This document shows, in pieces, positions 1 to 64,000 of a stretch of 64,000 bases of DNA. The stretch comes from Paenibacillus dendritiformis (lineage in GTDB: Bacteria > Bacillota > Bacilli > Paenibacillales > Paenibacillaceae), in the NCBI RefSeq assembly GCF_945605565.1, contig NZ_OX216966.1, forward strand, positions 6,378,001 to 6,442,000, given 5' to 3'. How positions within the stretch are numbered: position 1 is the first letter of the stretch; each line of letters begins with the position of its first letter. The translations under genes were made by a program, and so were the position numbers. A model generated the notes under the pieces. It did no database searches and was not told the origin of the DNA. It saw only the letters and a list, made by a program, of their open reading frames with translations.

Positions 1-290
1 TACCAGCCCATATCCATGACGGAACGGAGGCGCTCCGCCGCGTCTTCCTGCTCATCGCATGCCGCAATCGCGATGCGGGCCGGAGAACGGTCCCCTTGGC
101 CGAACAGAGCTGCGGCCATCTTGTACTCCGCCGTCGATTCGGCGAAATCCGCCTGAACGGCCTTCAGATCGCCGTACTCCTTATAGGCCGATCCTCCCGC
201 CTTCTTGCCGAGAATGAGCGGCATGCCGAAGGACAACCGTCCTGTCGGCTTCTGCAAATCAATCGTCACTTGAACATCCTGGATCGTCAT
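1..290 (-). CDS. Phage tail sheath-like protein, N-terminal fragment (cut by window edge)
   Basis: Reading leftwards from an ATG at 290-288 the frame stays open to position 1, giving about 96 residues that begin MTIQDVQVTIDLQKPTGRLS. The early motif with a polar beta strand, then FGMPLILGKK and a conserved EYGDL stretch, resembles the N-terminus of DUF3383-type contractile tail sheath proteins; I infer this from pattern memory, not a search. The ATG overlaps the stop of the preceding gene (TAATG), so the two are translationally coupled in one tail-module operon. The C-terminal part lies outside the window. A different virion or tailocin structural protein remains possible. Confidence 0.6.
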   Translation of the reverse strand, partial: MTIQDVQVTIDLQKPTGRLSFGMPLILGKKAGGSAYKEYGDLKAVQADFAESTAEYKMAAALFGQGDRSPARIAIAACDEQEDAAERLRSVMDMGW

Positions 291-766
291 TATTCCTTCA
301 TCTCCTTCAATGTCATATGAACCTTCTCAATATGGCCGGGACTTGTCCTGGCGAACGAGTCCCGCATGCGCAGACGGACGCGGATCTCCAGTCCGTGAAC
401 CGGTTCCGCCACCCATTGCGCGTCGCTGACATGAACCAACGCGGCCGACAAGCCTTCCAGCTTGTCTACGCCCTCGGTCCACAGCCAGCCGATCGCTTGG
501 CGGCAGTGCTCCATCGCCGTCCACGGATCGGGCGAACACCAGATCAACTGCCATTCCATCTCGACCAGCCTGGTCAACGGCCCGGTCGTATCCCGGTGCC
601 GCTGCGAGCGATCCGCGTAGGGCACGGACACGCGATACAGCAGCCTGGCTCCGTCTGGCGCCTGCCCTTCCCCGGACGCCTCCAGCGGCAGCGGTTCGAG
701 CGGCAGTCCCGCGGACTCCGCCAGCGGCTGCAGCCACTGCTCGAAATAATCGCGATACACAATCAA
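290..766 (-). CDS. Phage neck/tail-completion-like hypothetical protein, next to sheath gene
   Basis: About 158 residues, starting at a TTG (766-764) behind an AG-rich ribosome binding site (GGGGGGAG). A GTG at 928 in the same frame would give 212 residues, but it has no ribosome binding site, sits only a few bases from a perfect TATAAT, and the extra part contains a hairpin plus T-run. I therefore prefer 766. The protein starts IVYRDYFEQWLQPL, and its size and place just upstream of a sheath-like gene fit the small neck or tail-terminator proteins of contractile phages and tailocins. No catalytic motif is seen. Its stop overlaps the next start. The function is inferred from context only. Confidence 0.55.
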   Translation of the reverse strand: MIVYRDYFEQWLQPLAESAGLPLEPLPLEASGEGQAPDGARLLYRVSVPYADRSQRHRDTTGPLTRLVEMEWQLIWCSPDPWTAMEHCRQAIGWLWTEGVDKLEGLSAALVHVSDAQWVAEPVHGLEIRVRLRMRDSFARTSPGHIEKVHMTLKEMKE

Positions 767-927
767 GCCGCCTCTCCCCCCTCTCTTCGGCAATAAAAAA
801 ACCGGCAGCATCGCCGGCGATTGTTGCGGATCGAGGAGCAGAGCAAGGGAAAATTCGGTGCCTCTGGCAGCTTCGCCGCGCACCCTCTCGTCCGCCGATT
901 GCGTGTCCCTTCTGCTCAACTCGTCCA
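767..927 (-). promoter_or_regulatory. Structured leader RNA with intrinsic-terminator-like hairpin upstream of the tail gene
   Basis: On the minus strand a TATAAT (939-934) would start a transcript near 927. The leader can pair 917-906 with 850-836 (GAGCAGAAGGGA with TCCCTTGCTCTGCTC, one bulge). Inside lies a GGTGC...GCACC hairpin. It ends in CCGGC-GATGCT-GCCGG followed by seven T (817-795), just before the AG-rich ribosome binding site. This looks like an attenuator or a short untranslated RNA. I could not match it to a riboswitch class. Confidence 0.4.
795..819 (-). terminator. Terminator-like hairpin inside the tail-operon leader
   Basis: A 5-bp GC stem (CCGGC/GCCGG, 6-nt loop) is followed by seven T on the minus strand. 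It lies between the promoter and the preferred start of the tail gene, so it could act as an attenuator. Confidence 0.45.
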
Positions 928-946
928 CAATAGCATTATAATATGG

Positions 947-960
947 GGAACATATGTTTG
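947..960. promoter_or_regulatory. LexA (SOS) box, tail-operon side
   Basis: GGAACATATGTTTG matches 12 of 14 positions of the Bacillus LexA consensus CGAACRNRYGTTYC. It lies in the -35/-10 spacer region of the minus-strand TATAAT promoter (939-934), where a repressor would block transcription. Confidence 0.6.
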
Positions 961-1021
961 TTTTATCCTATTTTTATAGAATAGCAACAGTATTTATAAA
1001 ACGTTATTTTAAATAAATTAA

Positions 1022-1035
1022 CGAACATTTGTTCT
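1022..1035. promoter_or_regulatory. LexA (SOS) box, ArpU-like gene side
   Basis: CGAACATTTGTTCT matches the LexA consensus at 12 of 14 positions. It overlaps the -35 region of an extended -10 promoter (TGG then TATAAT at 1046-1051) that reads into the ArpU-like gene. Confidence 0.6.
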
Positions 1036-1042
1036 CGTTTTG

Positions 1043-1051
1043 TGGTATAAT
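1043..1051 (+). promoter_or_regulatory. Extended -10 promoter for the ArpU-like gene
   Basis: TG-N-TATAAT at 1043-1051, with no good -35 hexamer, is typical of extended -10 promoters. The overlap with the LexA box at 1022-1035 suggests SOS control. The leader to the ATG at 1163 is about 100 nt. Confidence 0.5.
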
Positions 1052-1162
1052 GAGTATATTCTCATCTATTCATGAATCTGCCGGCGGGAGGCACAGAATC
1101 GGCAGGCTCATTTTCATAAGACAAGGATGTATCGCAACAGATTATGGAGGAGGACAATCTAT

Positions 1163-1624
1163 ATGGAAGACCGGCAATTCACTATCCCTTCGTTCGATTC
1201 CTTCGATCCGAAGGCGGCCAAGCGGTTCATGGAGGAGACTTTCGCGAAATACCGGATGTGCAAGGTGATGCGGTATGCGGTGCGGGAAGCGGCGGTCACG
1301 ATGAAATATGAAGCGAAGGAGCACGGCGCGACGAACCGGGTCGGCGATCCAACCGGCAGCATCGCCGCGCATAATGCGGACAAGGCGAACGAATGTCTCG
1401 CGTTCTGTGAAGTGATTGAATCGCTCGTCGACCAACTGGAGCCGGACGAGCAGTTGCTCATCCGCGAGCGCTATATGAAGGGGGCGCGCATCACGGACAC
1501 GAACGTATACAGCTTCGCCTTCGACCCGCCGATCAGCGCGGTCACCTACGGCCATATCCGCAAGCGGGCCTTCCAGAAGCTGCTGCACGCGTTCCAGTAT
1601 GTGTTCCCGGGTCATAGCGGATGA
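1163..1624 (+). CDS. ArpU-like phage late-gene transcriptional regulator
   Basis: 153 residues from an ATG with GGAGGAGGA nine bases upstream; an upstream in-frame ATG at 1127 lacks such a site. The small, charged protein carries a C-terminal region with sigma-like helix-turn-helix character (LIRERYMKG... then YGHIRKRAFQKLLHAF), as in the ArpU family of phage late-operon regulators, which are usually about 130-150 residues. It faces the tail-gene operon across a promoter region with two LexA boxes, so it likely belongs to the same prophage or tailocin and may activate its structural genes on SOS induction. The family call rests on length, layout and context. Confidence 0.6.
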   Translation: MEDRQFTIPSFDSFDPKAAKRFMEETFAKYRMCKVMRYAVREAAVTMKYEAKEHGATNRVGDPTGSIAAHNADKANECLAFCEVIESLVDQLEPDEQLLIRERYMKGARITDTNVYSFAFDPPISAVTYGHIRKRAFQKLLHAFQYVFPGHSG

Positions 1625-1648
1625 GGGCCACAACACAACGACAAATAA

Positions 1649-1690
1649 GCCCGGACCGCCTGTTCCCAGGTCGTCCGGGCCTTTCTTTTT
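1649..1690. terminator. Intrinsic terminator, between convergent genes
   Basis: GCCCGGAC...GTCCGGGC (8-bp stem) followed by CTTTCTTTTT on the plus strand. It ends the ArpU-like transcript and lies next to the end of the convergent ABC-F gene. Confidence 0.8.
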
Positions 1691-1700
1691 CCGATAAGCC

Positions 1701-3332
1701 TTACTTCTTGCTCTCCTGCGGATACATCTGCTCGCGCAAGCCTTTGATCTCGTCGCTGTCGAGGTATTCGTCGAATGTCGTCACCCGGTCGATGATGCCG
1801 TTCGGCGTAATCTCGATGATGCGGTTCGCAATCGTCTGCACGAACTGATGGTCATGCGACGTGAACAGCATCGTGCCGTCGAAGTCGATCAGACCGTTGT
1901 TAAGCGCGGTGATGGACTCCAGATCCAAGTGGTTCGTCGGCTCGTCAAGGATGAGCACGTTCGCGCCCGCCATCATCATTTTCGAGAGCATGCAGCGCAC
2001 CTTCTCGCCCCCGGACAGGACGCTCGCCTTCTTCAGCGCCTCTTCGCCGGAGAAGAGCATGCGGCCCAGGAAGCCGCGCAGGAATGTCTCGTCCTGATCC
2101 TTCGAATATTGGCGCAGCCAATCGACCAGATTGTCTTCCACCCCGTCGAAGTAAGCCGAGTTATCCTTCGGGAAATACGCCTGCGACGTCGTCACGCCCC
2201 AGCTGAACGTGCCGGCATCCGGCTCCAGCTCGCCCATCAAAATCTGGAACAGCGTCGTCTTCGCCAAGCCGTTCGGTCCAACAAGGGCGATCTTGTCGCC
2301 TTTGTTCACGACGAGATGCAGATTATCGAACACCTTCTCGCCCTCAACCGTCATGGTGAGGCCTTCGATCGTGAGCAATTGCTTGCCTGCTTCCCGTTCG
2401 GACTTGAAGTTGATGAACGGATATTTCCGGTTCGACGGACGGATGTCGTCGAGCGTAATCTTGTCGAGCATTTTTTTGCGGGCGGTCGCCTGCTTCGACT
2501 TGGACGCGTTCGCGCTGAAGCGCTGAATGAACGTCTGCAGCTCTTTGATCTTCTCTTCCTTCTTCTTGTTCTGGTCGCGCGCCATCTTCAACGCCAGCTG
2601 ACTCGACTCGTACCAGAAGTCGTAGTTCCCCGCATACAGCTGAATCTTGCCGAAGTCGATATCGGCGATATGCGTGCACACCTTGTTCAGGAAGTGACGA
2701 TCGTGGGATACGACGATGACGGTGCCTTCATAATCCATCAGGAAATGCTCCAGCCAGTTGATCGACTCGAGATCCAGATGGTTCGTCGGCTCGTCAAGCA
2801 GCAGGATGTTCGGGCGTCCGAACAGGGCCTGCGCCAGCAGGACGCGGACCTTCTGGTTGCCGTCCAGCTCCGACATTTTGTCGTCGTGGAGATTCTTCGG
2901 AATACCCAGCCCGATAAGCAGCTCGCCCGCATCCGCTTCGGCTTCCCAGCCGTTCAGCTCGGCGAACTCGCCTTCCAGCTCGCCCGCGCGCATGCCGTCC
3001 TCTTCGCTGAAGTCGGCCTTCGCATAGAGCGCATCCTTCTCCTTCATAATGCTGTACAGCCGCTGGTGACCCATAATTACCGTCTCCAGCACCGGAAATT
3101 CATCGTATTCATAATGGTTCTGCTTCAATACGGACATACGGTCTCCCGGAGTAATGTGAACCTCCCCGTTGGTAGGCTCGATTTCGCCGGATAATATTTT
3201 AAGAAATGTCGATTTACCTGCTCCGTTCGCGCCGATAAGACCGTAGCAATTGCCGGGAGTGAACTTGATATTCACATCCTCGAACAAAGGCCGCTTGCCG
3301 TATCGGAGCGTAACGCCGGTTGTACTAATCAT
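1701..3332 (-). CDS. ykpA: ABC-F family ATPase, YkpA/YbiT type
   Basis: 543 residues from the ATG at 3332, which has AAAGGA ten bases upstream; an upstream in-frame start at 3365 lacks a site. Two ABC domains in one chain without membrane segments: first Walker A GANGAGKST, degenerate first signature (ELDGNQKVR), first Walker B LLLDEPTNHLD; linker rich in Lys/Glu (about residues 240-300); second Walker A GPNGLAKTT, signature LSGGEKVR and LILDEPTNHLD. The paired DEPTNHLD motifs mark ABC-F proteins, which act on ribosomes rather than as transporters. The GNQ signature and the ELDG/GLAKTT variants fit the YbiT/YkpA subgroup, thought to adjust translation, rather than antibiotic-resistance ABC-F members. 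It is monocistronic and converges with the phage regulator. Confidence 0.9.
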   Translation of the reverse strand: MISTTGVTLRYGKRPLFEDVNIKFTPGNCYGLIGANGAGKSTFLKILSGEIEPTNGEVHITPGDRMSVLKQNHYEYDEFPVLETVIMGHQRLYSIMKEKDALYAKADFSEEDGMRAGELEGEFAELNGWEAEADAGELLIGLGIPKNLHDDKMSELDGNQKVRVLLAQALFGRPNILLLDEPTNHLDLESINWLEHFLMDYEGTVIVVSHDRHFLNKVCTHIADIDFGKIQLYAGNYDFWYESSQLALKMARDQNKKKEEKIKELQTFIQRFSANASKSKQATARKKMLDKITLDDIRPSNRKYPFINFKSEREAGKQLLTIEGLTMTVEGEKVFDNLHLVVNKGDKIALVGPNGLAKTTLFQILMGELEPDAGTFSWGVTTSQAYFPKDNSAYFDGVEDNLVDWLRQYSKDQDETFLRGFLGRMLFSGEEALKKASVLSGGEKVRCMLSKMMMAGANVLILDEPTNHLDLESITALNNGLIDFDGTMLFTSHDHQFVQTIANRIIEITPNGIIDRVTTFDEYLDSDEIKGLREQMYPQESKK

Positions 3333-3566
3333 GGCATTCCCGTCCTTTAACACGCGATTTATCATTCAAATGACTATTATAGCACAATATGGCCGGTTAT
3401 GCCCGCTTCCTGCGCAATGACGCCCCTGCTATCTGAATCTGACGAATTGTCCCCCGCGTACCTTCGCCGTTCCCGGGATGTTCGGATAAATATGCCAGGG
3501 GGCTGTTTCCGCTGCTTTTTTTCCTATATAATGTAACTATCTGTGAATGAAAGCGAGGGATGTTAT

Positions 3567-3641
3567 ATGGTGAATGCATCTGTATATAACGTTCGGGAGG
3601 AACGAGCAAGCGCCCGGCGCTTCGGCATGATTCAACTCTAA
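3567..3641 (+). CDS. Leader peptide of the RsgA-type GTPase gene (24 aa)
   Basis: A short frame with a good ribosome binding site (GCGAGGGAT before the ATG at 3567) encodes 24 residues ending ARRFGMIQL and stops at 3641, 138 bases before the GTPase start. Codons 9-11 (3591-3599) are one arm of a 9-bp stem with 3671-3679. The arrangement resembles the ribosome-stalling leaders of inducible erm, cat and ABC-F resistance genes in layout, not in sequence. Translation is inferred. Confidence 0.5.
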   Translation: MVNASVYNVREERASARRFGMIQL

Positions 3642-3761
3642 TCCCAAGCGTCGGCCCGCCTGATACCGTGCTCCCGAACTTGCTGCCGCTACGTCGTCTG
3701 TCCCTGCAAGGGACATCGTTGGTACTGCAACGCAAGTTCATTTTATGCGGCATCGACCGCA
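3591..3761 (+). promoter_or_regulatory. Mutually exclusive hairpins in the rsgA-paralogue leader
   Basis: Segment 1 (3591-3599, GTTCGGGAG) is complementary to segment 2 (3671-3679). Segment 2 in turn (3676-3683, GAACTTGC) is complementary to segment 3 (3732-3739, GCAAGTTC). The two pairings share 3676-3679, so they exclude each other. Two further hairpins, TGTCCCT-GCA-AGGGACA at 3699-3715 and TGCGG...CCGCA at 3746-3761, lie between, the latter just before the ribosome binding site (3765-3770). Confidence 0.55.
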
Positions 3762-3779
3762 CCGAAGGAGATATCAGGC

Positions 3780-4955
3780 TTGAACGAAACCGATAGCTAT
3801 TGCAACATCCATAATGACCACAATCAACAACGAAATGAAATAAATGGAGCTGCTGCGGGCAGCGATGCGCTGGCCGGGCTGGCCAGCCTCGGCTGGGACA
3901 GCCGCTGGACCGAGACGTGGAGCCAATGGTTGAACGGGCTCAACGAAGCCGCCCAGCGCCGCTATGCGGGCGGACTGGTGCCGGCGCGCGTCTTGCTCGC
4001 GCACAAGCATCTGTACCGCATCGCCGGCCCGGACGGCAGCGAATGGCTCGCCGACGTATCCGGCCAGGCGCGCAACCAGATGACGGCTCCGGCCGATTGG
4101 CCGGCCGTCGGCGACTGGGTGGCCGCCGCGCCGCGGCCGGCGGAAGGCCGCGCGACGATCGCGGGCGTGCTGCCGCGCCGCAGCCTGTTCGCGCGCAAGG
4201 TCGCCGGCTGCCGCCCGGAGGCGCAGGTCGTGGCGGCGAACGCCGATGTGGCGCTGCTCGTCACGTCGATGACGCTCGACTTCGAGCCGCGCCGGCTGGA
4301 ACGCTACGCCGCGCTTGCCTGGGACAGCGGGGCCGTGCCCTGCATCGTGCTCACGAAGGCCGATGCGGCCGACGATGCTGACACCTTCATCGCGCAGGCC
4401 GAGCTCGCCGCGCCGGGCACCGACGTGTTCGCGGTGTCCGCGCTTACCGGCGACGGCCTAGAACGGCTGCGCGCGCGGCTTGCCCCGGGGACGACGGTCG
4501 TGCTCGTCGGCTCGTCCGGCGTCGGCAAGTCGACGCTTGCCAATGCGCTGGCCGGCGGCGAGCGGATGGCGACGCAGGAGGTGCGCGCCGGCGACGGCAA
4601 AGGGCGGCACACGACGACGCACCGCGAGCTGCTGCCGCTCGAAGGCGGGGCGTGGCTCATTGACACGCCCGGCATGCGCGAGGTCGGCATGACCGCCGCC
4701 GACCATGACGGCTTGTCCTCGGCCTTCGAGGACATCGAGGCCTTGGCGGCCGCCTGCCGCTTCCACGACTGCTCGCACAGCCAGGAGCCGGGCTGCGCGG
4801 TGAACGCCGCGATCGCTTCCGGCGAGCTGGAAGCGGGCCGCCTCGCCAGCTACCGCAAGCTGCTGCGCGAAGAGGCCCGGATGCGCCAAGCCGAGGCAGT
4901 CCGCTTGCGGCGCCTGGAGGCGAAGGGCGCAAGGAAGCCGGCCAAGCGCCGCTAA
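3780..4955 (+). CDS. RsgA-type ribosome-associated circularly permuted GTPase (probable paralogue)
   Basis: 391 residues from a TTG at 3780 with GAAGGAG nine bases before it. The order of GTPase motifs is permuted as in RsgA: G4 LTKAD (near residue 190), then G1 GSSGVGKST (about 240), a GDGKGRHTTTHRE switch and G3 DTPGMRE, followed by the zinc motif CRFHDCSHSQEPGC (C-x4-C-x7-C with His). An N-terminal OB-like domain (residues 55-130) fits. Housekeeping RsgA is about 290-300 residues, so the long N- and C-terminal basic extensions (ending ARKPAKRR) and position behind a regulatory leader suggest a second, inducible copy acting in 30S maturation or ribosome rescue. The gene is clearly richer in GC than its neighbours (about 73% in one 60-base stretch counted), a sign of transfer. 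Confidence 0.85.
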   Translation: MNETDSYCNIHNDHNQQRNEINGAAAGSDALAGLASLGWDSRWTETWSQWLNGLNEAAQRRYAGGLVPARVLLAHKHLYRIAGPDGSEWLADVSGQARNQMTAPADWPAVGDWVAAAPRPAEGRATIAGVLPRRSLFARKVAGCRPEAQVVAANADVALLVTSMTLDFEPRRLERYAALAWDSGAVPCIVLTKADAADDADTFIAQAELAAPGTDVFAVSALTGDGLERLRARLAPGTTVVLVGSSGVGKSTLANALAGGERMATQEVRAGDGKGRHTTTHRELLPLEGGAWLIDTPGMREVGMTAADHDGLSSAFEDIEALAAACRFHDCSHSQEPGCAVNAAIASGELEAGRLASYRKLLREEARMRQAEAVRLRRLEAKGARKPAKRR

Positions 4956-5036
4956 GCGCAGCCGAAGCGGGCCGTCCTGACGGACGGTTCGCCTTCCCGC
5001 TCGCTGGACGGGCAATGCCCGCCCCAAGATCAACAA

Positions 5037-5079
5037 AGCCATCTGCCCCAGGCTCAGCGCCTTGGCAAATGGCTTTTTT
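5037..5079 (+). terminator. Terminator after the RsgA-type gene
   Basis: GCCATCTGCC...GGCAAATGGC stem followed by six T, 80 bases after the stop of the GTPase gene and just before the end of the convergent hydrolase gene. Confidence 0.75.
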
Positions 5080-5095
5080 GGCATGGATTACATTT

Positions 5096-6061
5096 CTATT
5101 GTCCGCCTGGCCACGTCTCTCCGAGCGCCAGCAGCTTGACCTTCGACTCATCGAGCTTCCGCCGCAGCCGTTCCGCTTCCAGCCGATCGAGCGCTTCCTT
5201 CGGCGTGTCATCGGCCAGCTTGAAGGCGCCGTAATGCATCGGGATCATCAGCTTCGCGCCTACATCCTCGAACGCCTGCAGCGCTTCCTCCGGCGTCACA
5301 TGCTGACGGGACATGAACCATTCCGGCTCATAGGCGCCGATGGGCAACAGCGCGACATCGATAGCGAAGCGGCGGCCAATCTCCCGGAAGCCCCGGAAAT
5401 ATCCGCTGTCCCCGGCAAAATAAACCGTCTCCTTCGCTGGCAGCCGCTCTCCCGACTCCGCGGCTTCGAAATCCATCCGTTCCAGCACATACCCGCCCCA
5501 GTGGGAGCGGTTCATATCGGAAAGCGTCCGTCGCGTCCAATGCTGGGCCGGCACGAAGGTCACTCGTACGGAATCAATCACGAGTTCCTTCCACCATTCC
5601 AGCTCGACCGTCTGCGGGAAGCCTTTGCGCACCATCTTCGCCTTGAGCCCTCCCGGCACGACCAGCAGCGTGCGCGGGCTTACCAGCTTGCGAAGCGAGC
5701 CCAAATGCAAATGATCATAATGGGAGTGCGAGATGAGAATGACATCAACCGGCGGCATCTGATCAATCGGAATGCCGGGCGGAGACAATCGCTTCTCCAT
5801 CGCCATGCTCGCCGCCCATACCGGATCCGTGACGATATTCAAGCCGCCCATTTGCAGCAGGAAGGTGGAATGCCCGATCCAGGTGACGGACAGGCCGCCA
5901 TCATTGGCATGCAGCCTGGCGAGATCCGGCTCCACCTGCGGAACGACATAAGAATAATCCTTCTGCTTCAGCCGCACTTTGCGTTCGGCGCGCCAACGCC
6001 GGAATTGCTTCCATGCTTTTTCTGTCGACACATTGTCCATATTCGTGTAATAGCGCTTCAT
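5096..6061 (-). CDS. Metallo-beta-lactamase-fold hydrolase, NAPE-PLD/UlaG-like
   Basis: 321 residues from the ATG at 6061. The zinc-binding motif SHSHYDHLH (HxHxDH), upstream strand VTWIGHSTFLLQMGG, later FAGDSGYF and the C-terminal MHYGAFKL match the group of MBL-fold proteins related to N-acyl-phosphatidylethanolamine phospholipase D and UlaG. These act on phosphodiester or lactone bonds; the substrate here cannot be told. No signal peptide, so cytoplasmic. It stands alone, converging with the GTPase gene, and no partner genes indicate its pathway. Confidence 0.8.
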   Translation of the reverse strand: MKRYYTNMDNVSTEKAWKQFRRWRAERKVRLKQKDYSYVVPQVEPDLARLHANDGGLSVTWIGHSTFLLQMGGLNIVTDPVWAASMAMEKRLSPPGIPIDQMPPVDVILISHSHYDHLHLGSLRKLVSPRTLLVVPGGLKAKMVRKGFPQTVELEWWKELVIDSVRVTFVPAQHWTRRTLSDMNRSHWGGYVLERMDFEAAESGERLPAKETVYFAGDSGYFRGFREIGRRFAIDVALLPIGAYEPEWFMSRQHVTPEEALQAFEDVGAKLMIPMHYGAFKLADDTPKEALDRLEAERLRRKLDESKVKLLALGETWPGGQ

Positions 6062-6445
6062 GGCACCACCTCATTTGCACACCAAGTATTCGTAAGCCTT
6101 GCCGTTCGATCGTGCATCAGCAAGGAAGGGCCGGGCAAGAAAAATCCATTCTCGTACTAGAATAACAAATCGGTCCGGCGAACTCCAATTCACCCCGCCG
6201 CCCAGCCGGCGTTCTCCAACCATTGCGTCGTTCCGCTTCCGCGCCGCACGCGGCCCGGCGCTGTCTGCCTCTATCGTATGCGCGCGCCGCAGCGCCGTCT
6301 ATCTCCGTCCGGCAAAAGCAGCGAACGCCCACAGCGCTAGAGCGGTTGAGGCAGGCTGCTGCCGCAAAGCGCTTTTCTCTATTTTTAACTCAAAGCGGCC
6401 CGTTCCAACCTCTTCCCTCACAACATCTTGTCCGAGGACCCGCAT
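6062..6445. other. Intergenic stretch without a gene
   Basis: Between the divergent hydrolase and CvfC-like genes. I see no credible coding frame with a ribosome binding site and no strong hairpin; the promoter of the rightward gene starts at 6446. Confidence 0.5.
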
Positions 6446-6474
6446 TGTTCCCGGCTATGCCTTCATGTACAATG
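6446..6474 (+). promoter_or_regulatory. SigA-type promoter of the CvfC-like gene
   Basis: TTGTTC (6446-6451), 17-base spacer, TACAAT (6469-6474), about 35 bases before the ATG at 6509. Confidence 0.6.
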
Positions 6475-6508
6475 GAGACATACCAGAATGATACAGGAGG
6501 TGCCGTCA

Positions 6509-7660
6509 ATGCAATTGATCACAATCGAACCGACGCCGAGTCCGAATTCCATGAAGCTTCATCTGGATGAGACGCTGCCGGCGGGCGTACGGCGAACCTA
6601 CTCTGAAGATAACCGCCGCTCCGCGCCGCCGATCATCGGGCAGCTGCTCGATATCGACGGCGTGAAGAGCGTCTTTCATACCGCGGACTTCATCGCGCTG
6701 GATCGCTATCCGAATGCGGATTGGGCCCGCATCCTGGCCGATGTGCGCGATATTTTCGGACAGTCTCAGGAAGAGAGCGGACAGGGCGAGGAATGGTCGG
6801 CCTGGACCTCCTTCGGCGAGGCGCAGGTCTATGTTCAATATTTCCGCGGCATTCCGATGCAGATTCGGGTGCAGGCGGATAACCGTGAGGAGCGCGTCGG
6901 CCTGTCCGAGCGCTTCGTGAAGGCGGTCACCGAGGTCGCCAGCGCCACCTTGATCAAGGAGCGCAAGCTGAGCGACTACGGCATCCGCTACGGCGAGCTG
7001 GCGGATATCGCGCGCGAGGTGGAGCAGGAGCTGGAGGCCGCTTATCCGGAGGAGCGGCTTGCTTCGCTCGTGCGCCAGGCGATCGAGAAGGCCAAGAGCG
7101 ATGAGCCGTTCATCGAGGAGCGGCGCGAGCTGACGGAAGAAGAGCTGGCCGCGCGCTTGAAGGACAGCGATTGGCGCGTGCGCTATGCAGCGCTCGATCG
7201 GATGGAGCCGGAGGCCAGCCGCTTGCCGCTGCTGGCGGAGACGCTCCGCGACCCGCAGAGCCAGATTCGGCGCCTGACGGTCGTCTACCTGGGCGAGATC
7301 AAGACGCAGGAATGCCTGCCGCTGCTGTTCGAAGCGCTGCGTGATGCCTCGGTCAGCGTCCGCCGCACAGCAGGGGACACCTTGTCCGATATCGGCGATC
7401 CGGCGGCGATCGAGCCGATGATCGAAGCGTTGAAGGACAAGAACAAGCTGGTCCGCTGGCGCGCGGCCCGCTTTCTCTACGAAGCGGGAGACGAGCGGGC
7501 CGTGCCGGCGCTGGAGGAAGCGGCGAACGACAGCGAATTCGAGGTCGCGCTGCAGGCGCGCATGGCGCTCGAACGCATCCGCTCCGGCGAGGAAGCGGTC
7601 GGCACGGTCTGGCAGCAGATGGCCCGCCTGCGCGAGCAATCCGAAGCCGAAAGGGCCTAA
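6509..7660 (+). CDS. cvfC: Conserved virulence factor C-like protein (Nfu N-domain plus HEAT repeats)
   Basis: 383 residues starting MQLITIEPTPSPNSMK at the ATG with CAGGAGG eight bases upstream; earlier in-frame ATGs lack a site. Residues 1-90 look like the scaffold Nfu N-terminal domain (TPSPNSMKLHLDE ... VKSVFHTADFIALDRYP), a middle helical region follows, and the last 170 residues are HEAT-type repeats (DSDWRVRYAALDRM, DPQSQIRRLTVVYLGEI, DASVSVRRTAGDTLSDIGDP, KLVRWRAARFLYEAGDE). This is the architecture of S. aureus CvfC and B. subtilis YpgR. The role is not well defined; an iron-sulfur or protein-scaffold function is an inference from the Nfu part. It has its own promoter and no operon partner. 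Confidence 0.8.
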   Translation: MQLITIEPTPSPNSMKLHLDETLPAGVRRTYSEDNRRSAPPIIGQLLDIDGVKSVFHTADFIALDRYPNADWARILADVRDIFGQSQEESGQGEEWSAWTSFGEAQVYVQYFRGIPMQIRVQADNREERVGLSERFVKAVTEVASATLIKERKLSDYGIRYGELADIAREVEQELEAAYPEERLASLVRQAIEKAKSDEPFIEERRELTEEELAARLKDSDWRVRYAALDRMEPEASRLPLLAETLRDPQSQIRRLTVVYLGEIKTQECLPLLFEALRDASVSVRRTAGDTLSDIGDPAAIEPMIEALKDKNKLVRWRAARFLYEAGDERAVPALEEAANDSEFEVALQARMALERIRSGEEAVGTVWQQMARLREQSEAERA

Positions 7661-7756
7661 CACTAGGCGGCGCTGCAGCAGTTCAGTAGACAATGGAACA
7701 ACGGAACGGCAGGGTGCTTCCCTTTTTAGCAGGACACGCCACGCCTGCCCATAGCA

Positions 7757-7787
7757 CAAGACGGTATCCTGAGCGGATACCGTCTTG
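7757..7787. repeat. 13-bp inverted repeat between convergent genes
   Basis: CAAGACGGTATCC-TGAGC-GGATACCGTCTTG is a perfect hairpin located between the end of the CvfC-like gene and the end of the ABC exporter gene. There is no T-run on either side, so it is either an unusual shared terminator or an mRNA 3' end stabiliser. Confidence 0.6.
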
Positions 7788-7822
7788 TGATCATATCCGA
7801 ACTCTACAGCCCGGGAATCAGC

Positions 7823-9667
7823 TCAATGTCCCGGCGACGGCGCCATTGCCGCTTCTTCCGGATGCTGTGTCGCATGGAACTGCGTCGTGTACAGCGAGGC
7901 ATAGCGCCCTTCCCGCTTCAGCAGCGCTTCATGCCGTCCCCGCTCCACAATCTCGCCCTCTTCCACGACGAGAATCTGGTCGGCGGAGAGGACCGTGGAC
8001 AAGCGGTGGGCGATGACGATGGTCGTCCGCCCCTGCATCAGCTCCGACAGAGCTGCCTGCACATACGCCTCCGATTCGGAGTCCAGATGGGATGTCGCCT
8101 CATCGAGAATGAGGATGCGCGGATTTTTGAGAATCGCCCGCGCGATCGCCAGCCGCTGCCGTTCCCCGCCGGAGAGACGGTGCCCCCGCTCCCCGACGAC
8201 GGTGTCATAGCCTTGCGGCAGGCCGGCAATCATATCGTGAATATAAGCCTTGCGGCAAGCCTCCTCCAGCTCGGCCTGCGTCGCGCTGTCCTTGGCGATA
8301 CGCAGGTTATCGGCCACGGTGGCATGGAACATGAACGACTCCTGGGTGACGTACGCGACCTGGGCGCGCAGCGACTCCAGCGTCACGTCCCGCACGTCAT
8401 GGCCGTCGATGGAGACCGTGCCTGAGCTCGCGTCATACAGGCGGCCGATCAGGTTGATCAGCGTCGATTTGCCGGCGCCGCTCGGCCCGACAAGGGCGAC
8501 CACTTCCCCGGGATCCGCCTGGAAGCTGATGCCGCGCAGCACCTCTCCTCCGCTGCCATAGCGGAAGGTGACATCTGAGAATTCCACCGCGCCTTGAACC
8601 GTGTCAAGCATCTTCGCATTCGGCCGGTCCGTCACCTCCGGCTCCATATCCATATATTCGAAAATGCGATGGAACACGCCCATCGCGGTCACGACCTCGA
8701 CGTGCAGATTCAGCAAGGTCCCGAAGGGCTGATACAGCCGGGACAGATAGGCCGCGAAGGCGACGATCGCGCCGATCGTCATCGGGCCGTATATGACCTG
8801 ATAACCTCCGTACATATAGATCAGCGCCGTGCCGAGCGGCCCCAGCGTCGAGACGAACATGAAGAACCAGCGTCCGGCCAGATTGAGCTTCACTTCCAGC
8901 TCTTTCACCTTGTTGTTCTGCTCCTCGAAGCGGGCTTGCAGGGCAGCTTCACGCCCGAAGATACGGGTCAGCATTGCGCCCGAGACGCCGAACACTTCCC
9001 CCAATTGCGCGGACATATCGGCCCGCACCTTCTGTGTCTCCGAGCGCAGCCGCTTGCGGTAGCCCGATACTTTGCGCACCGGAATCATCGACAACGGCAG
9101 GATGACGATCGCCATCAGCGCCAGCTTCCAGTCGAGCGTGAACAGGATGCCAATCGTCGTGCAGATGATGACGATCTGCGTGAGCGAAGAGACGGCGACA
9201 TTCGTGACGACATTCTGAATCGCGGCCACATCATCGGTCACCCGCTGGATGACCTCGCCGGAGCGGGCGGCGGTGAAGAAGCCGACCGACTGCCGCTGCA
9301 GGTTCCGGAACAATCCCTGCCGCAGATCGGACATGATATGCTGCGTAACGAGCGTATTAAGATGGCTCTGCAGCACGCCCAGCATCCCGCTTGCGATCGG
9401 CAGCACGACGAGCAGGGAAGCGCAGGTCAGCAGCAGCGCCACATCCTTGTTCGGGATGGCGATGTCGATAATGCGCTGCATGACGAGCGGCGGCATCAGG
9501 CCGATGACGGCGCCGGAGAGCGCCAGAAACACAATCCAGAAAAGCCGGAACAGATACGGTCGGAACAGCGCCCCGATCCGCTTGAAGGACACGTCTTTCA
9601 CTGAGACGCGCGGCTGGCCCTTCGCATCGCGGATTGGAACCGGGCGGTTGCCCCAGCCTTGGTACAT
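7823..9667 (-). CDS. ABC exporter, membrane domain fused to ATPase
   Basis: 614 residues with a GAGGGGGA site before the ATG. The N-terminal half holds six predicted membrane helices (first near residues 37-60, LFWIVFLALSGAVIGLMPPLV). The C-terminal ATPase has Walker A GPSGAGKST, Q-loop YVTQESFMF, signature LSGGERQRLAIARAI, Walker B ILILDEATSHLD and switch His in IVIAHRL. This is the homodimeric MsbA/BmrA-like layout for export of lipids, drugs or peptides; the substrate cannot be read from sequence. It is monocistronic and lies next to repeat block A. The C-terminus ends in a short Ala/Pro/Glu tail after FHATQHPEE. Confidence 0.88.
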   Translation of the reverse strand: MYQGWGNRPVPIRDAKGQPRVSVKDVSFKRIGALFRPYLFRLFWIVFLALSGAVIGLMPPLVMQRIIDIAIPNKDVALLLTCASLLVVLPIASGMLGVLQSHLNTLVTQHIMSDLRQGLFRNLQRQSVGFFTAARSGEVIQRVTDDVAAIQNVVTNVAVSSLTQIVIICTTIGILFTLDWKLALMAIVILPLSMIPVRKVSGYRKRLRSETQKVRADMSAQLGEVFGVSGAMLTRIFGREAALQARFEEQNNKVKELEVKLNLAGRWFFMFVSTLGPLGTALIYMYGGYQVIYGPMTIGAIVAFAAYLSRLYQPFGTLLNLHVEVVTAMGVFHRIFEYMDMEPEVTDRPNAKMLDTVQGAVEFSDVTFRYGSGGEVLRGISFQADPGEVVALVGPSGAGKSTLINLIGRLYDASSGTVSIDGHDVRDVTLESLRAQVAYVTQESFMFHATVADNLRIAKDSATQAELEEACRKAYIHDMIAGLPQGYDTVVGERGHRLSGGERQRLAIARAILKNPRILILDEATSHLDSESEAYVQAALSELMQGRTTIVIAHRLSTVLSADQILVVEEGEIVERGRHEALLKREGRYASLYTTQFHATQHPEEAAMAPSPGH

Positions 9668-9844
9668 TCAGATTCCCCCTCATTATCCGGCTTATCTCCC
9701 CGTTTACGCCAGTATATGTCTTGCCTTACACTGTCACCATTGTAGTACTGTGATGTTGATTCTATTATAATCGCAAAAAGCGGGTTAGGAAGACATTGCC
9801 CGTAGAAAAAACGAGGGTATTTCGCGTAACTCGCTGCACAGATC

Positions 9845-10043
9845 TCGAAATTCCTGCGAAATTCAGGCTGTTGAGAAAGTCCAAAGGATTTTTGGGCACT
9901 TCATCAGGACCTGTCTCTCAGTAGAAAAATTTTATCTGATCGAAGTGCCTGAAAACTGCACAATGAAATGTCTATCCGATAGGCGAAGTCCTCAAAACTG
10001 TACGGTTTCGCAAGACACGTTGATTCAGTAGGCAAAATCCTGC
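9845..10043. repeat. Repeat block A, left half
   Basis: Copies of a short palindromic motif (type CCTGCAAAACTGCAG then AATTTC) occur near 9852, 9948, 9989 and 10036, about 40-50 bases apart, with a MITE-like piece between the first two. The order and much of the sequence are shared with block B (59838-60720). The block is cut at about 10043 by the IS110-family element and resumes at about 11663. Confidence 0.65.
9863..9952. repeat. MITE-like element, internally deleted copy
   Basis: Starts with TCAGGCTGTTGAGAAAGTCC, the same left end as the full copy at 59848, shares the CTGTCTCTCAGTAGAAAAA core and ends GTGCCTGA, but the right terminal repeat and about 80 internal bases are missing. Confidence 0.6.
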
Positions 10044-10295
10044 ACAAACCCCCATGACGTCTACGACGTCACCCCCCAGAATGAAAATAGGTAGATGTAA
10101 ACTTTTAAAGTTACTGTAGATGGTAATCATGAGACTAACAAATCCAAGGACGACTGTATTATTGGGGTACGACCCTGTTGCACAAACCGTCCAATTGCGA
10201 TCGCGAGAACCGCCCAATGCACACCCAAGTGCGTGTATAAAATTTCCTTATTCAGGTCGCATGATTTGTTAGTACACATGAAAGCAGGTGCAAGC
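10044..10295 (+). ncRNA. Candidate bridge RNA region of the IS110-family element
   Basis: IS110-group elements express a structured bridge RNA from the left end. This 250-base stretch has no gene but several self-complementary parts (GACGTC-TAC-GACGTC near 10057-10071, AACTTTTAAAGTT near 10110, GCGATCGC near 10197). AAATCC at 10140-10145 equals the left side of the insertion site, and CTGTATT at 10154-10160 is complementary to AATACAG on the right side, as expected for the two guides of a target-binding loop. Fold and ends are not established. Confidence 0.4.
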
Positions 10296-11528
10296 ATGGA
10301 TGCCGTACGCGAATGCTGTTGCGGATTAGATGTCCATCAAAAAACAGTAGTTGCCTGTATCCTTTACGGGGATTTAGAATCCAAGCCCAAGAAAGTCATC
10401 GAAAGCTTTGGAACAACAACTACCGAACTACTCCGACTTCAAGATTGGCTTAACGCACATGAGTGTAAAGAAGTAGCCATGGAGAGCACAGGTGTGCTGT
10501 GGAAACCGGTATGGAATATTTTAGAGTCTAGCTGCTATTTAGTGTTGGCAAACGCTAAACAAATCAAGAATACACCAGGGCGTAAGACAGACAAGAAAGA
10601 TGCGGAGTGGATTGCACAACTTCATCGTTGTGGTCTCATTCAACCAAGCGTGGTGTTGCCGCAGCATTTGCGGGATTTACGAGATCTAACGAGGTATCGT
10701 CTGAGAATCGTGGTGACCATTGCTTCTGAGAAGAATCGTATCCATAAAATTCTTCAAGACGGAAACATCAAGCTTACGAGTTTTATGAGTGATTTGTTCG
10801 GCGTATCCGGGCGTCTGCTTCTGGAAAAGCTCATGGACGGAGAAGTACTCGTAGAAGATGACGTACGCGAACTTGTCAAAACCAAGCTAAAAACAAAAGT
10901 GCCTCAGTTAGTTGAAGCTCTGAATGGTCAGCTACGGCGACATCATCGTGTTATGATGCGTGCACACTGGAAGCACCTGCTGTTCGAGGAAGCAGAACTG
11001 CAAGAAATTGAATCATTAATCGACGAACAGCTTGAGCCTTATCGAAAAGAGATTGAGTGTTTAGACAGCATTCCCGGAATTGACAAGTCTTGCGCTTCCG
11101 CTATATTTGCAGAAATGGGGCCGGATATCGCCACGCGTTTTCCCACGGTCGAGCAATTCACCTCATGGGCAGGGGTATCTCCAGGTAATAATGAGAGCGC
11201 GGGGCGCAAGAAAAGCCGGAAATGCCTGCAAGGGAACAAGTATCTGAAACGTAGCATAACGCAAGCGGCATGGGCAAATTACAGGTCAAGGAATCGAATA
11301 GGTGAGCACTTTAGACGGATACGGAAACGACGAGGCGAAAAAACAGCAAGCGTAGCAACCGGACATCTCTTAATTAAGATCATTTATGCCATGATGAAAG
11401 AAGGAACGCCATACAAAGAAATAGACATGCAGGTACGCATGTCTAAACAAAGAACAGCTAATTTTTACGTAAAGAAACTCCAAGAGCTGGGCTTTGCACT
11501 TCAACTAACTGAAAACGAAACAAGCTAA
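10296..11528 (+). CDS. IS110-family transposase (bridge-RNA-guided DEDD recombinase type)
   Basis: 410 residues from the ATG at 10296 (weak site AGCAGGTG). The N-terminal RuvC-like DEDD domain shows CGLDVHQKTVVACI (first D), AMESTGVLWKPV (E) and TDKKDAEWIAQLH (DxxD), and the C-terminal transposase_20 domain shows LDSIPGIDKSCASAIFAEMG and the Ser-containing WAGVSPGNNESAGRKKS (helix-hairpin-helix and catalytic serine region). The length fits intact IS110 transposases, so the element may be active. It moves DNA by recombination at a site chosen by its bridge RNA. It interrupts a repeat block, in line with the preference of several IS110 members for repetitive palindromes. Confidence 0.92.
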   Translation: MDAVRECCCGLDVHQKTVVACILYGDLESKPKKVIESFGTTTTELLRLQDWLNAHECKEVAMESTGVLWKPVWNILESSCYLVLANAKQIKNTPGRKTDKKDAEWIAQLHRCGLIQPSVVLPQHLRDLRDLTRYRLRIVVTIASEKNRIHKILQDGNIKLTSFMSDLFGVSGRLLLEKLMDGEVLVEDDVRELVKTKLKTKVPQLVEALNGQLRRHHRVMMRAHWKHLLFEEAELQEIESLIDEQLEPYRKEIECLDSIPGIDKSCASAIFAEMGPDIATRFPTVEQFTSWAGVSPGNNESAGRKKSRKCLQGNKYLKRSITQAAWANYRSRNRIGEHFRRIRKRRGEKTASVATGHLLIKIIYAMMKEGTPYKEIDMQVRMSKQRTANFYVKKLQELGFALQLTENETS

Positions 11529-11662
11529 ATTTTGAAAATGATGTGATCATTTTCGGGGGGTGAGTCTTTTTTTGCTTTCTTAGAGTAATAATGGCCCGAA
11601 AAAGTTCTATTCATACATTTTGAAAGGGCTGTCGTGCTTACTTCAACGTTTTTATTTTCGTA

Positions 11663-11975
11663 TAAAATACAGCAATTCTGTAGGGGCGACTTCACCAGAA
11701 TGGGAATCCTGTAAAACTGCAGCAATTTCACCCGTTTCTCTTCAACTTATCTCAAAAGGGCCTAAAATGATGTAGCTGTGCAGCAATTCCTCGAAATGTG
11801 GACTCATTGAGCCGAAATTCCTGTAAAATAGCAGCAATTCCCTCCACACGTTAAAACGCCAGGAGATTATGATGTCTCCAGAAGGCGATGACGCTCTGAA
11901 TGCCAAGTTTCGATTAGGTAATCACCCCTCCGAAAAAAAGGGGTTTTCCAACAGCCTGATTTTTGCAGGATTGCT
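11663..11975. repeat. Repeat block A, right half
   Basis: Continues the block cut by the IS110 element: motif copies near 11661, 11708, 11768 and 11819 (for example CCTGTAAAACTGCAGCAATT), matching block B at 60109, 60159, 60218 and 60271 in order, spacing and flanking sequence (CCAGAATGGGAATCCTG; GTGGACTCATTGAGCCG; CTCCACACGTT). Confidence 0.7.
11894..11959. repeat. MITE-like element, right-end fragment
   Basis: CTGAATGCCAAGTTTCGATT... to GGGGTTTTCCAACAGCCTGA is homologous to the right part of the copy at 60383-60539. Its left half is missing, joined directly to GAAGGCGATGAC, so a deletion has removed the left end. Confidence 0.6.
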
Positions 11976-12034
11976 GCTGGGCGGAGTTGGTTGTGTTGTT
12001 TTTGCAGACTGTGCAGGACCTGTGCCCCACAAAC

Positions 12035-12063
12035 AAAAAAGAGCAGTCTGCACCGACTGCTCT
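12035..12063 (-). terminator. Terminator of the nanE-ROK-rpiR operon
   Basis: GAGCAGTC/GACTGCTC 8-bp stem followed on the minus strand by six T, 165 bases after the rpiR stop. Confidence 0.75.
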
Positions 12064-12226
12064 CCAGTAATCCATAATGGCGATCGATACAAGGAAGATA
12101 AGGGGGCCGGCAAGAGAAGCATCGCGGTCCCTTCCGTCTCGCTCCGCAGCCCGGCTTCCTTCCGTCTCGCCCCGCAGCTTCGAGGCTGTCCGCCCCACCG
12201 CTGCGCTCCCCTTATCCGCGGGCGTT

Positions 12227-13090
12227 CTACAGCAGCTTCTCAATGACGGCGTTCGCCGTGCTCTCCTTGTTGTCGATCGATTCCTGGTACGTGCGCTTGA
12301 AATACTCGACATACAGCACATCCAGCAAGTACAGCTGCGCGATCTTCGCGGACAAGGATCCGCCCTGGAGCGGGCCCTCATTCGCTCCGCAGAGGAGCGT
12401 AACATCCGAGTGCGTTGTCAGCGGAGATTTGACGAAGCGGGTGATCGAGATGATCCTGGCTCCCTTCTCCTTCGCCTTCTTCGCAACCTCGATCGTGTCC
12501 TTGGTCGAGCCCGAGTAAGAGAACATGACCGCCACGTCGCGCTCGGTCATGAGGGCGGCCGACATCATCTGAAGATGGGAGTCGAAGGAGCATTCCGTCT
12601 TCTTCGTGATGCGCATAAATTTGTTCTTCGCTTCCAGCGCGGTAATCAAGGACGTGCCCACGCCAAAAAAATGAATGCGCTCCGCCTGAACCATGTACTC
12701 GATCGCCTTCTCGATATCGTCGGCCTTGAGGAGATCGTACGTCTCGTTGATCGCATTGACATTCGTGGTCAATACTTTGGATGCCACCTGCTCGATCGTG
12801 TCGTCCATCCCGATCTGCTCGGTCAGCTGCGGAATTTCATTTTCCACCGTAATGCTGTGCGCCAATGCGATCTTGAACTCCTGATAGCCCTTGAAGTTGA
12901 GCGACTTGCAGAACCGGAAAATACTCGATTCCCCGACGTCGCAGGCATCGGCCAGATCGGTAATGGACATATAGATGACGCTTCTCGTATGCTCCAATAT
13001 ATAATCCGCTACTTTGCGCTCGGTGTTCGTGAAGGAATTATACATGGAATGAATGCGAGTCAGAATACTTACAGTGCGCAGTGCATCCAC
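12227..13090 (-). CDS. MurR/RpiR-family transcriptional regulator
   Basis: About 287 residues. The N-terminal RpiR helix-turn-helix (residues 10-85: NSFTNTERKVADYILEH ... DLADACDVGESSIFRFCKSLNFKGYQEFK) is joined to a SIS sugar-phosphate domain (about 125-265: HFFGVGTSLITALEAKNKF, MFSYSGSTKDTIEVAKKAKEKGARIISITRF). Such regulators sense phosphosugars such as N-acetylmannosamine-6-phosphate or GlcNAc-6-phosphate. It is the last gene of the nanE-kinase-regulator operon, 15 bases after the kinase, so it likely controls its own operon. The start is uncertain: the GTG at 13090 has AAGGGG directly against it with almost no spacing. Confidence 0.85.
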   Translation of the reverse strand: MDALRTVSILTRIHSMYNSFTNTERKVADYILEHTRSVIYMSITDLADACDVGESSIFRFCKSLNFKGYQEFKIALAHSITVENEIPQLTEQIGMDDTIEQVASKVLTTNVNAINETYDLLKADDIEKAIEYMVQAERIHFFGVGTSLITALEAKNKFMRITKKTECSFDSHLQMMSAALMTERDVAVMFSYSGSTKDTIEVAKKAKEKGARIISITRFVKSPLTTHSDVTLLCGANEGPLQGGSLSAKIAQLYLLDVLYVEYFKRTYQESIDNKESTANAVIEKLL

Positions 13091-13105
13091 CCCCTTAATG
13101 TCTTG

Positions 13106-13984
13106 TCACGGCAAAAGACGCGATGCGGCGCCCAACAGCCCCGCCTTGTTCCCGAGCGAAGCCTTGACGATGCGAACCCCGGCGAAGCTGTCCATAATGA
13201 ACTCCTTCGTCCGCTCTTCCGCCTGGCGGACCAGCTCGTCCCGCTCCATGACGCCGCCGCCAACCACGATGGCGGAAGGATTGAAGATGTGGACGATGGA
13301 CGCCAGCCCGGCCGCGACTTCCGTGATCCAGTCGTCAATGACGCGCCGCAGCGGCTCGTTGCCTTTATCTATTTTATCAAATAATATCCGCCCGTTGATA
13401 CATTCCGGGTCAACCTGACGCGCCAGATGAACCAAGGCGCTCGTTGAGGCGAATTTCTCGTAATACGGTTTGAATTCCGGATCGCGGCGTTCCGCCCAAG
13501 CATGCGTCAGGATATGGCCGAACTCGGCGGCCACGCCGTTCGCGCCCCGGTAAATGTCGCCATTGATGACGATCGCGCCGCCGATGCCCGTGCCGTAGGT
13601 CAGACACAGGAAGTCGGCATAGGACCGGCCGGCGCCGAAGCGCCCCTCGCCCAAGGCAGCCGCATTGACATCGTTCTCGACCCGGACCGGCTTGCCGAAC
13701 CGCTCCGTCAGCCTATCCGCGATGCGCATCCCCGTATAGCCCGGAATATTTTCATTCGCGTATACGATCACGCCCGCGTCCGCATCGACCTGACCCGCCG
13801 TGCTGACGGCAATCGCGTCATAGCCGCTGTACTCCTCCAGGTGAGCCATAAGCTTCCCGATGACATGCTCGCCGCCGCGCTTGCTCTCGGTCTCGTATTC
13901 CTGGAACCGCTCAATCCGTCCCGACTCGTCGCACAGGCCGATCTTTGTCGAAGTCCCGCCAATATCCGCCGCCACAATTTTCAT
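13106..13984 (-). CDS. nanK: ROK-family sugar kinase, probable N-acetylmannosamine kinase
   Basis: 292 residues from the ATG at 13984. ATP-binding ROK motifs: AADIGGTSTKIGLCDE at the N-terminus, AVSTAGQVDADAG (about 70), VENDVNAAALGE (about 105) and TYGTGIGGAIVINGDIYRG (about 130). Catalytic Asp is in ENDVN and the sugar-binding EFGH follows. The usual ROK zinc cluster CxCGxxGCxE after GH is absent; the segment reads GHILTHAWAERRDPEFKPYYEKFAS instead. Being between nanE and an RpiR regulator, it most likely phosphorylates ManNAc to ManNAc-6-P for NanE, but another hexose or amino sugar is possible. No transporter or sialic-acid lyase is seen nearby. Confidence 0.75.
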   Translation of the reverse strand: MKIVAADIGGTSTKIGLCDESGRIERFQEYETESKRGGEHVIGKLMAHLEEYSGYDAIAVSTAGQVDADAGVIVYANENIPGYTGMRIADRLTERFGKPVRVENDVNAAALGEGRFGAGRSYADFLCLTYGTGIGGAIVINGDIYRGANGVAAEFGHILTHAWAERRDPEFKPYYEKFASTSALVHLARQVDPECINGRILFDKIDKGNEPLRRVIDDWITEVAAGLASIVHIFNPSAIVVGGGVMERDELVRQAEERTKEFIMDSFAGVRIVKASLGNKAGLLGAASRLLP

Positions 13985-14053
13985 AACGAACGCCCTGCCC
14001 TTCTCTATGCGCTGTATAGAAAACAATCAGAACATCATGCTAGACGTTAATCT

Positions 14054-14749
14054 TCAGTCCCGCTCAATGGCCTTCACGAAGCGCTTCGTAATCTCCATCG
14101 GTCTCGTAATCGCCGAGCCGACGACGGCCGTATGCACGCCGAGTTCGAATGCCCGCTTCAGCTCCTCCGGCGTCGAGATGCCGCCTTCCGCAATGACAGG
14201 GACAGGGGAAGCGGCCGCAAGCTTCCCGAGCAGCTCGAAGTCCGGCAGCGCCTTGCCCCGGGTCGCGTCCGTATAGCCGCACAGCGTCGTGCCGATGCAG
14301 TCGAAGCCCAGCTCGATCGCCGTCATGGCCTCCTCGTATGTGGAGCAATCCGCCATGAACAATTGATCCGGATACTTCGCTTTTAACTGCGGGAACTGCT
14401 CCGCAATCGTCGTCCCGTCCGGCCGCACCCGATCCGTCGCGTCAATGGCGATAATATCGACGCCTTCGCGATAAAGCAGTCCGACTTCCCGGTCCGTCGG
14501 CGTAATGAATACGTCCGAGCCTTCGTAGTCCTGCTTGATAATGCCGATGATCGGCAGCTTCACCTGCTTCTTCATCTCCTGAATATCTTCGACGCTGTTC
14601 GCGCGGATTCCCGCCGCTCCGCCCAGGAAGGCGGCATACGCCATTCTCCCCATGATGAAAGGGCTGTGCAGCGGCTCATCAGGCAGCGCCTGGCAAGACA
14701 CGATCAGCTTCCCTTTGACTTGTTCAAATACATTGGCATTTCTGTTCAT
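14054..14749 (-). CDS. nanE: N-acetylmannosamine-6-phosphate 2-epimerase
   Basis: 231 residues from the ATG at 14749, with GTGGAGA about nine bases upstream. TIM-barrel protein with the NanE signatures [19 protein letters not shown] at the start, [54 protein letters not shown] and the phosphate-binding end [13 protein letters not shown] ... [10 protein letters not shown]. Length fits the family (about 220-235). It converts ManNAc-6-P to GlcNAc-6-P in sialic acid use or cell-wall amino sugar recycling. It is the first gene of the operon, which has a good promoter (TTTACT-N18-TATAGT) and a palindrome upstream. Confidence 0.93.
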
Positions 14750-14803
14750 CTGTATGCATCTCCACGTGTTAGTAGTGTATTTCTTCACTCTGAAGTTATC
14801 CTT

Positions 14804-14833
14804 ACTATATCACCGCTCTCGCCATACAGTAAA
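14804..14833 (-). promoter_or_regulatory. Promoter of the nanE operon
   Basis: On the minus strand TTTACT (14833-14828), 18-base spacer, TATAGT (14809-14804), 55 bases before the nanE ATG. Confidence 0.6.
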
Positions 14834-14859
14834 TTATTTTCTTTTTATATTTTGTTTTT

Positions 14860-14871
14860 GAAAAAAATTTC
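14860..14871. promoter_or_regulatory. Candidate RpiR operator
   Basis: GAAAAAAATTTC, an imperfect palindrome of the GAAA...TTTC kind bound by several RpiR regulators, lies about 27 bases upstream of the -35 box of the nanE operon. AT-rich context makes a chance match possible. Confidence 0.3.
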
Positions 14872-14939
14872 TTCCTACTACTTTACGGACTCCGGAATGG
14901 CTTTCGTCGCATTCTGCAAACTTTCGGGAACATTTGTCA

Positions 14940-14968
14940 TTGATTCCCCCGGGGGTATTCTTTATACT
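14940..14968 (+). promoter_or_regulatory. SigA-type promoter of lysP
   Basis: TTGATT (14940-14945), 17-base spacer, TATACT (14963-14968), leading into the lysine riboswitch. Confidence 0.7.
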
Positions 14969-15018
14969 TAACGAATATAACGTGCCATTGTGCACATCAT
15001 GCAAATCCTCATCCTATC

Positions 15019-15203
15019 CGAGATGAGGTAGAGGTTGCGGTTGTTAGTAGTATCTCTGCGGAGGCGGGAAGCGCCGAGGAGGCAGAGAGGAAGGAACCAC
15101 CGCCGAAGTCTGCGGGCATCTTCCGGCACGCGGGCTGGGGCTGTTGCCGAAAGGCGCAGCACTGTCATACGGGATAACCCGTCCCCGTATGGTGCGCTAT
15201 CTT
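15019..15203 (+). ncRNA. Lysine riboswitch (L box)
   Basis: The conserved L-box elements appear in order: GATGAGGTAGAGGTTGCG, TAGTAGTATC, GGAGGCGGGAAGCGCCGAGG, ACCGCCGAAG, GGCTGG...TGTTGCCGAAAGGCGCAGCA, CTGTCATACGGG and the closing GGTGCGCTATC. It sits between a good promoter and the amino-acid permease gene and is followed by a terminator, as in transcription-attenuating lysine riboswitches. It identifies the permease as a lysine transporter. Confidence 0.93.
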
Positions 15204-15232
15204 TTAAGGAAGGGTATGATGGGGACGGTCTA

Positions 15233-15266
15233 ACCGTCGGACGTGATACGCTCGAACGGTTTTTTG
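15233..15266 (+). terminator. Riboswitch-controlled terminator of lysP
   Basis: CCGTCGGACG-TGATA-CGCTCGAACGG with one bulge and one mismatch, followed by six T. It lies between the riboswitch and the lysP start and would form when lysine is bound. Confidence 0.75.
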
Positions 15267-15325
15267 TCATGTCGCCGCTCCTTCCGACCACTGTTCAATC
15301 AACAAGGAAGCGAGGGTTTTCAAGA

Positions 15326-16777
15326 ATGAAGGCAACAGAAGATAATCGGCAGTCCGGGCTGCGCCGCAGCCTGAAGACCCGTCATATTACGATGATCGCG
15401 CTTGGGGGCTCCATCGGCACAGGGCTGTTCCTGGCCAGCGGCGGAGCCATCGCCCAAGCGGGACCGGGCGGCGCGCTCGTCGCCTATATTGCCGTCGGCA
15501 TCATGGTCTATTTCCTGATGACCAGTCTGGGCGAGCTGGCCACCTATATGCCGGATCCCGGATCGTTCAGCACCTATGCGACCCGCTTCGTCGATCCGTC
15601 GTTCGGGTTCGCGCTGGGCTGGAATTTCTGGTTCAACTGGGCGATTACGATCGCTTCGGAGCTGGTAGCCGCTACGCTCATCATCAAATACTGGTTCCCC
15701 GACAGCAATTCATTTTTATGGAGTCTACTGTTCCTCAGCATCATTTTCTTGCTGAATTTTTTGTCCGTCAAAGGCTACGGGGAGTCCGAATATTGGTTCG
15801 CTATCATTAAAATCGCAACAGTCCTTATTTTCCTCGTCGTTGGCGTGCTGATGATCTTCGGCATCCTGGGCAGTGAACGCGTCGGCTTCGAAAATTTCCG
15901 GATCGGAGACGGACCGTTCCACGGCGGATTCTTCGCAGTGCTCGGCGTCTTCATGGCGGCAGGGTACTCGTTCCAGGGCACCGAGCTCGTAGGGGTCGCC
16001 GCCGGCGAGAGCGAGAACCCGCGCGAGAGCGTGCCGCGCGCCATCCGGCAAGTATTCTGGCGGATCCTGCTGTTCTACGTGTGCGCCATCTTCGTCATCG
16101 CGCTGCTGATTCCGTACACGCATCCGAGCCTGCTGGCCAGCGATGTGGACAGCATCAACACGAGCCCGTTCACGCTCGTCTTCGAGAAGGCCGGATTCGC
16201 ATTCGCCGCCGCGATTATGAATGCCGTCATTCTGACCTCCGTGCTGTCTGCCGGCAACTCGGGCATGTATGCCTCGACGCGCGTTCTCTGGGTGCTCGCG
16301 AAGGAAGGCAAGGCGCCCAAGTTCCTGAGCAAGCTGAACAAGCGCGGCGTGCCGATCAACGCGCTCATCGTCACGACGATTATCGGGATGCTCGCCTTCC
16401 TGGCCAGCTTCTTCGGCGACGGCGTCGTCTATATCTGGCTCTTGAACGCCTCCGGCATGTGCGGCTTCATCGCCTGGCTCGGCATCGCGATCAGCCATTA
16501 CCGCTTCCGGCGTGCCTTCGTGAAGCAGGGCCATGATCTGAAGGAATTGCCTTATAAGGCGAGATTCTTCCCGTTCGGCCCGCTGTTCGCCTTCGCGCTC
16601 TGTATGATCGTCATTGTCGGACAGAACTATCAGGCCTTCACCGGGAACGGCATAGACTGGAAGGGATTGTTGATGACCTATATCGGTCTTCCGATCTTCC
16701 TGTCCGTCTGGCTCGGTTACAAATGGAAGCACCGGACGAAAATGATTCCGCTGGACGAATGCAAATTCGACACCTGA
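15326..16777 (+). CDS. lysP: Lysine-specific permease
   Basis: 483 residues from the ATG at 15326 (AAGGAAGCGAGGG upstream); the open frame continues upstream only through the riboswitch. About 12 membrane helices and the amino acid/polyamine/organocation signature near the N-terminus: KTRHITMIALGGSIGTGLFLASGGAIAQAGPGGALVAY, split here across helices 1-2, then SLGELATYMPDPGSFSTYATRFVDPSFGFALGWNFWFNW. These match the LysP group of proton-coupled amino acid symporters in the plasma membrane. The upstream lysine riboswitch gives the substrate independently of homology. A strong terminator follows, so it is a single-gene unit. Confidence 0.93.
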   Translation: MKATEDNRQSGLRRSLKTRHITMIALGGSIGTGLFLASGGAIAQAGPGGALVAYIAVGIMVYFLMTSLGELATYMPDPGSFSTYATRFVDPSFGFALGWNFWFNWAITIASELVAATLIIKYWFPDSNSFLWSLLFLSIIFLLNFLSVKGYGESEYWFAIIKIATVLIFLVVGVLMIFGILGSERVGFENFRIGDGPFHGGFFAVLGVFMAAGYSFQGTELVGVAAGESENPRESVPRAIRQVFWRILLFYVCAIFVIALLIPYTHPSLLASDVDSINTSPFTLVFEKAGFAFAAAIMNAVILTSVLSAGNSGMYASTRVLWVLAKEGKAPKFLSKLNKRGVPINALIVTTIIGMLAFLASFFGDGVVYIWLLNASGMCGFIAWLGIAISHYRFRRAFVKQGHDLKELPYKARFFPFGPLFAFALCMIVIVGQNYQAFTGNGIDWKGLLMTYIGLPIFLSVWLGYKWKHRTKMIPLDECKFDT

Positions 16778-16799
16778 CCCGAATCATTAGATGATACGG

Positions 16800-16843
16800 C
16801 CCGCTTGCGCCGGGGATTTTCCCTGTAGCGCAAGCGGGTTTTT
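16800..16843 (+). terminator. Terminator after lysP
   Basis: CCCGCTTGCGC...GCGCAAGCGGG, 11-bp stem, followed by five T. Confidence 0.85.
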
Positions 16844-16930
16844 CTGTATCGAAGAACTGGGTAATCATGCATATTCCGCACCTATTTTCCACACACTAGG
16901 CGGAAATGACAGCAGAAGAGGTGTGTGTGT

Positions 16931-18304
16931 ATGGATTCCGTTACGATGACCCGATCCCTGTTCGGCACGTCGATGGCCTTCCACATTATATTCGCGACGC
17001 TGGGGGTCGGCATGTCGCTCATGATCGTCTTCGCGGAGATTATGTACTGGCGCAAGAAGGACTCGGATTATGCGATTATGGCGAAGCGCTGGACCAAAAC
17101 GCTGGGCATCCTGCTCGGCGTCGCCATTCCGTCAGGCACCATCGTCGGCGTCATGCTCGCCCTCCTGTGGCCGGGCTTCATGGAAATCGTCGGGCAAGTC
17201 ATCGCGCTTCCGTTCCAGATCGAGATATGGGCCTTTTTCTTCGAGGCTTTATTTATGGCCATCTACTTCTATGCGGCGGATCGCTTGACCCATGGCATGC
17301 GCATCTTGAGCGTCTTCTTCGTCATGGTCGGAGCCAGCGCCTCCGCCGCGCTGATCACGGCCGCGCAGGCATGGATGAATACGCCGGCCGGCTTCAACAT
17401 CGTCGATGGGAAGATTACCGACGTCGATCCGTGGGCGGCCTTCTTCAATCCTTCGTACGCGACCTCAGCGCTGCACGTGCTGAGCACGGCCTATATGACC
17501 GGCGCCTTCTTCGTCGTGACCGTCGCGGCCTGGCGCCTTCTCAAGCGCAATGTGACGGAGCGGGAAGCGGCCTATCACCGCAAAGGACTCATGCTCGGCC
17601 TCGTCATCGGGCTCGTCATGACGCTCGCCACCGCCTTGAACGGCCATGCCGCCGCCCAGGGCATGTACCGCCACAATCCGGAGAAGCTGGCTGCGGCCGA
17701 GGCGCTGTTCGAGACGACGACCCACGCGCCGCTCGTCCTCGGCGGCATTCCCGATCCCGAGACGCGGACAATCAAGTACGGCATCGAATTCCCGGGCATG
17801 CTCAGCTTCCTCGCCTCGAACCGGTTCGATGCCGAGGTGAAGGGGCTCAATGAGATTCCGCGCGAGGATTGGCCGCCGCTCTTCGTCCACACCTTGTTCA
17901 ATCTGATGGTCGTGATTGGCTTCGGCCTGCTCGGGCTGTCGCTTGCGGTCGTGCTGTGGCGCGCATTCACGCGCAAGTCGCCGCGCCCTTATCCGCGCTG
18001 GCTCCGCTATGTGCTGGCCGTCACCGGACCGCTGTCGCTGCTATCCATCGAGACCGGCTGGATTTTCAGCTGCTCCGCGCGCCAGCCATGGACGATCTAC
18101 CGCATTCAGCGCACGTCGGAGGCGGCACTGCAGAGCGATGATATGGGCTCCTTGTTCCTCCTCTTCGTCGGCATCTATGTGCTGCTGCTCGTGCTGACGG
18201 CGCTCGTGCTCCGCTTCTACTTCCGGCGGCATCCCGTCTCTGCGGAGCTGCAGGAGCCGACACCGGACCATGACCATCCGCATACGGAGGAGGCCTTTAC
18301 ATGA
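16931..18304 (+). CDS. cydA: Cytochrome bd-type oxidase subunit I
   Basis: 457 residues from the ATG at 16931 with AGAAGAGGTG upstream. It has about nine membrane helices, the haem ligands His18 (MAFHIIF) and His182 (SALHVLS), acidic residues Glu98 and Glu105 in the IEIWAFFFEALFM helix for the proton path, and the late motif GWIFSCSARQPWTIY corresponding to the conserved GRQPW. The short Q-loop and length fit the Bacillus YthA/CioA-like short-loop type. The subunit oxidises quinol and reduces oxygen to water at the cytoplasmic membrane, together with CydB. Its stop overlaps the cydB start by four bases. No cydCD assembly genes are near. The Ala for Gly before RQPW is a small oddity. Confidence 0.93.
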   Translation: MDSVTMTRSLFGTSMAFHIIFATLGVGMSLMIVFAEIMYWRKKDSDYAIMAKRWTKTLGILLGVAIPSGTIVGVMLALLWPGFMEIVGQVIALPFQIEIWAFFFEALFMAIYFYAADRLTHGMRILSVFFVMVGASASAALITAAQAWMNTPAGFNIVDGKITDVDPWAAFFNPSYATSALHVLSTAYMTGAFFVVTVAAWRLLKRNVTEREAAYHRKGLMLGLVIGLVMTLATALNGHAAAQGMYRHNPEKLAAAEALFETTTHAPLVLGGIPDPETRTIKYGIEFPGMLSFLASNRFDAEVKGLNEIPREDWPPLFVHTLFNLMVVIGFGLLGLSLAVVLWRAFTRKSPRPYPRWLRYVLAVTGPLSLLSIETGWIFSCSARQPWTIYRIQRTSEAALQSDDMGSLFLLFVGIYVLLLVLTALVLRFYFRRHPVSAELQEPTPDHDHPHTEEAFT

Positions 18305-19338
18305 CCGATGCCACGATCGCGATTTCGATATTGTGGATGTTCCTGTTCGTCTACAGTCTGCTTGGCTCCGTTGATTTCGGGGCCGGCTTCTGGTCGATGA
18401 TCTACGGCCGCCGCAGCGAGGACGGCCGGGCAGCCGAGCTGGCCAACCGGTATTTATCCCCTTCGTGGAAGGTCACCAACACGTTCCTTGTTCTGTTCGT
18501 CGTCGCGCTCGTCGGATTTTTCCCCGGGGCGACGCTTGGGCTCGCTTCCGTGCTGCTCGTCCCCGTCTGTCTCGTGCTCGTGCTGCTCACGCTGCGCAGC
18601 GCCTTCCTCGTGTACGGATATTCCGTCCACCGGTACGGCCGCACGATCAGCATTATCTCGGGCGTGACCGGGCTGCTCATCCCGGGGCTGCTCGTCTCGG
18701 TGCTTCCCGTGACGCTGGGCGGCTTCATTATGGAGACTCCGGACGGCGGCTTGACGCTCGACTTCGGGAAGCTGCTGGCCAGCCCGACGCTGTACGCCCA
18801 TCTCGCCTTCGGCTACGCGACGGAGCTGTTCTTCTCGGCCCTGTTCCTGGCCGATTACTCCCGCGAGGCGCGCGATGCCGCGACCTACCGCATCTATCGG
18901 CGCTGGGCCGTCATCTTCGGCCCCTTCAGCCTGCTGACCGCGCTCGCCATCACGCTTACCGTGCAGCCGGAGGCTGCCTGGATCGTGGCGGGCTTCCGCG
19001 AGCAATGGCTTGGCTTCGCGCTGTCCGCGGCGGCCTTCGCCATCGGCTATGCGTGCCTGTTCGTCTCGCGCCGCGACGGCTGGAAGGGACATTCCCGAGC
19101 CGCCGTCGTGCTCGTCATTTTGCAGTACGCCTTCGCCAGCTACGCGTACGGGAGAGCCCATCTGCCTTACATTATTTATCCGCAGCTGACGATTGAAGCG
19201 AGCATCACGAATCCTGCGATCTTCCGCTCGCTGCTCATCAGCTATATCGTCAGCGCCCTCCTGCTCGTCCCGGTATTTTATTTGTTCTGGAAGCTGTTTT
19301 TGAAGGACCGGCGCTACTTCGAGAACGAGCCGGAATGA
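18301..19338 (+). CDS. cydB: Cytochrome bd-type oxidase subunit II
   Basis: 345 residues, with a start that overlaps the cydA stop (ATGA). Early helix with WMFLFVYSLLGSVDFGAGFWSMI, containing the DFG and conserved acidic position of CydB, and about eight further helices. It forms the second half of the quinol oxidase with CydA and needs no cofactors of its own. It belongs to the YthB/CioB-like short branch like its partner. A terminator is not obvious before the next gene, which starts 110 bases on with its own strong ribosome binding site. Confidence 0.92.
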   Translation: MTDATIAISILWMFLFVYSLLGSVDFGAGFWSMIYGRRSEDGRAAELANRYLSPSWKVTNTFLVLFVVALVGFFPGATLGLASVLLVPVCLVLVLLTLRSAFLVYGYSVHRYGRTISIISGVTGLLIPGLLVSVLPVTLGGFIMETPDGGLTLDFGKLLASPTLYAHLAFGYATELFFSALFLADYSREARDAATYRIYRRWAVIFGPFSLLTALAITLTVQPEAAWIVAGFREQWLGFALSAAAFAIGYACLFVSRRDGWKGHSRAAVVLVILQYAFASYAYGRAHLPYIIYPQLTIEASITNPAIFRSLLISYIVSALLLVPVFYLFWKLFLKDRRYFENEPE

Positions 19339-19451
19339 CAGGAGCGGGAGCGCGTGCTACAGTGAAAGTGCCCAAGTAGGACCAAGGGTGCGAGCATCCG
19401 TTCGGATCAAGCGCGGATCGGCCGGATGCCGCGCTTGCGAGGAGGAATACC

Positions 19452-21941
19452 ATGAAATACTTATATGAGTTCATTGAGCACCAAGAAGACATGCCGTTCC
19501 GCATGTTCGTCAACAGCGTGGATCATATTCATTTCCATTGGCATAAAGAGGTGGAGATGATCTGCGTCCTGCAGGGGAGCGTGCGGATCTATGTCGGCCG
19601 GGATAATCATGAATATCATCCCGGCGATTTCCTGTTCATCAACAGCTTATCCGCGCACAAAATCGAAAAGACGAGCCAGGACAACGTATTGCTGACCCTG
19701 CAGTTCAGTCCCGATCTGCTTGAGCGGCCCATGCATATTCATTGCAGATCGCAGGATCGCGGGGCCGACGGCAAGCCTGAGCATGACAAGCTCCGCCATT
19801 ACTTGGCGCGAATGGCGTGGGAGCTGAACAAAAAGCCTCCCGGGTACCAATCTTGCGCCGTAGGGCTGCTGCATATGCTGATCGGGCATCTGGTTCGATC
19901 CTTTCCGCATGAGGCGCTCCCGGACAGCGAGCCGGGAACCGAACCAGGCAACGATTACGAACTCAGACGGTTGAACCGGGTGCTTCAATATATCGATAAG
20001 CATTACAGCCAGAAGATTACGCTGCAGGATATCGCGCGGCAAGAGCATTTAAGCCTGCACTATTTTTCCCATTTTTTCAAAGACAGAATCGGCATCCCGT
20101 TCCAAAAATACTTGACGCTCATCCGCTTGGAGAAATCCGCCGAATTGCTCGCGAGCACCAATAAAACCGTGACGCAGATCGCTTCGGAATGCGGCTTCGC
20201 CAATGTAAAAGCCTTCAACAGCTATTTCAAGGAAAAGTATGGCACAACCCCGACGGGATACCGGGAGAAGCAGGAGCGGGACACGCTCAAAAAAAGCAAC
20301 CGTTGGAATGTAAGCACAGGCCCGATCAATGGCGCTTACTACGATATCGACACGATCCAGGCGATGGATTCCTTATACGCTTATCTGGAGAGCGGCCATG
20401 AGCTGCCGCTCAGCCGGCCGCTGGCCAGCGACAGCATCTCCATTGATGTTCACGCCGATGACCCGGTTCATCCCTACGAGCCCAACTGGAGGATGCTCAC
20501 CACGGCCGGACGGGCGCTCGAGGGACTCCGCGCCGATTGGCAGGAGCAGTTCCGGGAGATGCAGTCCAGGTTGAAGTTCCGCTACATTCGCTTTCACGGA
20601 ATTTTCAACGACGAGATGATGATCTATAGCGAGACGGAAGACGGCACGCCCGTCTATAACTGGTCTTATGTGGATCGGCTGTACGACTTTCTGTTGAGCG
20701 CCGGAACGAGGCCTTTTGTCGAGCTGAGCTTTATGCCTTCGCTGCTGCGCCGTTCGGAGGAGACCATTTTTTGGTGGAAGGGCAATATCTCGCCGCCTCG
20801 CGACATCACCAAATGGACGGAGCTGGTGCGCCAGTTCGTGCGCCATTGCGTGAACCGGTACGGGCTGGAGGAAGTGAAGCAATGGTATTTTGAAGTCTGG
20901 AACGAGCCGGATCTGGAGGGCATCTGCTGGGCCGGAACCCGGGAGGAGTACTTTCGCTTTTACCAGGCGACGGCGGAGGCGATCAAATCGGTGGATCCCG
21001 ATCTGAGAACGGGCGGTCCCGCGCTGGGATACGGATCGATATGGAACGATACATGGGCGGAAGATTTTTTCGACTATTGCCGGACCTCCCAAGCGCCGCT
21101 TGATTTCTTCTCGTTCCACGTCTATTCCGAGTATCCGTTCACCAGATATGAAGAGCGGCTGACTACCATTATGCCGCCTGATTTTTACGGCAGAACGATC
21201 GAGCGGATTCGCGGCAAGCTCAAGGCCGCACAGCTCCCCGTGATGCCGGAACTGCATGTGACGGAGTGGAACTTCTCGCTCTACGACCGGAATTATATTC
21301 ATGACACGATGTTCATGGCCCCGTTCATTCTGCGGCATGCGCTCCAGTCTCAAGGGAATCTCCACTCGCTCGGCTTCTGGTCGTTCACGGACGTGTTCGA
21401 GGAGAGCCAGGCCGTTCCCGCCATCTTGCACGGCGGCTTCGGCTTAGTCAACCGCAATGGATTAAGGAAGCCCGCCTATTACGCGTTCGAGCTTCTTGCC
21501 AAGCTGAGAGGGAACCTTCTCCGGCAGGGCGACGGGTATGCCATTACGGTATCGGGCGGTGACTATTCGATTCTGTTATACCATTACGTTCATGTCGATC
21601 CCTTGTTCGCGAGCGGCGATTGGTCCGGACTGACGGAGCGGGACAGATATACGGTATTTGAGGAAAAAGGGGATCTGGAAGTCGCGCTTCATCTCGCAGG
21701 GCTGTCGGGGAACTATAAGGCGACAACGTACCGGCTCGACCGCGATCATGGCTCGCTCTTCGACGAGTGGGTGCGCATGGGCGCTCCCGGCACGCCGAGC
21801 GAGGAGGAAATCGATTATTTACGGCGGAGAACGGGGCCGGCCGTCACGGTGGAGTTCCTCGAAGGCGTCTCTTCCTTCGATCGCCGCTTCGTGATTCCGC
21901 CGCACGGCGTGCAGCTTGTGACCTTGCAGCGCCAATATTGA
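19452..21941 (+). CDS. AraC-type regulator fused to a GH39 glycoside hydrolase
   Basis: 829 residues with GAGGAGGAAT before the ATG. Residues 1-95 form a cupin-like sensor (HFHWHKEVEMICVLQGSV, YHPGDFLFINSLSAH). Residues 175-275 are two AraC helix-turn-helix motifs (ITLQDIARQEHLSLHYFSHFFKD and TVTQIASECGFANVKAFNSYFKEKYGTTPTGYR). From about 300 on is a GH39 TIM barrel with acid/base Glu in YFEVWNEPDLEG and nucleophile Glu in LHVTEWNFSLYDR, plus a beta-sandwich end. GH39 enzymes include beta-xylosidases and alpha-iduronidases. No signal peptide, so it is cytoplasmic. Both catalytic Glu are kept, so it may be enzyme and regulator at once, or use the barrel as a sugar sensor. It precedes a PTS IIC and a GH3 enzyme, its likely targets. 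Confidence 0.88.
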   Translation: MKYLYEFIEHQEDMPFRMFVNSVDHIHFHWHKEVEMICVLQGSVRIYVGRDNHEYHPGDFLFINSLSAHKIEKTSQDNVLLTLQFSPDLLERPMHIHCRSQDRGADGKPEHDKLRHYLARMAWELNKKPPGYQSCAVGLLHMLIGHLVRSFPHEALPDSEPGTEPGNDYELRRLNRVLQYIDKHYSQKITLQDIARQEHLSLHYFSHFFKDRIGIPFQKYLTLIRLEKSAELLASTNKTVTQIASECGFANVKAFNSYFKEKYGTTPTGYREKQERDTLKKSNRWNVSTGPINGAYYDIDTIQAMDSLYAYLESGHELPLSRPLASDSISIDVHADDPVHPYEPNWRMLTTAGRALEGLRADWQEQFREMQSRLKFRYIRFHGIFNDEMMIYSETEDGTPVYNWSYVDRLYDFLLSAGTRPFVELSFMPSLLRRSEETIFWWKGNISPPRDITKWTELVRQFVRHCVNRYGLEEVKQWYFEVWNEPDLEGICWAGTREEYFRFYQATAEAIKSVDPDLRTGGPALGYGSIWNDTWAEDFFDYCRTSQAPLDFFSFHVYSEYPFTRYEERLTTIMPPDFYGRTIERIRGKLKAAQLPVMPELHVTEWNFSLYDRNYIHDTMFMAPFILRHALQSQGNLHSLGFWSFTDVFEESQAVPAILHGGFGLVNRNGLRKPAYYAFELLAKLRGNLLRQGDGYAITVSGGDYSILLYHYVHVDPLFASGDWSGLTERDRYTVFEEKGDLEVALHLAGLSGNYKATTYRLDRDHGSLFDEWVRMGAPGTPSEEEIDYLRRRTGPAVTVEFLEGVSSFDRRFVIPPHGVQLVTLQRQY

Positions 21942-21949
21942 AGTGGAAG

Positions 21950-21979
21950 ACACCCTTTTGCAACGAGAGGGTGTTTTTT
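21950..21979 (+). terminator. Terminator after the AraC-GH39 gene
   Basis: ACACCCT...AGGGTGT stem followed by six T. It separates the regulator from the PTS/GH3 pair. Confidence 0.75.
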
Positions 21980-22068
21980 GCTGTCTCGGGCCGAGTTCTC
22001 CGCTTCGAGTTCCGGTTCGCGATGGCCAGAAGAACAAAAAACGCCCCCCGGGTCGGCAATAAAGGCCA

Positions 22069-22082
22069 AGAAAACGCATTCA
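22069..22082. promoter_or_regulatory. Candidate cre site (CcpA) before the PTS gene
   Basis: AGAAAACGCATTCA matches 12 of 14 positions of the cre consensus TGWAANCGNTNWCA and lies about 55 bases before the PTS IIC start, where catabolite repression of the PTS-GH3 operon would be expected. Confidence 0.4.
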
Positions 22083-22137
22083 TTTTTATTTAAACTGGGG
22101 ATGTGCACGAAGGAATTAACCTAAGGAGGAACGGCCT

Positions 22138-23379
22138 ATGGATCGGTACATGAAGTGGATGAATGAACGTTTTGCGCCCAAATTAGACAGCTTCACGAAA
22201 AATGTATGGGTTTTCTCGATCCAGGAATCGATTATGATTGCTCTGCCGATGGTGTTTATCGGCTCTTTGATTACGCTGCTGTCCATTCTCAATGATTTTA
22301 TCCCGGGAATGCCGGATTTGTCGCCGGTATCGACCTTCAGCTTCGGCCTGCTGGGCCTCTTCATCTCGTTCCTCACCCCGTATAAAGTGATGGAACAGAA
22401 AGAACGCCATAAGATCAAACTGATCGCAGGCTGCACCGGCCTCTCTTTCTACCTGATGCTGCTGAGACCGACCATCGGAGAAGACGGAACGATCAGCTTC
22501 ATCCTGGAGCGGTTCGGACCGAGCGGCATGATCACTTCGCTCATCGTGGGCGTGCTTGTCGCCGTTATCTTCAGCGCGTTTCACCGGTTCTCTTTTTTCA
22601 AAAAAGATACGAGTCTGCCGGAATTCATTGTCGATTGGTTCGACTTTCTCGTGCCGATTGCCGTGATTTTGTTAGGCGGGTGGGTTCTGACGTATCCGCT
22701 GCAGTTCGATATCTTCGCCCTGATCTTGAATGTGTTCGAACCGTTGAACCAGATTAGCCAAAGCTTAATCGGGTTCGTGCTGTTCAACTTCATCGGCGTG
22801 TTCCTGTATTCCTTCGGAGTCAGTCCGTGGGTGCTGATGCCGATCTTTTACGCGATCTGGCTGCCGGCCATCGAAGCCAATGCCGCCGCCGTCGCACAGG
22901 GCATGGAGCCGATGAACATCAACACCTTCGAGACGTTCTTCTCCGGCTGGGTCGGGGTAGGCGGCATGGGGGCCACGCTGCCGATGGTCATCTGGTTCCT
23001 TTTCGCCAAATCGAAGCGGCTGAGCGCCATCGGCAAGACGACGCTGGTGCCTTCGCTGTTCAATATTAACGAGCCGGTCGTCTATGGCGCCCCGATTGCG
23101 TTCAATCCGATCTTGATGATCCCGATGTGGATCAATGGATTGATTGTTCCGATTATCGTGTATGTCACCCTGGATCTTGGTCTTGTTCCTATTCCAAGCC
23201 AGCTGTTCCAGATGTGGTACACCCCGCTTGGGATCTCGACTTACATCGTCTCGGGAATCAGTGGGCTGATCTTATTGGCCGCGGTCCTGCTCATCATGTT
23301 CGCCGTCTGGTTCCCCTTCTTCAAGGCATATGACATGCAGGAATTAAAAAAAGAACAGCAAGCACAAAATCAAAAATAG
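22138..23379 (+). CDS. PTS sugar transporter subunit IIC, lactose/cellobiose/chitobiose type
   Basis: 413 residues with a perfect AAGGAGGAAC site before the ATG. About ten membrane helices (for example IMIALPMVFIGSLITLLSIL near residue 32). Family landmarks: SVWVFSIQE-like N-terminus (NVWVFSIQES), GVSPWVLMPIFYAIW, the GWVGVGGMGATLP segment and the substrate motif SLFNINEPVVYGAPIAFNP with its conserved NEP. Such proteins import and phosphorylate beta-disaccharides with EIIA and EIIB, but neither partner is encoded here, so it must borrow them or act without phosphorylation. The next gene, 29 bases on, is a GH3 glycosidase. Confidence 0.9.
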   Translation: MDRYMKWMNERFAPKLDSFTKNVWVFSIQESIMIALPMVFIGSLITLLSILNDFIPGMPDLSPVSTFSFGLLGLFISFLTPYKVMEQKERHKIKLIAGCTGLSFYLMLLRPTIGEDGTISFILERFGPSGMITSLIVGVLVAVIFSAFHRFSFFKKDTSLPEFIVDWFDFLVPIAVILLGGWVLTYPLQFDIFALILNVFEPLNQISQSLIGFVLFNFIGVFLYSFGVSPWVLMPIFYAIWLPAIEANAAAVAQGMEPMNINTFETFFSGWVGVGGMGATLPMVIWFLFAKSKRLSAIGKTTLVPSLFNINEPVVYGAPIAFNPILMIPMWINGLIVPIIVYVTLDLGLVPIPSQLFQMWYTPLGISTYIVSGISGLILLAAVLLIMFAVWFPFFKAYDMQELKKEQQAQNQK

Positions 23380-23408
23380 ACATCACCGCATGATACGGAG
23401 GTCTGGCT

Positions 23409-25718
23409 ATGAAAACAGCAACTGAAACGAACATGCTTCTGACGCAATTGACGCTGGAAGAAAAAGCGTCGCTCTGCGCGGGATTGAATATGTGGATGAC
23501 TAAAAGCGTCGATCGGCTGAATATTCCTTCGCTCGCCATGTATGACGGCACGAACGGAATCCGGAAAACGGCCAGCACGGAAGAGCTCGGAATCTTCGGG
23601 CACAATGTGCCGGCTACATGCTACCCGACAGGTTCGGCGATCGGCTCCTCGTGGAACGTGGAGCTGCTGCGCGAACTCGGAATCGCGCTTGGGAAGGAAA
23701 GCAGAGAGCTCGATGTCGATATCTTGCTCGGACCGGGCATCAATATGAAGCGAACACCCCTGGGGGGACGCAACTTCGAATATTATTCGGAGGATCCATG
23801 CCTGACAGGAGAACTGGGGGCGGCCTTCGTGGAAGGGCTTCAAAGCCAGGGCGTCGCGGCATCCGTCAAGCACTTCGCTTGCAACAATCAGGAGTACGAG
23901 AAGATGATCACCAGCTCGGAGGTGGATGAGCGTACGCTGCGCGAAATCTATCTGAGCGCGTTCGAACGAATTGTGAAAAAGGCGGACCCATGGACGATCA
24001 TGTGCTCTTACAACCTGCTTAATGGCGAGTACACCAGTGAGAACGAGTTCTTGCTGAAGCGAATTCTGCGGGAAGAATGGGGATATGACGGCGTCGTCCT
24101 CTCCGATTGGACCGCCGTAGACAATCGCATCAAAGGCATTAAGGCAGGTCTCGATCTGGAGATGCCGGGTCCGGCTCACTATCATACGCAAGCGATCGTC
24201 CAGGCGGTGCAAGCCGGGGAATTAGAAGAGCAGGAATTGGACGCATGCGTGAGAAGAATTCTGGAGTTGGTTCGACGGACGAGAGAGCACCAGGCGGTAG
24301 CGATCCAATCCGCCGAAGAACGGCATGAGTTGGCCCGCCGTGCGGCTGCCGAGAGCATGGTTCTGTTGAAAAATGATAACGGACTGCTCCCGCTTCAGCC
24401 TGAGCGCCTGTCCTCCGTCGCCGTCATCGGCCGGTTCGCGAAGCAGCCGCGCATTCAGGGTGCGGGAAGCGCCAAAGTGACGCCGGCTCGCGTCGATATC
24501 CCTTGGGACGAGCTTCAAGACATCGCTGGCGGACGCCTTGAGCTTCGCTATGCGGAAGGCTATGCCCAAGCGAGCCCGATCGATCAGATCGATGAAGGCT
24601 TGATCGAGGAGAGCGTTGCACTGGCTGCACGCTCGAATGTAGCGATCATCTTCGCCGGACAACCCGAATCCTCGGAGTCGGAAGGAATCGACATCGCCTC
24701 GATCAACTTGCCGCCCCATCAGAGTAAGCTGATCCAAGCGGTAGCCGAAGCCCAACCGAATTGTATCGTCGTTCTCAGCAGCGGTACCTCCCTCGTCATG
24801 CGCCCTTGGGTTGATCAAGTACCTTGCGTGATTCAGGGCTGGCTGTCCGGTCAAGGGGCAGGCAGAGCCATCGCCGAGATGCTGTTCGGCCTGGTTAATC
24901 CTTCGGGCAAGCTGTCGGAGACATTCCCGGTCAAGCTGTCGGACACCCCTGCGACTCTCTATCCGCGCGGCGAGGACGGCAAGCTGTATTATCGGGAGGG
25001 ACTGTTCACCGGATACCGATACTATGATCGGAAGCAGTTGGAGCCGCAGTTCCCCTTCGGCCATGGCCTGTCCTATACGACATTCGAATACGATTCGATC
25101 GAAGCGGTTCAGACGGGAGACGAAGTGCATGTCGCCTGCGTCATTCGCAATACAGGCACCCGAAGCGGCAAGGAGATCATCCAGTTGTATGTGAATGATG
25201 AAGAATGCAAGTGGGTGCGTCCGGACAAAGAACTGAAGGCTTTCGCCAAAGTCGAACTGGAGCCGGGGGAAACGAAAAAGGTTCACTTTACGTTGGAACG
25301 GCGGGACTTCTCCTATTACAATACCAAGGAGCAGGGCTGGGTTGCCGATACCGGGTTTTACAATATCCTCGCGGGAAGCTCCTCTCGCGATATCCGGCTT
25401 TGCAGCCGGCTGCACTGCGATTTCGGCACGCAAGCCGTTGCATTCCACACCTTCAGCCTGTTAAGCGATTGGCTGCGTTATTCCCATTCGCAGGCAGTGC
25501 TGGAGGAATACCTGGAGGATATGAACCGGCATTCGGAAGAAGCCATCGTCTTGAACGAGGAATTCATCGGATTCTGGAATGATTTCCCGCTGATTAAAAT
25601 TATTCAAATGTTCGGCCAGCAATGGCTGCAAAACAAATCCCCTCGCCTCGTCATCCAAGAGATGCTGGATCGCGTAGCCCGCTGCCAGCCTGCGGACGAA
25701 GCAACGGCGGAACGCTAG
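23409..25718 (+). CDS. Glycoside hydrolase family 3 (beta-glucosidase/beta-xylosidase)
   Basis: 769 residues with ACGGAGGT before the ATG. The GH3 N-domain (residues about 15-290) carries the substrate motif KHFACNNQE and nucleophile Asp in GVVLSDWTAVDN. The C-domain (about 320-540) holds ESSESEGIDI, likely containing the acid/base Glu, and LSETFPVKL. A fibronectin-III-like end domain is at about 580-670 (SGKEIIQLYVND), followed by a helical tail of 90 residues. No signal peptide, so it cleaves beta-glycosides inside the cell. It likely forms an operon with the PTS IIC. A hairpin terminator follows. Confidence 0.92.
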   Translation: MKTATETNMLLTQLTLEEKASLCAGLNMWMTKSVDRLNIPSLAMYDGTNGIRKTASTEELGIFGHNVPATCYPTGSAIGSSWNVELLRELGIALGKESRELDVDILLGPGINMKRTPLGGRNFEYYSEDPCLTGELGAAFVEGLQSQGVAASVKHFACNNQEYEKMITSSEVDERTLREIYLSAFERIVKKADPWTIMCSYNLLNGEYTSENEFLLKRILREEWGYDGVVLSDWTAVDNRIKGIKAGLDLEMPGPAHYHTQAIVQAVQAGELEEQELDACVRRILELVRRTREHQAVAIQSAEERHELARRAAAESMVLLKNDNGLLPLQPERLSSVAVIGRFAKQPRIQGAGSAKVTPARVDIPWDELQDIAGGRLELRYAEGYAQASPIDQIDEGLIEESVALAARSNVAIIFAGQPESSESEGIDIASINLPPHQSKLIQAVAEAQPNCIVVLSSGTSLVMRPWVDQVPCVIQGWLSGQGAGRAIAEMLFGLVNPSGKLSETFPVKLSDTPATLYPRGEDGKLYYREGLFTGYRYYDRKQLEPQFPFGHGLSYTTFEYDSIEAVQTGDEVHVACVIRNTGTRSGKEIIQLYVNDEECKWVRPDKELKAFAKVELEPGETKKVHFTLERRDFSYYNTKEQGWVADTGFYNILAGSSSRDIRLCSRLHCDFGTQAVAFHTFSLLSDWLRYSHSQAVLEEYLEDMNRHSEEAIVLNEEFIGFWNDFPLIKIIQMFGQQWLQNKSPRLVIQEMLDRVARCQPADEATAER

Positions 25719-25726
25719 AAGCGGGA

Positions 25727-25758
25727 CAGCTCCTTCCGGCCCTTGGAAGGAGCTGCTT
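25727..25758 (+). terminator. Terminator after the GH3 gene
   Basis: CAGCTCCTTCC...GGAAGGAGCTG, 11-bp stem, then CTTTG. It also lies at the end of the convergent glnL. Confidence 0.65.
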
Positions 25759-25778
25759 TGCTGTGCGGGAGAGCCGGT

Positions 25779-26702
25779 TCACAGGCCGGGGGATGAGGAC
25801 TCGATATAAAACACGTACAAAAATTTTCTCAGATTTATTTTGGAAGCGGATGACTTGCTCTGTTCCTCCAGCTCCCGCATGCGCAGGCGCACTTCCTGAA
25901 AATCGAATAAACGCGAAGCGAAGTATTCGAAGGTCGGGTTGCCATAGTCGCTCAAGCCTAGCGACGCCAGATTAGTAAGCGCTTGCAAGGCTAAGCGGCG
26001 GATGCGCTGCTCGATCGCGCGCACGTCCTTCTGCAGATGGGCATCGGATCCAGCCTCCTTGCGGCTGCTTAGCGCCACCTGTTCGTAGATGGTCTTGAGC
26101 GGGGGCAGATCCGGCAGGATGCTATCTCCTTGCTCCTGTTCCTTGAGCCATGTCATAATCCGAATCAGATCGGGAGCGCCCGCTTCGCCGGCAATCCCCA
26201 ATTGCAGCAGCAAGGACCGGGCCTGTTGTTCGATTGATTTTTCCTTGTAGAGGGGAATGCCTGGCGCGGCATCCGCGGTTCCGGTCCTGTCCAGCGTGCG
26301 AAGCGAATTGCGGATCGTCTGCATAGACTTCTCCAGCAGCAGATGATCGGAGACGCGCCGGAGCACGGCCAGCACCTCCAGACGGTTGATCGGCTTTTGG
26401 ATAAAGGTATCGACGCCTTGCTGGTAAGCTTCGCCGATCATTTCCTTATTCTCCACCTGGGAGATCATAATGAACCTGCCGCCGTACTTTTCATCGCGCA
26501 GCGCTTTGACCGTCTCAATCCCGTCGCGCCCCGGCATCAGCAAGTCGAGAATGACAATGTCCGCCTCCCGGACAGCGGCCGCGGAAGCATGAGATCCGTC
26601 TCCCGCTTCGCCCACGACCTCTCCCAGCCCGCTCTCGTCCACGATGCGCGACAACATTTTGCGAACGGCAGGGTCGTCTTCAACCAGATAAAATTTCAAC
26701 AA
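25779..26702 (-). CDS. glnL: Response regulator GlnL (YcbB type)
   Basis: 307 residues. Receiver domain (1-125) with acidic pair DD in YLVEDDPAVRK, phospho-acceptor Asp in DIVILDLLMPGRDG, Thr/Ser switch replaced by MISQVENKE and Lys in IQKP. The C-terminal half (about 155-300) is the YcbB-type DNA-binding domain (ALTNLASLGLSDYGNPTFEYFASRLFDFQEVRLRMRELE), found in B. subtilis GlnL and few other proteins. It should respond to the kinase GlnK 35 bases upstream and control glutamine uptake genes. It is the last gene of the glnQHMP-glnKL group. Confidence 0.88.
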   Translation of the reverse strand: MLKFYLVEDDPAVRKMLSRIVDESGLGEVVGEAGDGSHASAAAVREADIVILDLLMPGRDGIETVKALRDEKYGGRFIMISQVENKEMIGEAYQQGVDTFIQKPINRLEVLAVLRRVSDHLLLEKSMQTIRNSLRTLDRTGTADAAPGIPLYKEKSIEQQARSLLLQLGIAGEAGAPDLIRIMTWLKEQEQGDSILPDLPPLKTIYEQVALSSRKEAGSDAHLQKDVRAIEQRIRRLALQALTNLASLGLSDYGNPTFEYFASRLFDFQEVRLRMRELEEQSKSSASKINLRKFLYVFYIESSSPGL

Positions 26703-26736
26703 CGTTGACAGCCTCCCTTTCGATCGAACAACCTCT

Positions 26737-27990
26737 TCAAGTCAGCCGCTCCACAGGAATTCGTATCTCGAAGCATGTGTTCCCGGGAGCGCTGCGGACG
26801 CGGATGTCTCCATCAAGCAAGCGGACGATATCGGCGGCGTGCGATAGTCCGATGCCGGTGGAAGAGTTGCCTTCGGCATCGAATTTGGTCGTGAATCCGG
26901 GATGAAAGATCAAATCGAGCTCATCGGCGGATATGCCCGGGCCGTCGTCCGTGACGGAGAACAAGATGGAATCGTCGCGGAGATCAACCTGCACTTGGAT
27001 GCGGCCTTGATGCGGCAGCGCTTCTACGGCATTCGATACGATGTTGTTCAGTACGGAGAGAAGCGGGTAAATTTCGGTGGTGGACAGATTGATGTCGCAT
27101 GTGGCCTGGATGTCTGCGCTTTTGCCGAGCAGCAAGCCGTAATTCGCATTGGCCCGCGTCACCAAGGCGCATAGTTCGGCAATCGAGATACGCTTGGACA
27201 GCATCCGTTCCTGCTGAATAATTTTGAATAAGCCGGATAAAATCCGTTCTGAATCCTTTTTCACCTCATGCACATGCTCCGCGATATGAAGCGCCTGTGA
27301 CGCGCCCGGATGAGATTCGGTTTTGAGCGAACGGTACAACCGGTAGCTTTCCCGCGTAATTTCTTCGATATGGGACATCGATTTGCGAAGATAAAAGGCC
27401 TCTTCGAACAGATCCGAATTAATAAGCATTAACCGCTCCAATTCCTTCTGCCTCTGTTCTCCCAATGCCCGAACTTGACGAATCGCCAGCATATTGCATA
27501 GGCCTACGGCAAAAAAGCTTCGCAGCAAGCCAACGAGAACGACCAGCATCGTCTCATGAGCCGTCATGTGCGGCGGCGTGCCGGCAGCGAACCGAATGAG
27601 CAATTCCGCCCCATTGGATACGATATCCGCTAACGCGCCGAATATGGCGACTTTGACATGATATTCTACGTTGGCTTTCAATTTGAGCAGGGAGATTATC
27701 GCTGCGAAGGTGACATAATAGAAAAATACGGGCATATGCTGCATAAATCCTTCGTCTGCCGGGATGCCATGCAGCAGCATTCCTAACATGATGCGGAAGA
27801 CAACGACGAATGCGCCCACGGCGATGCCGGTCGCAAGCACAGGCACGGAGAACCATAGCAGTCCGAAAAAATAGGCCATAATTCCGAGCGAGAAGCGAAA
27901 ATCGCCGCCGAACGGGGTGATCTTCATTTCGCCCAGCAATCCCGTCGATAAGAGAATGATGCTCCAAATGAGCAGCCTGTGGTCTCGCAC
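26737..27990 (-). CDS. glnK: Sensor histidine kinase GlnK (YcbA type)
   Basis: 417 residues from a GTG at 27990. Five or six N-terminal membrane helices (residues 5-180) form the sensor, followed by a helical linker and kinase core: H-box-like HVHEVKKDSERIL (about 240), N-box NNIVSNAVEALP (about 315), G1 DDGPGI and G2 STGIGLSHAADIV. The layout matches B. subtilis GlnK, which senses extracellular or imported glutamine and phosphorylates GlnL. It lies between the glutamine importer operon and glnL. The ribosome binding site AAAGGGG is about 13 bases from the GTG, so the start is slightly uncertain. Confidence 0.87.
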   Translation of the reverse strand: MRDHRLLIWSIILLSTGLLGEMKITPFGGDFRFSLGIMAYFFGLLWFSVPVLATGIAVGAFVVVFRIMLGMLLHGIPADEGFMQHMPVFFYYVTFAAIISLLKLKANVEYHVKVAIFGALADIVSNGAELLIRFAAGTPPHMTAHETMLVVLVGLLRSFFAVGLCNMLAIRQVRALGEQRQKELERLMLINSDLFEEAFYLRKSMSHIEEITRESYRLYRSLKTESHPGASQALHIAEHVHEVKKDSERILSGLFKIIQQERMLSKRISIAELCALVTRANANYGLLLGKSADIQATCDINLSTTEIYPLLSVLNNIVSNAVEALPHQGRIQVQVDLRDDSILFSVTDDGPGISADELDLIFHPGFTTKFDAEGNSSTGIGLSHAADIVRLLDGDIRVRSAPGNTCFEIRIPVERLT

Positions 27991-28085
27991 GCTGATTGTA
28001 TCGCCCCTTTCCTCCCGATGCCCTCAACGTCCTCCCTCTTATCGTACCGGAAAAGAACCCGTTTTGTCTCGTAAAATATCCATTT

Positions 28086-28736
28086 TCAGGAATGCTTGCT
28101 TTCGAGCTTGCGTGAAGCGATCGACAGCACGTAGTTGACTATGAAGTACAGCAGCGCCGCAAACAGGAACGTCGGAATGACGTAGTTGATATTGTGGCCG
28201 TTAATGATATTGACATGGTTCATCAGCTCCGGCAGCGCAATGACGACCGCCAGCGACGTGTCTTTCAACAGGGAAATGAATTGGCTCACCATGGGCGGCA
28301 CCATGCGGCGCAGCGCGATCGGGAGCACGATATGCCTCAGCGTCTGCACCTGCGTCAAGCCGGATGAGCGTCCTGCTTCAATCAGGCCCTTCTCGACGGA
28401 ATTCAGTCCGCCCCGCACAATCTCGGAGATCATCGCGGACTCGAAAATAACAAGCGCAATGACCGCGGCGGTAAATTTATCAAGCTTAATACCGATCTGG
28501 GGCAGGGCGAAATAGGTAAAAAAGATAATCAGCAGCAGCGGCAGGTTGCGAATGGCCTCGACGAGGACCGCGAATAATTTGCCCAGCACCGGCACCTTGG
28601 CGTACCGGACCGTTCCCACCAGGACGCTGATGACAAAGCTGATCGCAATCGAGATCAGAGCCACCTCGATCGTAATGAGAAAGCCCTGCAGCAGAAATTG
28701 AATATTGACGGGGGACAGCGCTCCGATAAAGTCCAT
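28086..28736 (-). CDS. glnP: Glutamine ABC transporter permease GlnP
   Basis: 216 residues, with an ATG that overlaps the glnM stop (TAATG). Polar amino acid permease of the HisM/GlnP type with five helices and the EAA motif region VEKGLIEAGRSSGLTQVQTLRHIVLPIALRRMVPP (EAA loop for contact with the ATPase). It pairs with GlnM to form the membrane channel. The order glnQ-glnH-glnM-glnP is exactly that of the B. subtilis glnQHMP operon, which supports the substrate assignment. Confidence 0.9.
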   Translation of the reverse strand: MDFIGALSPVNIQFLLQGFLITIEVALISIAISFVISVLVGTVRYAKVPVLGKLFAVLVEAIRNLPLLLIIFFTYFALPQIGIKLDKFTAAVIALVIFESAMISEIVRGGLNSVEKGLIEAGRSSGLTQVQTLRHIVLPIALRRMVPPMVSQFISLLKDTSLAVVIALPELMNHVNIINGHNINYVIPTFLFAALLYFIVNYVLSIASRKLESKHS

Positions 28737-29407
28737 TAGGCCTCCACTCCTTTGCCGGTCTGGTACTTCTGTTCCAGGAAACGAATGCCGAAGCTTAGCG
28801 GAATCGTCAAAAGCAAGTAGAACGCCGCGGCAAAAATATACGTGCTGAACGTGTCGAAGGTGTCGGAATTAATCAGGTCGGCTTGGTACATCAAGTCCGG
28901 GGCCGACAGTACGGTCAAGATCGAAGAGTTTTTTACCAGGTTCAAAAATTGATTGCCCAACGGCGGAATGACTAATTTGATCGCCTGCGGCAGGATGACA
29001 TGCCGCATCGCTTGAATATAGGTCAGCCCGGAGGAGCGTGCCGCTTCCATCTGTCCGGCGGGAACCGCCTGGATGCCGGCGCGAATCACCTCCGCGATAA
29101 ATGCGGAGGTATAGACCGTCAAGGCGGTCAATCCGGCCGCAAACGGAACCAGAAGGGCGCCCGTCAGCAGCGGCAGGCCAACAAGAACAAAAATGGCGAT
29201 CAGCATTAACGGGATATTGCGGATAAACTCGACATACGCGGTGCCGAACCATTGCAGCGGCTTGATGGGGGTAATGCGGAACACGGCAATGACGGCGCCG
29301 AGAATAAAGCTCGCGATCAGTGAAATCACGCTGGCTGCAACGGTCCCCCCGAATCCGATGAAATAGCGGTCGAGATGCTCGGTAAGGACGGTAAATTGAA
29401 TCAACAT
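28736..29407 (-). CDS. glnM: Glutamine ABC transporter permease GlnM
   Basis: 223 residues from the ATG at 29407 behind GGAGGGGGAAACT; the frame extends further upstream without a site. Five predicted membrane helices and the EAA loop AVPAGQMEAARSSGLTYIQAMRHVILPQAIKLVIPP, split across residues 130-165. It is the partner of GlnP in the membrane part of the glutamine importer, 86 bases after glnH and overlapping glnP. Confidence 0.9.
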   Translation of the reverse strand: MLIQFTVLTEHLDRYFIGFGGTVAASVISLIASFILGAVIAVFRITPIKPLQWFGTAYVEFIRNIPLMLIAIFVLVGLPLLTGALLVPFAAGLTALTVYTSAFIAEVIRAGIQAVPAGQMEAARSSGLTYIQAMRHVILPQAIKLVIPPLGNQFLNLVKNSSILTVLSAPDLMYQADLINSDTFDTFSTYIFAAAFYLLLTIPLSFGIRFLEQKYQTGKGVEA

Positions 29408-29493
29408 AGTTTCCCCCTCCCAGGATGGGTCAGCTTCGGTCACGGTTTTCTAAAAAGGGGGCGAGCGCCTGCTCCCCCCTCAACGGTTTCGGT

Positions 29494-30300
29494 TTAGTTC
29501 GGTTTTTTGCCGATCCATTTCTCATACATCCGGTCGTATTCGCCGCTGTCCTTCAGTTCCTTCAAGGTCTCATTGACCAGCTTGACGAATTCTTCATCGC
29601 CTTTCCGGATTCCAATCCCATAAGGCTCATCCGTGAAGGTCTCATCCAGGACGCGGAAGTTGGTGTCCTGCTGCGCCATTCCATACAGCAAGGCATTGTC
29701 GGTCGTCAGCGCTTGGCCCTGGCCCGCTTTCAATGCCGTGAACGCCTCGGCATAGTTCTCGAATTCGAGGATCTGCGCATCCGGTGCCGATTCGCGAATG
29801 TTTTTGGCCGATGTCGATCCTTTGGCGGTCAACACTTTCGATTCCTTGGTCAGATCCTTGATGGAGTTGATCGGGCTGTCAACGGGAACGAGCAGCGATT
29901 GGCCAGCCGTAAAATAAACATCCGAGAAATCGATCTCCTTTTTCCGCTCATCCGTAATCGTCATCGTCGCGATAATGAAGTCAATGTCGCCGTTCTTCAG
30001 CATCGGAATGCGCGTTTTGGACGTCACTTCCATCAGCTCGATCGCGTTTTCGTCGCCGAGCACCTTTTTCGCGATCTGCTTCGCGATGTCGATATCGAGA
30101 CCCTGCACTTCCCCGGTGCCCGGATCCTTCAGCCCGAACAGATTCAGATCGTACTTCACCCCGGCAATGATCTTGCCTCTCTTTTTAATCTGATCAATCG
30201 TTCCTTGGCCTCCGGCAGACGTTTGGGAACACGCGGATAAAGCGCTTACAATCAATGCGGCGGCTACAGCGGCCCCAATAACTTTAAACCAACGTTTCAT
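29494..30300 (-). CDS. glnH: Glutamine-binding lipoprotein GlnH
   Basis: 268 residues from the ATG at 30300 with AAAGGAGTG upstream. Lipoprotein signal MKRWFKVIGAAVAAALIV then lipobox LSAC (Cys24). The SBP_bac_3 fold follows with the motif GEVQGLDIDIAKQIAKKVLGD, IPMLKNGDIDFIIATMTITDERKKEIDFSDVYF and the hinge AKGSTSAKNIRE. The protein is anchored outside the membrane and delivers the amino acid to GlnMP. Family proteins bind Gln, Glu or other polar amino acids; glutamine is inferred from the gene order and from glnKL next door. Confidence 0.9.
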   Translation of the reverse strand: MKRWFKVIGAAVAAALIVSALSACSQTSAGGQGTIDQIKKRGKIIAGVKYDLNLFGLKDPGTGEVQGLDIDIAKQIAKKVLGDENAIELMEVTSKTRIPMLKNGDIDFIIATMTITDERKKEIDFSDVYFTAGQSLLVPVDSPINSIKDLTKESKVLTAKGSTSAKNIRESAPDAQILEFENYAEAFTALKAGQGQALTTDNALLYGMAQQDTNFRVLDETFTDEPYGIGIRKGDEEFVKLVNETLKELKDSGEYDRMYEKWIGKKPN

Positions 30301-30355
30301 TAAGAACACTCCTTTTTTATTCACCTGGGTCACTTCGTGATCAAAAGCAGACTTC

Positions 30356-31084
<729 letters not shown>

Positions 31085-31137
31085 TGCTTCCCCCCCTTTG
31101 CGCCGGAATGAAATCGGTGATAACAAACAGGTTAATA

Positions 31138-31153
31138 GGAAAACAACGGAAAA
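31138..31153 (-). promoter_or_regulatory. Direct repeat TTTTCC-N4-TTTTCC upstream of glnQ (candidate GlnL site)
   Basis: On the minus strand TTTTCC-GTTG-TTTTCC. The B. subtilis GlnL site, as I recall it, is TTTTGT-N4-TTTTGT, so spacing and four of six bases per half agree. A TTTTGT also lies a few bases upstream of the repeat. Confidence 0.35.
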
Positions 31154-31242
31154 CTACCGAATCCGACAAAATTAAAATAATAAAATTTACAGGGAAATGT
31201 GCAGCGGATGGATCGCGGACATGTTCTCCGAAGGCCGGGCAC

Positions 31243-31284
31243 AAAAAAATCACCTTTCAGCCATCGGCTTTCAAGGTGATTTTC
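31243..31284 (-). terminator. Terminator of the sensor-kinase-regulator operon
   Basis: AATCACCTT/AAGGTGATT stem with a run of T on the minus strand, just after the stop of the NarL-type regulator. Confidence 0.8.
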
Positions 31285-31301
31285 CCAACCTGCATGTCAC
31301 G

Positions 31302-31982
31302 CTACGATTCCGGACCGCCCTGCAGAAGATGATGCTTCATGGCATACTCGACAAGCTGGCTTCGGCGCGTTACGTTCAGCTTATTCATCATTCTCGTCTT
31401 ATGCGTATCGACCGTCTTGATGCTGACCATCAATTCCCGGGCGGTCTCGACCAGCGTATAGCCTCTGGCGAGAAAACGGAGCACTTCGATCTCCCGCGGG
31501 CTCAGCAGCCGGTAAGGATCACCGGCCTCCGCTTCATGCGGCGTTTTTTTCAGCATCGACGACAACAGTATCCGTGTTTCCTGCGGCCGCAGGTAGACGT
31601 ATCCGCTCATCACGGAATCAATGGCTGTATACAGCTCTTCATCCACCGCCGCCTTCGGAATATAACCGGATGCTCCCGCCCTCATAATCGATGTGATATA
31701 ATCTTCATCTTCATGCATGGTGAGGACGATGACTTTTGCCTGTTCATGGCGCTGCTTGATCTCGGCAAGCACCTGGATGCCGTCCAGGCGCGGCATGCTG
31801 ATGTCGAGCAGCAAGAGATGCGGCTGGACTTCCTCATACAACCGCAGGGCCTCCACGCCGTCGGCGGCTTCACCCACCACCTGGAAGGAAGGCTTTTTGT
31901 GCAATAGCAGCTTCAAGCCTGCGCGGAGCAACGCGTGGTCATCCACGATCATGATCTTGACGGTCTGAATGGTCTGTTCCAT
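31302..31982 (-). CDS. NarL/UhpA-type response regulator, probable hexose-phosphate response
   Basis: 226 residues from the ATG at 31982 (AAGGGGGCAGTG upstream; a GTG directly before it is less likely). Receiver domain 1-125 with DDH acidic pair, phospho-acceptor in LLLLDISMPRLDG, switch VIVLTMH and Lys in YIPKAAV. LuxR-type helix-turn-helix at 160-220 (LLSPREIEVLRFLARGYTLVETARELMVSIKTVDTHKTRMMNKL). It overlaps the end of the kinase gene by 44 bases, so the two are tightly coupled. The set with a PhnD-like lipoprotein, kinase and divergent UhpT suggests that it activates the transporter gene, as UhpA does in E. coli. Confidence 0.85.
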   Translation of the reverse strand: MEQTIQTVKIMIVDDHALLRAGLKLLLHKKPSFQVVGEAADGVEALRLYEEVQPHLLLLDISMPRLDGIQVLAEIKQRHEQAKVIVLTMHEDEDYITSIMRAGASGYIPKAAVDEELYTAIDSVMSGYVYLRPQETRILLSSMLKKTPHEAEAGDPYRLLSPREIEVLRFLARGYTLVETARELMVSIKTVDTHKTRMMNKLNVTRRSQLVEYAMKHHLLQGGPES

Positions 31983-33411
31983 CACTGCCCCCTTGTTCCA
32001 GCGCTAGCGGGATCGACGCCCGAAGCTCGGTCCCGCCGGCACTCGTCGTTGTTACATGGAAGGAACCGCCCAGCAGTTCGGCTCTTTCCTTCATGCCGTA
32101 TATTCCGATCCGCTGCTGCTCGCGCGCCCGTGCGAAATCTTCCGGATCGATGCCGTGACCATTGTCATGAATCGTCAACTGAATGCGAGAATCGGAGACA
32201 TCCATCCTGATCTCAATCCGGGTCGCCGCCGCATGCTTCACGACATTGGTCAAGCTTTCCTGCAAAATCCGGTACAAAGCGACCGCGATATGGCTGTCGA
32301 TGACGATATCCGCTTCGGGTACGGACAGCAGCACCGCAATCTTGTGCTTCTCTTCGAATTTTTGCGCATATTTATTGATGGCGGGAATCAAACCCAACTC
32401 GTCCAAAATCGGCGGTCTTAGCTCCACTGCCAAATCCCGGATCTCCCGCAAAATCCCGGCCGCCATATCGCGGCTGGCATACAGCAGCTCCCGCTGCTCC
32501 GCATCCTTCGCTTCATCGGCCAGCACGCGCATCGTCACCATCAGCGACGTGAGCGCCTGGCTCGTCTCATCATGAAGCTCGCGCGAGATTCTCTTTCTCT
32601 CATCCTCCTGCGCGGACAGCAGCTTCAAAATCAGCGTATCCCGCAGCCGATCTTTGTGCTGCAGCTCGGTCAGCAGCTTCTCTACTTCAATGTTGGAGTC
32701 AATCAGATTATCTGCCATTTCATTGAAGGCCTGCGCCAGCTTCCCTACCTCATCATCGCTCGTCACTTGCGCCCGCAAAGACAAATTCCCGGCCGATATC
32801 CCGGTCGCCACGGCAACGAGATTGTTGATCGGCTTCGTAATGAAGCGGGTAACATAATACGTAATGCCGGCCGTAGCCGCGCACACCAATAAGGCCGCGA
32901 CAATCAGTTCCCCGATTTTCATAAAGATATAGGACCTGGCCTGGGTCTCCTCCATGCCGACGCGAACGAATCCGACATCTCCCCCCTCGATGGGGACCAG
33001 GATGTCATGAATACGGCCTTCATCCGTTAGCAGCGTGGCGGCCTGCTGCCCGTTCGAGCCATCGGGCAGGTGCGCGGTCCGGATGCCTCGCGGCAGCTGT
33101 CCGGAGAACGTGTCCCCGACCAGACCGTTATTGCTGTTGATCACCAGGATGTAGCGAACATCTTCGTTCGTCTTCTGGGCCTGGGAGATGAGCAAATGAA
33201 GCGAGAATTGATCGTCCGTAAGGATATAATCCGAGCTCAATGCCGCGATATTGTGCGCAATATTGGCGCCGCGCTTCTTCAGCTCCTCCGCCATCATGCT
33301 CGTCAGCGAGTCCCAGATGATGGAGCCGAGGACCAAGGCCAGGAAGATGAGGGCGGCGAAAATAGTGCCGAATATTTTCTGGTTAATTCGAAGCCTGCCC
33401 ATCCATCTCAT
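31939..33411 (-). CDS. NarX/DegS-type sensor histidine kinase with HAMP domain
   Basis: 490 residues, with a start that overlaps the upstream lipoprotein stop by four bases. First membrane helix at about residues 15-35 (IFAALIFLALVLGSII), extracellular sensor 36-165, second helix about 168-190 and HAMP 190-240. HisKA_3 phospho-acceptor is in ERKRISRELHDETSQALTSL, and the HATPase has ILQESLTNVVKHA (N-box), DNGHGI (G1) and GIYGMKERAELLGG (G2). With the PhnD-like protein as extracellular ligand sensor, this resembles the S. aureus HptA-HptS pair, though the regulator here is of another family. The ligand is inferred to be a hexose phosphate. Confidence 0.85.
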   Translation of the reverse strand: MRWMGRLRINQKIFGTIFAALIFLALVLGSIIWDSLTSMMAEELKKRGANIAHNIAALSSDYILTDDQFSLHLLISQAQKTNEDVRYILVINSNNGLVGDTFSGQLPRGIRTAHLPDGSNGQQAATLLTDEGRIHDILVPIEGGDVGFVRVGMEETQARSYIFMKIGELIVAALLVCAATAGITYYVTRFITKPINNLVAVATGISAGNLSLRAQVTSDDEVGKLAQAFNEMADNLIDSNIEVEKLLTELQHKDRLRDTLILKLLSAQEDERKRISRELHDETSQALTSLMVTMRVLADEAKDAEQRELLYASRDMAAGILREIRDLAVELRPPILDELGLIPAINKYAQKFEEKHKIAVLLSVPEADIVIDSHIAVALYRILQESLTNVVKHAAATRIEIRMDVSDSRIQLTIHDNGHGIDPEDFARAREQQRIGIYGMKERAELLGGSFHVTTTSAGGTELRASIPLALEQGGSDGTDHSDRQDHDRG

Positions 33412-34355
33412 AGGCGGCCTCGCGAAGAAGGCTTATCTCTGTAAGCGGTCTCATACAGCCGCGGATCGAAGGGAACGAAGCGATCGATAAACAGTCCCTC
33501 CAGCGCAGACTTCATCGCTTCTTGCTCATGCATGGACAGAAAAATGTCTTTTAACATTTGCTTCTCTTCTTCCGGCAAGCTGCTGCTGATGACGACCGGA
33601 CTGGTGCCTGCCGGCTTGGACTTGGCGATAATATGCAGGGAATCGGCCAACTCCGGATTTTTGTGCTTGGCCTGCTCATAGACCAGGCTGTTCACCGCTG
33701 CGGCATCCACGACTCTGTCAATGACGGCTTTGAGCGAGCTGTCATGATTGTAGGTATACACATAGCGTCCGAAAAAATGCTCCGGCGTTTCCCCGAATTC
33801 CGCTAGCCGCTCACTGATGAAAAAATAGCTGGAGTAGCTGGCAGGGTCGGTGATGGCAATGCTTTTTCCCCTCAAATCGTTAATATCCGTCATCCCGCTG
33901 TCGCGATTGACGACCAGATAACCATAATAATACGGCACTCCCATTCGCTCCTGCATGGCAATCGCTTCAAGCCCCTCGGCCTGCTTTTGCTTGTAGGTCA
34001 GATACGCCCCTGACGACAGCAGAGCAATATCCGCCCCGCCATTCATCATTAACATGGTGATTTCATTGTAGCTCTTGCGCTGAATCAGGATCGCGGGCCG
34101 GTTCAGCTTGTCTCCCACATAATCGGCAATCGCCCGATAATAATTGATCGTATCCGTCGGCGACAGCACACTGGAGATCGCCACACGAAGCGGGGGCGGC
34201 GAATCGTCTCGGGAATCGGGCGGCGCGCTTTCCGTCTCGGCGAACACAATCTGATAGCCGGAGCGCCCCGCCGTGCACCCCGATATCATCGCGGCAAGCA
34301 ACATCAGAAGCAACATGCCTCTTGCCCTTGGCAGCCTGATCCTCCTATTCTTCAT
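33408..34355 (-). CDS. PhnD-like substrate-binding lipoprotein, probable HptA-type ligand sensor
   Basis: 315 residues from an ATG at 34355; a further in-frame start at 34493 would put a long basic stretch before the signal. Signal MKNRRIRLPRARGMLLLMLLA with lipobox ISGC. The mature part is a PhnD/periplasmic-binding fold (LRVAISSVLSPTDTINYYRAIADYVGDKL, RKSYNEITMLMMNGGADIALLSSGAYL, VPYYYGYLVVNRDSGM, DLRGKSIAITDPASYSS). No transporter permease is nearby. Instead it overlaps a histidine kinase, as in S. aureus HptA, which senses glucose-6-phosphate for HptS. A regulatory ligand-binding role is therefore more likely than transport. The ribosome binding site (GAGGGAGGGAG) lies about 13 bases upstream. 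Confidence 0.75.
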   Translation of the reverse strand: MKNRRIRLPRARGMLLLMLLAAMISGCTAGRSGYQIVFAETESAPPDSRDDSPPPLRVAISSVLSPTDTINYYRAIADYVGDKLNRPAILIQRKSYNEITMLMMNGGADIALLSSGAYLTYKQKQAEGLEAIAMQERMGVPYYYGYLVVNRDSGMTDINDLRGKSIAITDPASYSSYFFISERLAEFGETPEHFFGRYVYTYNHDSSLKAVIDRVVDAAAVNSLVYEQAKHKNPELADSLHIIAKSKPAGTSPVVISSSLPEEEKQMLKDIFLSMHEQEAMKSALEGLFIDRFVPFDPRLYETAYRDKPSSRGRL

Positions 34356-34761
34356 GATGCGTATAGGCTCCCTCCCTCGAAAGCGCCTGCCTCGGAGGCG
34401 TTTTTTTTGCATCCCCCAGTATAGCATGAAAAGCAGGCCCCCTCTATAAGCGATGCCCTTTCCAACCGATTTTAAGAGATTATGCCTACTCATCCCGGCC
34501 GGTGTAGGATTTTTTCTGACACCAGTCTCGATAACTCCTACAAAAAATCAGAACTTTGCTGATAGTATCGCAGCTTGCCTAAGGCCGATAATGAAAGGCG
34601 AGGAAAGCAAATCGGAAGACAGGGAGGTAGCGATAAGACAGTGGACAACCAATAGACAGCACGCTTATGAAACCGGTTCCCCAAACCGTTGAAATGCATC
34701 GTGCCCACCGTAATCGTTTTGCTATTTTATTTATCTACAGCTAAGAATCGAGGTTGATCGC
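34356..34761. other. Divergent control region between the sensor operon and uhpT
   Basis: No credible gene. It holds a hairpin CGCCT...AGGCG plus eight T (34384-34408, plus orientation), a minus-strand TATACT about 60-65 bases from the lipoprotein start, and the inverted repeat described separately. The plus-strand promoter of uhpT is not obvious, fitting a gene that needs an activator. Confidence 0.5.
34503..34542. promoter_or_regulatory. Inverted repeat TGTAGGA...TCCTACA, candidate regulator site for uhpT
   Basis: TGTAGGA (34503-34509) and TCCTACA (34536-34542) form a perfect dyad, each half followed or preceded by a run of T or A and TCTGA/ATCAGA. It is about 220 bases upstream of the transporter and may be bound by the NarL-type regulator. 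Confidence 0.35.
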
Positions 34762-36126
34762 ATGATTTCATTTTTGAAGCCTAGAGTAAGCGCTGCCAAG
34801 GTGCCGCCCGAGCAAGTACAAAAAACGTACAAACGCTTCCGGGTGCAATCGTTGCTAGGTGTTTTCTTCGGGTATATGGCCTATTATATCGTTCGGAACA
34901 ATTTTGCCTTATCGACGCCGCATCTCCAGAACGATCTCCACCTTAGCGCGACGGAAGTCGGGCTGCTGAGCAGCTGCATGCTCATTGCCTACGGCATCAG
35001 CAAAGGCCTGATGAGCAGTCTGGCCGATAAGGCCGATCCGAAAAGGTATATGGCCCTCGGTCTTCTCATGTGCGCATTGGTCAATGTTATGATGGGCTTC
35101 TCTACGGCATTCTGGATGTTCGCCGGGCTCGTCATCCTGAACGGCATATTCCAGGGAATGGGCGTCGGCCCCAGCTTCATCACGATCGCCAACTGGTTCC
35201 CGCGCAGACAGCGTGGCGTCGTCGGCGCGATCTGGAACATCTCGCATAATATCGGCGGCGGCATCGTAGCCCCTGTCGTCGGGGTCGGATTCGCCATGCT
35301 GGGCCAGGAGCACTGGCAAGCGGCAAGCTATCAAGTGCCGGCGGCGGTCGCCATCGTGTTCGCCCTGATCGTATTGGCACTGACCAAGGGCTCTCCGGTC
35401 AACGAAGGCTTGCCGCCACTGAACGAAATCGTCCCGGATGAATCCGAGCCGGCCGCATCGGCCTCCTCCGCTTCCAAGCCGCCGGAGGATATGTCGGTCT
35501 GGCAAATTTTCAAAAATTATGTCCTGTTCAACAAAAACGCCTGGTTTGTCTCGTTCGTAGACGTGTTCGTCTATATGGTGCGCTTCGGTATTATCAGTTG
35601 GCTGCCAATCTATCTTTTGAATGTGAAAAATTTCACCAAGGCGGAGATGAGCGTCGCCTTTCTGTTTTTCGAATGGGCGGCCATCCCTTCCACGCTCCTG
35701 GTCGGCTACGTATCAGACCGATTTTTCAAGGGCTACCGCATGCCCCCGGCTATCATTGCCATGGTCTTGATTTTCTTCTGCATCATCGGCTACTGGCAGA
35801 GCGGGTCGCTGCTGGTCACGACCATCTTCGCGGCCATCATCGGATGTCTGATTTACATTCCGCAGTTCCTCGCTTCCGTGCAGACGTTGGAGGTCGTGCC
35901 GCCCTTCGCCGTTGGATCGGCGGTTGGTTTGCGCGGGTTTATGAGCTATATTTTGGGCGCTTCCTTAGGAACTACCCTCTTCGGCTTCATGGTGGATCGG
36001 GTCGGCTGGAACGGCGGCTTCTATGTATTGCTGACTGCCGTAATATGCTGCATTATTTTCTGCATTCTGACCCATATGGGGGCCAAGGAAATGGAGCGCG
36101 CCAAGCGGGAAGCAGTGGAATCGTAA
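34762..36126 (+). CDS. uhpT: Hexose-phosphate:phosphate antiporter (UhpT/GlpT family)
   Basis: 454 residues from an ATG with CGAGGT eight bases upstream. Twelve membrane helices of the organophosphate:phosphate antiporter family, with MAYYIVRNNFALSTPHL near residue 38 (Arg of the substrate site), SLADKADPKRYMALGLLM and GIFQGMGVGPSFITIANWFPRRQRGVVGAIWN at about 130-155, and the second Arg region in helix 7 (FVDVFVYMVRFGIISWLPIYL). A central acidic loop (about 215-235) separates the halves. It imports glucose-6-phosphate or a related compound. It is divergent from a PhnD-like lipoprotein, kinase and regulator, a regulatory set like Hpt/Uhp systems. UhpT is also the usual entry route for fosfomycin. 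Confidence 0.87.
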   Translation: MISFLKPRVSAAKVPPEQVQKTYKRFRVQSLLGVFFGYMAYYIVRNNFALSTPHLQNDLHLSATEVGLLSSCMLIAYGISKGLMSSLADKADPKRYMALGLLMCALVNVMMGFSTAFWMFAGLVILNGIFQGMGVGPSFITIANWFPRRQRGVVGAIWNISHNIGGGIVAPVVGVGFAMLGQEHWQAASYQVPAAVAIVFALIVLALTKGSPVNEGLPPLNEIVPDESEPAASASSASKPPEDMSVWQIFKNYVLFNKNAWFVSFVDVFVYMVRFGIISWLPIYLLNVKNFTKAEMSVAFLFFEWAAIPSTLLVGYVSDRFFKGYRMPPAIIAMVLIFFCIIGYWQSGSLLVTTIFAAIIGCLIYIPQFLASVQTLEVVPPFAVGSAVGLRGFMSYILGASLGTTLFGFMVDRVGWNGGFYVLLTAVICCIIFCILTHMGAKEMERAKREAVES

Positions 36127-36138
36127 GTGCAGTTCAGA

Positions 36139-36177
36139 GAAGCTCCTCCCGGGCAGATGCCCGACAGGAGCTTCTTG
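36139..36177 (+). terminator. Terminator after uhpT
   Basis: GAAGCTCCT...AGGAGCTTC stem with loop GGGC...GCCC and a weak T-rich tail (TTCTTGT). Confidence 0.55.
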
Positions 36178-36205
36178 TCGTGAAGCGATGCTTATGTCAA
36201 GAATG

Positions 36206-37231
36206 TTATTGGAGCTGGATGGTTTCTGCATAACTGTATGGTATCAACTCATCATTCTCTGTTTCCTTCCAAGCCAATGTATCATGAGCAAAATCACTGA
36301 TTTTCCCTGAACCAAAATGTTCAAAATATTTTCTTACAAAACCTATCACTTCGTTTTCTTGTAAAGTGAATAATTCATGTTCAAATTGTTCCAGCGATGT
36401 AATTGTTATTCTGGTGAATCCATCCCGTTCCTCTTCCGTAGAAATCGAGATTTGATTCAATCCTTCAAGACAACCCAACACCATTTCATAATCTTTGGGG
36501 ACAGGGCCGAATGGCTTGTGTATATACGGTACACCGCTGATCGACATACGATTTCGTTTGTACATCAAAAAGTCAGCATACCATAGAAGCTTCATCAGCT
36601 TTGTTTTTAAAACCCCCTCCTGCCCGAAGTAGAAAATCATATGAAAAAACTTCTTCATATTAACCGCAGAAAATCCATTATTGATGGTGTTTTGGAAGGG
36701 TTTATATATCATTTCGAAGAGTTGCGAAGACATCCGTTCAAATTCATTTCCGGAAAAAAGCTGTTTAAACTTTTTCTCCACAGCATGCTGTTCTTCAGAA
36801 GTGAGCCTTACCTTGTTTTCTTCGTAGAACTTCAATATGGACTCTGGATTATTCTTCAGTAACTTCAGAACATTAATTTGGGTTGTTGAGGGCGAAGAAC
36901 TTCCGCTTTCATACCTTTTTATTGTAGCAATCCCCATGTTCAAGATTTTTGCAAATAGCGATTGAGTCAGGCCGAATTGCTGGCGTAAATCTTTAATCGA
37001 CTCTGCATTGATGGAATGTTTATTTTCATATGCCTGGCTTAATTTTTTCAAGGTTTCCGTGCCCAATTTTTCATCGGTAACGTCATTTCCACATATGTTA
37101 CATTTCATATACTGCTCAATAATATCAAATGGTTCCTTTCGAAACGTATACCTTGCTTCTCTTTCAAGAACCTCGACCTCACGTTCACACTGGCAATGAT
37201 CGCAGAATCTGATTCTTTTGTCATGTTGCAT
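36206..37231 (-). CDS. MqsA-type zinc finger/HTH/Panacea (SocA, DUF4065) regulator, antitoxin-like
   Basis: 341 residues from the ATG at 37231, with GGAGGG seven bases upstream. Zinc finger with Cys10/Cys13 (FCDHC) and Cys44/Cys47 (KCNIC), as in MqsA antitoxins. Helix-turn-helix at about 77-113 (DLRQQFGLTQSLFAKILNMGIATIKRYESG). The DUF4065/Panacea domain is at about 205-310 (LMKLLWYADFLMYKRNRMSISGVPYIHKPFGPVPKDYE). Panacea proteins are antitoxins of type II systems or phage GepA-like factors. No toxin frame is seen beside it, so it may be a stand-alone regulator or have lost its partner. The gene is markedly AT-rich against its neighbours. It has two palindromes upstream for self-control. Confidence 0.85.
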   Translation of the reverse strand: MQHDKRIRFCDHCQCEREVEVLEREARYTFRKEPFDIIEQYMKCNICGNDVTDEKLGTETLKKLSQAYENKHSINAESIKDLRQQFGLTQSLFAKILNMGIATIKRYESGSSSPSTTQINVLKLLKNNPESILKFYEENKVRLTSEEQHAVEKKFKQLFSGNEFERMSSQLFEMIYKPFQNTINNGFSAVNMKKFFHMIFYFGQEGVLKTKLMKLLWYADFLMYKRNRMSISGVPYIHKPFGPVPKDYEMVLGCLEGLNQISISTEEERDGFTRITITSLEQFEHELFTLQENEVIGFVRKYFEHFGSGKISDFAHDTLAWKETENDELIPYSYAETIQLQ

Positions 37232-37390
37232 AAGTGGCCCTCCATCATGTAATCGCTTCTTGACGAGCGTAATCTCCATCCGTTCTAAGGCTCATCTTCG
37301 TGGAAGGATAGACATACGCATCCACGTCTTTCGGTTTCATCTTTCAGCTTAATATAAGCCATAATTCCGTTAATTTCATTCTTAAGCATA

Positions 37391-37404
37391 GTATCATTTG
37401 ATAC
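37391..37404. promoter_or_regulatory. Operator palindrome 1 of the Panacea gene
   Basis: GTATCATTTGATAC, arms GTATCA/TGATAC. Same half-sites as palindrome 2, 40 bases apart (about four helical turns). Confidence 0.55.
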
Positions 37405-37430
37405 CACATTTTTATCACAATTTCCATAAA

Positions 37431-37444
37431 GTATCAATTGATAC
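37431..37444. promoter_or_regulatory. Operator palindrome 2 of the Panacea gene
   Basis: GTATCAATTGATAC, a perfect palindrome. Between the two operators lie AT-rich promoter-like hexamers on the minus strand (TTGATA, TTGTGA), so binding would shut the gene's own promoter. Confidence 0.6.
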
Positions 37445-37514
37445 ATGAAATATAGGCCCCGGTTCCGCCTGAACGGAACCGGGGCCTTATAGAGAGGAAG
37501 AGGACTACCGTAAG

Positions 37515-38717
37515 TTAGGGCGAAGCCGGAATCGTAATCTCCACGATCCGATCCTCGCTGTTCGTCAGCGACGAGACGCGGTATTCCAGCGGAGCGGGAA
37601 GACCGAGCATCGCCACCATATCATGCAGATCCGACCGGAGCTGCAGCTCATCGCCTTCATACCGAAGCTGCATCCGCTCGCTGCCGGAATCGCGGGCTGT
37701 CTGGAACCGCTCGGCCAAGGTGGAGGCGTCATGAACGGCGCGCTCGGCCAGGAGCACGTCCGGGCTCCACACCTTCTCCAACTGGCGGGCGAAGCTGCTC
37801 AGCCCGCCGCCCTCCGCCTTCATCCGATCGACGGCCAGCGCATAGGCCCGGTCGGCAGCCGGGGCCTGCTCCGCCGCCCAGAGATGATCGCCCCGCATCT
37901 CTTCATCGGTGCGCAAATAATACGTATACCGAATCTGGCCGTCCCGGTTAGGCAGCGGGTCGTCCCAGGTTGCATCCAAGTGATACCAGGAACCGTCCAG
38001 CAGCACAAGATTCCAGGCATGCAAGGTGCCGCCCGCCTCGCCTTCGATAATTTGGCCCGGAATGCCCGCTTCTATCAGCATGGCATGTACCAGCAGCGCA
38101 TAGCCTTGGCACACCGTCTTGCCCTCGGTCAATGCTTCATACGCCGTGAACTTGGTCATTCCCTCATCGTAGGTAAGATGGCTAACGACATAGTCGTGAA
38201 TCGCTTTCACCTTCTGATGCGGCGAATCATCCGGGGCCGTAATCTCCTGCACAATCTCATGGGCCCGGTTCAAGACGAACTGCGTTTGTTCCCGCGTTTC
38301 TCTATACTCCACATATACGGTGACGAGCGCATAATCGGCGCTCCCTTTCCATTGGAACGAATACTTGCTTACATTGTACCTGATAAATGGATCAGAATGA
38401 AGCGCGGCCGACAAAGCTTCCGTCACCTGCGCCGTCAGCGTGTCCGTGCTGCCTTCATAACGGAAAGAGGAGATGCCCTCCCGCTCCGTGAACCGTTCCT
38501 CGAACCATGTCGTCATCGCCGCCGTATCATTCAGCACGACTTCGAAAGGGCGGGCTTCCACCGTCGGCCACAGGGCTAGTCCGGCCACTACGCTGACGAT
38601 GAAGCAGCCCAAGAGCATAATCCGCAATACGGAGAACGGGGAGCGCCGTCTTGGCCGCCTCCGGATGGCCGTTCCCTCATTGCATCCCCCGCCCTCTCGC
38701 ACGTCTGCATCAACCAA
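37515..38717 (-). CDS. Membrane-anchored transglutaminase-like protein
   Basis: About 400 residues. I prefer the TTG at 38717 (AAAGGTGGG eight bases upstream) over a GTG at 38729 whose site is too close. An Arg-rich cytoplasmic start, one membrane helix (VLRIMLLGCFIVSVVAGLAL), then an extracellular domain. The transglutaminase/protease-like triad is Cys in EGKTVCQGYALLVHAML, His in TLHAWNLVLLDG and Asp in WYHLDATWDDP. Such proteins act on peptide bonds or cell wall cross-links outside the cell; the substrate is unknown. It stands alone between the Panacea gene and the alpha/beta hydrolase. Confidence 0.78.
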   Translation of the reverse strand: MVDADVREGGGCNEGTAIRRRPRRRSPFSVLRIMLLGCFIVSVVAGLALWPTVEARPFEVVLNDTAAMTTWFEERFTEREGISSFRYEGSTDTLTAQVTEALSAALHSDPFIRYNVSKYSFQWKGSADYALVTVYVEYRETREQTQFVLNRAHEIVQEITAPDDSPHQKVKAIHDYVVSHLTYDEGMTKFTAYEALTEGKTVCQGYALLVHAMLIEAGIPGQIIEGEAGGTLHAWNLVLLDGSWYHLDATWDDPLPNRDGQIRYTYYLRTDEEMRGDHLWAAEQAPAADRAYALAVDRMKAEGGGLSSFARQLEKVWSPDVLLAERAVHDASTLAERFQTARDSGSERMQLRYEGDELQLRSDLHDMVAMLGLPAPLEYRVSSLTNSEDRIVEITIPASP

Positions 38718-38962
38718 TCCGCAACCCACCTTTCCATCCGGCGGTGTTGTCCGCCTTTGGTGGTTCGTATCGTAACATATGGGTTTTGCAGATGCTGTCT
38801 AGTTATGGAATGCGCTTCGCCGATCCCGTTCTCTGACGATTCTATTCCGCTCGACAGTGTCCACCAGCAACAGTGCGGGTTCCGGCTTGTTCCGCTTGGA
38901 CATCCCCTTGCCCCCTTCTTGGAAAAAGACGAGCCGTAGCGAATCGATGCGGCATTTGCCTA

Positions 38963-39003
38963 TAAAAAAAATGCGCAGCCGGCCTAAAAAACCGGTTGCG
39001 CAT
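38963..39003 (-). terminator. Terminator of the alpha/beta hydrolase gene
   Basis: ATGCGCAGCCGG/CCGGTTGCGCAT, a 12-bp stem, followed on the minus strand by eight T, just past the stop at 39012. Confidence 0.8.
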
Positions 39004-39011
39004 CATCGGAT

Positions 39012-39989
39012 TCAAGTCAATAGTGTCTGCCGCGCCGCAGGCGCCCGCTCCGGATAAGAACAAGGCATCTCGGCCGACAGCCCCAGATGCCAGCGGAAGA
39101 ACGGGAGCACCTCCGGCCAGAAGCGGGGATCCTGCTCTGAGCAGCTATGCCCCGGACTGTCGACGAAGACGTGCTGCTGCGGATACGCCAGCCGGGTCAG
39201 AATCCCTTCCAGCTCCCCGGCCGGGATGAAGCCGTCCCCCCGGGAATGCACCATCAACACCGGCACCCGGCCTTCCGTCCGAGCCTCGTTGTCGGACAGC
39301 GAGCGGGCCAGATCCAGCTCTTCATAGACCGACACGGGAATCTGGGAACGGTACAGCCAGATACGCGGAATGACCGTAGCGAGCGGAAAAGACGGCAGCC
39401 GCCGCCGGCGCAGCTCCGCAGCGACCAGGGTCAACGGGCGCGCAGGCATCGAGTCCGTCACCAGCGCTTGCACGTCGAGTCCGCAATCGAGCGCCATGAC
39501 GGCGCCGAAGCCGCCCAGCGAATGGCCGAGCACCCCGATTCGATCCGGCTCGACGTCGGAACGGGTGCGCACATATCGAAGCGCGGCGAGCAGGTCATCG
39601 CGGAACAATAGCGGCGAAGGAGCCTTGACCGCCCCGCTGTCTCCATGGCTGCTGACATCATACAGCAGCAGATTGAAGCCGGCATCTGCCAGCGGATAAG
39701 CGTAGCGGAGCACGCGCTCCCGGTTCGAGCCCCATCCGTGGCACAGGATGATAACCGGAGCGCGCTTCGCCGGAGTGTTCCCCTTGCCCCACACGAACCA
39801 GCCATGCAGCGTGGCGCATCCGTTGAAGGAGATGCGCTCGAACGGGCGCTCCGGCTCATTCCGCACCGCCAATTGCCGTGGAGACTGGCTCTTCACCGCC
39901 AGCGTCCAGGTTCCTCCGGCGAGGCAGCCCAGCGCGGCCATCGCCCCCATGCTGTAGGACCACAGATCAGTCAGCTCTGTCATAATCAT
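39012..39989 (-). CDS. Alpha/beta hydrolase, membrane-anchored
   Basis: 325 residues from the ATG at 39989 with GTGAGGCG upstream. An N-terminal hydrophobic stretch (SMGAMAALGCLAGGTWTLAV) may anchor or export it. Alpha/beta hydrolase marks: oxyanion turn ILCHGWGSNRE, nucleophile Ser in VLGHSLGGFGAVMAL, acid likely in MVHSRGDGFIP and His in VDSPGHSCSEQDP. Family members are esterases or peptidases; the substrate is not known. Single gene with its own terminator. Confidence 0.82.
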   Translation of the reverse strand: MIMTELTDLWSYSMGAMAALGCLAGGTWTLAVKSQSPRQLAVRNEPERPFERISFNGCATLHGWFVWGKGNTPAKRAPVIILCHGWGSNRERVLRYAYPLADAGFNLLLYDVSSHGDSGAVKAPSPLLFRDDLLAALRYVRTRSDVEPDRIGVLGHSLGGFGAVMALDCGLDVQALVTDSMPARPLTLVAAELRRRRLPSFPLATVIPRIWLYRSQIPVSVYEELDLARSLSDNEARTEGRVPVLMVHSRGDGFIPAGELEGILTRLAYPQQHVFVDSPGHSCSEQDPRFWPEVLPFFRWHLGLSAEMPCSYPERAPAARQTLLT

Positions 39990-40304
39990 ATCGCCTCACT
40001 TTCGGGTTCATCCATCCCATCGGTGCCGCAAGCCGCTGTTGCATGTCCGGCATGCCTTGGGGAGCGGCGATGTGCAGGATCACTTGTCGAATAACTTCTA
40101 GTATCGGTACCGCCACAATGGCTATCCTTCCCGAAATCAATTTACTTTTATTGTATACCATATGTCCAAATTTTCCTAGATTTACGGCTCAAGATACGAT
40201 AAAAGGAAGCTGTCAACGAGAGCAACCGCTGCCTTCTGGGAACAATCCGTTCGCCGCGGAGCGTTTCCTTGAACTTCAATGTCCTAAATTTTGCCGTAAC
40301 TGTT

Positions 40305-40330
40305 CAAAAATTGCGAAAGAAAACCGATAA
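40305..40330 (+). promoter_or_regulatory. Flagellar sigma (SigD) promoter of the FlxA-like gene
   Basis: CAAA (40305-40308), 14-base spacer and ACCGATAA (40323-40330), 7 of 8 bases of the SigD/sigma-28 -10 GCCGATAA. It lies 88 bases before the FlxA-like start. The preceding 300 bases (39990-40300) hold no gene that I can support. Confidence 0.5.
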
Positions 40331-40418
40331 CTCCTGTATAGTGGCGAGATGCCCATGCTGCCCGCCAAGCGGCTGCGGCACGCATCTATCCCTTGCAGGG
40401 AGAAAGGAAGGATTGAAT

Positions 40419-40784
40419 ATGAATGTAACGGCGGTATCTGCAGGCGGTCCGGTCAGCGCTGGCAGCGGCGCGGCCAGCGGCATCGACCGGCAAATTGAAA
40501 GGCTGAACAAACGAAAAGCCGTCATTGCGGAGAAAATGTTGGCCGTCGCTACGGGCGACGACGCGCAAAAGGTGAAGGACGAAAAAATAAAGGCGCTCAA
40601 GATGGAGATGCAGGTCATTGACATGCAAATTCAGCAGCTGTTGAAGAAAAAAATGGAGATGGAGAAGAAACAACAAGACCCGTCCCAAGCGGCCGAGGGG
40701 GGTATTGGGCCTTCGATTAGCGAATTGATTCAACCGGACAATAAGCCGCAAGGCGATTCTGTTTTTATTGATATGAAGCTCTAG
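40419..40784 (+). CDS. FlxA-like protein
   Basis: 121 residues from an ATG with AGAAAGGAAGG upstream. An N-terminal small-residue stretch (VSAGGPVSAGSGAASG) is followed by a coiled coil rich in Lys, Glu, Met and Gln (about 22-90: IDRQIERLNKRKAVIAEKMLA ... MQVIDMQIQQLLKKKMEMEKKQQ) and a short end domain. This is the FlxA-like family, known in E. coli to be transcribed by flagellar sigma-28; its exact job is not settled. The SigD-type promoter found here supports a link with motility. No flagellar gene lies near. Confidence 0.75.
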   Translation: MNVTAVSAGGPVSAGSGAASGIDRQIERLNKRKAVIAEKMLAVATGDDAQKVKDEKIKALKMEMQVIDMQIQQLLKKKMEMEKKQQDPSQAAEGGIGPSISELIQPDNKPQGDSVFIDMKL

Positions 40785-40987
40785 CCCGGGGCTTCCTCCC
40801 CACAATAGGAAGCTCCCTTCGCGCTCCGGCATCTCGCTTACGGTTCACCGCAGCATCCCATGCCGGAGCCCCGAAGGGGCGCTCTCTCCTCGGCTGCATC
40901 GTCATCGCCCTTGTGCGGCACTCGACTTCCCATTTCAGCAGCGTCTCTCTTGAATCACGAGCAGCAGCGGTTCTCCCGCATGCTTCG

Positions 40988-41641
40988 CTATCCCAAGGTC
41001 CGGGCAAGCTGGACGAAGCGGTCGGCATGTTCAGTCAGCGCGGCGTAATGGCCGGAACGGATATCCTCGCCCCGGACCAGCTTCGATCCGAGCCCGAACG
41101 CGGAGGCGCCGGCCGCGGCATAAGCCTCCATCGTCGACAGATCGACGCCCCCAGTCGCCATAATCGGAATATGGGCCAGCGGACCGCGAATCTCGCGGAT
41201 ATAATTCGGCCCCAGCGTGCCGAGCGGGAACAGCTTGACCGCCTTGGCCCCGGCATTCCACGCCCGCACGATCTCGGTCGGAGTCAGCACGCCCGGCCAG
41301 ACATCGACGCCGCGCGCGGCGGCATAATCGATGACGGCCTCGTCCAGATTCGGCGAGATGAGGAATTCCGCTCCCGCCGCCAATGCCGCTCGGGCCATAT
41401 CGGCATCCAGCACCGTGCCTGCGCCGATGAAGGCGCGGCCCTCAAACCGATCCCGCCACCGGCGGATGATATCCGGGGCGCCCTCGGTATTCATGGTGAC
41501 CTCCATGAACCGGATCCCGCCGGATACCAGCGCTTCCCCTGCCTGATCGGCAGCTTCTCCGGTAAAGCCGCGGAATATGGCGACAATCTTTTCCTGCAGC
41601 ATGAGTGAGGTTAGATCTTCCTTACGGTCCGGATACTCCAT
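40988..41641 (-). CDS. eda: KDPG/KHG aldolase
   Basis: 217 residues from the ATG at 41641 (GGGAAGGGGGGC upstream). TIM-barrel class I aldolase with the active-site set: Arg in VAIFRGFT, Glu in RFMEVTMNTEGA, GAGTVL, AEFLISPNLDEAV, PGVLTPTEI and the Schiff-base Lys in AVKLFPLGTLGPNYI. Length fits the family. It cleaves 2-keto-3-deoxy-6-phosphogluconate to pyruvate and glyceraldehyde-3-phosphate (or the galactonate analogue). It is 85 bases downstream of a ROK kinase on the same strand, which might supply phosphorylated hexose or keto acid. Confidence 0.9.
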   Translation of the reverse strand: MEYPDRKEDLTSLMLQEKIVAIFRGFTGEAADQAGEALVSGGIRFMEVTMNTEGAPDIIRRWRDRFEGRAFIGAGTVLDADMARAALAAGAEFLISPNLDEAVIDYAAARGVDVWPGVLTPTEIVRAWNAGAKAVKLFPLGTLGPNYIREIRGPLAHIPIMATGGVDLSTMEAYAAAGASAFGLGSKLVRGEDIRSGHYAALTEHADRFVQLARTLG

Positions 41642-41726
41642 CCTTCCGCCCCCCTTCCCGGCACTTCTTATCATGACAGCCGATAGGGCTGTTCGTTCGC
41701 TTCGCATGGAGGCGAGGCTCCAATCG

Positions 41727-42710
41727 TTATATGATCCCCTCGCCCGTCTGCCGCAGCTTCTCGGCCCGGCTCTTGGCGAAGGCCGCGCTGCCGATGACGC
41801 CTCCGTCATCGATTAATTCGCCCTGGCGAATCGTGAGCCGCTCCAGATAGCCGTGATAGACGGAGCGGGACAGCGTCTCCCGTACCGGCTTGAGGAGCCG
41901 GTCGCCGGCCATGGCGCCGCCGCCGCCGATGACGATGACATCCGGGCTGAGCAGCGAGATGGAATACGACAGTCCGGTGCCGAGCACCTGGCCGGTATAT
42001 TCCATAATCTCGATGGCGAGCGCATCACCTTCGTCATAAGCCTGCGATACATCGGCTGCGGACAGTTCTCCCCGCTCGTACGGGCCGCGCAGCAGGCTCT
42101 CGCGTCCTCTCTCCAGCGCTTGCTTCGCTTGACGCACGATGCCTGTCGCCGAGACCACCGTCTCCAGGCAGCCGGTCAGCCCGCATCCACACGGGGTCGT
42201 CTCGCCCGGGATCGCGATATGGCCCAGCTCTCCCGCCATGAAGCCGCTTCCGTAATAGAGCTCCCCTTGAACGACGGTAGCTGCCGCCAATCCGGTCCCG
42301 ATGGTGACGCCGTGCACGACGCCCGCGCCCCGGCCGGCTCCGCTCATCGCCTCGCCATAGACGTACATCCGGACATCGTTGTCGATGAATACCGGCACGC
42401 CGACCTTGGCGTTAAGCCGTCCGGAGACGTCCACATTATGCCACTTCAGATTGGATGCGAAGATGCTCACGCCGCGCTCCGGATCGATGAACCCCGGGAT
42501 TCCGGCGCCGACAGCCAGAAGACGGGTGCGATCCGCCTCGAACTGAACGAACAGCTCACCAATCATATTGGCGATCTTGTCCAACACATGGTCGACGCCG
42601 AGCGCCGCTTCCGTAGGCCGCTTCAGCTTTCCAACCAATTCATACCGCTCATTCACCAGGCCGCACACGATATTCGTGCCGCCGACATCGATACCTACCA
42701 TATATTGCAT
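41727..42710 (-). CDS. ROK-family glucokinase-like kinase
   Basis: 327 residues from the ATG at 42710. N-terminal ATP motif YMVGIDVGGTNIVCGLV, AGIPGFIDPERG, the catalytic Asp in VFIDNDVRMYVYGE, TIGTGLAAATVVQGELYYG and complete zinc motif with GELGHIAIPGE then CGCGLTGCLE. This is the normal zinc-containing ROK type, unlike the kinase at 13106. It phosphorylates glucose or another hexose in the cytoplasm. Together with the downstream aldolase it may form a short sugar-acid operon; the substrate is uncertain. Confidence 0.85.
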   Translation of the reverse strand: MQYMVGIDVGGTNIVCGLVNERYELVGKLKRPTEAALGVDHVLDKIANMIGELFVQFEADRTRLLAVGAGIPGFIDPERGVSIFASNLKWHNVDVSGRLNAKVGVPVFIDNDVRMYVYGEAMSGAGRGAGVVHGVTIGTGLAAATVVQGELYYGSGFMAGELGHIAIPGETTPCGCGLTGCLETVVSATGIVRQAKQALERGRESLLRGPYERGELSAADVSQAYDEGDALAIEIMEYTGQVLGTGLSYSISLLSPDVIVIGGGGAMAGDRLLKPVRETLSRSVYHGYLERLTIRQGELIDDGGVIGSAAFAKSRAEKLRQTGEGII

Positions 42711-43090
42711 GCTGGTTTCCTGCCCTTCCTTCTTGTTCGATAGCTCTGTTTGATTCGTATTATAGCACGAGAGGCGCCGATCTTTTGCGTGAAAAAATCA
42801 CCGGATTACAAATTTCCCGCAAATGAGGAGAAAGAGATTCCATCCGGCGCCCCACGGTTCGAAGGCGCAACCGGTTCCTGCAGTCGCCCTTCAACAGCGC
42901 TGCCACAGCATTCTCCTCCAATTTTGCCTCAAAATCGCCTTAATCTTGCAATCATAATGGAAGACGCGGGGACGGCAAATCGTTATAATGATACTGTGAT
43001 GTATATCACTACATATAGAAGGCTACATTTGGTTATAGATGTGCAGTACTAGGAGCAACGCTCAACCATCGGTTCAAGAGGTGATTATTC
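42711..43090. other. Divergent promoter region, no gene seen
   Basis: Contains a minus-strand TATAAT (42764-42759) for the ROK kinase and a plus-strand TATAAT near 42984 followed by the inverted repeat GTGAT-GTAT-ATCAC (42996-43009), which may be an operator for the small membrane protein gene. No coding frame is supported. Confidence 0.4.
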
Positions 43091-43300
43091 ATGACCTACG
43101 TCGATATCAGTTCCATAAGCCCGCAGCTGTTCGTGACGGTGCTGTTTTTTCTGCTTATCGTGTGTCCGCTCGTCAGCCTGGGGATCGTCCGTCTCTTTCA
43201 GCAGCGTGTGAAGCTCGGCATCACCTACATTGCTTCCGCCGTCGTCTCCTACGTCGTCTTCCTCATTGCGGCTGAATTTGTGCACAAGACATGGGGATAA
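43091..43300 (+). CDS. Small membrane protein, two helices
   Basis: 69 residues from an ATG with AAGAGGTG upstream. Two hydrophobic segments (about residues 11-34, LFVTVLFFLLIVCPLVSLGIV, and 43-63, LGITYIASAVVSYVVFLIAAE) separated by a short basic loop. I do not recognise a family. The gene has its own promoter region with a dyad and a strong terminator, so it is a single small transcript. Real coding is supported by the ribosome binding site, terminator and membrane pattern. Confidence 0.65.
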   Translation: MTYVDISSISPQLFVTVLFFLLIVCPLVSLGIVRLFQQRVKLGITYIASAVVSYVVFLIAAEFVHKTWG

Positions 43301-43331
43301 CGAGCCACCTGTCCATACCTGTTCGTCCGGA

Positions 43332-43360
43332 GCATCCTTGCTGATAAGGATGCTTTTTTT
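43332..43360 (+). terminator. Terminator after the small membrane protein gene
   Basis: GCATCCTT-GCTGAT-AAGGATGC followed by seven T. Confidence 0.88.
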
Positions 43361-43478
43361 GATCCGCTCTCCTCTTCATGTAACATGCAAGAACCTGCTG
43401 CAGCGCTCAAAAAAGCCCCCGCCGCCAATTCCGCCGCCTGCAAGGCGGAGAAAAAGCGATGAGGGCAAAGCATTTACA

Positions 43479-44213
43479 TCATTCGGTGCCGTCGTTCTCG
43501 ATTGGCGGGATCTCCAATTCGGGATCGACGGAGCCATCATCTTGCTTCGGCGGCGCAGGCTTCGTCACTTGCAAGCCCGCCTTCTCGTAGAAGGCCGATT
43601 TGAGCGTATTGAACTGCGTCGTGTAATCGTTGAACTGCTGCTTCAATTCTTCGACCTGGCGGTAGGCTTCATTCCGTTCCGCGACCGCCTTATTGATCGA
43701 CTTCAGCTTCGTCTCCTCCGACTTCAGCTGCTCGTACAGCGACTGCTCATGTTGTATCCACTTGTCGTAGCTCTCGAAGAGCGACTTGAACGTCTCATAC
43801 CGCTTCACGTAAGCTTGATAAGCTTCTTCCGCCGGCTTCTTCAGCTCCTCTTCCTTCAGATTCGCTATGATCCCGTCCATCTCGCCAATCTGATCGCGCG
43901 CCTCGTCCAACTGGGCCTTCATCTGCTCCAGCACCTGCTTGCGCTCGGCGAGCGCCTGATTCGTATTATCGATCAGGGTCTGTACATTGCGGTTGTCCTG
44001 CTTGCCTTGATTTATAATGGAAATGTATTGCTTCTCATCTTTATCTTCAAGGGTTTTCAGCGAGCTCATCGCAGCCGGCACATTCACTTCCGTCGATGAA
44101 GCCTTCTCGAACCGGTCGAAAATTTGCGTCGTCGGCGATGCGCCGCATCCTGATATCGCCACGGCGATGGACAATAATGCCGCCGCTGCGCCCCATGTTC
44201 TCAATCCTGCCAC
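43479..44213 (-). CDS. YkyA-family cell-wall-binding lipoprotein
   Basis: 244 residues from a GTG at 44213 with GGGAGGT eight bases upstream. Signal MAGLRTWGAAAALLSIAVA and lipobox ISGC (Cys23). The mature protein is almost all coiled coil (about 60-215: QALAERKQVLEQMKAQLDEARDQIGEMD and following), with an acidic proline-rich tail (PPKQDDGSVDPELEIPPIENDGTE, split). This matches the YkyA/putative cell-wall-binding lipoprotein family of Bacillus, of unknown function. It is 23 bases after the polysaccharide deacetylase gene on the same strand, so the two probably form an operon for surface work. Confidence 0.82.
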   Translation of the reverse strand: MAGLRTWGAAAALLSIAVAISGCGASPTTQIFDRFEKASSTEVNVPAAMSSLKTLEDKDEKQYISIINQGKQDNRNVQTLIDNTNQALAERKQVLEQMKAQLDEARDQIGEMDGIIANLKEEELKKPAEEAYQAYVKRYETFKSLFESYDKWIQHEQSLYEQLKSEETKLKSINKAVAERNEAYRQVEELKQQFNDYTTQFNTLKSAFYEKAGLQVTKPAPPKQDDGSVDPELEIPPIENDGTE

Positions 44214-44236
44214 TCTTCGTACCTCCCTAGTTCCTG

Positions 44237-45094
44237 CTACAGACGCTTGTCATGATGGAAATTGCAGACAAAGTGAGCGTTCGGATCATAGACCTCGAAC
44301 TCATACCCTTTGCTCTGGATATACTCGATAATCGACGGCAAAGCTGCCAGCGTCTGTTCACGATCATGCATCAGGATGACCTCCACGTCCTCTGTCAGTC
44401 CTGCCTTGACCTGCTCCAGAATCCGGTTCGGCTGCCCGACATATTGCCAGTCCAGCGAATCGAGCGTCCAGTCCCACATCTTGAATCCGGCCTGCGCGAT
44501 ATCGCCGCGGAACGATTCCCCGATCTGAGGAGCGCTGCCATAAGGAGCCCGGATAAGCGTCGGCGTCACGCCGGTCAGATCGTTGACGATGCCCTGCGCT
44601 TCCTGGAATTCCTTGATGAAGTTGCCCGAACCGCCGCTCTTGTACAGCTTATTGTAGTCGTGAGACATGCTGTGAAGTCCCGGATAATGGCCGTCTTCCA
44701 CGATCCGCTTCACCGCGTCGGGATAGGTTCTCATATTGTCGCCAAGCATGAAGAACGTTGCCTTGATACCGTTTTTGTCCAGCAGATCCAGCATGTCGTT
44801 CGAATACTTGCTTGGTCCGTCATCGAATGTAAGATAGGCGACCTTGCGGGTCATGCCATTATACTCCTTCGGCACTTCCTTCTCGACCGCTGCCGAGGCG
44901 AATGCGGCTACTTCCGTGACAACCAGCTCGCTGCCGGTCGCCGATGCGGTGCCGGTGCCTATCAAGCTCTTGGCCACCGAATAAGCACCGTAGCAAATGC
45001 CAATAACGAGCAGCAACAATACCGTCCGCCCGATCCATCTCTTCTTGCTCTTCCGCTTCCGTGTGCTTCTCGACATCACGTTTCGATTACTCAT
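44237..45094 (-). CDS. Polysaccharide deacetylase (peptidoglycan or chitin-type, CE4)
   Basis: 285 residues from the ATG at 45094 (GTGGAGAAA upstream). Basic N-terminus and one membrane helix (WIGRTVLLLLVIGICYGAYSV) make it a type II membrane or exported protein. NodB domain: catalytic Asp and metal Asp in AYLTFDDGPS, metal His pair in GHYPGLHSMSHDY (H-x3-H), RAPYGSAP and the late IILMHD-like motif EVILMHDREQT. It removes acetyl groups from N-acetylglucosamine residues, probably of peptidoglycan. It is the first gene of a pair with the YkyA-type lipoprotein. Confidence 0.9.
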   Translation of the reverse strand: MSNRNVMSRSTRKRKSKKRWIGRTVLLLLVIGICYGAYSVAKSLIGTGTASATGSELVVTEVAAFASAAVEKEVPKEYNGMTRKVAYLTFDDGPSKYSNDMLDLLDKNGIKATFFMLGDNMRTYPDAVKRIVEDGHYPGLHSMSHDYNKLYKSGGSGNFIKEFQEAQGIVNDLTGVTPTLIRAPYGSAPQIGESFRGDIAQAGFKMWDWTLDSLDWQYVGQPNRILEQVKAGLTEDVEVILMHDREQTLAALPSIIEYIQSKGYEFEVYDPNAHFVCNFHHDKRL

Positions 45095-45524
45095 GCTCTT
45101 TCTCCACTTCCTTCTCCTTCTTTCGACACTACTATAATACAAGTCTAGCATTTTGACATTACAGAAACATGACAAAAAGGGAAAATAAGCGGGATTAATA
45201 TAAACAATGTTGTTACCATTTCATAGAAAAAATATGGTAGAAACGAGACTTGATCGGATAGCAGAACGAGGAAATCTAGTAAATAACAGGGGTCGGAATA
45301 ACATAGAATAGAAAGCTGTTGAACTTGCATCGGTTGGAAAAAAGGCCGTATGTTTGCCGCTAATCCGTAGTGATGCCTTGCACCGGTGAACTGGTTGAAG
45401 GAGATTGCCCCGCTCGATCCAGGAGAACCGTCTGTCTGAACAGGAGCGGGTCGTGACGATGCCCCGTCCCGCGTGCCGCATCAGCATTCAGGACCGCCCC
45501 AACTATATATATTCATGGCATGCC
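45095..45524. other. Intergenic stretch without a gene
   Basis: AT-rich for the first 150 bases. I see no coding frame with a ribosome binding site and no recognisable RNA. It separates the deacetylase from the dehydrogenase terminator. Confidence 0.45.
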
Positions 45525-45553
45525 AAAAAATGACCCGGGAACGAATCCCGGGC
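45525..45553 (-). terminator. Terminator of the 2-hydroxyacid dehydrogenase gene
   Basis: CCCGGGA...TCCCGGG stem followed on the minus strand by TCATTTTTT. Confidence 0.75.
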
Positions 45554-45589
45554 CAATCCTGATCGGCGTCTTCATCTCGCCGCCTTCTC

Positions 45590-46579
45590 CTAGCGATGGA
45601 CGACATGCTGCGGGGAGCCTGTCAGATAGGCCCGAATATTATCGGCGGCAATCGCGAGCAGGCGCTGGCGGGCCGCTTGCGAAGCCCAGGCCATATGGGG
45701 CGTGACGATAAGCCGCTGATGGGGCATGAGCAGCGGATGCGATGCCGGAGGCGGCTCCTCCGCGAGCACATCCAGCAGGACGCCGCAGAGCCGCCCTTCC
45801 CGCAACGCGTCGGCCACTTCCTGCTCATGCAGCAGCCCGCCGCGGGACGTATTGATGAGCACCGCCGTCCGCTTCATCTTCCCGATGAAGGACCGGTTGA
45901 CCATGCCGCGCGTCTCTTCGGTCAGCGGACAATGCAGCGACACGACATCCGCCTCGGCCAGCAGCTCATCCTGACTGACGAACCGAATGCCGGCCTCGCC
46001 CTCCGGCACGGTGCGGGTGGATGCGATGACATCCATCCCGAAGGCCCGGGCCAGCACGGCCACCTTGCGCCCGATCTGCCCATAGCCGATAATGCCGAAC
46101 GTCCTGCCGGCCAATTCCGTCTGCGGCGACAGCCAGTAGCTGAAGTCCGGCTGGCGGGACCAGCCGCCCCGCTTCACCGACCGGTCATGGGCTTCCACGC
46201 GGTGGCACCAGGCCAGCAGCAGGGCGAAGACGAATTGGGCGACATTGTCCGCGCCGTACCCCGGGACGTTCGTAACGGTGATGCCCAGCGCCTGCGCCGC
46301 ATCGACATCGACGATGTCATAGCCGGTCGCCAGCACGCCGATATAGCGGAGCGACGGCAGCTTCCGCAGCGTCTCCGCAGACAGCGGCGTCTTGTTCGTC
46401 AGCACGATATCCGCCCCTTGCGCCCGGGCCTCCATATCCTCTCGATTCGTGCGCGCATACGCCTCCACCTGCACTTCGGCCGCAGGAATGCCCGCCGCTT
46501 CCGCGACCGCCGCGCGCAGCACGTCCCAGCTCAGATCGCCGGGATTGAGCGCGTGGCCATCCAATATGACGATCCGCAT
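45590..46579 (-). CDS. D-isomer 2-hydroxyacid dehydrogenase
   Basis: 329 residues. NAD(P)-binding Rossmann motif GIIGYGQIGRKVAVLA (about 155-170). The catalytic Arg is in LINTSRGGLL, Glu in VLAEEPPP and His in VTPHMAWAS, all in the usual order. The N-terminal catalytic domain starts MRIVILDGHALNPGDLSWD, which is typical of glycerate/hydroxypyruvate-type dehydrogenases. It reduces a 2-keto acid to the D-hydroxy acid; the exact substrate (glyoxylate, hydroxypyruvate or other) is not fixed by sequence. It lies 40 bases after topB on the same strand. Confidence 0.88.
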   Translation of the reverse strand: MRIVILDGHALNPGDLSWDVLRAAVAEAAGIPAAEVQVEAYARTNREDMEARAQGADIVLTNKTPLSAETLRKLPSLRYIGVLATGYDIVDVDAAQALGITVTNVPGYGADNVAQFVFALLLAWCHRVEAHDRSVKRGGWSRQPDFSYWLSPQTELAGRTFGIIGYGQIGRKVAVLARAFGMDVIASTRTVPEGEAGIRFVSQDELLAEADVVSLHCPLTEETRGMVNRSFIGKMKRTAVLINTSRGGLLHEQEVADALREGRLCGVLLDVLAEEPPPASHPLLMPHQRLIVTPHMAWASQAARQRLLAIAADNIRAYLTGSPQHVVHR

Positions 46580-46618
46580 CGCGCCTCTCGCCCCCTTATC
46601 CTTTTCGCTCGCGCTTCC

Positions 46619-48751
46619 TTATTCGCCGTCCTGCTTCGCCAGCGCGGCCTTGAGCAGCTCGCCCAGATTGTTGCCGAGCGGCTCCTGCTTCTCGAATTGC
46701 TTGACCAGCTTCCGCTCTTCATGCTTCTTGATTCTGCCGCCGCCTTCCTCCAGCTTCTCCGTAATGTTGCAAGGAAGACACTGCACGAATTTGCCGGCTT
46801 TGCCGATTTTGAACTCCATCTTTTTATGGCATTGCGGGCAGCGCCGGTTCGACAGATTCTTCTCATCCGAGCGCCGGTACTCGCAGGACTTGCTGGAGCA
46901 GACGAGCCACTTGCCCCGCTTCCCCTTGCGCTCCATCAGCCGCGAGCCGCACTCCGGGCAATGGCTGCTCGTCAGGTTATGCGGCTTATACTCCGCCTGG
47001 CTCCGCTTCACTTCGCTCACGAGCTGCTCCGTCATCTTGCGGATGTCCGCCATGAAGGCGGACGTATGCGACGAACCGCGGGCAATCTGCTCCAGCTCCC
47101 GCTCCCATTGCGCGGTCAACTCCGGCGAGCGAAGCTGCTCGGACACGAGGTTGATGAGTTGGGTCCCCTTGCCGGTCGGCTGGAGCGAAGAGCCCTGGCG
47201 TTCGATCGTGTCGGAGGAGACCAGCTTCTCGATGATATCCGCCCGGGTCGCCGGCGTGCCCAGCCCGTATTTCTCCATCTGGGTAAGCAGCGTAGCTTCG
47301 GTATATCTTGCAGGCGGCTTCGTCCGTCCGCGCCGGGTGAAGACGCGCTTCGCCTGCAGCCGTTGGCCCTGTGCGAGGCTCGGCAAGCGCTGCTCGGCCC
47401 TGCCCGCTTCGTCGGCATCGTCCTCGTCATCCGCCAGATCCCAATCGTTTTCATACGCTTTTTTCCAGCCGTTGTCGATGACCGTCTTGCCTTTCGCATG
47501 CAGCAGTTCCCCGCCCATGCCGATCGTGACCGCGACCTGCTCGTAACGGACCGGGGGCAGGAACAAAGCGAGGAAGCGGCGCGCGATCAGATCATAGAGC
47601 TTGCGCTCCTCCGGCGACAGATTGGCCAGCCGTAGCGGCTCATCCGTCGGAATGATGGCGTGGTGATCCGTCACCTTCGCGTCATCGACGATGCGCTTCG
47701 TCACATGCAGCTTCCCGCGCAGGAGCGGCTTCGCGATCGCGGCGTACGGGCCGACGGCCATCGCGTCCAGCCGCTCGGGCAGCGTTCCCGTCATATCGGA
47801 AGACAGGTACCGGCTGTCCGTGCGCGGATACGTCACCAGCTTATGCTGCTCGTACAGCCGCTGCAGCACATTCGAGGTCTGCTTCGCGGAGAAGCCGTAG
47901 CGCCGGTTCGCGTCCCGCTGCAGCTCGGTCAAATCATAAGCGAGCGGGTGCGGCTCAATCTTCTCCGTCTTCTTCAAGCCGGAGATAACCGCCTCGCGCC
48001 CTCTCAGCTTCTCGGCCAGCGCCGCGGCCTCTTCCAGCCGGAACAGGCGGGCATCCCCGCCGGGGGCTCGCCATGCGGCCTCGAAGCCGCCGAAGTCGGC
48101 GTGAACCGTCTCATATTCCTGCGACTGGAACTCCCGAATCTCCTGCTCGCGCTTCATCAGCATCGCCAGCGTCGGCGTCTGCACCCGGCCGGCGGACAGC
48201 GGGGTCTCGAACTTGGTCGTCAGCGCCCGCGTCACATTCAAGCCGATGAGCCAATCGGCCTCAGCGCGGCAGCGGGCCGATTCATACAGCCGATCGAACG
48301 CCTTGCCGGGCTTCAATTGGCGGAAGCCTTCCCGAATCGCCTTGTCCGTCTGGGAGGAGATCCAGAGGCGGTGGAACGGTTTGTTCCACTTCACCATTTG
48401 CATAATCCAGCGGGCGAGCAATTCTCCTTCGCGCGCCGCGTCGGTCGCGACAATCAGATCCTTCAGATCCTGACGCTTGCAGAGCTGCTGGACAGCCTTG
48501 AATTGGTGGGACGATTCCCGCAGCACCTTCAATCTCATCCGATCGGGGATGATCGGCAGATCTTCCAGACGCCAGGTCTGGTATTTCTTATCGTAGTCTT
48601 CCGGCTCCGCCAGCCCGACGAGATGACCGAGCGCCCAGGTGACGACATAGTCAGGACCTTCAAAATACGTTTTATGTGAGTTGCGGCATCCGAGCACGCG
48701 CGCGAGTTCCCGCGCGACCGAAGGCTTTTCTGCCAGAACGAGTGATTTCAT
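46619..48751 (-). CDS. topB: DNA topoisomerase III
   Basis: 710 residues from an ATG with AAGGAAGG upstream. Type IA topoisomerase: Toprim start LVLAEKPSVARELARVLG with Glu, and acidic DAAREGE of the metal site; the active Tyr lies in LVTYPRTDSRYLSSD. The C-terminal zinc ribbon part has two Cys sets (CPECGSRLMERKGKRGKWLVC, split, and CPQCHKKMEFKIGKAGKFVQC). Length equals B. subtilis TopB. It decatenates DNA and resolves replication or recombination intermediates. A chromosomal copy, since no plasmid transfer genes are near. Confidence 0.94.
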   Translation of the reverse strand: MKSLVLAEKPSVARELARVLGCRNSHKTYFEGPDYVVTWALGHLVGLAEPEDYDKKYQTWRLEDLPIIPDRMRLKVLRESSHQFKAVQQLCKRQDLKDLIVATDAAREGELLARWIMQMVKWNKPFHRLWISSQTDKAIREGFRQLKPGKAFDRLYESARCRAEADWLIGLNVTRALTTKFETPLSAGRVQTPTLAMLMKREQEIREFQSQEYETVHADFGGFEAAWRAPGGDARLFRLEEAAALAEKLRGREAVISGLKKTEKIEPHPLAYDLTELQRDANRRYGFSAKQTSNVLQRLYEQHKLVTYPRTDSRYLSSDMTGTLPERLDAMAVGPYAAIAKPLLRGKLHVTKRIVDDAKVTDHHAIIPTDEPLRLANLSPEERKLYDLIARRFLALFLPPVRYEQVAVTIGMGGELLHAKGKTVIDNGWKKAYENDWDLADDEDDADEAGRAEQRLPSLAQGQRLQAKRVFTRRGRTKPPARYTEATLLTQMEKYGLGTPATRADIIEKLVSSDTIERQGSSLQPTGKGTQLINLVSEQLRSPELTAQWERELEQIARGSSHTSAFMADIRKMTEQLVSEVKRSQAEYKPHNLTSSHCPECGSRLMERKGKRGKWLVCSSKSCEYRRSDEKNLSNRRCPQCHKKMEFKIGKAGKFVQCLPCNITEKLEEGGGRIKKHEERKLVKQFEKQEPLGNNLGELLKAALAKQDGE

Positions 48752-48895
48752 GCGTCCATTCCTTCCTTATCGATACTCTGAACCCATTATAGCACGGCGT
48801 TCAACCGCAATGCGGGCACCTTTCACCGCCGCCAACGTCCGCAGCCCCGAAGGAAATTCTCCCCCGGGGCCCGCATGGCGATGAATCATTCCGGC

Positions 48896-49684
48896 TTAGA
48901 GCGAGCGGACGGCTCCCCCGTCGGCCAGCAGCGCCTGTCCGGTCATATAGCTGTTCGCCGGCGAGGCGAGGAACGCGATCAGCGTCCCCATCTCCTCCGG
49001 GCTGCCGTAGCGGCCGATAGGAATGCGGCGGCGCTGCTCCTCCGCAATCTGCCCGACCTCCACCTGCCGGGCCTCTGCCGCCAGTTCGTCCAATTGGATG
49101 ACGCGATCGGTCGCGAAGCGGCCCGGACCGACCGTATTGATCAGAATATTGTCCCGCGCCAGCTCCGGAGCCAGCGTCTTCGCGAGACCGAGCACGCCGA
49201 CCCGCAGCGTGGAGGAGACGACAAGATTCTCGATCGGCTCCTTGTGCGCGGAGGAGGTCACATTGACGATGCGCCCGAACTTCTGGCCGCGCATATAAGG
49301 AAGCACGGCGCGAATGGAGCGGATATAGCTGAGCAGCGTCAGCTCGAAGCCGTGCTGCCAGGCCGCGTCGTCAATCTCATCGAAGGTTCCCGGCGCCGGC
49401 CCCCCGCAATTGTTGACCAGAATGTCGACCGTGCCGTGCCGCTCCACGGTGACAGCTACGATGCGTTCAATGTCTTGCGGGCGGGTGATATCCGCCACGA
49501 CGGCGAGCGGCCGGCTGCCTGTTCGTGCCTCTATCTGTCCCGCCGCCTCGCGAACGGTCTCTTCCTGGCGCCCGACCAGTGTCACGCGCGCCCCTTCCGC
49601 CGCCAGCGCGGAGGCTGCTGCCAATCCCAAGCCTTTGGATGAGGCCAACACGATGGCCGTCTTGTCGTGCAGTTGCAAATCCAT
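48896..49684 (-). CDS. SDR-family protein lacking the standard catalytic Tyr-Lys pair
   Basis: 262 residues from the ATG at 49684 (GAGAGGAG upstream). The Rossmann fold is clear (IVLASSKGLGLAAASALAAEG, VADITRPQDIE, DILVNNCGGPAPG, GRIVNVTSSAHKEP), but the coenzyme motif TGxxxGIG reads SSKGLG, and the catalytic YxxxK is replaced around NLVVSSTLRVGVLG. This matches the FabG-like subgroup with altered active site rather than classical reductases, and the activity is unknown. The end TGQALLADGGAVRSL is typical of SDR proteins. Confidence 0.8.
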   Translation of the reverse strand: MDLQLHDKTAIVLASSKGLGLAAASALAAEGARVTLVGRQEETVREAAGQIEARTGSRPLAVVADITRPQDIERIVAVTVERHGTVDILVNNCGGPAPGTFDEIDDAAWQHGFELTLLSYIRSIRAVLPYMRGQKFGRIVNVTSSAHKEPIENLVVSSTLRVGVLGLAKTLAPELARDNILINTVGPGRFATDRVIQLDELAAEARQVEVGQIAEEQRRRIPIGRYGSPEEMGTLIAFLASPANSYMTGQALLADGGAVRSL

Positions 49685-49888
49685 AAATACCCGACTCCTC
49701 TCCTGTAAAATGCATTCGAGTCTGCCATGGGGCGGCAGCTCCGACATGCGCCTTACTACTCTGTCACCGACATTATACCAAATTCAACCACTTTCTTCGT
49801 AATCCTCCTCTGAGGTTGTGCTATGATTAGGAATGGAAAACCGTGGCCCGCACCGCCGCGGCCGCTATCGAAGGAGGGATTCCACGCC

Positions 49889-50596
49889 TTGAACGCGTTC
49901 ACGCTGAAGCTGCTCGCGCTCGCACTCATGCTGCTCGATCATATTCATTTTTACTTCCCGGATTCTCCCGATTGGTTCCATAGCGCGGGACGGCTGGCCG
50001 CCCCCCTCTTCTTCTTCTTCGCGGCGGAAGGCTACGCTCATACGCGGGACATCCGGCGCTATATGCTGCGCATGTTCATCTTCGCCCTGGTGATGGCGGC
50101 CGGCAGCGAGCTGCTGACGTTTGCTCTGCCGGGCGGCACGATCGACAACAACATCTTCCTCTCGCTCTTCGCCGCACTCGTGCTGATGGCAGCGTTGGAC
50201 TGGGCGAGATCGTCAGGCCAGACGGCGGGCGGCATCCTGATCTGCGGCACCATTATGGGAGCCATGTTCTTCGTCGAGTACAGCTTGCTGGCGGTATCGA
50301 TGGCGATCGTCTTCCATCTGCTTCGGGGCACCAAAGCGATGATTCCGGCGTATATCCTCTCTTCTCTCGTGTTCTCGCTCGCCCCGTACGCCAATGTGCA
50401 CGGAGAGGAGATGTGGACGGCGCATTACCTGTTGGTGGTCAATCCGCAATGGATGATGGTCTTCGCGCTCCTATTGATACTGGCCTATAACGGACAACGA
50501 GGCCCGGACCAACCGTGGGCCAAATACTTGTTCTATCTTTTTTATCCTCTGCATGTATGGATACTGTATGCCATCAGCTGGCTGGCCGCGACATAG
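49889..50596 (+). CDS. TraX-family membrane protein
   Basis: 235 residues from a TTG at 49889, with AAGGAGGG ten bases upstream. An ATG at 49823 in frame lacks a site and adds an unrelated Pro-rich stretch. The start NAFTLKLLALALMLLDHIHFYF is the TraX hallmark. About seven membrane helices follow, with SAGRLAAPLFFFFAAEGYAHTRD after the first and LFYLFYPLHVWILYAI at the end. In the F plasmid TraX acetylates pilin; chromosomal members in Firmicutes have unknown roles, perhaps acyl transfer at the envelope. No conjugation gene is near. Confidence 0.85.
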   Translation: MNAFTLKLLALALMLLDHIHFYFPDSPDWFHSAGRLAAPLFFFFAAEGYAHTRDIRRYMLRMFIFALVMAAGSELLTFALPGGTIDNNIFLSLFAALVLMAALDWARSSGQTAGGILICGTIMGAMFFVEYSLLAVSMAIVFHLLRGTKAMIPAYILSSLVFSLAPYANVHGEEMWTAHYLLVVNPQWMMVFALLLILAYNGQRGPDQPWAKYLFYLFYPLHVWILYAISWLAAT

Positions 50597-50785
50597 GACG
50601 GCATCGTGACATCCGCCGCTTCTCGCAGCGTCCAGCAGAGCTAACGAGATAAGAGTGTGGTAAAATAGTCCCGCTGCTGATAGACTAGCAAGCAGATATC
50701 CGCTGCTGCGAGAAACATATGCCAAGTCCAAGCAGTGATAGAATCTATACTTTCTTGGGTACATAACTTCAAGAGGAGAGATGAC

Positions 50786-51523
50786 ATGAAAAAAAGATGG
50801 TTCATCGGACTCGCGTTCGCGATGCTGCTTGCCGCGTGTGCAACCGGAGCGTTGGCCGCCGGCTCGTACAAGCTGATCGTGGACGGGAAGAAAATAGATG
50901 CGGACATCCGGGACATCAACGGCACCGTCTATGTGCCGCTGCGCACCGTCTCGGAAGCGCTTGGGGCCGCCGTGCGCTATGACAAGACAAGCCATACGAT
51001 TACGCTCCATTCTTCTCCGCGTGCTGTGCCGGCCGTGCAAGACGCGGCGGAATCGCGCAAGGCTTCCCGGCAGCACCCGGCTTCACTGGGCGAGACGATT
51101 GTCTTTGCAGCGGGCAACGGAGCCGATGCGACGGCGACAGGAAGCATAACCGTCGAGGAGATTGTTAGAGGGAAGGAAGCTTGGGAACAAATCTACGCGA
51201 CGAACCGCTTCAATAAAGCGCCGCGCAAGGGCTATGAATACATATTGGCCAAAATCTCCGTCAGCATCGACTCTCATGCCAACCCGGACGCGGCGGTCGA
51301 CGTCAACGCGTTCGACTTCACCATGGTATCATCCGACGGCGCCGATTATCCTGCAGTGGCGGTCGTCACTCCGGATCCCCCGCTCCGGACGAAGATATAT
51401 GTCGGAGGCACCTATACGGGGTGGGCTGCCTTCCAAGTCCGTCACGACGATGCGGAGCCGCTCATTGCGAACGGCCGCAAAGACGACGGCACGAGCGGCC
51501 TCTGGTTCAAGACCGTTCCATAA
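50786..51523 (+). CDS. Secreted stalk-domain protein (copper amine oxidase N-domain-like)
   Basis: 245 residues from an ATG with AAGAGGAGAG upstream. Signal peptide MKKRWFIGLAFAMLLAACATG with a possible lipobox LAAC. Stalk domain at about 25-75 (YKLIVDGKKIDADIRDINGTVYVPLRTVSEALGAAVRYDKTSHTITL). A second domain at 95-245 looks like a DUF4352-type beta sandwich (ETIVFAAGNGADATATGSITVEEIV ... KGYEYILAKISVSID ... GWAAFQVRHDD). Paenibacillus genomes hold many stalk-domain proteins; the job is probably binding at the envelope. Single gene. Confidence 0.8.
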   Translation: MKKRWFIGLAFAMLLAACATGALAAGSYKLIVDGKKIDADIRDINGTVYVPLRTVSEALGAAVRYDKTSHTITLHSSPRAVPAVQDAAESRKASRQHPASLGETIVFAAGNGADATATGSITVEEIVRGKEAWEQIYATNRFNKAPRKGYEYILAKISVSIDSHANPDAAVDVNAFDFTMVSSDGADYPAVAVVTPDPPLRTKIYVGGTYTGWAAFQVRHDDAEPLIANGRKDDGTSGLWFKTVP

Positions 51524-51580
51524 CAACAGCGCAGCCGCAGCACTCCTGGCTTAGGGAGGCTGCGGCTGTTTGCGTCGGTC

Positions 51581-51781
51581 CTATGGAAGCTTTTTCAGCT
51601 CGATCGTCTCTCTGTCTTCGTCTTCCTTGCCGTCGTCGGTCAGGCCGCGGGTGGAATTGCGGAATTCCCGCAGCGTGTCGCCGAACGCCCGGCCGAGCTG
51701 CGGCAGCTTCGCCGGGCCGAAGAGCATCAAGGCCAGCATCAAAATAATGACCAGGCCGGAAATCCCGATATTGTTCAGCAT
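51581..51781 (-). CDS. tatA: Sec-independent protein translocase TatA
   Basis: 66 residues from an ATG with a perfect AAGGAGGT upstream. The single helix GISGLVIILMLALMLFGPAKLPQLGRAFGDTLREFRNS, cut here for length, carries the FGPAKLPQLGRAFG hinge, followed by an amphipathic helix and acidic tail. It forms the pore of the twin-arginine pathway with TatC, 38 bases upstream. The unit sits directly behind a Tat substrate operon. Confidence 0.92.
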   Translation of the reverse strand: MLNNIGISGLVIILMLALMLFGPAKLPQLGRAFGDTLREFRNSTRGLTDDGKEDEDRETIELKKLP

Positions 51782-51819
51782 GGAGGGCCACCTCCTTCCT
51801 TGAAGATGTGATGTGAGGG

Positions 51820-52551
51820 CTACGGACTGGCAGACGAGGCCTCCAGCCGGCGGGAATAGGCAGCGGACAGAAAAATGCTCAACTCGAACAGTGCGATCAG
51901 CGGGATGGTCACTGACAAATGGGAGACGACATCGGGCGGGGAGATGCACGCCCCGGCAATCGTCAGGCCGAGATAGGCAGGCTTCCGGATGCGGCGCAGC
52001 TTATCCGGCGTTATCAGCTCCAGCCGGGTCAGGAACAGGACCACGACCGGCATCTCGAAGGCGATGCCGAGCGGGAAGACGATATTGAACATCAACGTGA
52101 AATACCGGTCGATGCCATAGATCTCCGCCGCCCCGATGCTGCGGTTCATCTGCATCAGAAATTCCAGCATCATCGGGAACACAAGGTAATAGCTGAAGGC
52201 AACCCCCAACAGGAACATCAGGAAGGAGGCGGGCACATAAGCCAGCGCCGCCCGCGCCTCCTCTTCCGTCAATCCCGGCCGGACGAACGCCCATAGCTGA
52301 TAGAAGAGGACCGGCAGCGACAGCAGCACGGCGAAGAGCAGGGCGCATTTCATATAGACGAACAGGCCGTCCGTGAACGCGAACACGTTCCATTGAATCC
52401 CGAGCCGGGCTGGATGCGACTTCAGCAGAAGCAGCAGCCGCGGCGATAAATATAACCCGACGCACAGCATCGCAATGAACCACGATGTGAACACAATCAG
52501 CCGCTTGCGCAGCTCCGTCAAATGCAGAATCAGCTCTTCCTGGTTATTCAT
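51820..52551 (-). CDS. tatC: Sec-independent protein translocase TatC
   Basis: 243 residues from the ATG at 52551 with AAGGGGCGA upstream. Six membrane helices and the TatC marks: HLTELRKRLIVF near the N-terminus, FVRPGLTEEEARAAL, FMLGVAFSYYLVFPMMLEFL with conserved Phe/Glu residues. It is the receptor for twin-arginine signals. It follows the GMC subunit gene by 50 bases on the same strand and precedes tatA, so a dedicated TatAC pair is co-expressed with its probable substrate, the gluconate dehydrogenase-type small subunit. Confidence 0.93.
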   Translation of the reverse strand: MNNQEELILHLTELRKRLIVFTSWFIAMLCVGLYLSPRLLLLLKSHPARLGIQWNVFAFTDGLFVYMKCALLFAVLLSLPVLFYQLWAFVRPGLTEEEARAALAYVPASFLMFLLGVAFSYYLVFPMMLEFLMQMNRSIGAAEIYGIDRYFTLMFNIVFPLGIAFEMPVVVLFLTRLELITPDKLRRIRKPAYLGLTIAGACISPPDVVSHLSVTIPLIALFELSIFLSAAYSRRLEASSASP

Positions 52552-52601
52552 TCGATCTCGCCCCTTGCCGGACAAGTTGAGGACGCGAAGGATATCCGCA
52601 T

Positions 52602-54323
52602 TTACGCCAGCGGCCCTTCCTGCTTCATATACTTGAGAATGCCTTCCGCCGCGCGATAGGCAAGCGCGCCTACGGTGGCGGTCGGGTTGTACCCGCTGTT
52701 ATGAGGGAAGGCCGACGCGCCGACGACGAACAGATTATCCACGTCCCACATTTGCATGTAATTATTGACGGCGGAAGTAGACGGATCGCTTCCCATAATG
52801 ACGCCCCCCGTATTATGCGTCGATTGATAAGGCACGATATTATACGGGGCAAGCTGCCCGTTCGATCCGATCTTGCTCGGCTTCATCTCCTCCATAATCT
52901 CCTTGGACTTGGCCGCCATGAACTTGACCATCTCTCGATCCTGATCCTCGAAATCATAGGTAATCCGGATCTGAGGAAGACCATAGGAGTCCTTGTAGGT
53001 CGGATCCAAGTCCAGATAATGATGCCGCCACGGCATATTCGCCCCCTGCGGAGCGATCGACAAGGTTCGGTATGCATAGTGAATTGAGGCTTTTTTGAAA
53101 TCCTTCCCCCAGGACGGAACGCCTTCCGGCGTGGAATTGTTGGCGATCGGGCGAAGACCGGTCTGAGATAGGCGGATGCCCGCTCCATGAATGAAGTTGA
53201 CATCGCTATGATCGAAGTTGTCGCCATTCAGATCGTCGACCTCGATGCCCAGCGCTCCGGCGCCCGCATAGGTGTTGAATTCGCGGTCCTCATAGAAGCC
53301 GACCGCGGCCCCGCCGTTCACCTGGTAGGCATAGTTGCGGCCGATGACTCCCTGCCCGGTCTCCGGATCGTAAGGCGTCCCCAGATTCGACAGCAGAAGC
53401 AGCTTCACATTATTGAAGACGTAGCTGGCCAAAATGACGACATCAGCCGGCTGAATGAACTCCTTGCGCGTCACGGTGTCCACGTAGACGACGCCCGTTG
53501 CTTTCTTGCCGCTATGTAAAATCTCGGTCACGTTGGAGTTCGTCCGGATTTCCAGATTCCCTGTCTTCTCGGCGACCGGAATGACCGTCACGACCGGATC
53601 GGCCTTCGCTCCGTATTCGCATCCGAAGCGCTCGCAGAAGGCGCAGTATTGGCAGGCTGCCCGCGCGATGCCGTCCGGATTCGTATACGCTTGAGACAGA
53701 TTCGCCGATGGCATCATGTACGGATGGTAGCCCAGCTTTTTGGAGGCTTCCTCGAACATCGCAATCGCCGGCGTTTTTTTCATGGGCGGCGTCGGGAACG
53801 GGCTGGAGCGCTTGCCGACCATCGGATTCTGCTCCTGCTCCCCGGAGATGCCCGCCATTTTCTCGAACTTGTCGAAATAAGGCTCCAGCTCATCATAGGT
53901 AATGCCCCAATCCTGAATGGTCATGCCGTCCGGAATTTTTTTCTTGCCATAGCGTTCCACCGTCTTCGTATAAATCTCGAAATCATACGGCAAAAACCGG
54001 AAATGCTGGCCGTTCCAATGGATTCCGGCGCCGCCGAGACCTTCTCCCATCAGGAAGGAGCCGTAGCTTCGCAACGGCAGCGCCCGCTGGCTTCGTTTGT
54101 TGCGGAACGTGATCGTCTCCTTGGATAAGTCCTGCATCAGTTCATAGCGCTGGGCGTAGCGCAGTTCATCATGGACCATGAAATAGTCTTCCGTCTTGCG
54201 GCTTTTGCCCCGTTCCAGCCCGAGCACCTTGATGCCGGCCTTGGTCAGCTCGGAAGCGATGATTCCTCCCGCCCAACCCATGCCGACGATGACGACGGGC
54301 ACTTTCGGTAACTTCGTTGCCAT
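52602..54323 (-). CDS. GMC-family flavoprotein, gluconate 2-dehydrogenase large-subunit type
   Basis: 573 residues from an ATG with AAGGAGAG upstream. FAD motif VVIVGMGWAGGIIASELTKAGIKVLGLERG, abbreviated as GxGxxG with terminal Glu. The C-terminal GMC active site has His in YQSTHNTGGVIMG and Asn in AFPHNSGYNPTATVGALAYR. A Cys cluster CQYCAFCERFGC (about 220-232) may hold an iron-sulfur centre like the 3Fe-4S cluster of FAD-glucose dehydrogenases. No signal peptide, so it is presumably carried out by the Tat-signalled small subunit encoded 22 bases upstream. The complex oxidises a sugar or sugar acid and passes electrons to cytochrome or quinone. Confidence 0.87.
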   Translation of the reverse strand: MATKLPKVPVVIVGMGWAGGIIASELTKAGIKVLGLERGKSRKTEDYFMVHDELRYAQRYELMQDLSKETITFRNKRSQRALPLRSYGSFLMGEGLGGAGIHWNGQHFRFLPYDFEIYTKTVERYGKKKIPDGMTIQDWGITYDELEPYFDKFEKMAGISGEQEQNPMVGKRSSPFPTPPMKKTPAIAMFEEASKKLGYHPYMMPSANLSQAYTNPDGIARAACQYCAFCERFGCEYGAKADPVVTVIPVAEKTGNLEIRTNSNVTEILHSGKKATGVVYVDTVTRKEFIQPADVVILASYVFNNVKLLLLSNLGTPYDPETGQGVIGRNYAYQVNGGAAVGFYEDREFNTYAGAGALGIEVDDLNGDNFDHSDVNFIHGAGIRLSQTGLRPIANNSTPEGVPSWGKDFKKASIHYAYRTLSIAPQGANMPWRHHYLDLDPTYKDSYGLPQIRITYDFEDQDREMVKFMAAKSKEIMEEMKPSKIGSNGQLAPYNIVPYQSTHNTGGVIMGSDPSTSAVNNYMQMWDVDNLFVVGASAFPHNSGYNPTATVGALAYRAAEGILKYMKQEGPLA

Positions 54324-54344
54324 AGCATCGCTCTCCTTACGCGG

Positions 54345-55130
54345 TTATGAATGTTGGGTCATATGGCTGTGCAAGCTTTGGGGTTCAATCTCGACGAAAT
54401 CAGGCTTATCGATAATATTGAGATAACTCATCTGGTTGCCCGGGTAGCGTCTCATTCTCCATCCCATCATATCTTTGTTCCCGCCATAGAGCGGATCGGC
54501 GTAGACGCCTTCGAGCGTCAGCGCGCGCAGCATTTTGAAGAAGGCTCCCGTCGTCTCCCCGTTATCCAGGAGGACATCCTTGCCGGCCTCGAACGCCTTG
54601 AGCACTTCATCCTGCTGATTCGCTTCCAGCTCGGTGAAGGTCTTGTCGTAATGCTTCGTGCTGAACATGTCCAACGCGTCCAATCCCAGCATGAACAGTT
54701 CATGGTGCTTGATGCTCGGGAATCCGCCTTGCGTCGGCTCGCCCTTGAAAAACGGCCCCTGCATATATTCGCGCGCGTTAATGCCCCACTGGCCTGCCAG
54801 TTGGTGATCGATATAATAGGCGACCCCGAGCTCGGCCGCTCCCGGCCCGGTATCGTCTGAGGGGAAAATCCGTTCCACGGCCGCTTCGGTGAGGCGGAAC
54901 TGGCGCTGATTGAAAAACATCAGTGCCTGGTTATGATCCGCAACCTGCTGCGGCGCCGGCTGATTCGGAGCCGGCTGAGTCCCGGCGCCCGGCCGCACGG
55001 AGCGATCGATGACCGCTCCTACGACACCCCCGACTACGGCTCCGCCAAGCGCCGCCCCGGACACCTTCAGAAATTGCCGGCGGGATTGGTCGCGGGCTTG
55101 ACCCTGTTGGTTGCTGCGTTTTTCAGCCAC
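54345..55130 (-). CDS. Gluconate 2-dehydrogenase subunit 3-like protein with Tat signal
   Basis: 261 residues from a GTG at 55130. An ATG two codons upstream abuts the AAAGGAGG site with no spacing, so the GTG (spacing six) is more likely. Twin-arginine signal with SRRQFLKVSGAALGGAVVGGVVG, then a subunit-3 domain (FFNQRQFRLTEAAVERIFPSDDTGPGAAELGVAYYIDHQLAGQWG and following, cut). The small subunit is needed for export and stability of the flavoprotein. It is the first gene of the operon small subunit-flavoprotein-tatC-tatA. Confidence 0.9.
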   Translation of the reverse strand: MAEKRSNQQGQARDQSRRQFLKVSGAALGGAVVGGVVGAVIDRSVRPGAGTQPAPNQPAPQQVADHNQALMFFNQRQFRLTEAAVERIFPSDDTGPGAAELGVAYYIDHQLAGQWGINAREYMQGPFFKGEPTQGGFPSIKHHELFMLGLDALDMFSTKHYDKTFTELEANQQDEVLKAFEAGKDVLLDNGETTGAFFKMLRALTLEGVYADPLYGGNKDMMGWRMRRYPGNQMSYLNIIDKPDFVEIEPQSLHSHMTQHS

Positions 55131-55157
55131 GTTCATCCTCCTTTTTTCTTATAGGTT

Positions 55158-55190
55158 GTTTAAAAAGTCCGCTAACCGGTCTTTTTAAAC
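55158..55190. repeat. Hairpin between cytochrome gene and dehydrogenase operon
   Basis: GTTTAAAAAG...CTTTTTAAAC, a 10-bp stem with an inner CCG/CGG part. It separates the cytochrome c unit from the dehydrogenase-Tat operon and may limit read-through. Confidence 0.5.
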
Positions 55191-55302
55191 TTGTCTGAAT
55201 TTATACAGTTTCCTTTATGTACGCTTACTATTTTCCGTTCACAGGAACAATATGCATCCCGCCGACGGCTTGACGGGAGCCGCCAATCGGTATAGCTGCA
55301 TG

Positions 55303-55338
55303 CAAAAAGGAGCGGAGATAACCTGCATCTCCACTCCT
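55303..55338 (-). terminator. Terminator of the cytochrome c gene
   Basis: GGAGTGGAGAT/ATCTCCGCTCC stem, then five T on the minus strand, 33 bases past the stop of the cytochrome gene. Confidence 0.8.
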
Positions 55339-55370
55339 TCGCTCCGCATCGTGCGGACGGCGGCTTCCGC

Positions 55371-55754
55371 TTATTTCTTGGCAGACAACCAGTCTACCAA
55401 TGCGCTAATCTCATCCTCGCTCAATACTCCCTCGAACGCATTCATCCCGTTGCCTCCCTGATGAATGACGGTCGAGATTTCTTCCGGAGTGCGCGTCGCC
55501 CCGACCTTTTGCAGGTTCGGCCCGACTTGTCCTTCCAGATTGGCGCCATGGCAGACCAGGCAATTTTGCTTATAGACCGCTGCGGCATCTACGGTAGCGG
55601 CAGGGGGCGTCGTTTCTGCTGGGGGTTGGCCTTGATTCTGTCCCTGGTTCTGCCCCTGATTCGTGCCGGCTTCCTGCTTATTTGAAGAAGCGCATGCGCC
55701 CAGTCCGATTACAAGAACTACAGCAGTGATCATCATGGTCATTTTTTTGAACAT
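55371..55754 (-). CDS. Lipoprotein cytochrome c (c-550/c-551 type)
   Basis: 127 residues from the ATG at 55754 (AAGAGGTGG about 11 bases upstream; a GTG at 55766 would lie on the site). Lipoprotein signal with lipobox GLGAC, a low-complexity linker of repeated NQGQ, then a small class I cytochrome domain with haem motif CLVCH and likely Met ligand in GGNGMNAFEGVLSEDE. It resembles B. subtilis CccB. Located just upstream of the dehydrogenase operon on the same strand, it is a natural electron acceptor for it, although a terminator lies between. Confidence 0.9.
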   Translation of the reverse strand: MFKKMTMMITAVVLVIGLGACASSNKQEAGTNQGQNQGQNQGQPPAETTPPAATVDAAAVYKQNCLVCHGANLEGQVGPNLQKVGATRTPEEISTVIHQGGNGMNAFEGVLSEDEISALVDWLSAKK

Positions 55755-55837
55755 AGCTTCATCCACCTCTTATTCATGCCGGGAATACCGTTAGCATACC
55801 CACTCGTTGCCTGTTCATGTATCTATCGTTTCACTCG

Positions 55838-55861
55838 AATTAAATTGTGCACAATTTAATT
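55838..55861. promoter_or_regulatory. OhrR operator, 24-bp perfect palindrome
   Basis: Half-site AATTAAATTGTG followed by its exact reverse complement CACAATTTAATT. The core agrees with OhrR-type operators (AATT-rich dyad with ACAATT). It overlaps the -35 box of the promoter for the peroxidase-ohrR operon. Confidence 0.75.
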
Positions 55862-55888
55862 GATCTCAATTTTTAGATATGATATAAA
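55860..55888 (+). promoter_or_regulatory. Promoter of the gpx-ohrR operon
   Basis: TTGATC (55860-55865), 17-base spacer, TATAAA (55883-55888), overlapped at the -35 by the palindromic operator. Confidence 0.65.
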
Positions 55889-55937
55889 TAGGGTAGTAAG
55901 TTGATACGTTACTTTTGTTAAGCGAAGGAGCGGATGC

Positions 55938-56420
55938 ATGATGGCAACGGTTTACGATTTTACAGTGAAGAAGCCGAATGGCGAATTGACGTCCCTGCGG
56001 GATTACGAAGGGCAAGTGATCCTTATCGTCAATACCGCGAGCAAATGCGGATTTACACCGCAATTCAAGGAGCTGCAGGCCTTGTATGACAAGTTTAAGG
56101 ATCGCGGCTTCGCCGTGCTCGGCTTTCCGTGCGCCCAGTTCGGCAATCAAGAGTTCGAGAAGACGGAGGAGACGATGGAGTTCTGTCAGGTTAATTACGG
56201 CGTCACCTTCCCGATGTTCGCGAAGGTGGATGTGAAGGGGCCCGATGCCGATCCGTTGTTCGCCCATCTGACGCATGAGAAAAAAGGGCTGTTGGGCAGC
56301 ACCGAGATCAAGTGGAACTTCACCAAATTCCTCGTCGGCAAAGACGGGCGCGTCGTGGACCGGTATGCTCCGCAGACGAATCCGGCCAAGCTGGAAGATG
56401 AAATTGTGGCTCTGCTCTAG
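55938..56420 (+). CDS. Glutathione peroxidase-family thiol peroxidase
   Basis: 160 residues from the ATG at 55938 (AAGGAG seven bases upstream). Catalytic Cys in NTASKCGFTPQ, second motif GFPCAQFGNQE (Gln of the tetrad; the usual Asn is Ala) and WNFTKFLV (Trp and Asn). The bacterial enzymes of this family reduce organic hydroperoxides with thioredoxin-type donors. It forms an operon with ohrR 27 bases downstream, and an OhrR-type operator controls both, so it stands in place of the usual Ohr. Confidence 0.93.
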   Translation: MMATVYDFTVKKPNGELTSLRDYEGQVILIVNTASKCGFTPQFKELQALYDKFKDRGFAVLGFPCAQFGNQEFEKTEETMEFCQVNYGVTFPMFAKVDVKGPDADPLFAHLTHEKKGLLGSTEIKWNFTKFLVGKDGRVVDRYAPQTNPAKLEDEIVALL

Positions 56421-56447
56421 CAGAGCCCGAAGGTAGGAGTGGTTGCG

Positions 56448-56921
56448 ATGACGACATCCCATTCCCTGCCGCCGGATGAGCGGCTAAAGCTGGATAATCA
56501 GCTCTGCTTCGCCATTTATGCGGCTTCCCGGGAATTGACGAAGCTGTACCGGCCGCTGCTGGAGCGGCTGGAGCTGACCTACCCGCAATATCTCGCCCTC
56601 CTGGCGCTATGGGAGCATGACGGCATGACGGTGAAGGAATTGGGTCTTCGCTTATATTTGGACTCCGGAACGCTGACGCCGATGCTGAAGCGAATGGAGC
56701 AGCAAGGGCTGATTCGGCGGGCTCGCGCCGCAGAGGACGAACGCAAGGTCATCCTCTCGCTGACTGACAAGGGCCATTCCTTGAAAAAGGAGGCGGCCTG
56801 CATCCCTGTCCAATTAGCGGAGCTGGCTGACAGCGCCCGTCTGGAGCCGGCACGCCTGCTGCACGACGTCCGCACGCTGCTGGAGCATTTGTCGCAGCTT
56901 TCTCCGCAGCGGGCCGAATGA
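56448..56921 (+). CDS. ohrR: Organic-hydroperoxide-sensing MarR-family repressor OhrR
   Basis: 157 residues from the ATG at 56448 (AGGTAGGAG eight bases upstream; a GTG at 56439 overlaps the site). The reactive Cys of OhrR lies in LDNQLCFAIYAASRE, a hallmark of the family. Winged helix with MTVKELGLRLYLDSGTLTPMLKRMEQQGLI and wing ARAAEDERKVILSLTDKG. Oxidation of the Cys by organic peroxides releases it from DNA. The palindromic operator upstream of the peroxidase gene is its likely target, giving self-control. Only one extra Cys (ACIPV) is seen near the C-terminal part. Confidence 0.93.
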   Translation: MTTSHSLPPDERLKLDNQLCFAIYAASRELTKLYRPLLERLELTYPQYLALLALWEHDGMTVKELGLRLYLDSGTLTPMLKRMEQQGLIRRARAAEDERKVILSLTDKGHSLKKEAACIPVQLAELADSARLEPARLLHDVRTLLEHLSQLSPQRAE

Positions 56922-56925
56922 CGGT

Positions 56926-56953
56926 TTGACTTTTGGATAGAATATTCTATAAT
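56926..56953 (+). promoter_or_regulatory. Promoter of the serS T-box transcript
   Basis: TTGACT (56926-56931), 16-base spacer, TATAAT (56948-56953). The palindrome ATAGAATATTCTAT (56937-56950) overlaps the spacer and -10. Confidence 0.7.
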
Positions 56954-56974
56954 AATATCAATCATGATACAGCC

Positions 56975-57197
56975 ATCACGCCAATGAAGAGCATCCAACT
57001 CGGAGGCGTTCTCGATCGGATATGGGCGGCCTTTTGTGCCTGTCCTTGTCTCTAAGTGAACCGGGCCCGCCCGTTACCGCGGAACCAAGAGGATTCTCCG
57101 CCGCCTGCGCCTGAGCGGGAGCGGGAATCAAGTTGGGTGGCACCGCGAGCTAGCGCTCCTCGTCCCAATCGGATGAGGGGCGCTTTCTGTTTATTTT
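56975..57197 (+). ncRNA. T-box leader of serS
   Basis: Holds the conserved T-box TGGGTGGCACCGCG (57134-57147) in the antiterminator, followed by a terminator hairpin (AGCGCTCCTC...GAGGGGCGCT, 57152-57184) and a T-rich tail. An AGTGA-type motif lies in the stem I region near 57054. Uncharged tRNA-Ser binding would permit transcription of the synthetase gene. I did not identify the specifier codon with certainty; serine is deduced from the gene. Confidence 0.88.
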
Positions 57198-57222
57198 CGG
57201 TAGATCAAAGGAGTTGTGACGA

Positions 57223-58497
57223 ATGCTGGATATCAAATGGATTCGCAGCCACCCGGATTCGGTTCAGGAGGCGGCCCGGGTCAAAGGAATGGAGTTCGAC
57301 GTGAACGAACTGCTGCAATGGGATGAAGCGAGAAGAGCGAGACTGCAGGAGGCGGATACGCTCCGCCAAGCCCGCAATGAGGCTTCGGCCCGCATCGCGG
57401 CCTGTCTGCGCGACGGACGGCGTGACGAAGCCGAGACGCTGAAGGCGAGTGTGCGGGAGATGAACGAGACGCTGGAGCGGCTGGAACGGGAGCTGGGCGA
57501 AGCGGAGCGGGAGTACCGCCGCTGTATGCTGCTCGTTCCGAATCTGCCGGCGGCGGATTCTCCGATCGGCGCTTCGGACGCCGACAATGTGGAGCTGCGG
57601 CGCGTCGGGGAGCCGCCCCGCTTCGCCTTCGACCCGCTTGACCATGTCGAGCTTGGCGAGCGGCTCGGCCTGATCGATACGGAGCGCGGGGTGAAGGTCG
57701 CGGGCTCGCGCAGCTATTACTTGCGGGATGCCGGCGTGCTGCTCCATCGGGCGGTGCAGCAGCTGGCGCTCGATCTGCTCGCCGGCCGCGGCTTCACGCT
57801 GCTGGACGTTCCGCTCCTCGTGCGGGAGGAAGCGCTCGTCGGCACCGGCTTCTTCCCGCTTGGCGAGGAGCAGACGTACGCGCTGCCCGAGGACGGCCGC
57901 TGGCTCGTCGGCACGTCTGAGGTCAGCCTCGCCGCGTATTACAGCGGCGAGATTGTGGACGTGAGCGAGCCGATCCGGCTGGCGGGCGCCTCGTCCTGCT
58001 TCCGCCGCGAAGTCGGCTCGGCCGGCCGGGATGTACGCGGCCTGTACCGGGTCCACCAGTTCGCCAAGGTGGAACAGGTCATCCTGACGCGCAGCGATCC
58101 GGCGGAATCGAACCGGATGCTGGAGGAGATGGTCGCCCACGCCGAGGATATCCTTCAGGCCTTGGAGCTGCCGTTCCGCGTCATGGACGTCTGCACCGGC
58201 GACATGTCGCAGAAGACGTATAAGCAGTACGATATCGAGACGTGGATGCCCGGGCGCGCCGCTTACGGCGAGACCCACTCGGCCTCGAATCTGCTCGACT
58301 TCCAGGCGCGGCGGCTGCAGATCCGCTACCGGGACGAGGATGGCGCGCTCCAGTACTGCCATACCCTCAACAATACGGCCGTCGCCAGCCCGCGCATCCT
58401 GATTCCGCTGCTGGAGAACCATCAGCAGGCGGACGGATCGGTGCGGATCCCAGAAGCGCTGCGGCCCTATATGCGGGGAATGGATCGCATCCAATAA
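57223..58497 (+). CDS. serS: Seryl-tRNA synthetase, divergent (GTSEV) type
   Basis: 424 residues from an ATG with AAAGGAG upstream. N-terminal coiled-coil arm for tRNA (about 28-100), then a class II core with GTSEVSLAAYYSGE, motif 2 CFRREVGSAGRDVRGLYRVHQF (cut) and motif 3 NTAVASPRILIPLLENHQ. Residues TSEV take the place of TAEVP in the usual Bacillus enzyme and are closer to actinobacterial SerRS. It may be a second serS copy acquired by transfer. It charges tRNA-Ser, and its transcript is controlled by the T-box in front. Confidence 0.93.
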   Translation: MLDIKWIRSHPDSVQEAARVKGMEFDVNELLQWDEARRARLQEADTLRQARNEASARIAACLRDGRRDEAETLKASVREMNETLERLERELGEAEREYRRCMLLVPNLPAADSPIGASDADNVELRRVGEPPRFAFDPLDHVELGERLGLIDTERGVKVAGSRSYYLRDAGVLLHRAVQQLALDLLAGRGFTLLDVPLLVREEALVGTGFFPLGEEQTYALPEDGRWLVGTSEVSLAAYYSGEIVDVSEPIRLAGASSCFRREVGSAGRDVRGLYRVHQFAKVEQVILTRSDPAESNRMLEEMVAHAEDILQALELPFRVMDVCTGDMSQKTYKQYDIETWMPGRAAYGETHSASNLLDFQARRLQIRYRDEDGALQYCHTLNNTAVASPRILIPLLENHQQADGSVRIPEALRPYMRGMDRIQ

Positions 58498-58510
58498 ACG
58501 CTCAATGCAC

Positions 58511-58548
58511 AGCAGCAGCCCCCGAACGGGAGGCTGCTGCTTTTTTTG
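58511..58548 (+). terminator. Terminator after serS
   Basis: AGCAGCAGCC...GGCTGCTGCT followed by seven T. Confidence 0.9.
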
Positions 58549-58586
58549 CTGTCATATACTGATTTGGTCGGATTTGAGGTTGAGTC

Positions 58587-59675
58587 CTAGCTTCCGCTCT
58601 TGCCCGCATTCTTGCTCTCGCTGTTGTCGGGGGCCTTGCTTGCATTCTTGCTTGCGGTCTTGTTTGCATTCTTGCTTGCGGTCTTGCTTGCGGTCTTGCT
58701 TGCGGTCTTGTCGCCGCCTTCGGGGTCTGCCGCATCCTTACGCTTCTCCCCGGCAATGGCCGTCACCGCGTCCGCGGAGTTCCGCAGCGATCGCTTAACC
58801 TCGAAGGTACCCAGCTCGGTCGCCTTGCCGTCCTTGTCGATCTTGCCGTATTTGACCGTATCCTGAACCGGGAACGTGTGCTGAAAATAGATCAGCGCCT
58901 CCTCCCCTTCAGGCCGGGTCCCGCTCTCCTCCAGATAGGTGTCCGGATTGGCCGTCGTCCGTCCCTGCCATAAGACCTCTGCCAGGCCGTCCGCATTCAC
59001 GGCGATGTAGCTTTTCACATCCTTCACCGTATAGTAGTAGCGCAAAGCCTCTCCTTCCGGGAATTCAATCTTGACCTCGAAGCCTTCGGCCCGATACGGC
59101 AGCTCCCGATTCGGGAAGACGGAGGGCAGCAGCAAGGCCTCCTTGCGCGCATCCTCCAGCCCTCCCGTGCGCAGCACCTCATCCCGCCGGACCCGTTCCG
59201 GCGTCCGGATAATCGCCGTGCGGTTGCTGTTGTTCCACTCCACCTCGCCGCCCAGCGCCTCGCTCACGAAGCGGAGCGGCACATACGTGTGGCCGTCAAT
59301 GATTTTGACCGGGGCCGCCAGCTCCACTTCTTTGCCATTCACCCAAGCGGCCGTCTTGTCCGCGATCAGCTTCACGGCATTCGTCTTGCCCTTGGAATAG
59401 ACCCATACCGTCTTGGTTGCCGCATCCCATTTGTACGTAATCTCCTGATCGTTCGGGTTGCCGAAGTAACTGTAATCGTCAAAAGCAAACAACGGAACCA
59501 TGATGTAATTGCGCTCCCATCTCCATTCCGTCAGCTGAAATCCATTCATGTACACGTTGGTCGCCTTCCCGCCGGCCGCCGACTTGCTGGCTGCCTCCGC
59601 GTTCCCCGGCCCCGCCAATAATTCGAGTCCCAGCCCGATGACCAGACATAATCCGGCAAGCATCCATTTGCGCAT
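58587..59675 (-). CDS. Secreted stalk-domain protein with Lys/Ser/Asn-rich repeat tail
   Basis: 362 residues from the ATG at 59675 (GAGGAGCAGG upstream). Signal peptide MRKWMLAGLCLVIGLGLELLAG. Copper amine oxidase N-domain-like (stalk) part at about 85-160, with KTVWVYSKGKTNAVKLIADK, INGKEV-like WVNGKEVELAAPV and HTYVPLRFVSEALGGEVEWN. A middle domain of unknown type follows, and a 45-residue tail of TASK/NASK units (58590-58720). The tail is encoded by 12-base repeats and may bind acidic wall polymers such as teichoic acid; this is an inference from charge. Converges with serS. Confidence 0.8.
   Translation of the reverse strand: MRKWMLAGLCLVIGLGLELLAGPGNAEAASKSAAGGKATNVYMNGFQLTEWRWERNYIMVPLFAFDDYSYFGNPNDQEITYKWDAATKTVWVYSKGKTNAVKLIADKTAAWVNGKEVELAAPVKIIDGHTYVPLRFVSEALGGEVEWNNSNRTAIIRTPERVRRDEVLRTGGLEDARKEALLLPSVFPNRELPYRAEGFEVKIEFPEGEALRYYYTVKDVKSYIAVNADGLAEVLWQGRTTANPDTYLEESGTRPEGEEALIYFQHTFPVQDTVKYGKIDKDGKATELGTFEVKRSLRNSADAVTAIAGEKRKDAADPEGGDKTASKTASKTASKNANKTASKNASKAPDNSESKNAGKSGS
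58636..58712 (-). repeat. 12-base coding repeat in the stalk-protein tail
   Basis: Units of CTTGCTTGCGGT and variants (plus strand), encoding T-A-S-K or N-A-S-K repeats. Such tracts change copy number easily. Confidence 0.7.
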
Positions 59676-59847
59676 CGCTTCCTGCTCCTCTCGCATTCGA
59701 TGTAGGTCCTGGTCGTGCTTCTATGTAAGGGATTCGCTATTCATTCGACTGAACCCTTCTTCCAGATGCTGCAATCGGCGAAGAATTGAGGAAAATGTCG
59801 AGGATCAGGGGGAGTGGCGCGCCGGACCGCGAAAAAAACTGCAAAAC

Positions 59848-60016
59848 TCAGGCTGTTGAGAAAGTCCAAGGGATCTTGTGGCACTTCATTTTTTATGTGG
59901 TGGATCTCGTCTCTCAGTAGAAAAAATCAATTTAAAACGCTATGGGTGCCGAGTTTTGAGTAGGAAAATGGATAATCTCCCCCCTTCGTAAAAACAGGGG
60001 TTTTCCAACAGCCTGA
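59848..60016. mobile_element. MITE-like element, complete copy (169 bp)
   Basis: Terminal inverted repeats TCAGGCTGTTGAGAAA at the left and TTTTCCAACAGCCTGA at the right, flanked by AAAC on both sides, a likely 4-base target duplication. Removing it restores the block motif CAAAACTGCACC. It has no coding capacity. Confidence 0.65.
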
Positions 60017-60382
60017 AAACTGCACCATTTCCCTAGACACGTCTATCCGGTAGGCGAAATCCGCAAAACTGCACGATTTCTCCAGACACGCCTGTTCGGT
60101 AAGCGAAATCCTGCGTAAATACAGCAATTCGATATGGACGACTTTACCAGAATGGGAATCCTGCAAAACTGCAGGAATTTCACCCGTTTCACTCCGACTT
60201 GAAGGAAAAGGGCCTAAAATGATGCAGATTTGCAGCAATTCCTTGGGATGTGGACTCATTGAGCCGAAATTCCTGTCAAATAGCAGCAATTCCCTCCACA
60301 CGTTCAAGTCCCAGGAGGCAATGATGACTCCTGAAGGCGATGATGCCCCCAGGATCCGACGCGTTCTCTTGGCTCCGTAAAA

Positions 60383-60539
60383 TAAGGCCATTGAGAAGTC
60401 TATAGGAACATTTCCCCACTTCATTTTTTATAGAGTAGAGCTCGTCTCTCCGTAGAAAAAATTCTGAGTGCCAAGTTTTGATTGTATAAAGGGACATCTC
60501 CACCCCATGATAGAAAACAGGGGTTTTCCAACAGCCTGA
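60383..60539. mobile_element. MITE-like element, second copy with decayed left end (157 bp)
   Basis: Right terminal repeat TTTTCCAACAGCCTGA is intact; the left reads TAAGGCCATTGAGAA. The internal sequence (CACTTCATTTTTTATA; GTCTCTCCGTAGAAAAAAT; GAGTGCCAAGTTTTGA) matches the copy at 59848 and the fragment at 11894. Confidence 0.6.
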
Positions 60540-60764
60540 AAATTGCATTATTTCTTCGACCGGTCTTGGCGTAGAGAGGGAATCCTGCAAATCTGCATCA
60601 ATTTTCGGAAGATAACGGCTTTCCTTGGAATATATTGGGGAAATGATGTAGTTGTGCAGGAATTCTATTGAATTTACGTTGTAACCCGATAAAATCCTGC
60701 ACTTTTGCAGCTTTGCCCCTTGTCATTACGATAAAGAAGCTTCGTGCACGATCTTTAATAGCTA

Positions 60765-61397
60765 TTATACTATTCCTTTGATAGCTACGATAAACTCATA
60801 TAAAAAATAGCCCGCAAAACCAAATAAAATAAATCCTGCAATAATGGATACCCTTTTGATCATCGTTCTGCTCATGGCTTTCCTCGTTACCGCAACGATG
60901 GCCAGCAGACCAACATCATGGACGAGGATGCCGGCTAAAATCCCTGCCCCGACGATTAAAAATTTGGCAGGTTGTGTCATATCATACGAATCCGAAAGTA
61001 CCGCTCCAAATACGGAGATCCAAAACACGAGATTCCCCGGCGACACGGCTACAAGCAGCCCATTGCGATAGGAGCTGAAAAATGATTTGTTCGGTTTATC
61101 GCCAGCTAACGCAATATCTTGATCCGAGTTTTTGATAGAATCATAGCCTAAAAACGCCAAGAACCCTGCCCCGATAATCCACATTGGGATCTGAATGTAA
61201 GGGATAGCAAGTATGGAAGCCAGGCCCATATATAACGCAATAATTAATAGGAGATCGATGGTCATTCCGCCTAATCCTACAGCCCAACCATGCATAAAAC
61301 CCTTTTTCAGACCTTGCTTCGTCATTTCAACGGTCATTGCACCGACTGGCATTGCAACGGCAAGCCCCGCTAGCAGATACGTGAAAAATAGATTCAA
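60765..61397 (-). CDS. LysE-family amino acid exporter
   Basis: 210 residues from a TTG at 61397 (GAAAGAAGTG upstream). Six membrane helices of the LysE/RhtB type with FTYLLAGLAVAMPVGAMTVEMTKQGLKKGFMHGWAVGLGGMTID, cut for length, where the MPVGAMTV motif corresponds to the conserved PGP region; later LVAVSPGNLVFWISVFGAV carries the second PGN. Such proteins export basic or small neutral amino acids; the substrate is not known. It lies just past repeat block B and is more AT-rich than most neighbours. Confidence 0.85.
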   Translation of the reverse strand: MNLFFTYLLAGLAVAMPVGAMTVEMTKQGLKKGFMHGWAVGLGGMTIDLLLIIALYMGLASILAIPYIQIPMWIIGAGFLAFLGYDSIKNSDQDIALAGDKPNKSFFSSYRNGLLVAVSPGNLVFWISVFGAVLSDSYDMTQPAKFLIVGAGILAGILVHDVGLLAIVAVTRKAMSRTMIKRVSIIAGFILFGFAGYFLYEFIVAIKGIV

Positions 61398-61551
61398 CCA
61401 AATACACTTCTTTCATATTATGATGTCGTTATCAGTCCATATACACTTTACTATAAGAATACGTAAAGATAAATAATTATGCAAAAAGAAGCGTGAAAAT
61501 TCAATGTTTGAACCAAACGTACCGCCTTCCGCATCCGACATGGCGAATTAC

Positions 61552-61582
61552 ACAAAAGCAGGCCGGAACTTCTCCGGCCTGC
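61552..61582 (-). terminator. Terminator of the GH85 gene
   Basis: GCAGGCCGG-AACTTCT-CCGGCCTGC (9-bp stem), with four T on the minus strand, 30 bases after the stop. Confidence 0.75.
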
Positions 61583-61612
61583 CTTACTTTCCCCATATTA
61601 ACCTCGTACTTC

Positions 61613-64000
61613 TTACTCCGCCGCGGGCTTGTTCTTCAAGCCGAGCACTTCAAAGCCGTAGATGCGCGCAGCCGTGTCTCCGCCCTGTGTCGGCTTCTGC
61701 ACGAGCAGCCGGACGTAGCGAGCCTCGGTCTTCGCAATCGCATGCTTACTCGTCGCCTTGTCGTTGTCAGTCACGGTAACCGCATCGCTCCAGCTCTCCC
61801 CGTCCATGCTCAGCTGAATCTTGAATTCGCGCGTATTGAAGGCAGGAGACTCACCGCCTGCTTCGGCATGGTGAACGACGAACTGGGTAATCTCATGCGC
61901 CTGCCCCAGATCCACCGACAGCCAATGCTCGCCGCTGCCGACAGCGCACCACTTCGTGCTCATCTCTCCATCGACGGCGAATTGCGGCGCTTCGCTGTCA
62001 TTGACGAAGCTGGACGCCTCCGTCTTCGCTCCGATCGCCAGATCCTCCGAGCGGAATGCCGCCTCTTTGGATACCGTAATCAGCTTAGATTTCGTCATTA
62101 CGTCTTCACCGGCCGCGTTCTTGGCCTTCAGCGTAATCTCATACGTTCCTTCCTCCGCATAGCTCACCTTCGGATGGCGCTCCGTGCTGGAAGCAGGTGT
62201 GCCGCCCGGGAAGCTCCATTCCCATTCCGCCGTAACCTCGGACGATTTGTCCGTCAGCTGCACGGCTTCCCCCGGCGCCACGAAGGTCTTGTCGGCTTCG
62301 AAGTCCGCCTTCGGCGCCGGATAGGCCGGCCATTCGAACGATTGCGTCGCCGCGCGGCCTTGCTCATAGTGACGATTCACCGGCACGACCGCCAGCTTCG
62401 TCTCCTGCTCCATGCCGCTGCGCTTCATCTCGGACACATAGTAATAGTTGTTGCCTGTCGCCCCGGCGAACTCGCGGGAGCCGTCCGGCAGGACGCGGTA
62501 TACTTCGTAGAGCATCGCATCGTCGCCGAGCGGGGTCCAGGTCAAGCGCGCATCGGCATAGATGCCGTCGCGGATATCGTTCTCAATGAGCTTCAGATCA
62601 GAGACTTGCCCGACTTCCGCCGCTTTGTCGTTCCGATTGCCAATCTCCAGCCGGCCGATATTGACCTCGTACAGATTGTCCCTTTCCTTGCCTTCCACTT
62701 GAACCGAGACGCCGGCGATCTTCTGGCCCGCATATGGGCTCAAGTCGTAGACGGCACGCGTCCAATCGCCATGAACCCCAGCTTTTTCGGTGGAAGCCGG
62801 CTTCACGATCTTGTACTCGTCCGGAGCCCCCTCCAAGGCTACGCCAATGTTAATGTCCGCCGCTTCGCTGTCATTGGATTGATAGATGAGCGACATTTGC
62901 AAGGCGGACGTCGCCGCGATGTCGGTCTTGAACAGCTTCACGTTCGTTGAAGCCCCCGGCGCGACCGTCCCGAGCAGTCTCAGCGAGCTTCCGCCATAGA
63001 AGGAAGTGGCGAAATCGAAGCTAGGCTTCAGCTTCTGACCCTGCTCGTCCACCATCCAGCGCCAGGTCGGCAAAATATCCTGAAGGCTCCGGTTGAACCA
63101 CTCACGATCGCGCACCTTTTTCCCGTTCACACTGAATTGCTTCCCGTTCCCCGTATTGAAATGCGTAATAAAGTCCGCCTTCGTAATGACCGTCTTGTCT
63201 ACAATATCATGGGCGATGCCGCGCCATGCGTTGCCTTGCGCCTTCGTATTCGACGGGTCCTTATTCTCCCCGACCCAAAGCTTCTGCTCCTTCTCCATGA
63301 AATCCTGGTTCGTCTTCGTCGTGTTGAATGCCCAGTCCGGACGATACAGGCCCAGCGAGGTTACGGCCGTGCCGTCTTCCGGGAACAATACCGGGAAGTT
63401 GTATTTGCCCTGGTACCCCCCGCCGCCTTCCAGATCCATGCCCGCATACAGCTCATACGGATCGCGCTTCAAGCTGTCGGCCAGCTTGGGCGAGTTCTGG
63501 AACGGCGTGACGTAATCATATTGGCCTTCTTTTTTGAACTGCCAGCGGAAGTCGATGAACATCTGATCCGCCACCCGCTCTTCCCCGTCCTGGAAGAACA
63601 TGCTGTTCTTGTCCGTCAAGGCGCCTTGCCATTTGACCGGCCCTTCCTTAATCATCGAATCGTACCAGATGATTTCCATATGGGACGGCTTCTTTTTTTG
63701 CATATATTTCACAAACTGCTGCATAAGCTGCGCATCTTCCGGTGTCGCCCCCTGCGTCTCCTGGTTGATGAACCACCCGTCGAAGCCGTAATACGACGCG
63801 ACTTCAATCAGCTTGTCCGCGACCGGGAACGATCCGTCCTCCTTCTGCTGCACCAGATCGCGCAGCCATTCGATCTTGCCGCCATGTTCCGTCTGCGGCA
63901 GGAAAACGGTTCCATATACCGGGACGCCGTTCTTATGCCCTGCATCGATGACATCCGCGCTTGGAGGCACAATCAGCCCTTCCCCTGCGGAACCGCCCCA
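61613..64000 (-). CDS. GH85 endo-beta-N-acetylglucosaminidase, N-terminal part outside the window
   Basis: The frame is open to the right edge, so the signal peptide and barrel start are missing; 796 codons are present. GH85 TIM barrel with VPVYGTVFLPQTEHGG, YGFDGWFINQETQG (Asn and Glu of the active site) and HMEIIWYDSMIKEGPVKWQ. A galactose-binding-like and a fibronectin-like part follow, then a PKD domain at about residues 565-650 of the visible part (FEADKTFVAPGEAVQLTDKSS) and a C-terminal F5/8-type (CBM32) module (SVDLGQAHEITQFVVHHAE ... RYVRLLVQ). It cuts between the two GlcNAc residues of N-glycans, outside the cell. Single gene with a terminator. Confidence 0.9.
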   Translation of the reverse strand, partial: WGGSAGEGLIVPPSADVIDAGHKNGVPVYGTVFLPQTEHGGKIEWLRDLVQQKEDGSFPVADKLIEVASYYGFDGWFINQETQGATPEDAQLMQQFVKYMQKKKPSHMEIIWYDSMIKEGPVKWQGALTDKNSMFFQDGEERVADQMFIDFRWQFKKEGQYDYVTPFQNSPKLADSLKRDPYELYAGMDLEGGGGYQGKYNFPVLFPEDGTAVTSLGLYRPDWAFNTTKTNQDFMEKEQKLWVGENKDPSNTKAQGNAWRGIAHDIVDKTVITKADFITHFNTGNGKQFSVNGKKVRDREWFNRSLQDILPTWRWMVDEQGQKLKPSFDFATSFYGGSSLRLLGTVAPGASTNVKLFKTDIAATSALQMSLIYQSNDSEAADINIGVALEGAPDEYKIVKPASTEKAGVHGDWTRAVYDLSPYAGQKIAGVSVQVEGKERDNLYEVNIGRLEIGNRNDKAAEVGQVSDLKLIENDIRDGIYADARLTWTPLGDDAMLYEVYRVLPDGSREFAGATGNNYYYVSEMKRSGMEQETKLAVVPVNRHYEQGRAATQSFEWPAYPAPKADFEADKTFVAPGEAVQLTDKSSEVTAEWEWSFPGGTPASSTERHPKVSYAEEGTYEITLKAKNAAGEDVMTKSKLITVSKEAAFRSEDLAIGAKTEASSFVNDSEAPQFAVDGEMSTKWCAVGSGEHWLSVDLGQAHEITQFVVHHAEAGGESPAFNTREFKIQLSMDGESWSDAVTVTDNDKATSKHAIAKTEARYVRLLVQKPTQGGDTAARIYGFEVLGLKNKPAAE

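Follow-up and report, generated by a model that had tools for sequence, protein, structure and literature searches.

The window, i.e. the whole stretch of 64,000 nucleotides of Paenibacillus dendritiformis DNA that was analysed, belongs to a genome of 6.7 Mb in a single contig and contains a gene for an RsgA-type GTPase paralogue, preceded by an upstream open reading frame (uORF, or leader frame) and by segments capable of alternative pairing. The parts are given below with their positions in the window; ON and OFF denote the proposed states in which the Shine-Dalgarno (SD) sequence of the gene would be freer or closed, respectively.

3527..3532, + strand: TATAAT, probable −10 element of the leader promoter, found by eye (several relatives, L006-L009 among them, have a TATAAT upstream of the uORF)
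3555..3559, + strand: GAGGG, SD of the leader frame, from the sequence
3567..3641, + strand: uORF of 24 codons plus stop (ATG at 3567, TAA at 3639-3641), MVNASVYNVREERASARRFGMIQL
3591..3599, + strand: segment 1, GTTCGGGAG, within the uORF, inverted repeat with segment 2; its GGGAG is SD-like
3614..3622, + strand: inner ON-hairpin helix, 5′ arm, paired with 3646-3654 in the fold of 3586-3685 (−40.9 kcal/mol)
3646..3654, + strand: 3′ arm of the same inner helix, same fold
3658..3665, + strand: segment 2a, GCCTGATA, with 3772-3779 as its partner in the OFF stem
3671..3679, + strand: segment 2, CTCCCGAAC, paired with segment 1 (ON) or, through CTCC at 3671-3674, with GGAG of the gene SD at 3767-3770 (OFF)
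3676..3683, + strand: segment 2b, GAACTTGC, partner of 3732-3739, nested in the OFF stem
3732..3739, + strand: segment 3 of the original prediction, GCAAGTTC, partner of segment 2b
3766..3770, + strand: AGGAG, SD of the RsgA paralogue, sequestered in the modelled OFF stem
3772..3779, + strand: TATCAGGC, 3′ arm of the outer OFF helix, abutting the start codon of the RsgA paralogue
3780..4955, + strand: RsgA-type GTPase paralogue of 391 aa with a TTG start, matching TIGR00157 and PF03193

The original prediction had called the gene product an RsgA paralogue, and this identity was upheld. The protein scored above the cut-offs of TIGR00157 (RsgA/YjeQ/EngC GTPase; 150.8 bits, cut-off 100) and PF03193 (166.1 bits, cut-off 30) and below those of two other RsgA equivalog models, NF008931 (161.7 of 360) and NF008932 (115.9 of 483). 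Alignment with the canonical RsgA of the same genome (30% identity over 297 alignment columns) placed TKAD, GSSGVGKST, DTPGM and C-x4-C-x-H-x5-C in this order, stretches to which we assign the meaning that they have in RsgA proteins, so that circularly permuted G motifs and a C-terminal Cys/His zinc site are both present. Canonical rsgA maps to another site of the genome (G000:C1:2954640), scored 252.5 bits in the family search vs. 152.2 for the paralogue in the window, and is flanked by genes for a PASTA-type protein and a ribulose-phosphate epimerase (neighbours named by eye), which we take to be the mark of canonical rsgA. In a quick tree the two proteins fell on opposite sides of a branch with an SH-aLRT support of 99. 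By score, neighbours and tree, the gene in the window is not the orthologue of canonical rsgA and is non-canonical; its product, with 93% identity to the GTPase of a named relative, may serve in small-subunit (30S) assembly or rescue. The leader is adjoined by a divergent gene for an ABC-F ATPase (1701-3332, − strand; PRK15064, 698.4 bits, below the cut-off of 762; ribo_prot_ABC_F, 384.1 vs. 380). At the Rfam gathering score the sole match of the window was a lysine riboswitch aptamer (15021-15207, + strand, 119.6 bits), and the leader had none.

The −10 call is graded weak, because a sigma-70 consensus scan of 3300-3900 gave no promoter site. The block around the ribosome binding site of the leader frame, GCGAGKGATGTNNTATG, occurs once in the whole genome, without an exact second copy. 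A perfect 7-nt inverted repeat (3562-3568 / 3584-3590) surrounds the ATG of the uORF and could modulate its initiation. No terminator-like site was found on the + strand of the leader. The SD of the gene is AGGAG in the window, and relatives outside the closest group use GGGAG, as found in segment 1.

All the elements named in the original prediction were confirmed: a leader frame of 24 codons (3567-3641), a ribosome binding site (GAGGG, 3555-3559) and three pairing segments. The two pairings it proposed are perfect inverted repeats, namely of segment 1 with segment 2 and of segment 2b (3676-3683) with segment 3; a further perfect repeat that it had missed, of segment 2a (3658-3665) with 3772-3779, lies beside the gene SD and adds a pairing of segment 2a with the SD flank. 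In the fold of 3586-3685, segment 1 was paired with CTCCC of segment 2 together with the inner helix 3614-3622:3646-3654, forming the ON hairpin. In the fold of 3641-3790, segment 2a and CTCC were paired with the SD region (3767-3779) in one long OFF stem, with the segment 2:3 helix inside it. In the models the leader can thus form either of two helices that exclude each other, one closing the gene SD and the other leaving it freer. The stability of the whole leader was unremarkable (z −1.18; 26 of 200 shuffles folded equally well or better). The two-helix arrangement was reached by none of 100 shuffles of the intergenic part of the window's leader (L001), and for clade representatives the numbers per 100 were 1 (L008), 0 (L011), 10 (L012), 14 (L014), 0 (L016), 0 (L019) and 0 (L017), so that it is not significant in L012 or L014 taken alone. 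Since the arrangement was found in 18/18 same-genus orthologues, the observation was judged to be real.

The gene was held by 18 of the 19 same-genus genomes, that of the window included, at E 1e-60 or better. In G007 it is present in two overlapping pieces (L010 and L024; G007:C185), perhaps through a frameshift or an assembly error, and the leader of the upstream piece was used; the start codon of L011 was set by hand. As far as conservation goes, the refuting outcome named in the original prediction was not seen: the frame and the pairings proved to be conserved in relatives. Every one of the 18 leaders has, in the same order, a uORF of 14-33 codons behind a similar ribosome-binding block, GGGAG within the uORF starting 22-31 nt past the A of its ATG, CTCCC after the uORF stop (TTCCC in L008 and L009), and a gene SD containing GGAG. 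Between L024 and the window, the uORF is 97% identical vs. 53% for the 150 nt upstream of the leader. The five core pairs of the 1:2 helix are standard in all 18 leaders, and the four adjoining pairs on one side are standard in 16, 13, 17 and 13 of them, with changes on both sides of pairs; farther out the fixed register fails, being kept in 3/18 on that side and 6-10/18 on the other. A covariance comparison was carried out by swapping segments among eight representatives picked by the analyst, one per clade (40,320 permutations), and both competing helices co-vary: the cognate sum for segments 1:2 was −172.7 kcal/mol vs. a swapped mean of −143.5 (162 permutations as good), and that for segment 2:SD was −128.1 vs. 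−109.0 kcal/mol (53 as good).

Selection on the leader looks to act at the RNA level. YNVREE or NMREIP is encoded in 13/18 same-genus uORFs, and the recurrent VRE/MRE residues overlie segment 1; in L016 and L019 the codons CGG GAG are replaced by TGG GAG, so that the peptide reads WE (R to W) and GGGAG is retained. Among five close relatives, amino-acid changes were seen at codons 2, 4, 5, 19 and 23 and silent changes at codons 2 and 6; codons 7-18 had no change of any kind, and codons 6-8 (VYN) had no amino-acid change. The recurrent VRE was considered as a peptide arrest motif and set aside, because the change of R to W keeps GGGAG and codons 2, 4 and 5 vary. No stalling peptide conserved independently of the RNA pairing was found in the same-genus uORFs.

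The response of the leader to ribosome position was modelled by partition function for the 18 same-genus leaders, with ribosome masks at set positions. As free RNA, P(1:2) exceeded 0.5 in 13/18 leaders, and with a ribosome on the uORF start codon in 12/18 (SD accessibility, 0.01-0.49). Masking of segment 1 by a ribosome gave a P(segment 2:SD) of 0.61-1.00 and an SD accessibility of at most 0.14 in 18/18; with a ribosome at the uORF stop, the first model set-up gave a P(segment 2:SD) of 0.40-1.00. At equilibrium, L008, L009 and L016 were OFF in all modelled states, and free RNA of L005 and L021 was largely in the OFF state. In a second set-up, applied to 16 of the 18 same-genus leaders, the ribosome was placed on the uORF stop and not over segment 1, and the difference in SD accessibility was above 0.1 in 8/16 vs. 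13% of shuffles; SD accessibility in the window's leader was unchanged (0.45 vs. 0.45), and L007 shifted in the opposite direction. The ON/OFF assignment is therefore an inference that faces real counter-evidence, since the stop-position set-up was weaker, the window was unchanged and L007 was reversed. In the second set-up, leaders of other lineages gave 1/20 above 0.1 for Streptomyces, with an opposite lean (mean −0.12 vs. −0.03 for shuffles), 0/3 for Listeria, equal to shuffles, 0/5 for one same-family leader type, and 1/2 for Domibacillus and a Negativicutes locus. A universal polarity of SD-type leaders was thus rejected, as other lineages do not as a rule switch alike, and the claim of polarity is limited to the genus of the window.

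Computation shows the uORF, the two helices, that these are conserved and co-vary, and how SD pairing responds in the models; we consider it fairly probable that the leader is a bistable translational attenuator coupled to the uORF and equipped with a decoy SD, in which the RsgA paralogue is ON when the uORF is untranslated or the ribosome is stalled early. Because GGGAG of segment 1 is SD-like, this segment could act as a decoy for the anti-SD stretch (CTCCC of segment 2), and because it is transcribed earlier, it would, in the proposed mechanism, pair with segment 2 first. Pairing of the anti-SD stretch with the decoy would leave the gene SD freer (ON), and pairing of segment 2 with the real SD would give the OFF state. 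Ribosomes translating through segment 1 would disrupt the decoy pairing, and the freed segment 2 would then close the real SD; if the uORF were untranslated, or a ribosome were held at its start or first few codons, segment 1 would be free to pair with segment 2 and the paralogue would be made. Such a switch would sense that initiation or early elongation is failing and respond with more of a putative small-subunit assembly or rescue GTPase; this reading presumes that the uORF is translated and that such failure is the inducing condition.

In the translational attenuators of ermC and ermB, a leader peptide is followed by alternative helices that sequester the SD, and stalling of a ribosome on that leader makes the SD accessible. 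An attenuator of this classic kind, in which an antibiotic-specific nascent-peptide stall within the uORF would free the gene SD, is unlikely here. The window does have a uORF, a sequestered SD and, upstream of it, a competing helix, the VRE/MRE-type residues recur in 13/18 uORFs, and the Streptomyces leaders lean towards polarity of this kind; against it, those residues coincide with segment 1 and are altered (R to W) in two relatives with GGGAG intact, and, unlike in erm, masking of segment 1 is modelled to close the SD in 18/18. A drug-stalled ribosome on segment 1 should therefore switch the gene off, and induction would need arrest before segment 1, e.g. at initiation. The polarity is probably opposite to that of erm. 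Of the ribosome-stalling logic put forward originally, the leader frame, its ribosome binding site and the competing helices were thus supported, and the classic erm logic was not.

A leader that binds a protein or ligand, e.g. the RsgA paralogue itself in an autoregulatory loop or some other ribosome factor, the uORF being secondary, appears very improbable. It could account for a motif close to GNCGCNNNGTYGT in the loop of the OFF stem (3688-3700; GCCGCTACGTCGT in the window), which is kept in 12 aligned same-genus leaders, for which no pairing partner was found in these leaders and which pairing does not explain; mimicry of rRNA by the motif was considered and set aside, as it presumably has only about five letters in common with the 16S sequence. 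The leader matches no Rfam family at the gathering score, and the ribosome binding site of the uORF and the in-frame GGGAG are among its most conserved parts, both of which argue against such a leader.

Literature text searches, mostly of open texts, gave no description of a leader for any RsgA gene, SCO6149 of Streptomyces coelicolor included, among the matches listed, in line with the original statement that none was known for an RsgA-type GTPase. The leader is probably a uORF-based attenuator in a decoy-SD form and with inverted polarity; for the class of gene that it precedes, those matches gave no report of such control. If the inverted polarity is right, the leader would be opposite to erm and close to that of vmlR of Bacillus subtilis, the uORF of which, according to the accessible part of the report (PMC9226507), senses a ribosome arrested at initiation and which responds, too, to defective ribosome assembly in a cshA deletion. 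Both leaders combine a short uORF, competing RNA structures, SD sequestration and an induction tied to arrest at initiation, the last as proposed here for the window. As far as that part of the report describes it, vmlR differs in having a 3-codon uORF, a terminator, an anti-antiterminator and an ABC-F product, whereas the leader in the window has a decoy SD within a uORF of 24 codons, lacks any terminator-like + strand site and precedes a gene for an RsgA-type GTPase. GGGAG of the same-genus leaders, starting 22-31 nt past the A of the uORF, lies beyond the +16 toeprint edge given there for the vmlR uORF (PMC9226507). A ribosome-acting GTPase behind a short leader frame and alternative RNA structures is also found in hflXr (lmo0762) of Listeria monocytogenes, the leader of which, rli80, is described in the accessible part of its report as having a 14-aa frame and an RLR motif and as acting by transcription attenuation (PMC6310831); unlike this HflX-type case, the window has an RsgA-type product, an SD-based arrangement and no RLR. 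In Streptomyces coelicolor, SCO6149 is a second RsgA gene beside SCO5211, and the accessible part of the report lists them among paralogue pairs of which one member is WblC- and tetracycline-dependent (PMC7157823). Control of SCO6149 is described there as acting at the promoter through WblC, with no leader in that part (PMC7157823). For the antibiotic or stress induction that the original prediction raised as plausible, this listing is the closest evidence.

Leaders of other RsgA genes were then compared with a uORF defined as an ATG frame with an SD of −10 kcal/mol or stronger within 450 nt of the match start. The search of the same family gave a match in 313 of 394 genomes, of which the best RsgA-paralogue matches were used, and 53 leaders outside the genus were taken (12 search matches, 40 picked across genera and the named locus L136). 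A strong-SD uORF was present in 37/53 (4% of shuffles), at least one intrinsic terminator in 46/53 and two in 31/53 (2% and 0% of shuffles). Over a 700-nt stretch with a limit of −9, a uORF was found in 53/53, a setting outside the shuffle null, which exists for the −10/450-nt setting only. A nucleotide motif near GGTCTCNACGG is shared by 12/53 of these uORFs, in one reading frame in seven and in another in five, giving SVSTE-like or RSLRN-like residues; by eye it is complementary to terminator 5′ arms of the CCGCAGGAGACC type. Terminator switching was modelled for 54 leaders, i.e. the 53 and L002, at G000:C1:5988561-5992541 of the window's genome, where a second RsgA paralogue of the non-canonical kind follows a strong-SD uORF (MTRRTRLTTVANKVSLN) and an intrinsic terminator; 45 had a terminator after the uORF with the strongest SD, and nine were skipped. 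The automatic choice of uORF is doubtful in some of the same-family leaders, e.g. L040 and L075. Terminator probability was 0.74-1.00 in 44/45, whatever the ribosome position, which led us to reject terminator switching at equilibrium; in L055 a ribosome at the stop lowered it from 0.85 to 0.42. Pairing between the uORF and the 5′ arm of the terminator was the only enriched feature (19/45 at 5/100 shuffles or fewer; mean z, −1.38), so that a switch acting on these terminators can only be inferred from it.

Orthology of the same-family genes with the gene in the window was not borne out by the tree, which places those that it included with Listeria and Clostridia rows (support 95), and they are termed non-canonical RsgA homologues because 0/13 of those included group with the window's genus; the quick tree held 13 of the 53 rows, the other 40 being left out, with several long branches and one canonical Paenibacillaceae row. 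In the same tree the window's genus joins Actinomycetota rows (support 93). Actinomycetota loci have a strong-SD uORF in 20/24, mostly of the form M(T/A)V...G*, and near-alike leader peptides of 23 residues with very strong SDs, of the type MTVTVTG.ARIQEFIVPTPVVSG, were seen in L102, L103, L105, L110, L111, L113, L118 and others; peptide-level conservation and an erm-like polarity look more likely for these leaders. At L113, the sole Streptomyces locus with its neighbours checked, the upstream frame is AraC-type-like (FtrA model, 314.7 bits, below the cut-off of 425) and the two downstream frames matched nothing. The Listeria homologues L107, L108, L109 and L115 have a conserved upstream frame of 18 codons (MENVKM.NLI..TGVFYL type), which stops 16-17 nt before the gene SD in the three loci modelled. 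Another type of RsgA paralogue in the window's genus (L025, L026 and L027) lies behind closely alike short frames (MAAYMVLVILT, MTTYMVLVVLT and MTAYMVLVVLT) and a long leader. In 19 further loci (Bacillota, one Synergistota and one unclassified, including five further paralogues of the window's genus) a uORF was found in 10, and in 0/15 non-canonical-side loci of Thermodesulfobacteriota, Verrucomicrobiota, Pseudomonadota and Planctomycetota. As controls, canonical rsgA of the same family had a uORF in 0/44 (2/44 at the −9 limit) and terminators in 0/44, and canonical-side loci elsewhere had a uORF in 0/14 within 400 nt, with a strong-SD short frame at −481 in L138. Constant low expression, in which the uORF and folds merely set a level with no switching condition, would agree with the three of 18 leaders modelled as OFF in all states and is hardly to be expected given two mutually exclusive co-varying helices and the recurrence of uORFs and terminators before non-canonical RsgA genes and not before canonical rsgA.

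Beyond the attenuator in the window, we tentatively raise the possibility, on balance somewhat doubtful, that a widespread, inducible response of ribosome assembly or rescue exists in Bacillota and Actinomycetota and is formed by their non-canonical RsgA genes; in it, leader frames would sense failing translation by lineage-specific RNA means, i.e. a decoy-SD switch, tandem terminators or conserved leader peptides, and the window's genus would do so with no stalling peptide, by whether the uORF is translated at all. To our knowledge, the leader-controlled resistance factors known (erm, cat, ABC-F and HflX-type) all have the assembled ribosome or its rRNA as their target. Conserved leader control of a small-subunit assembly GTPase would, if true, tie ribosome assembly to a sensing logic of the resistance type, with inhibitors of initiation or early elongation and assembly defects as the predicted class of inducers, and the decoy-SD design would allow compact sensing without any specific arrest peptide. 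Leader control of this kind, if true, would also suggest why many bacteria keep a second RsgA.
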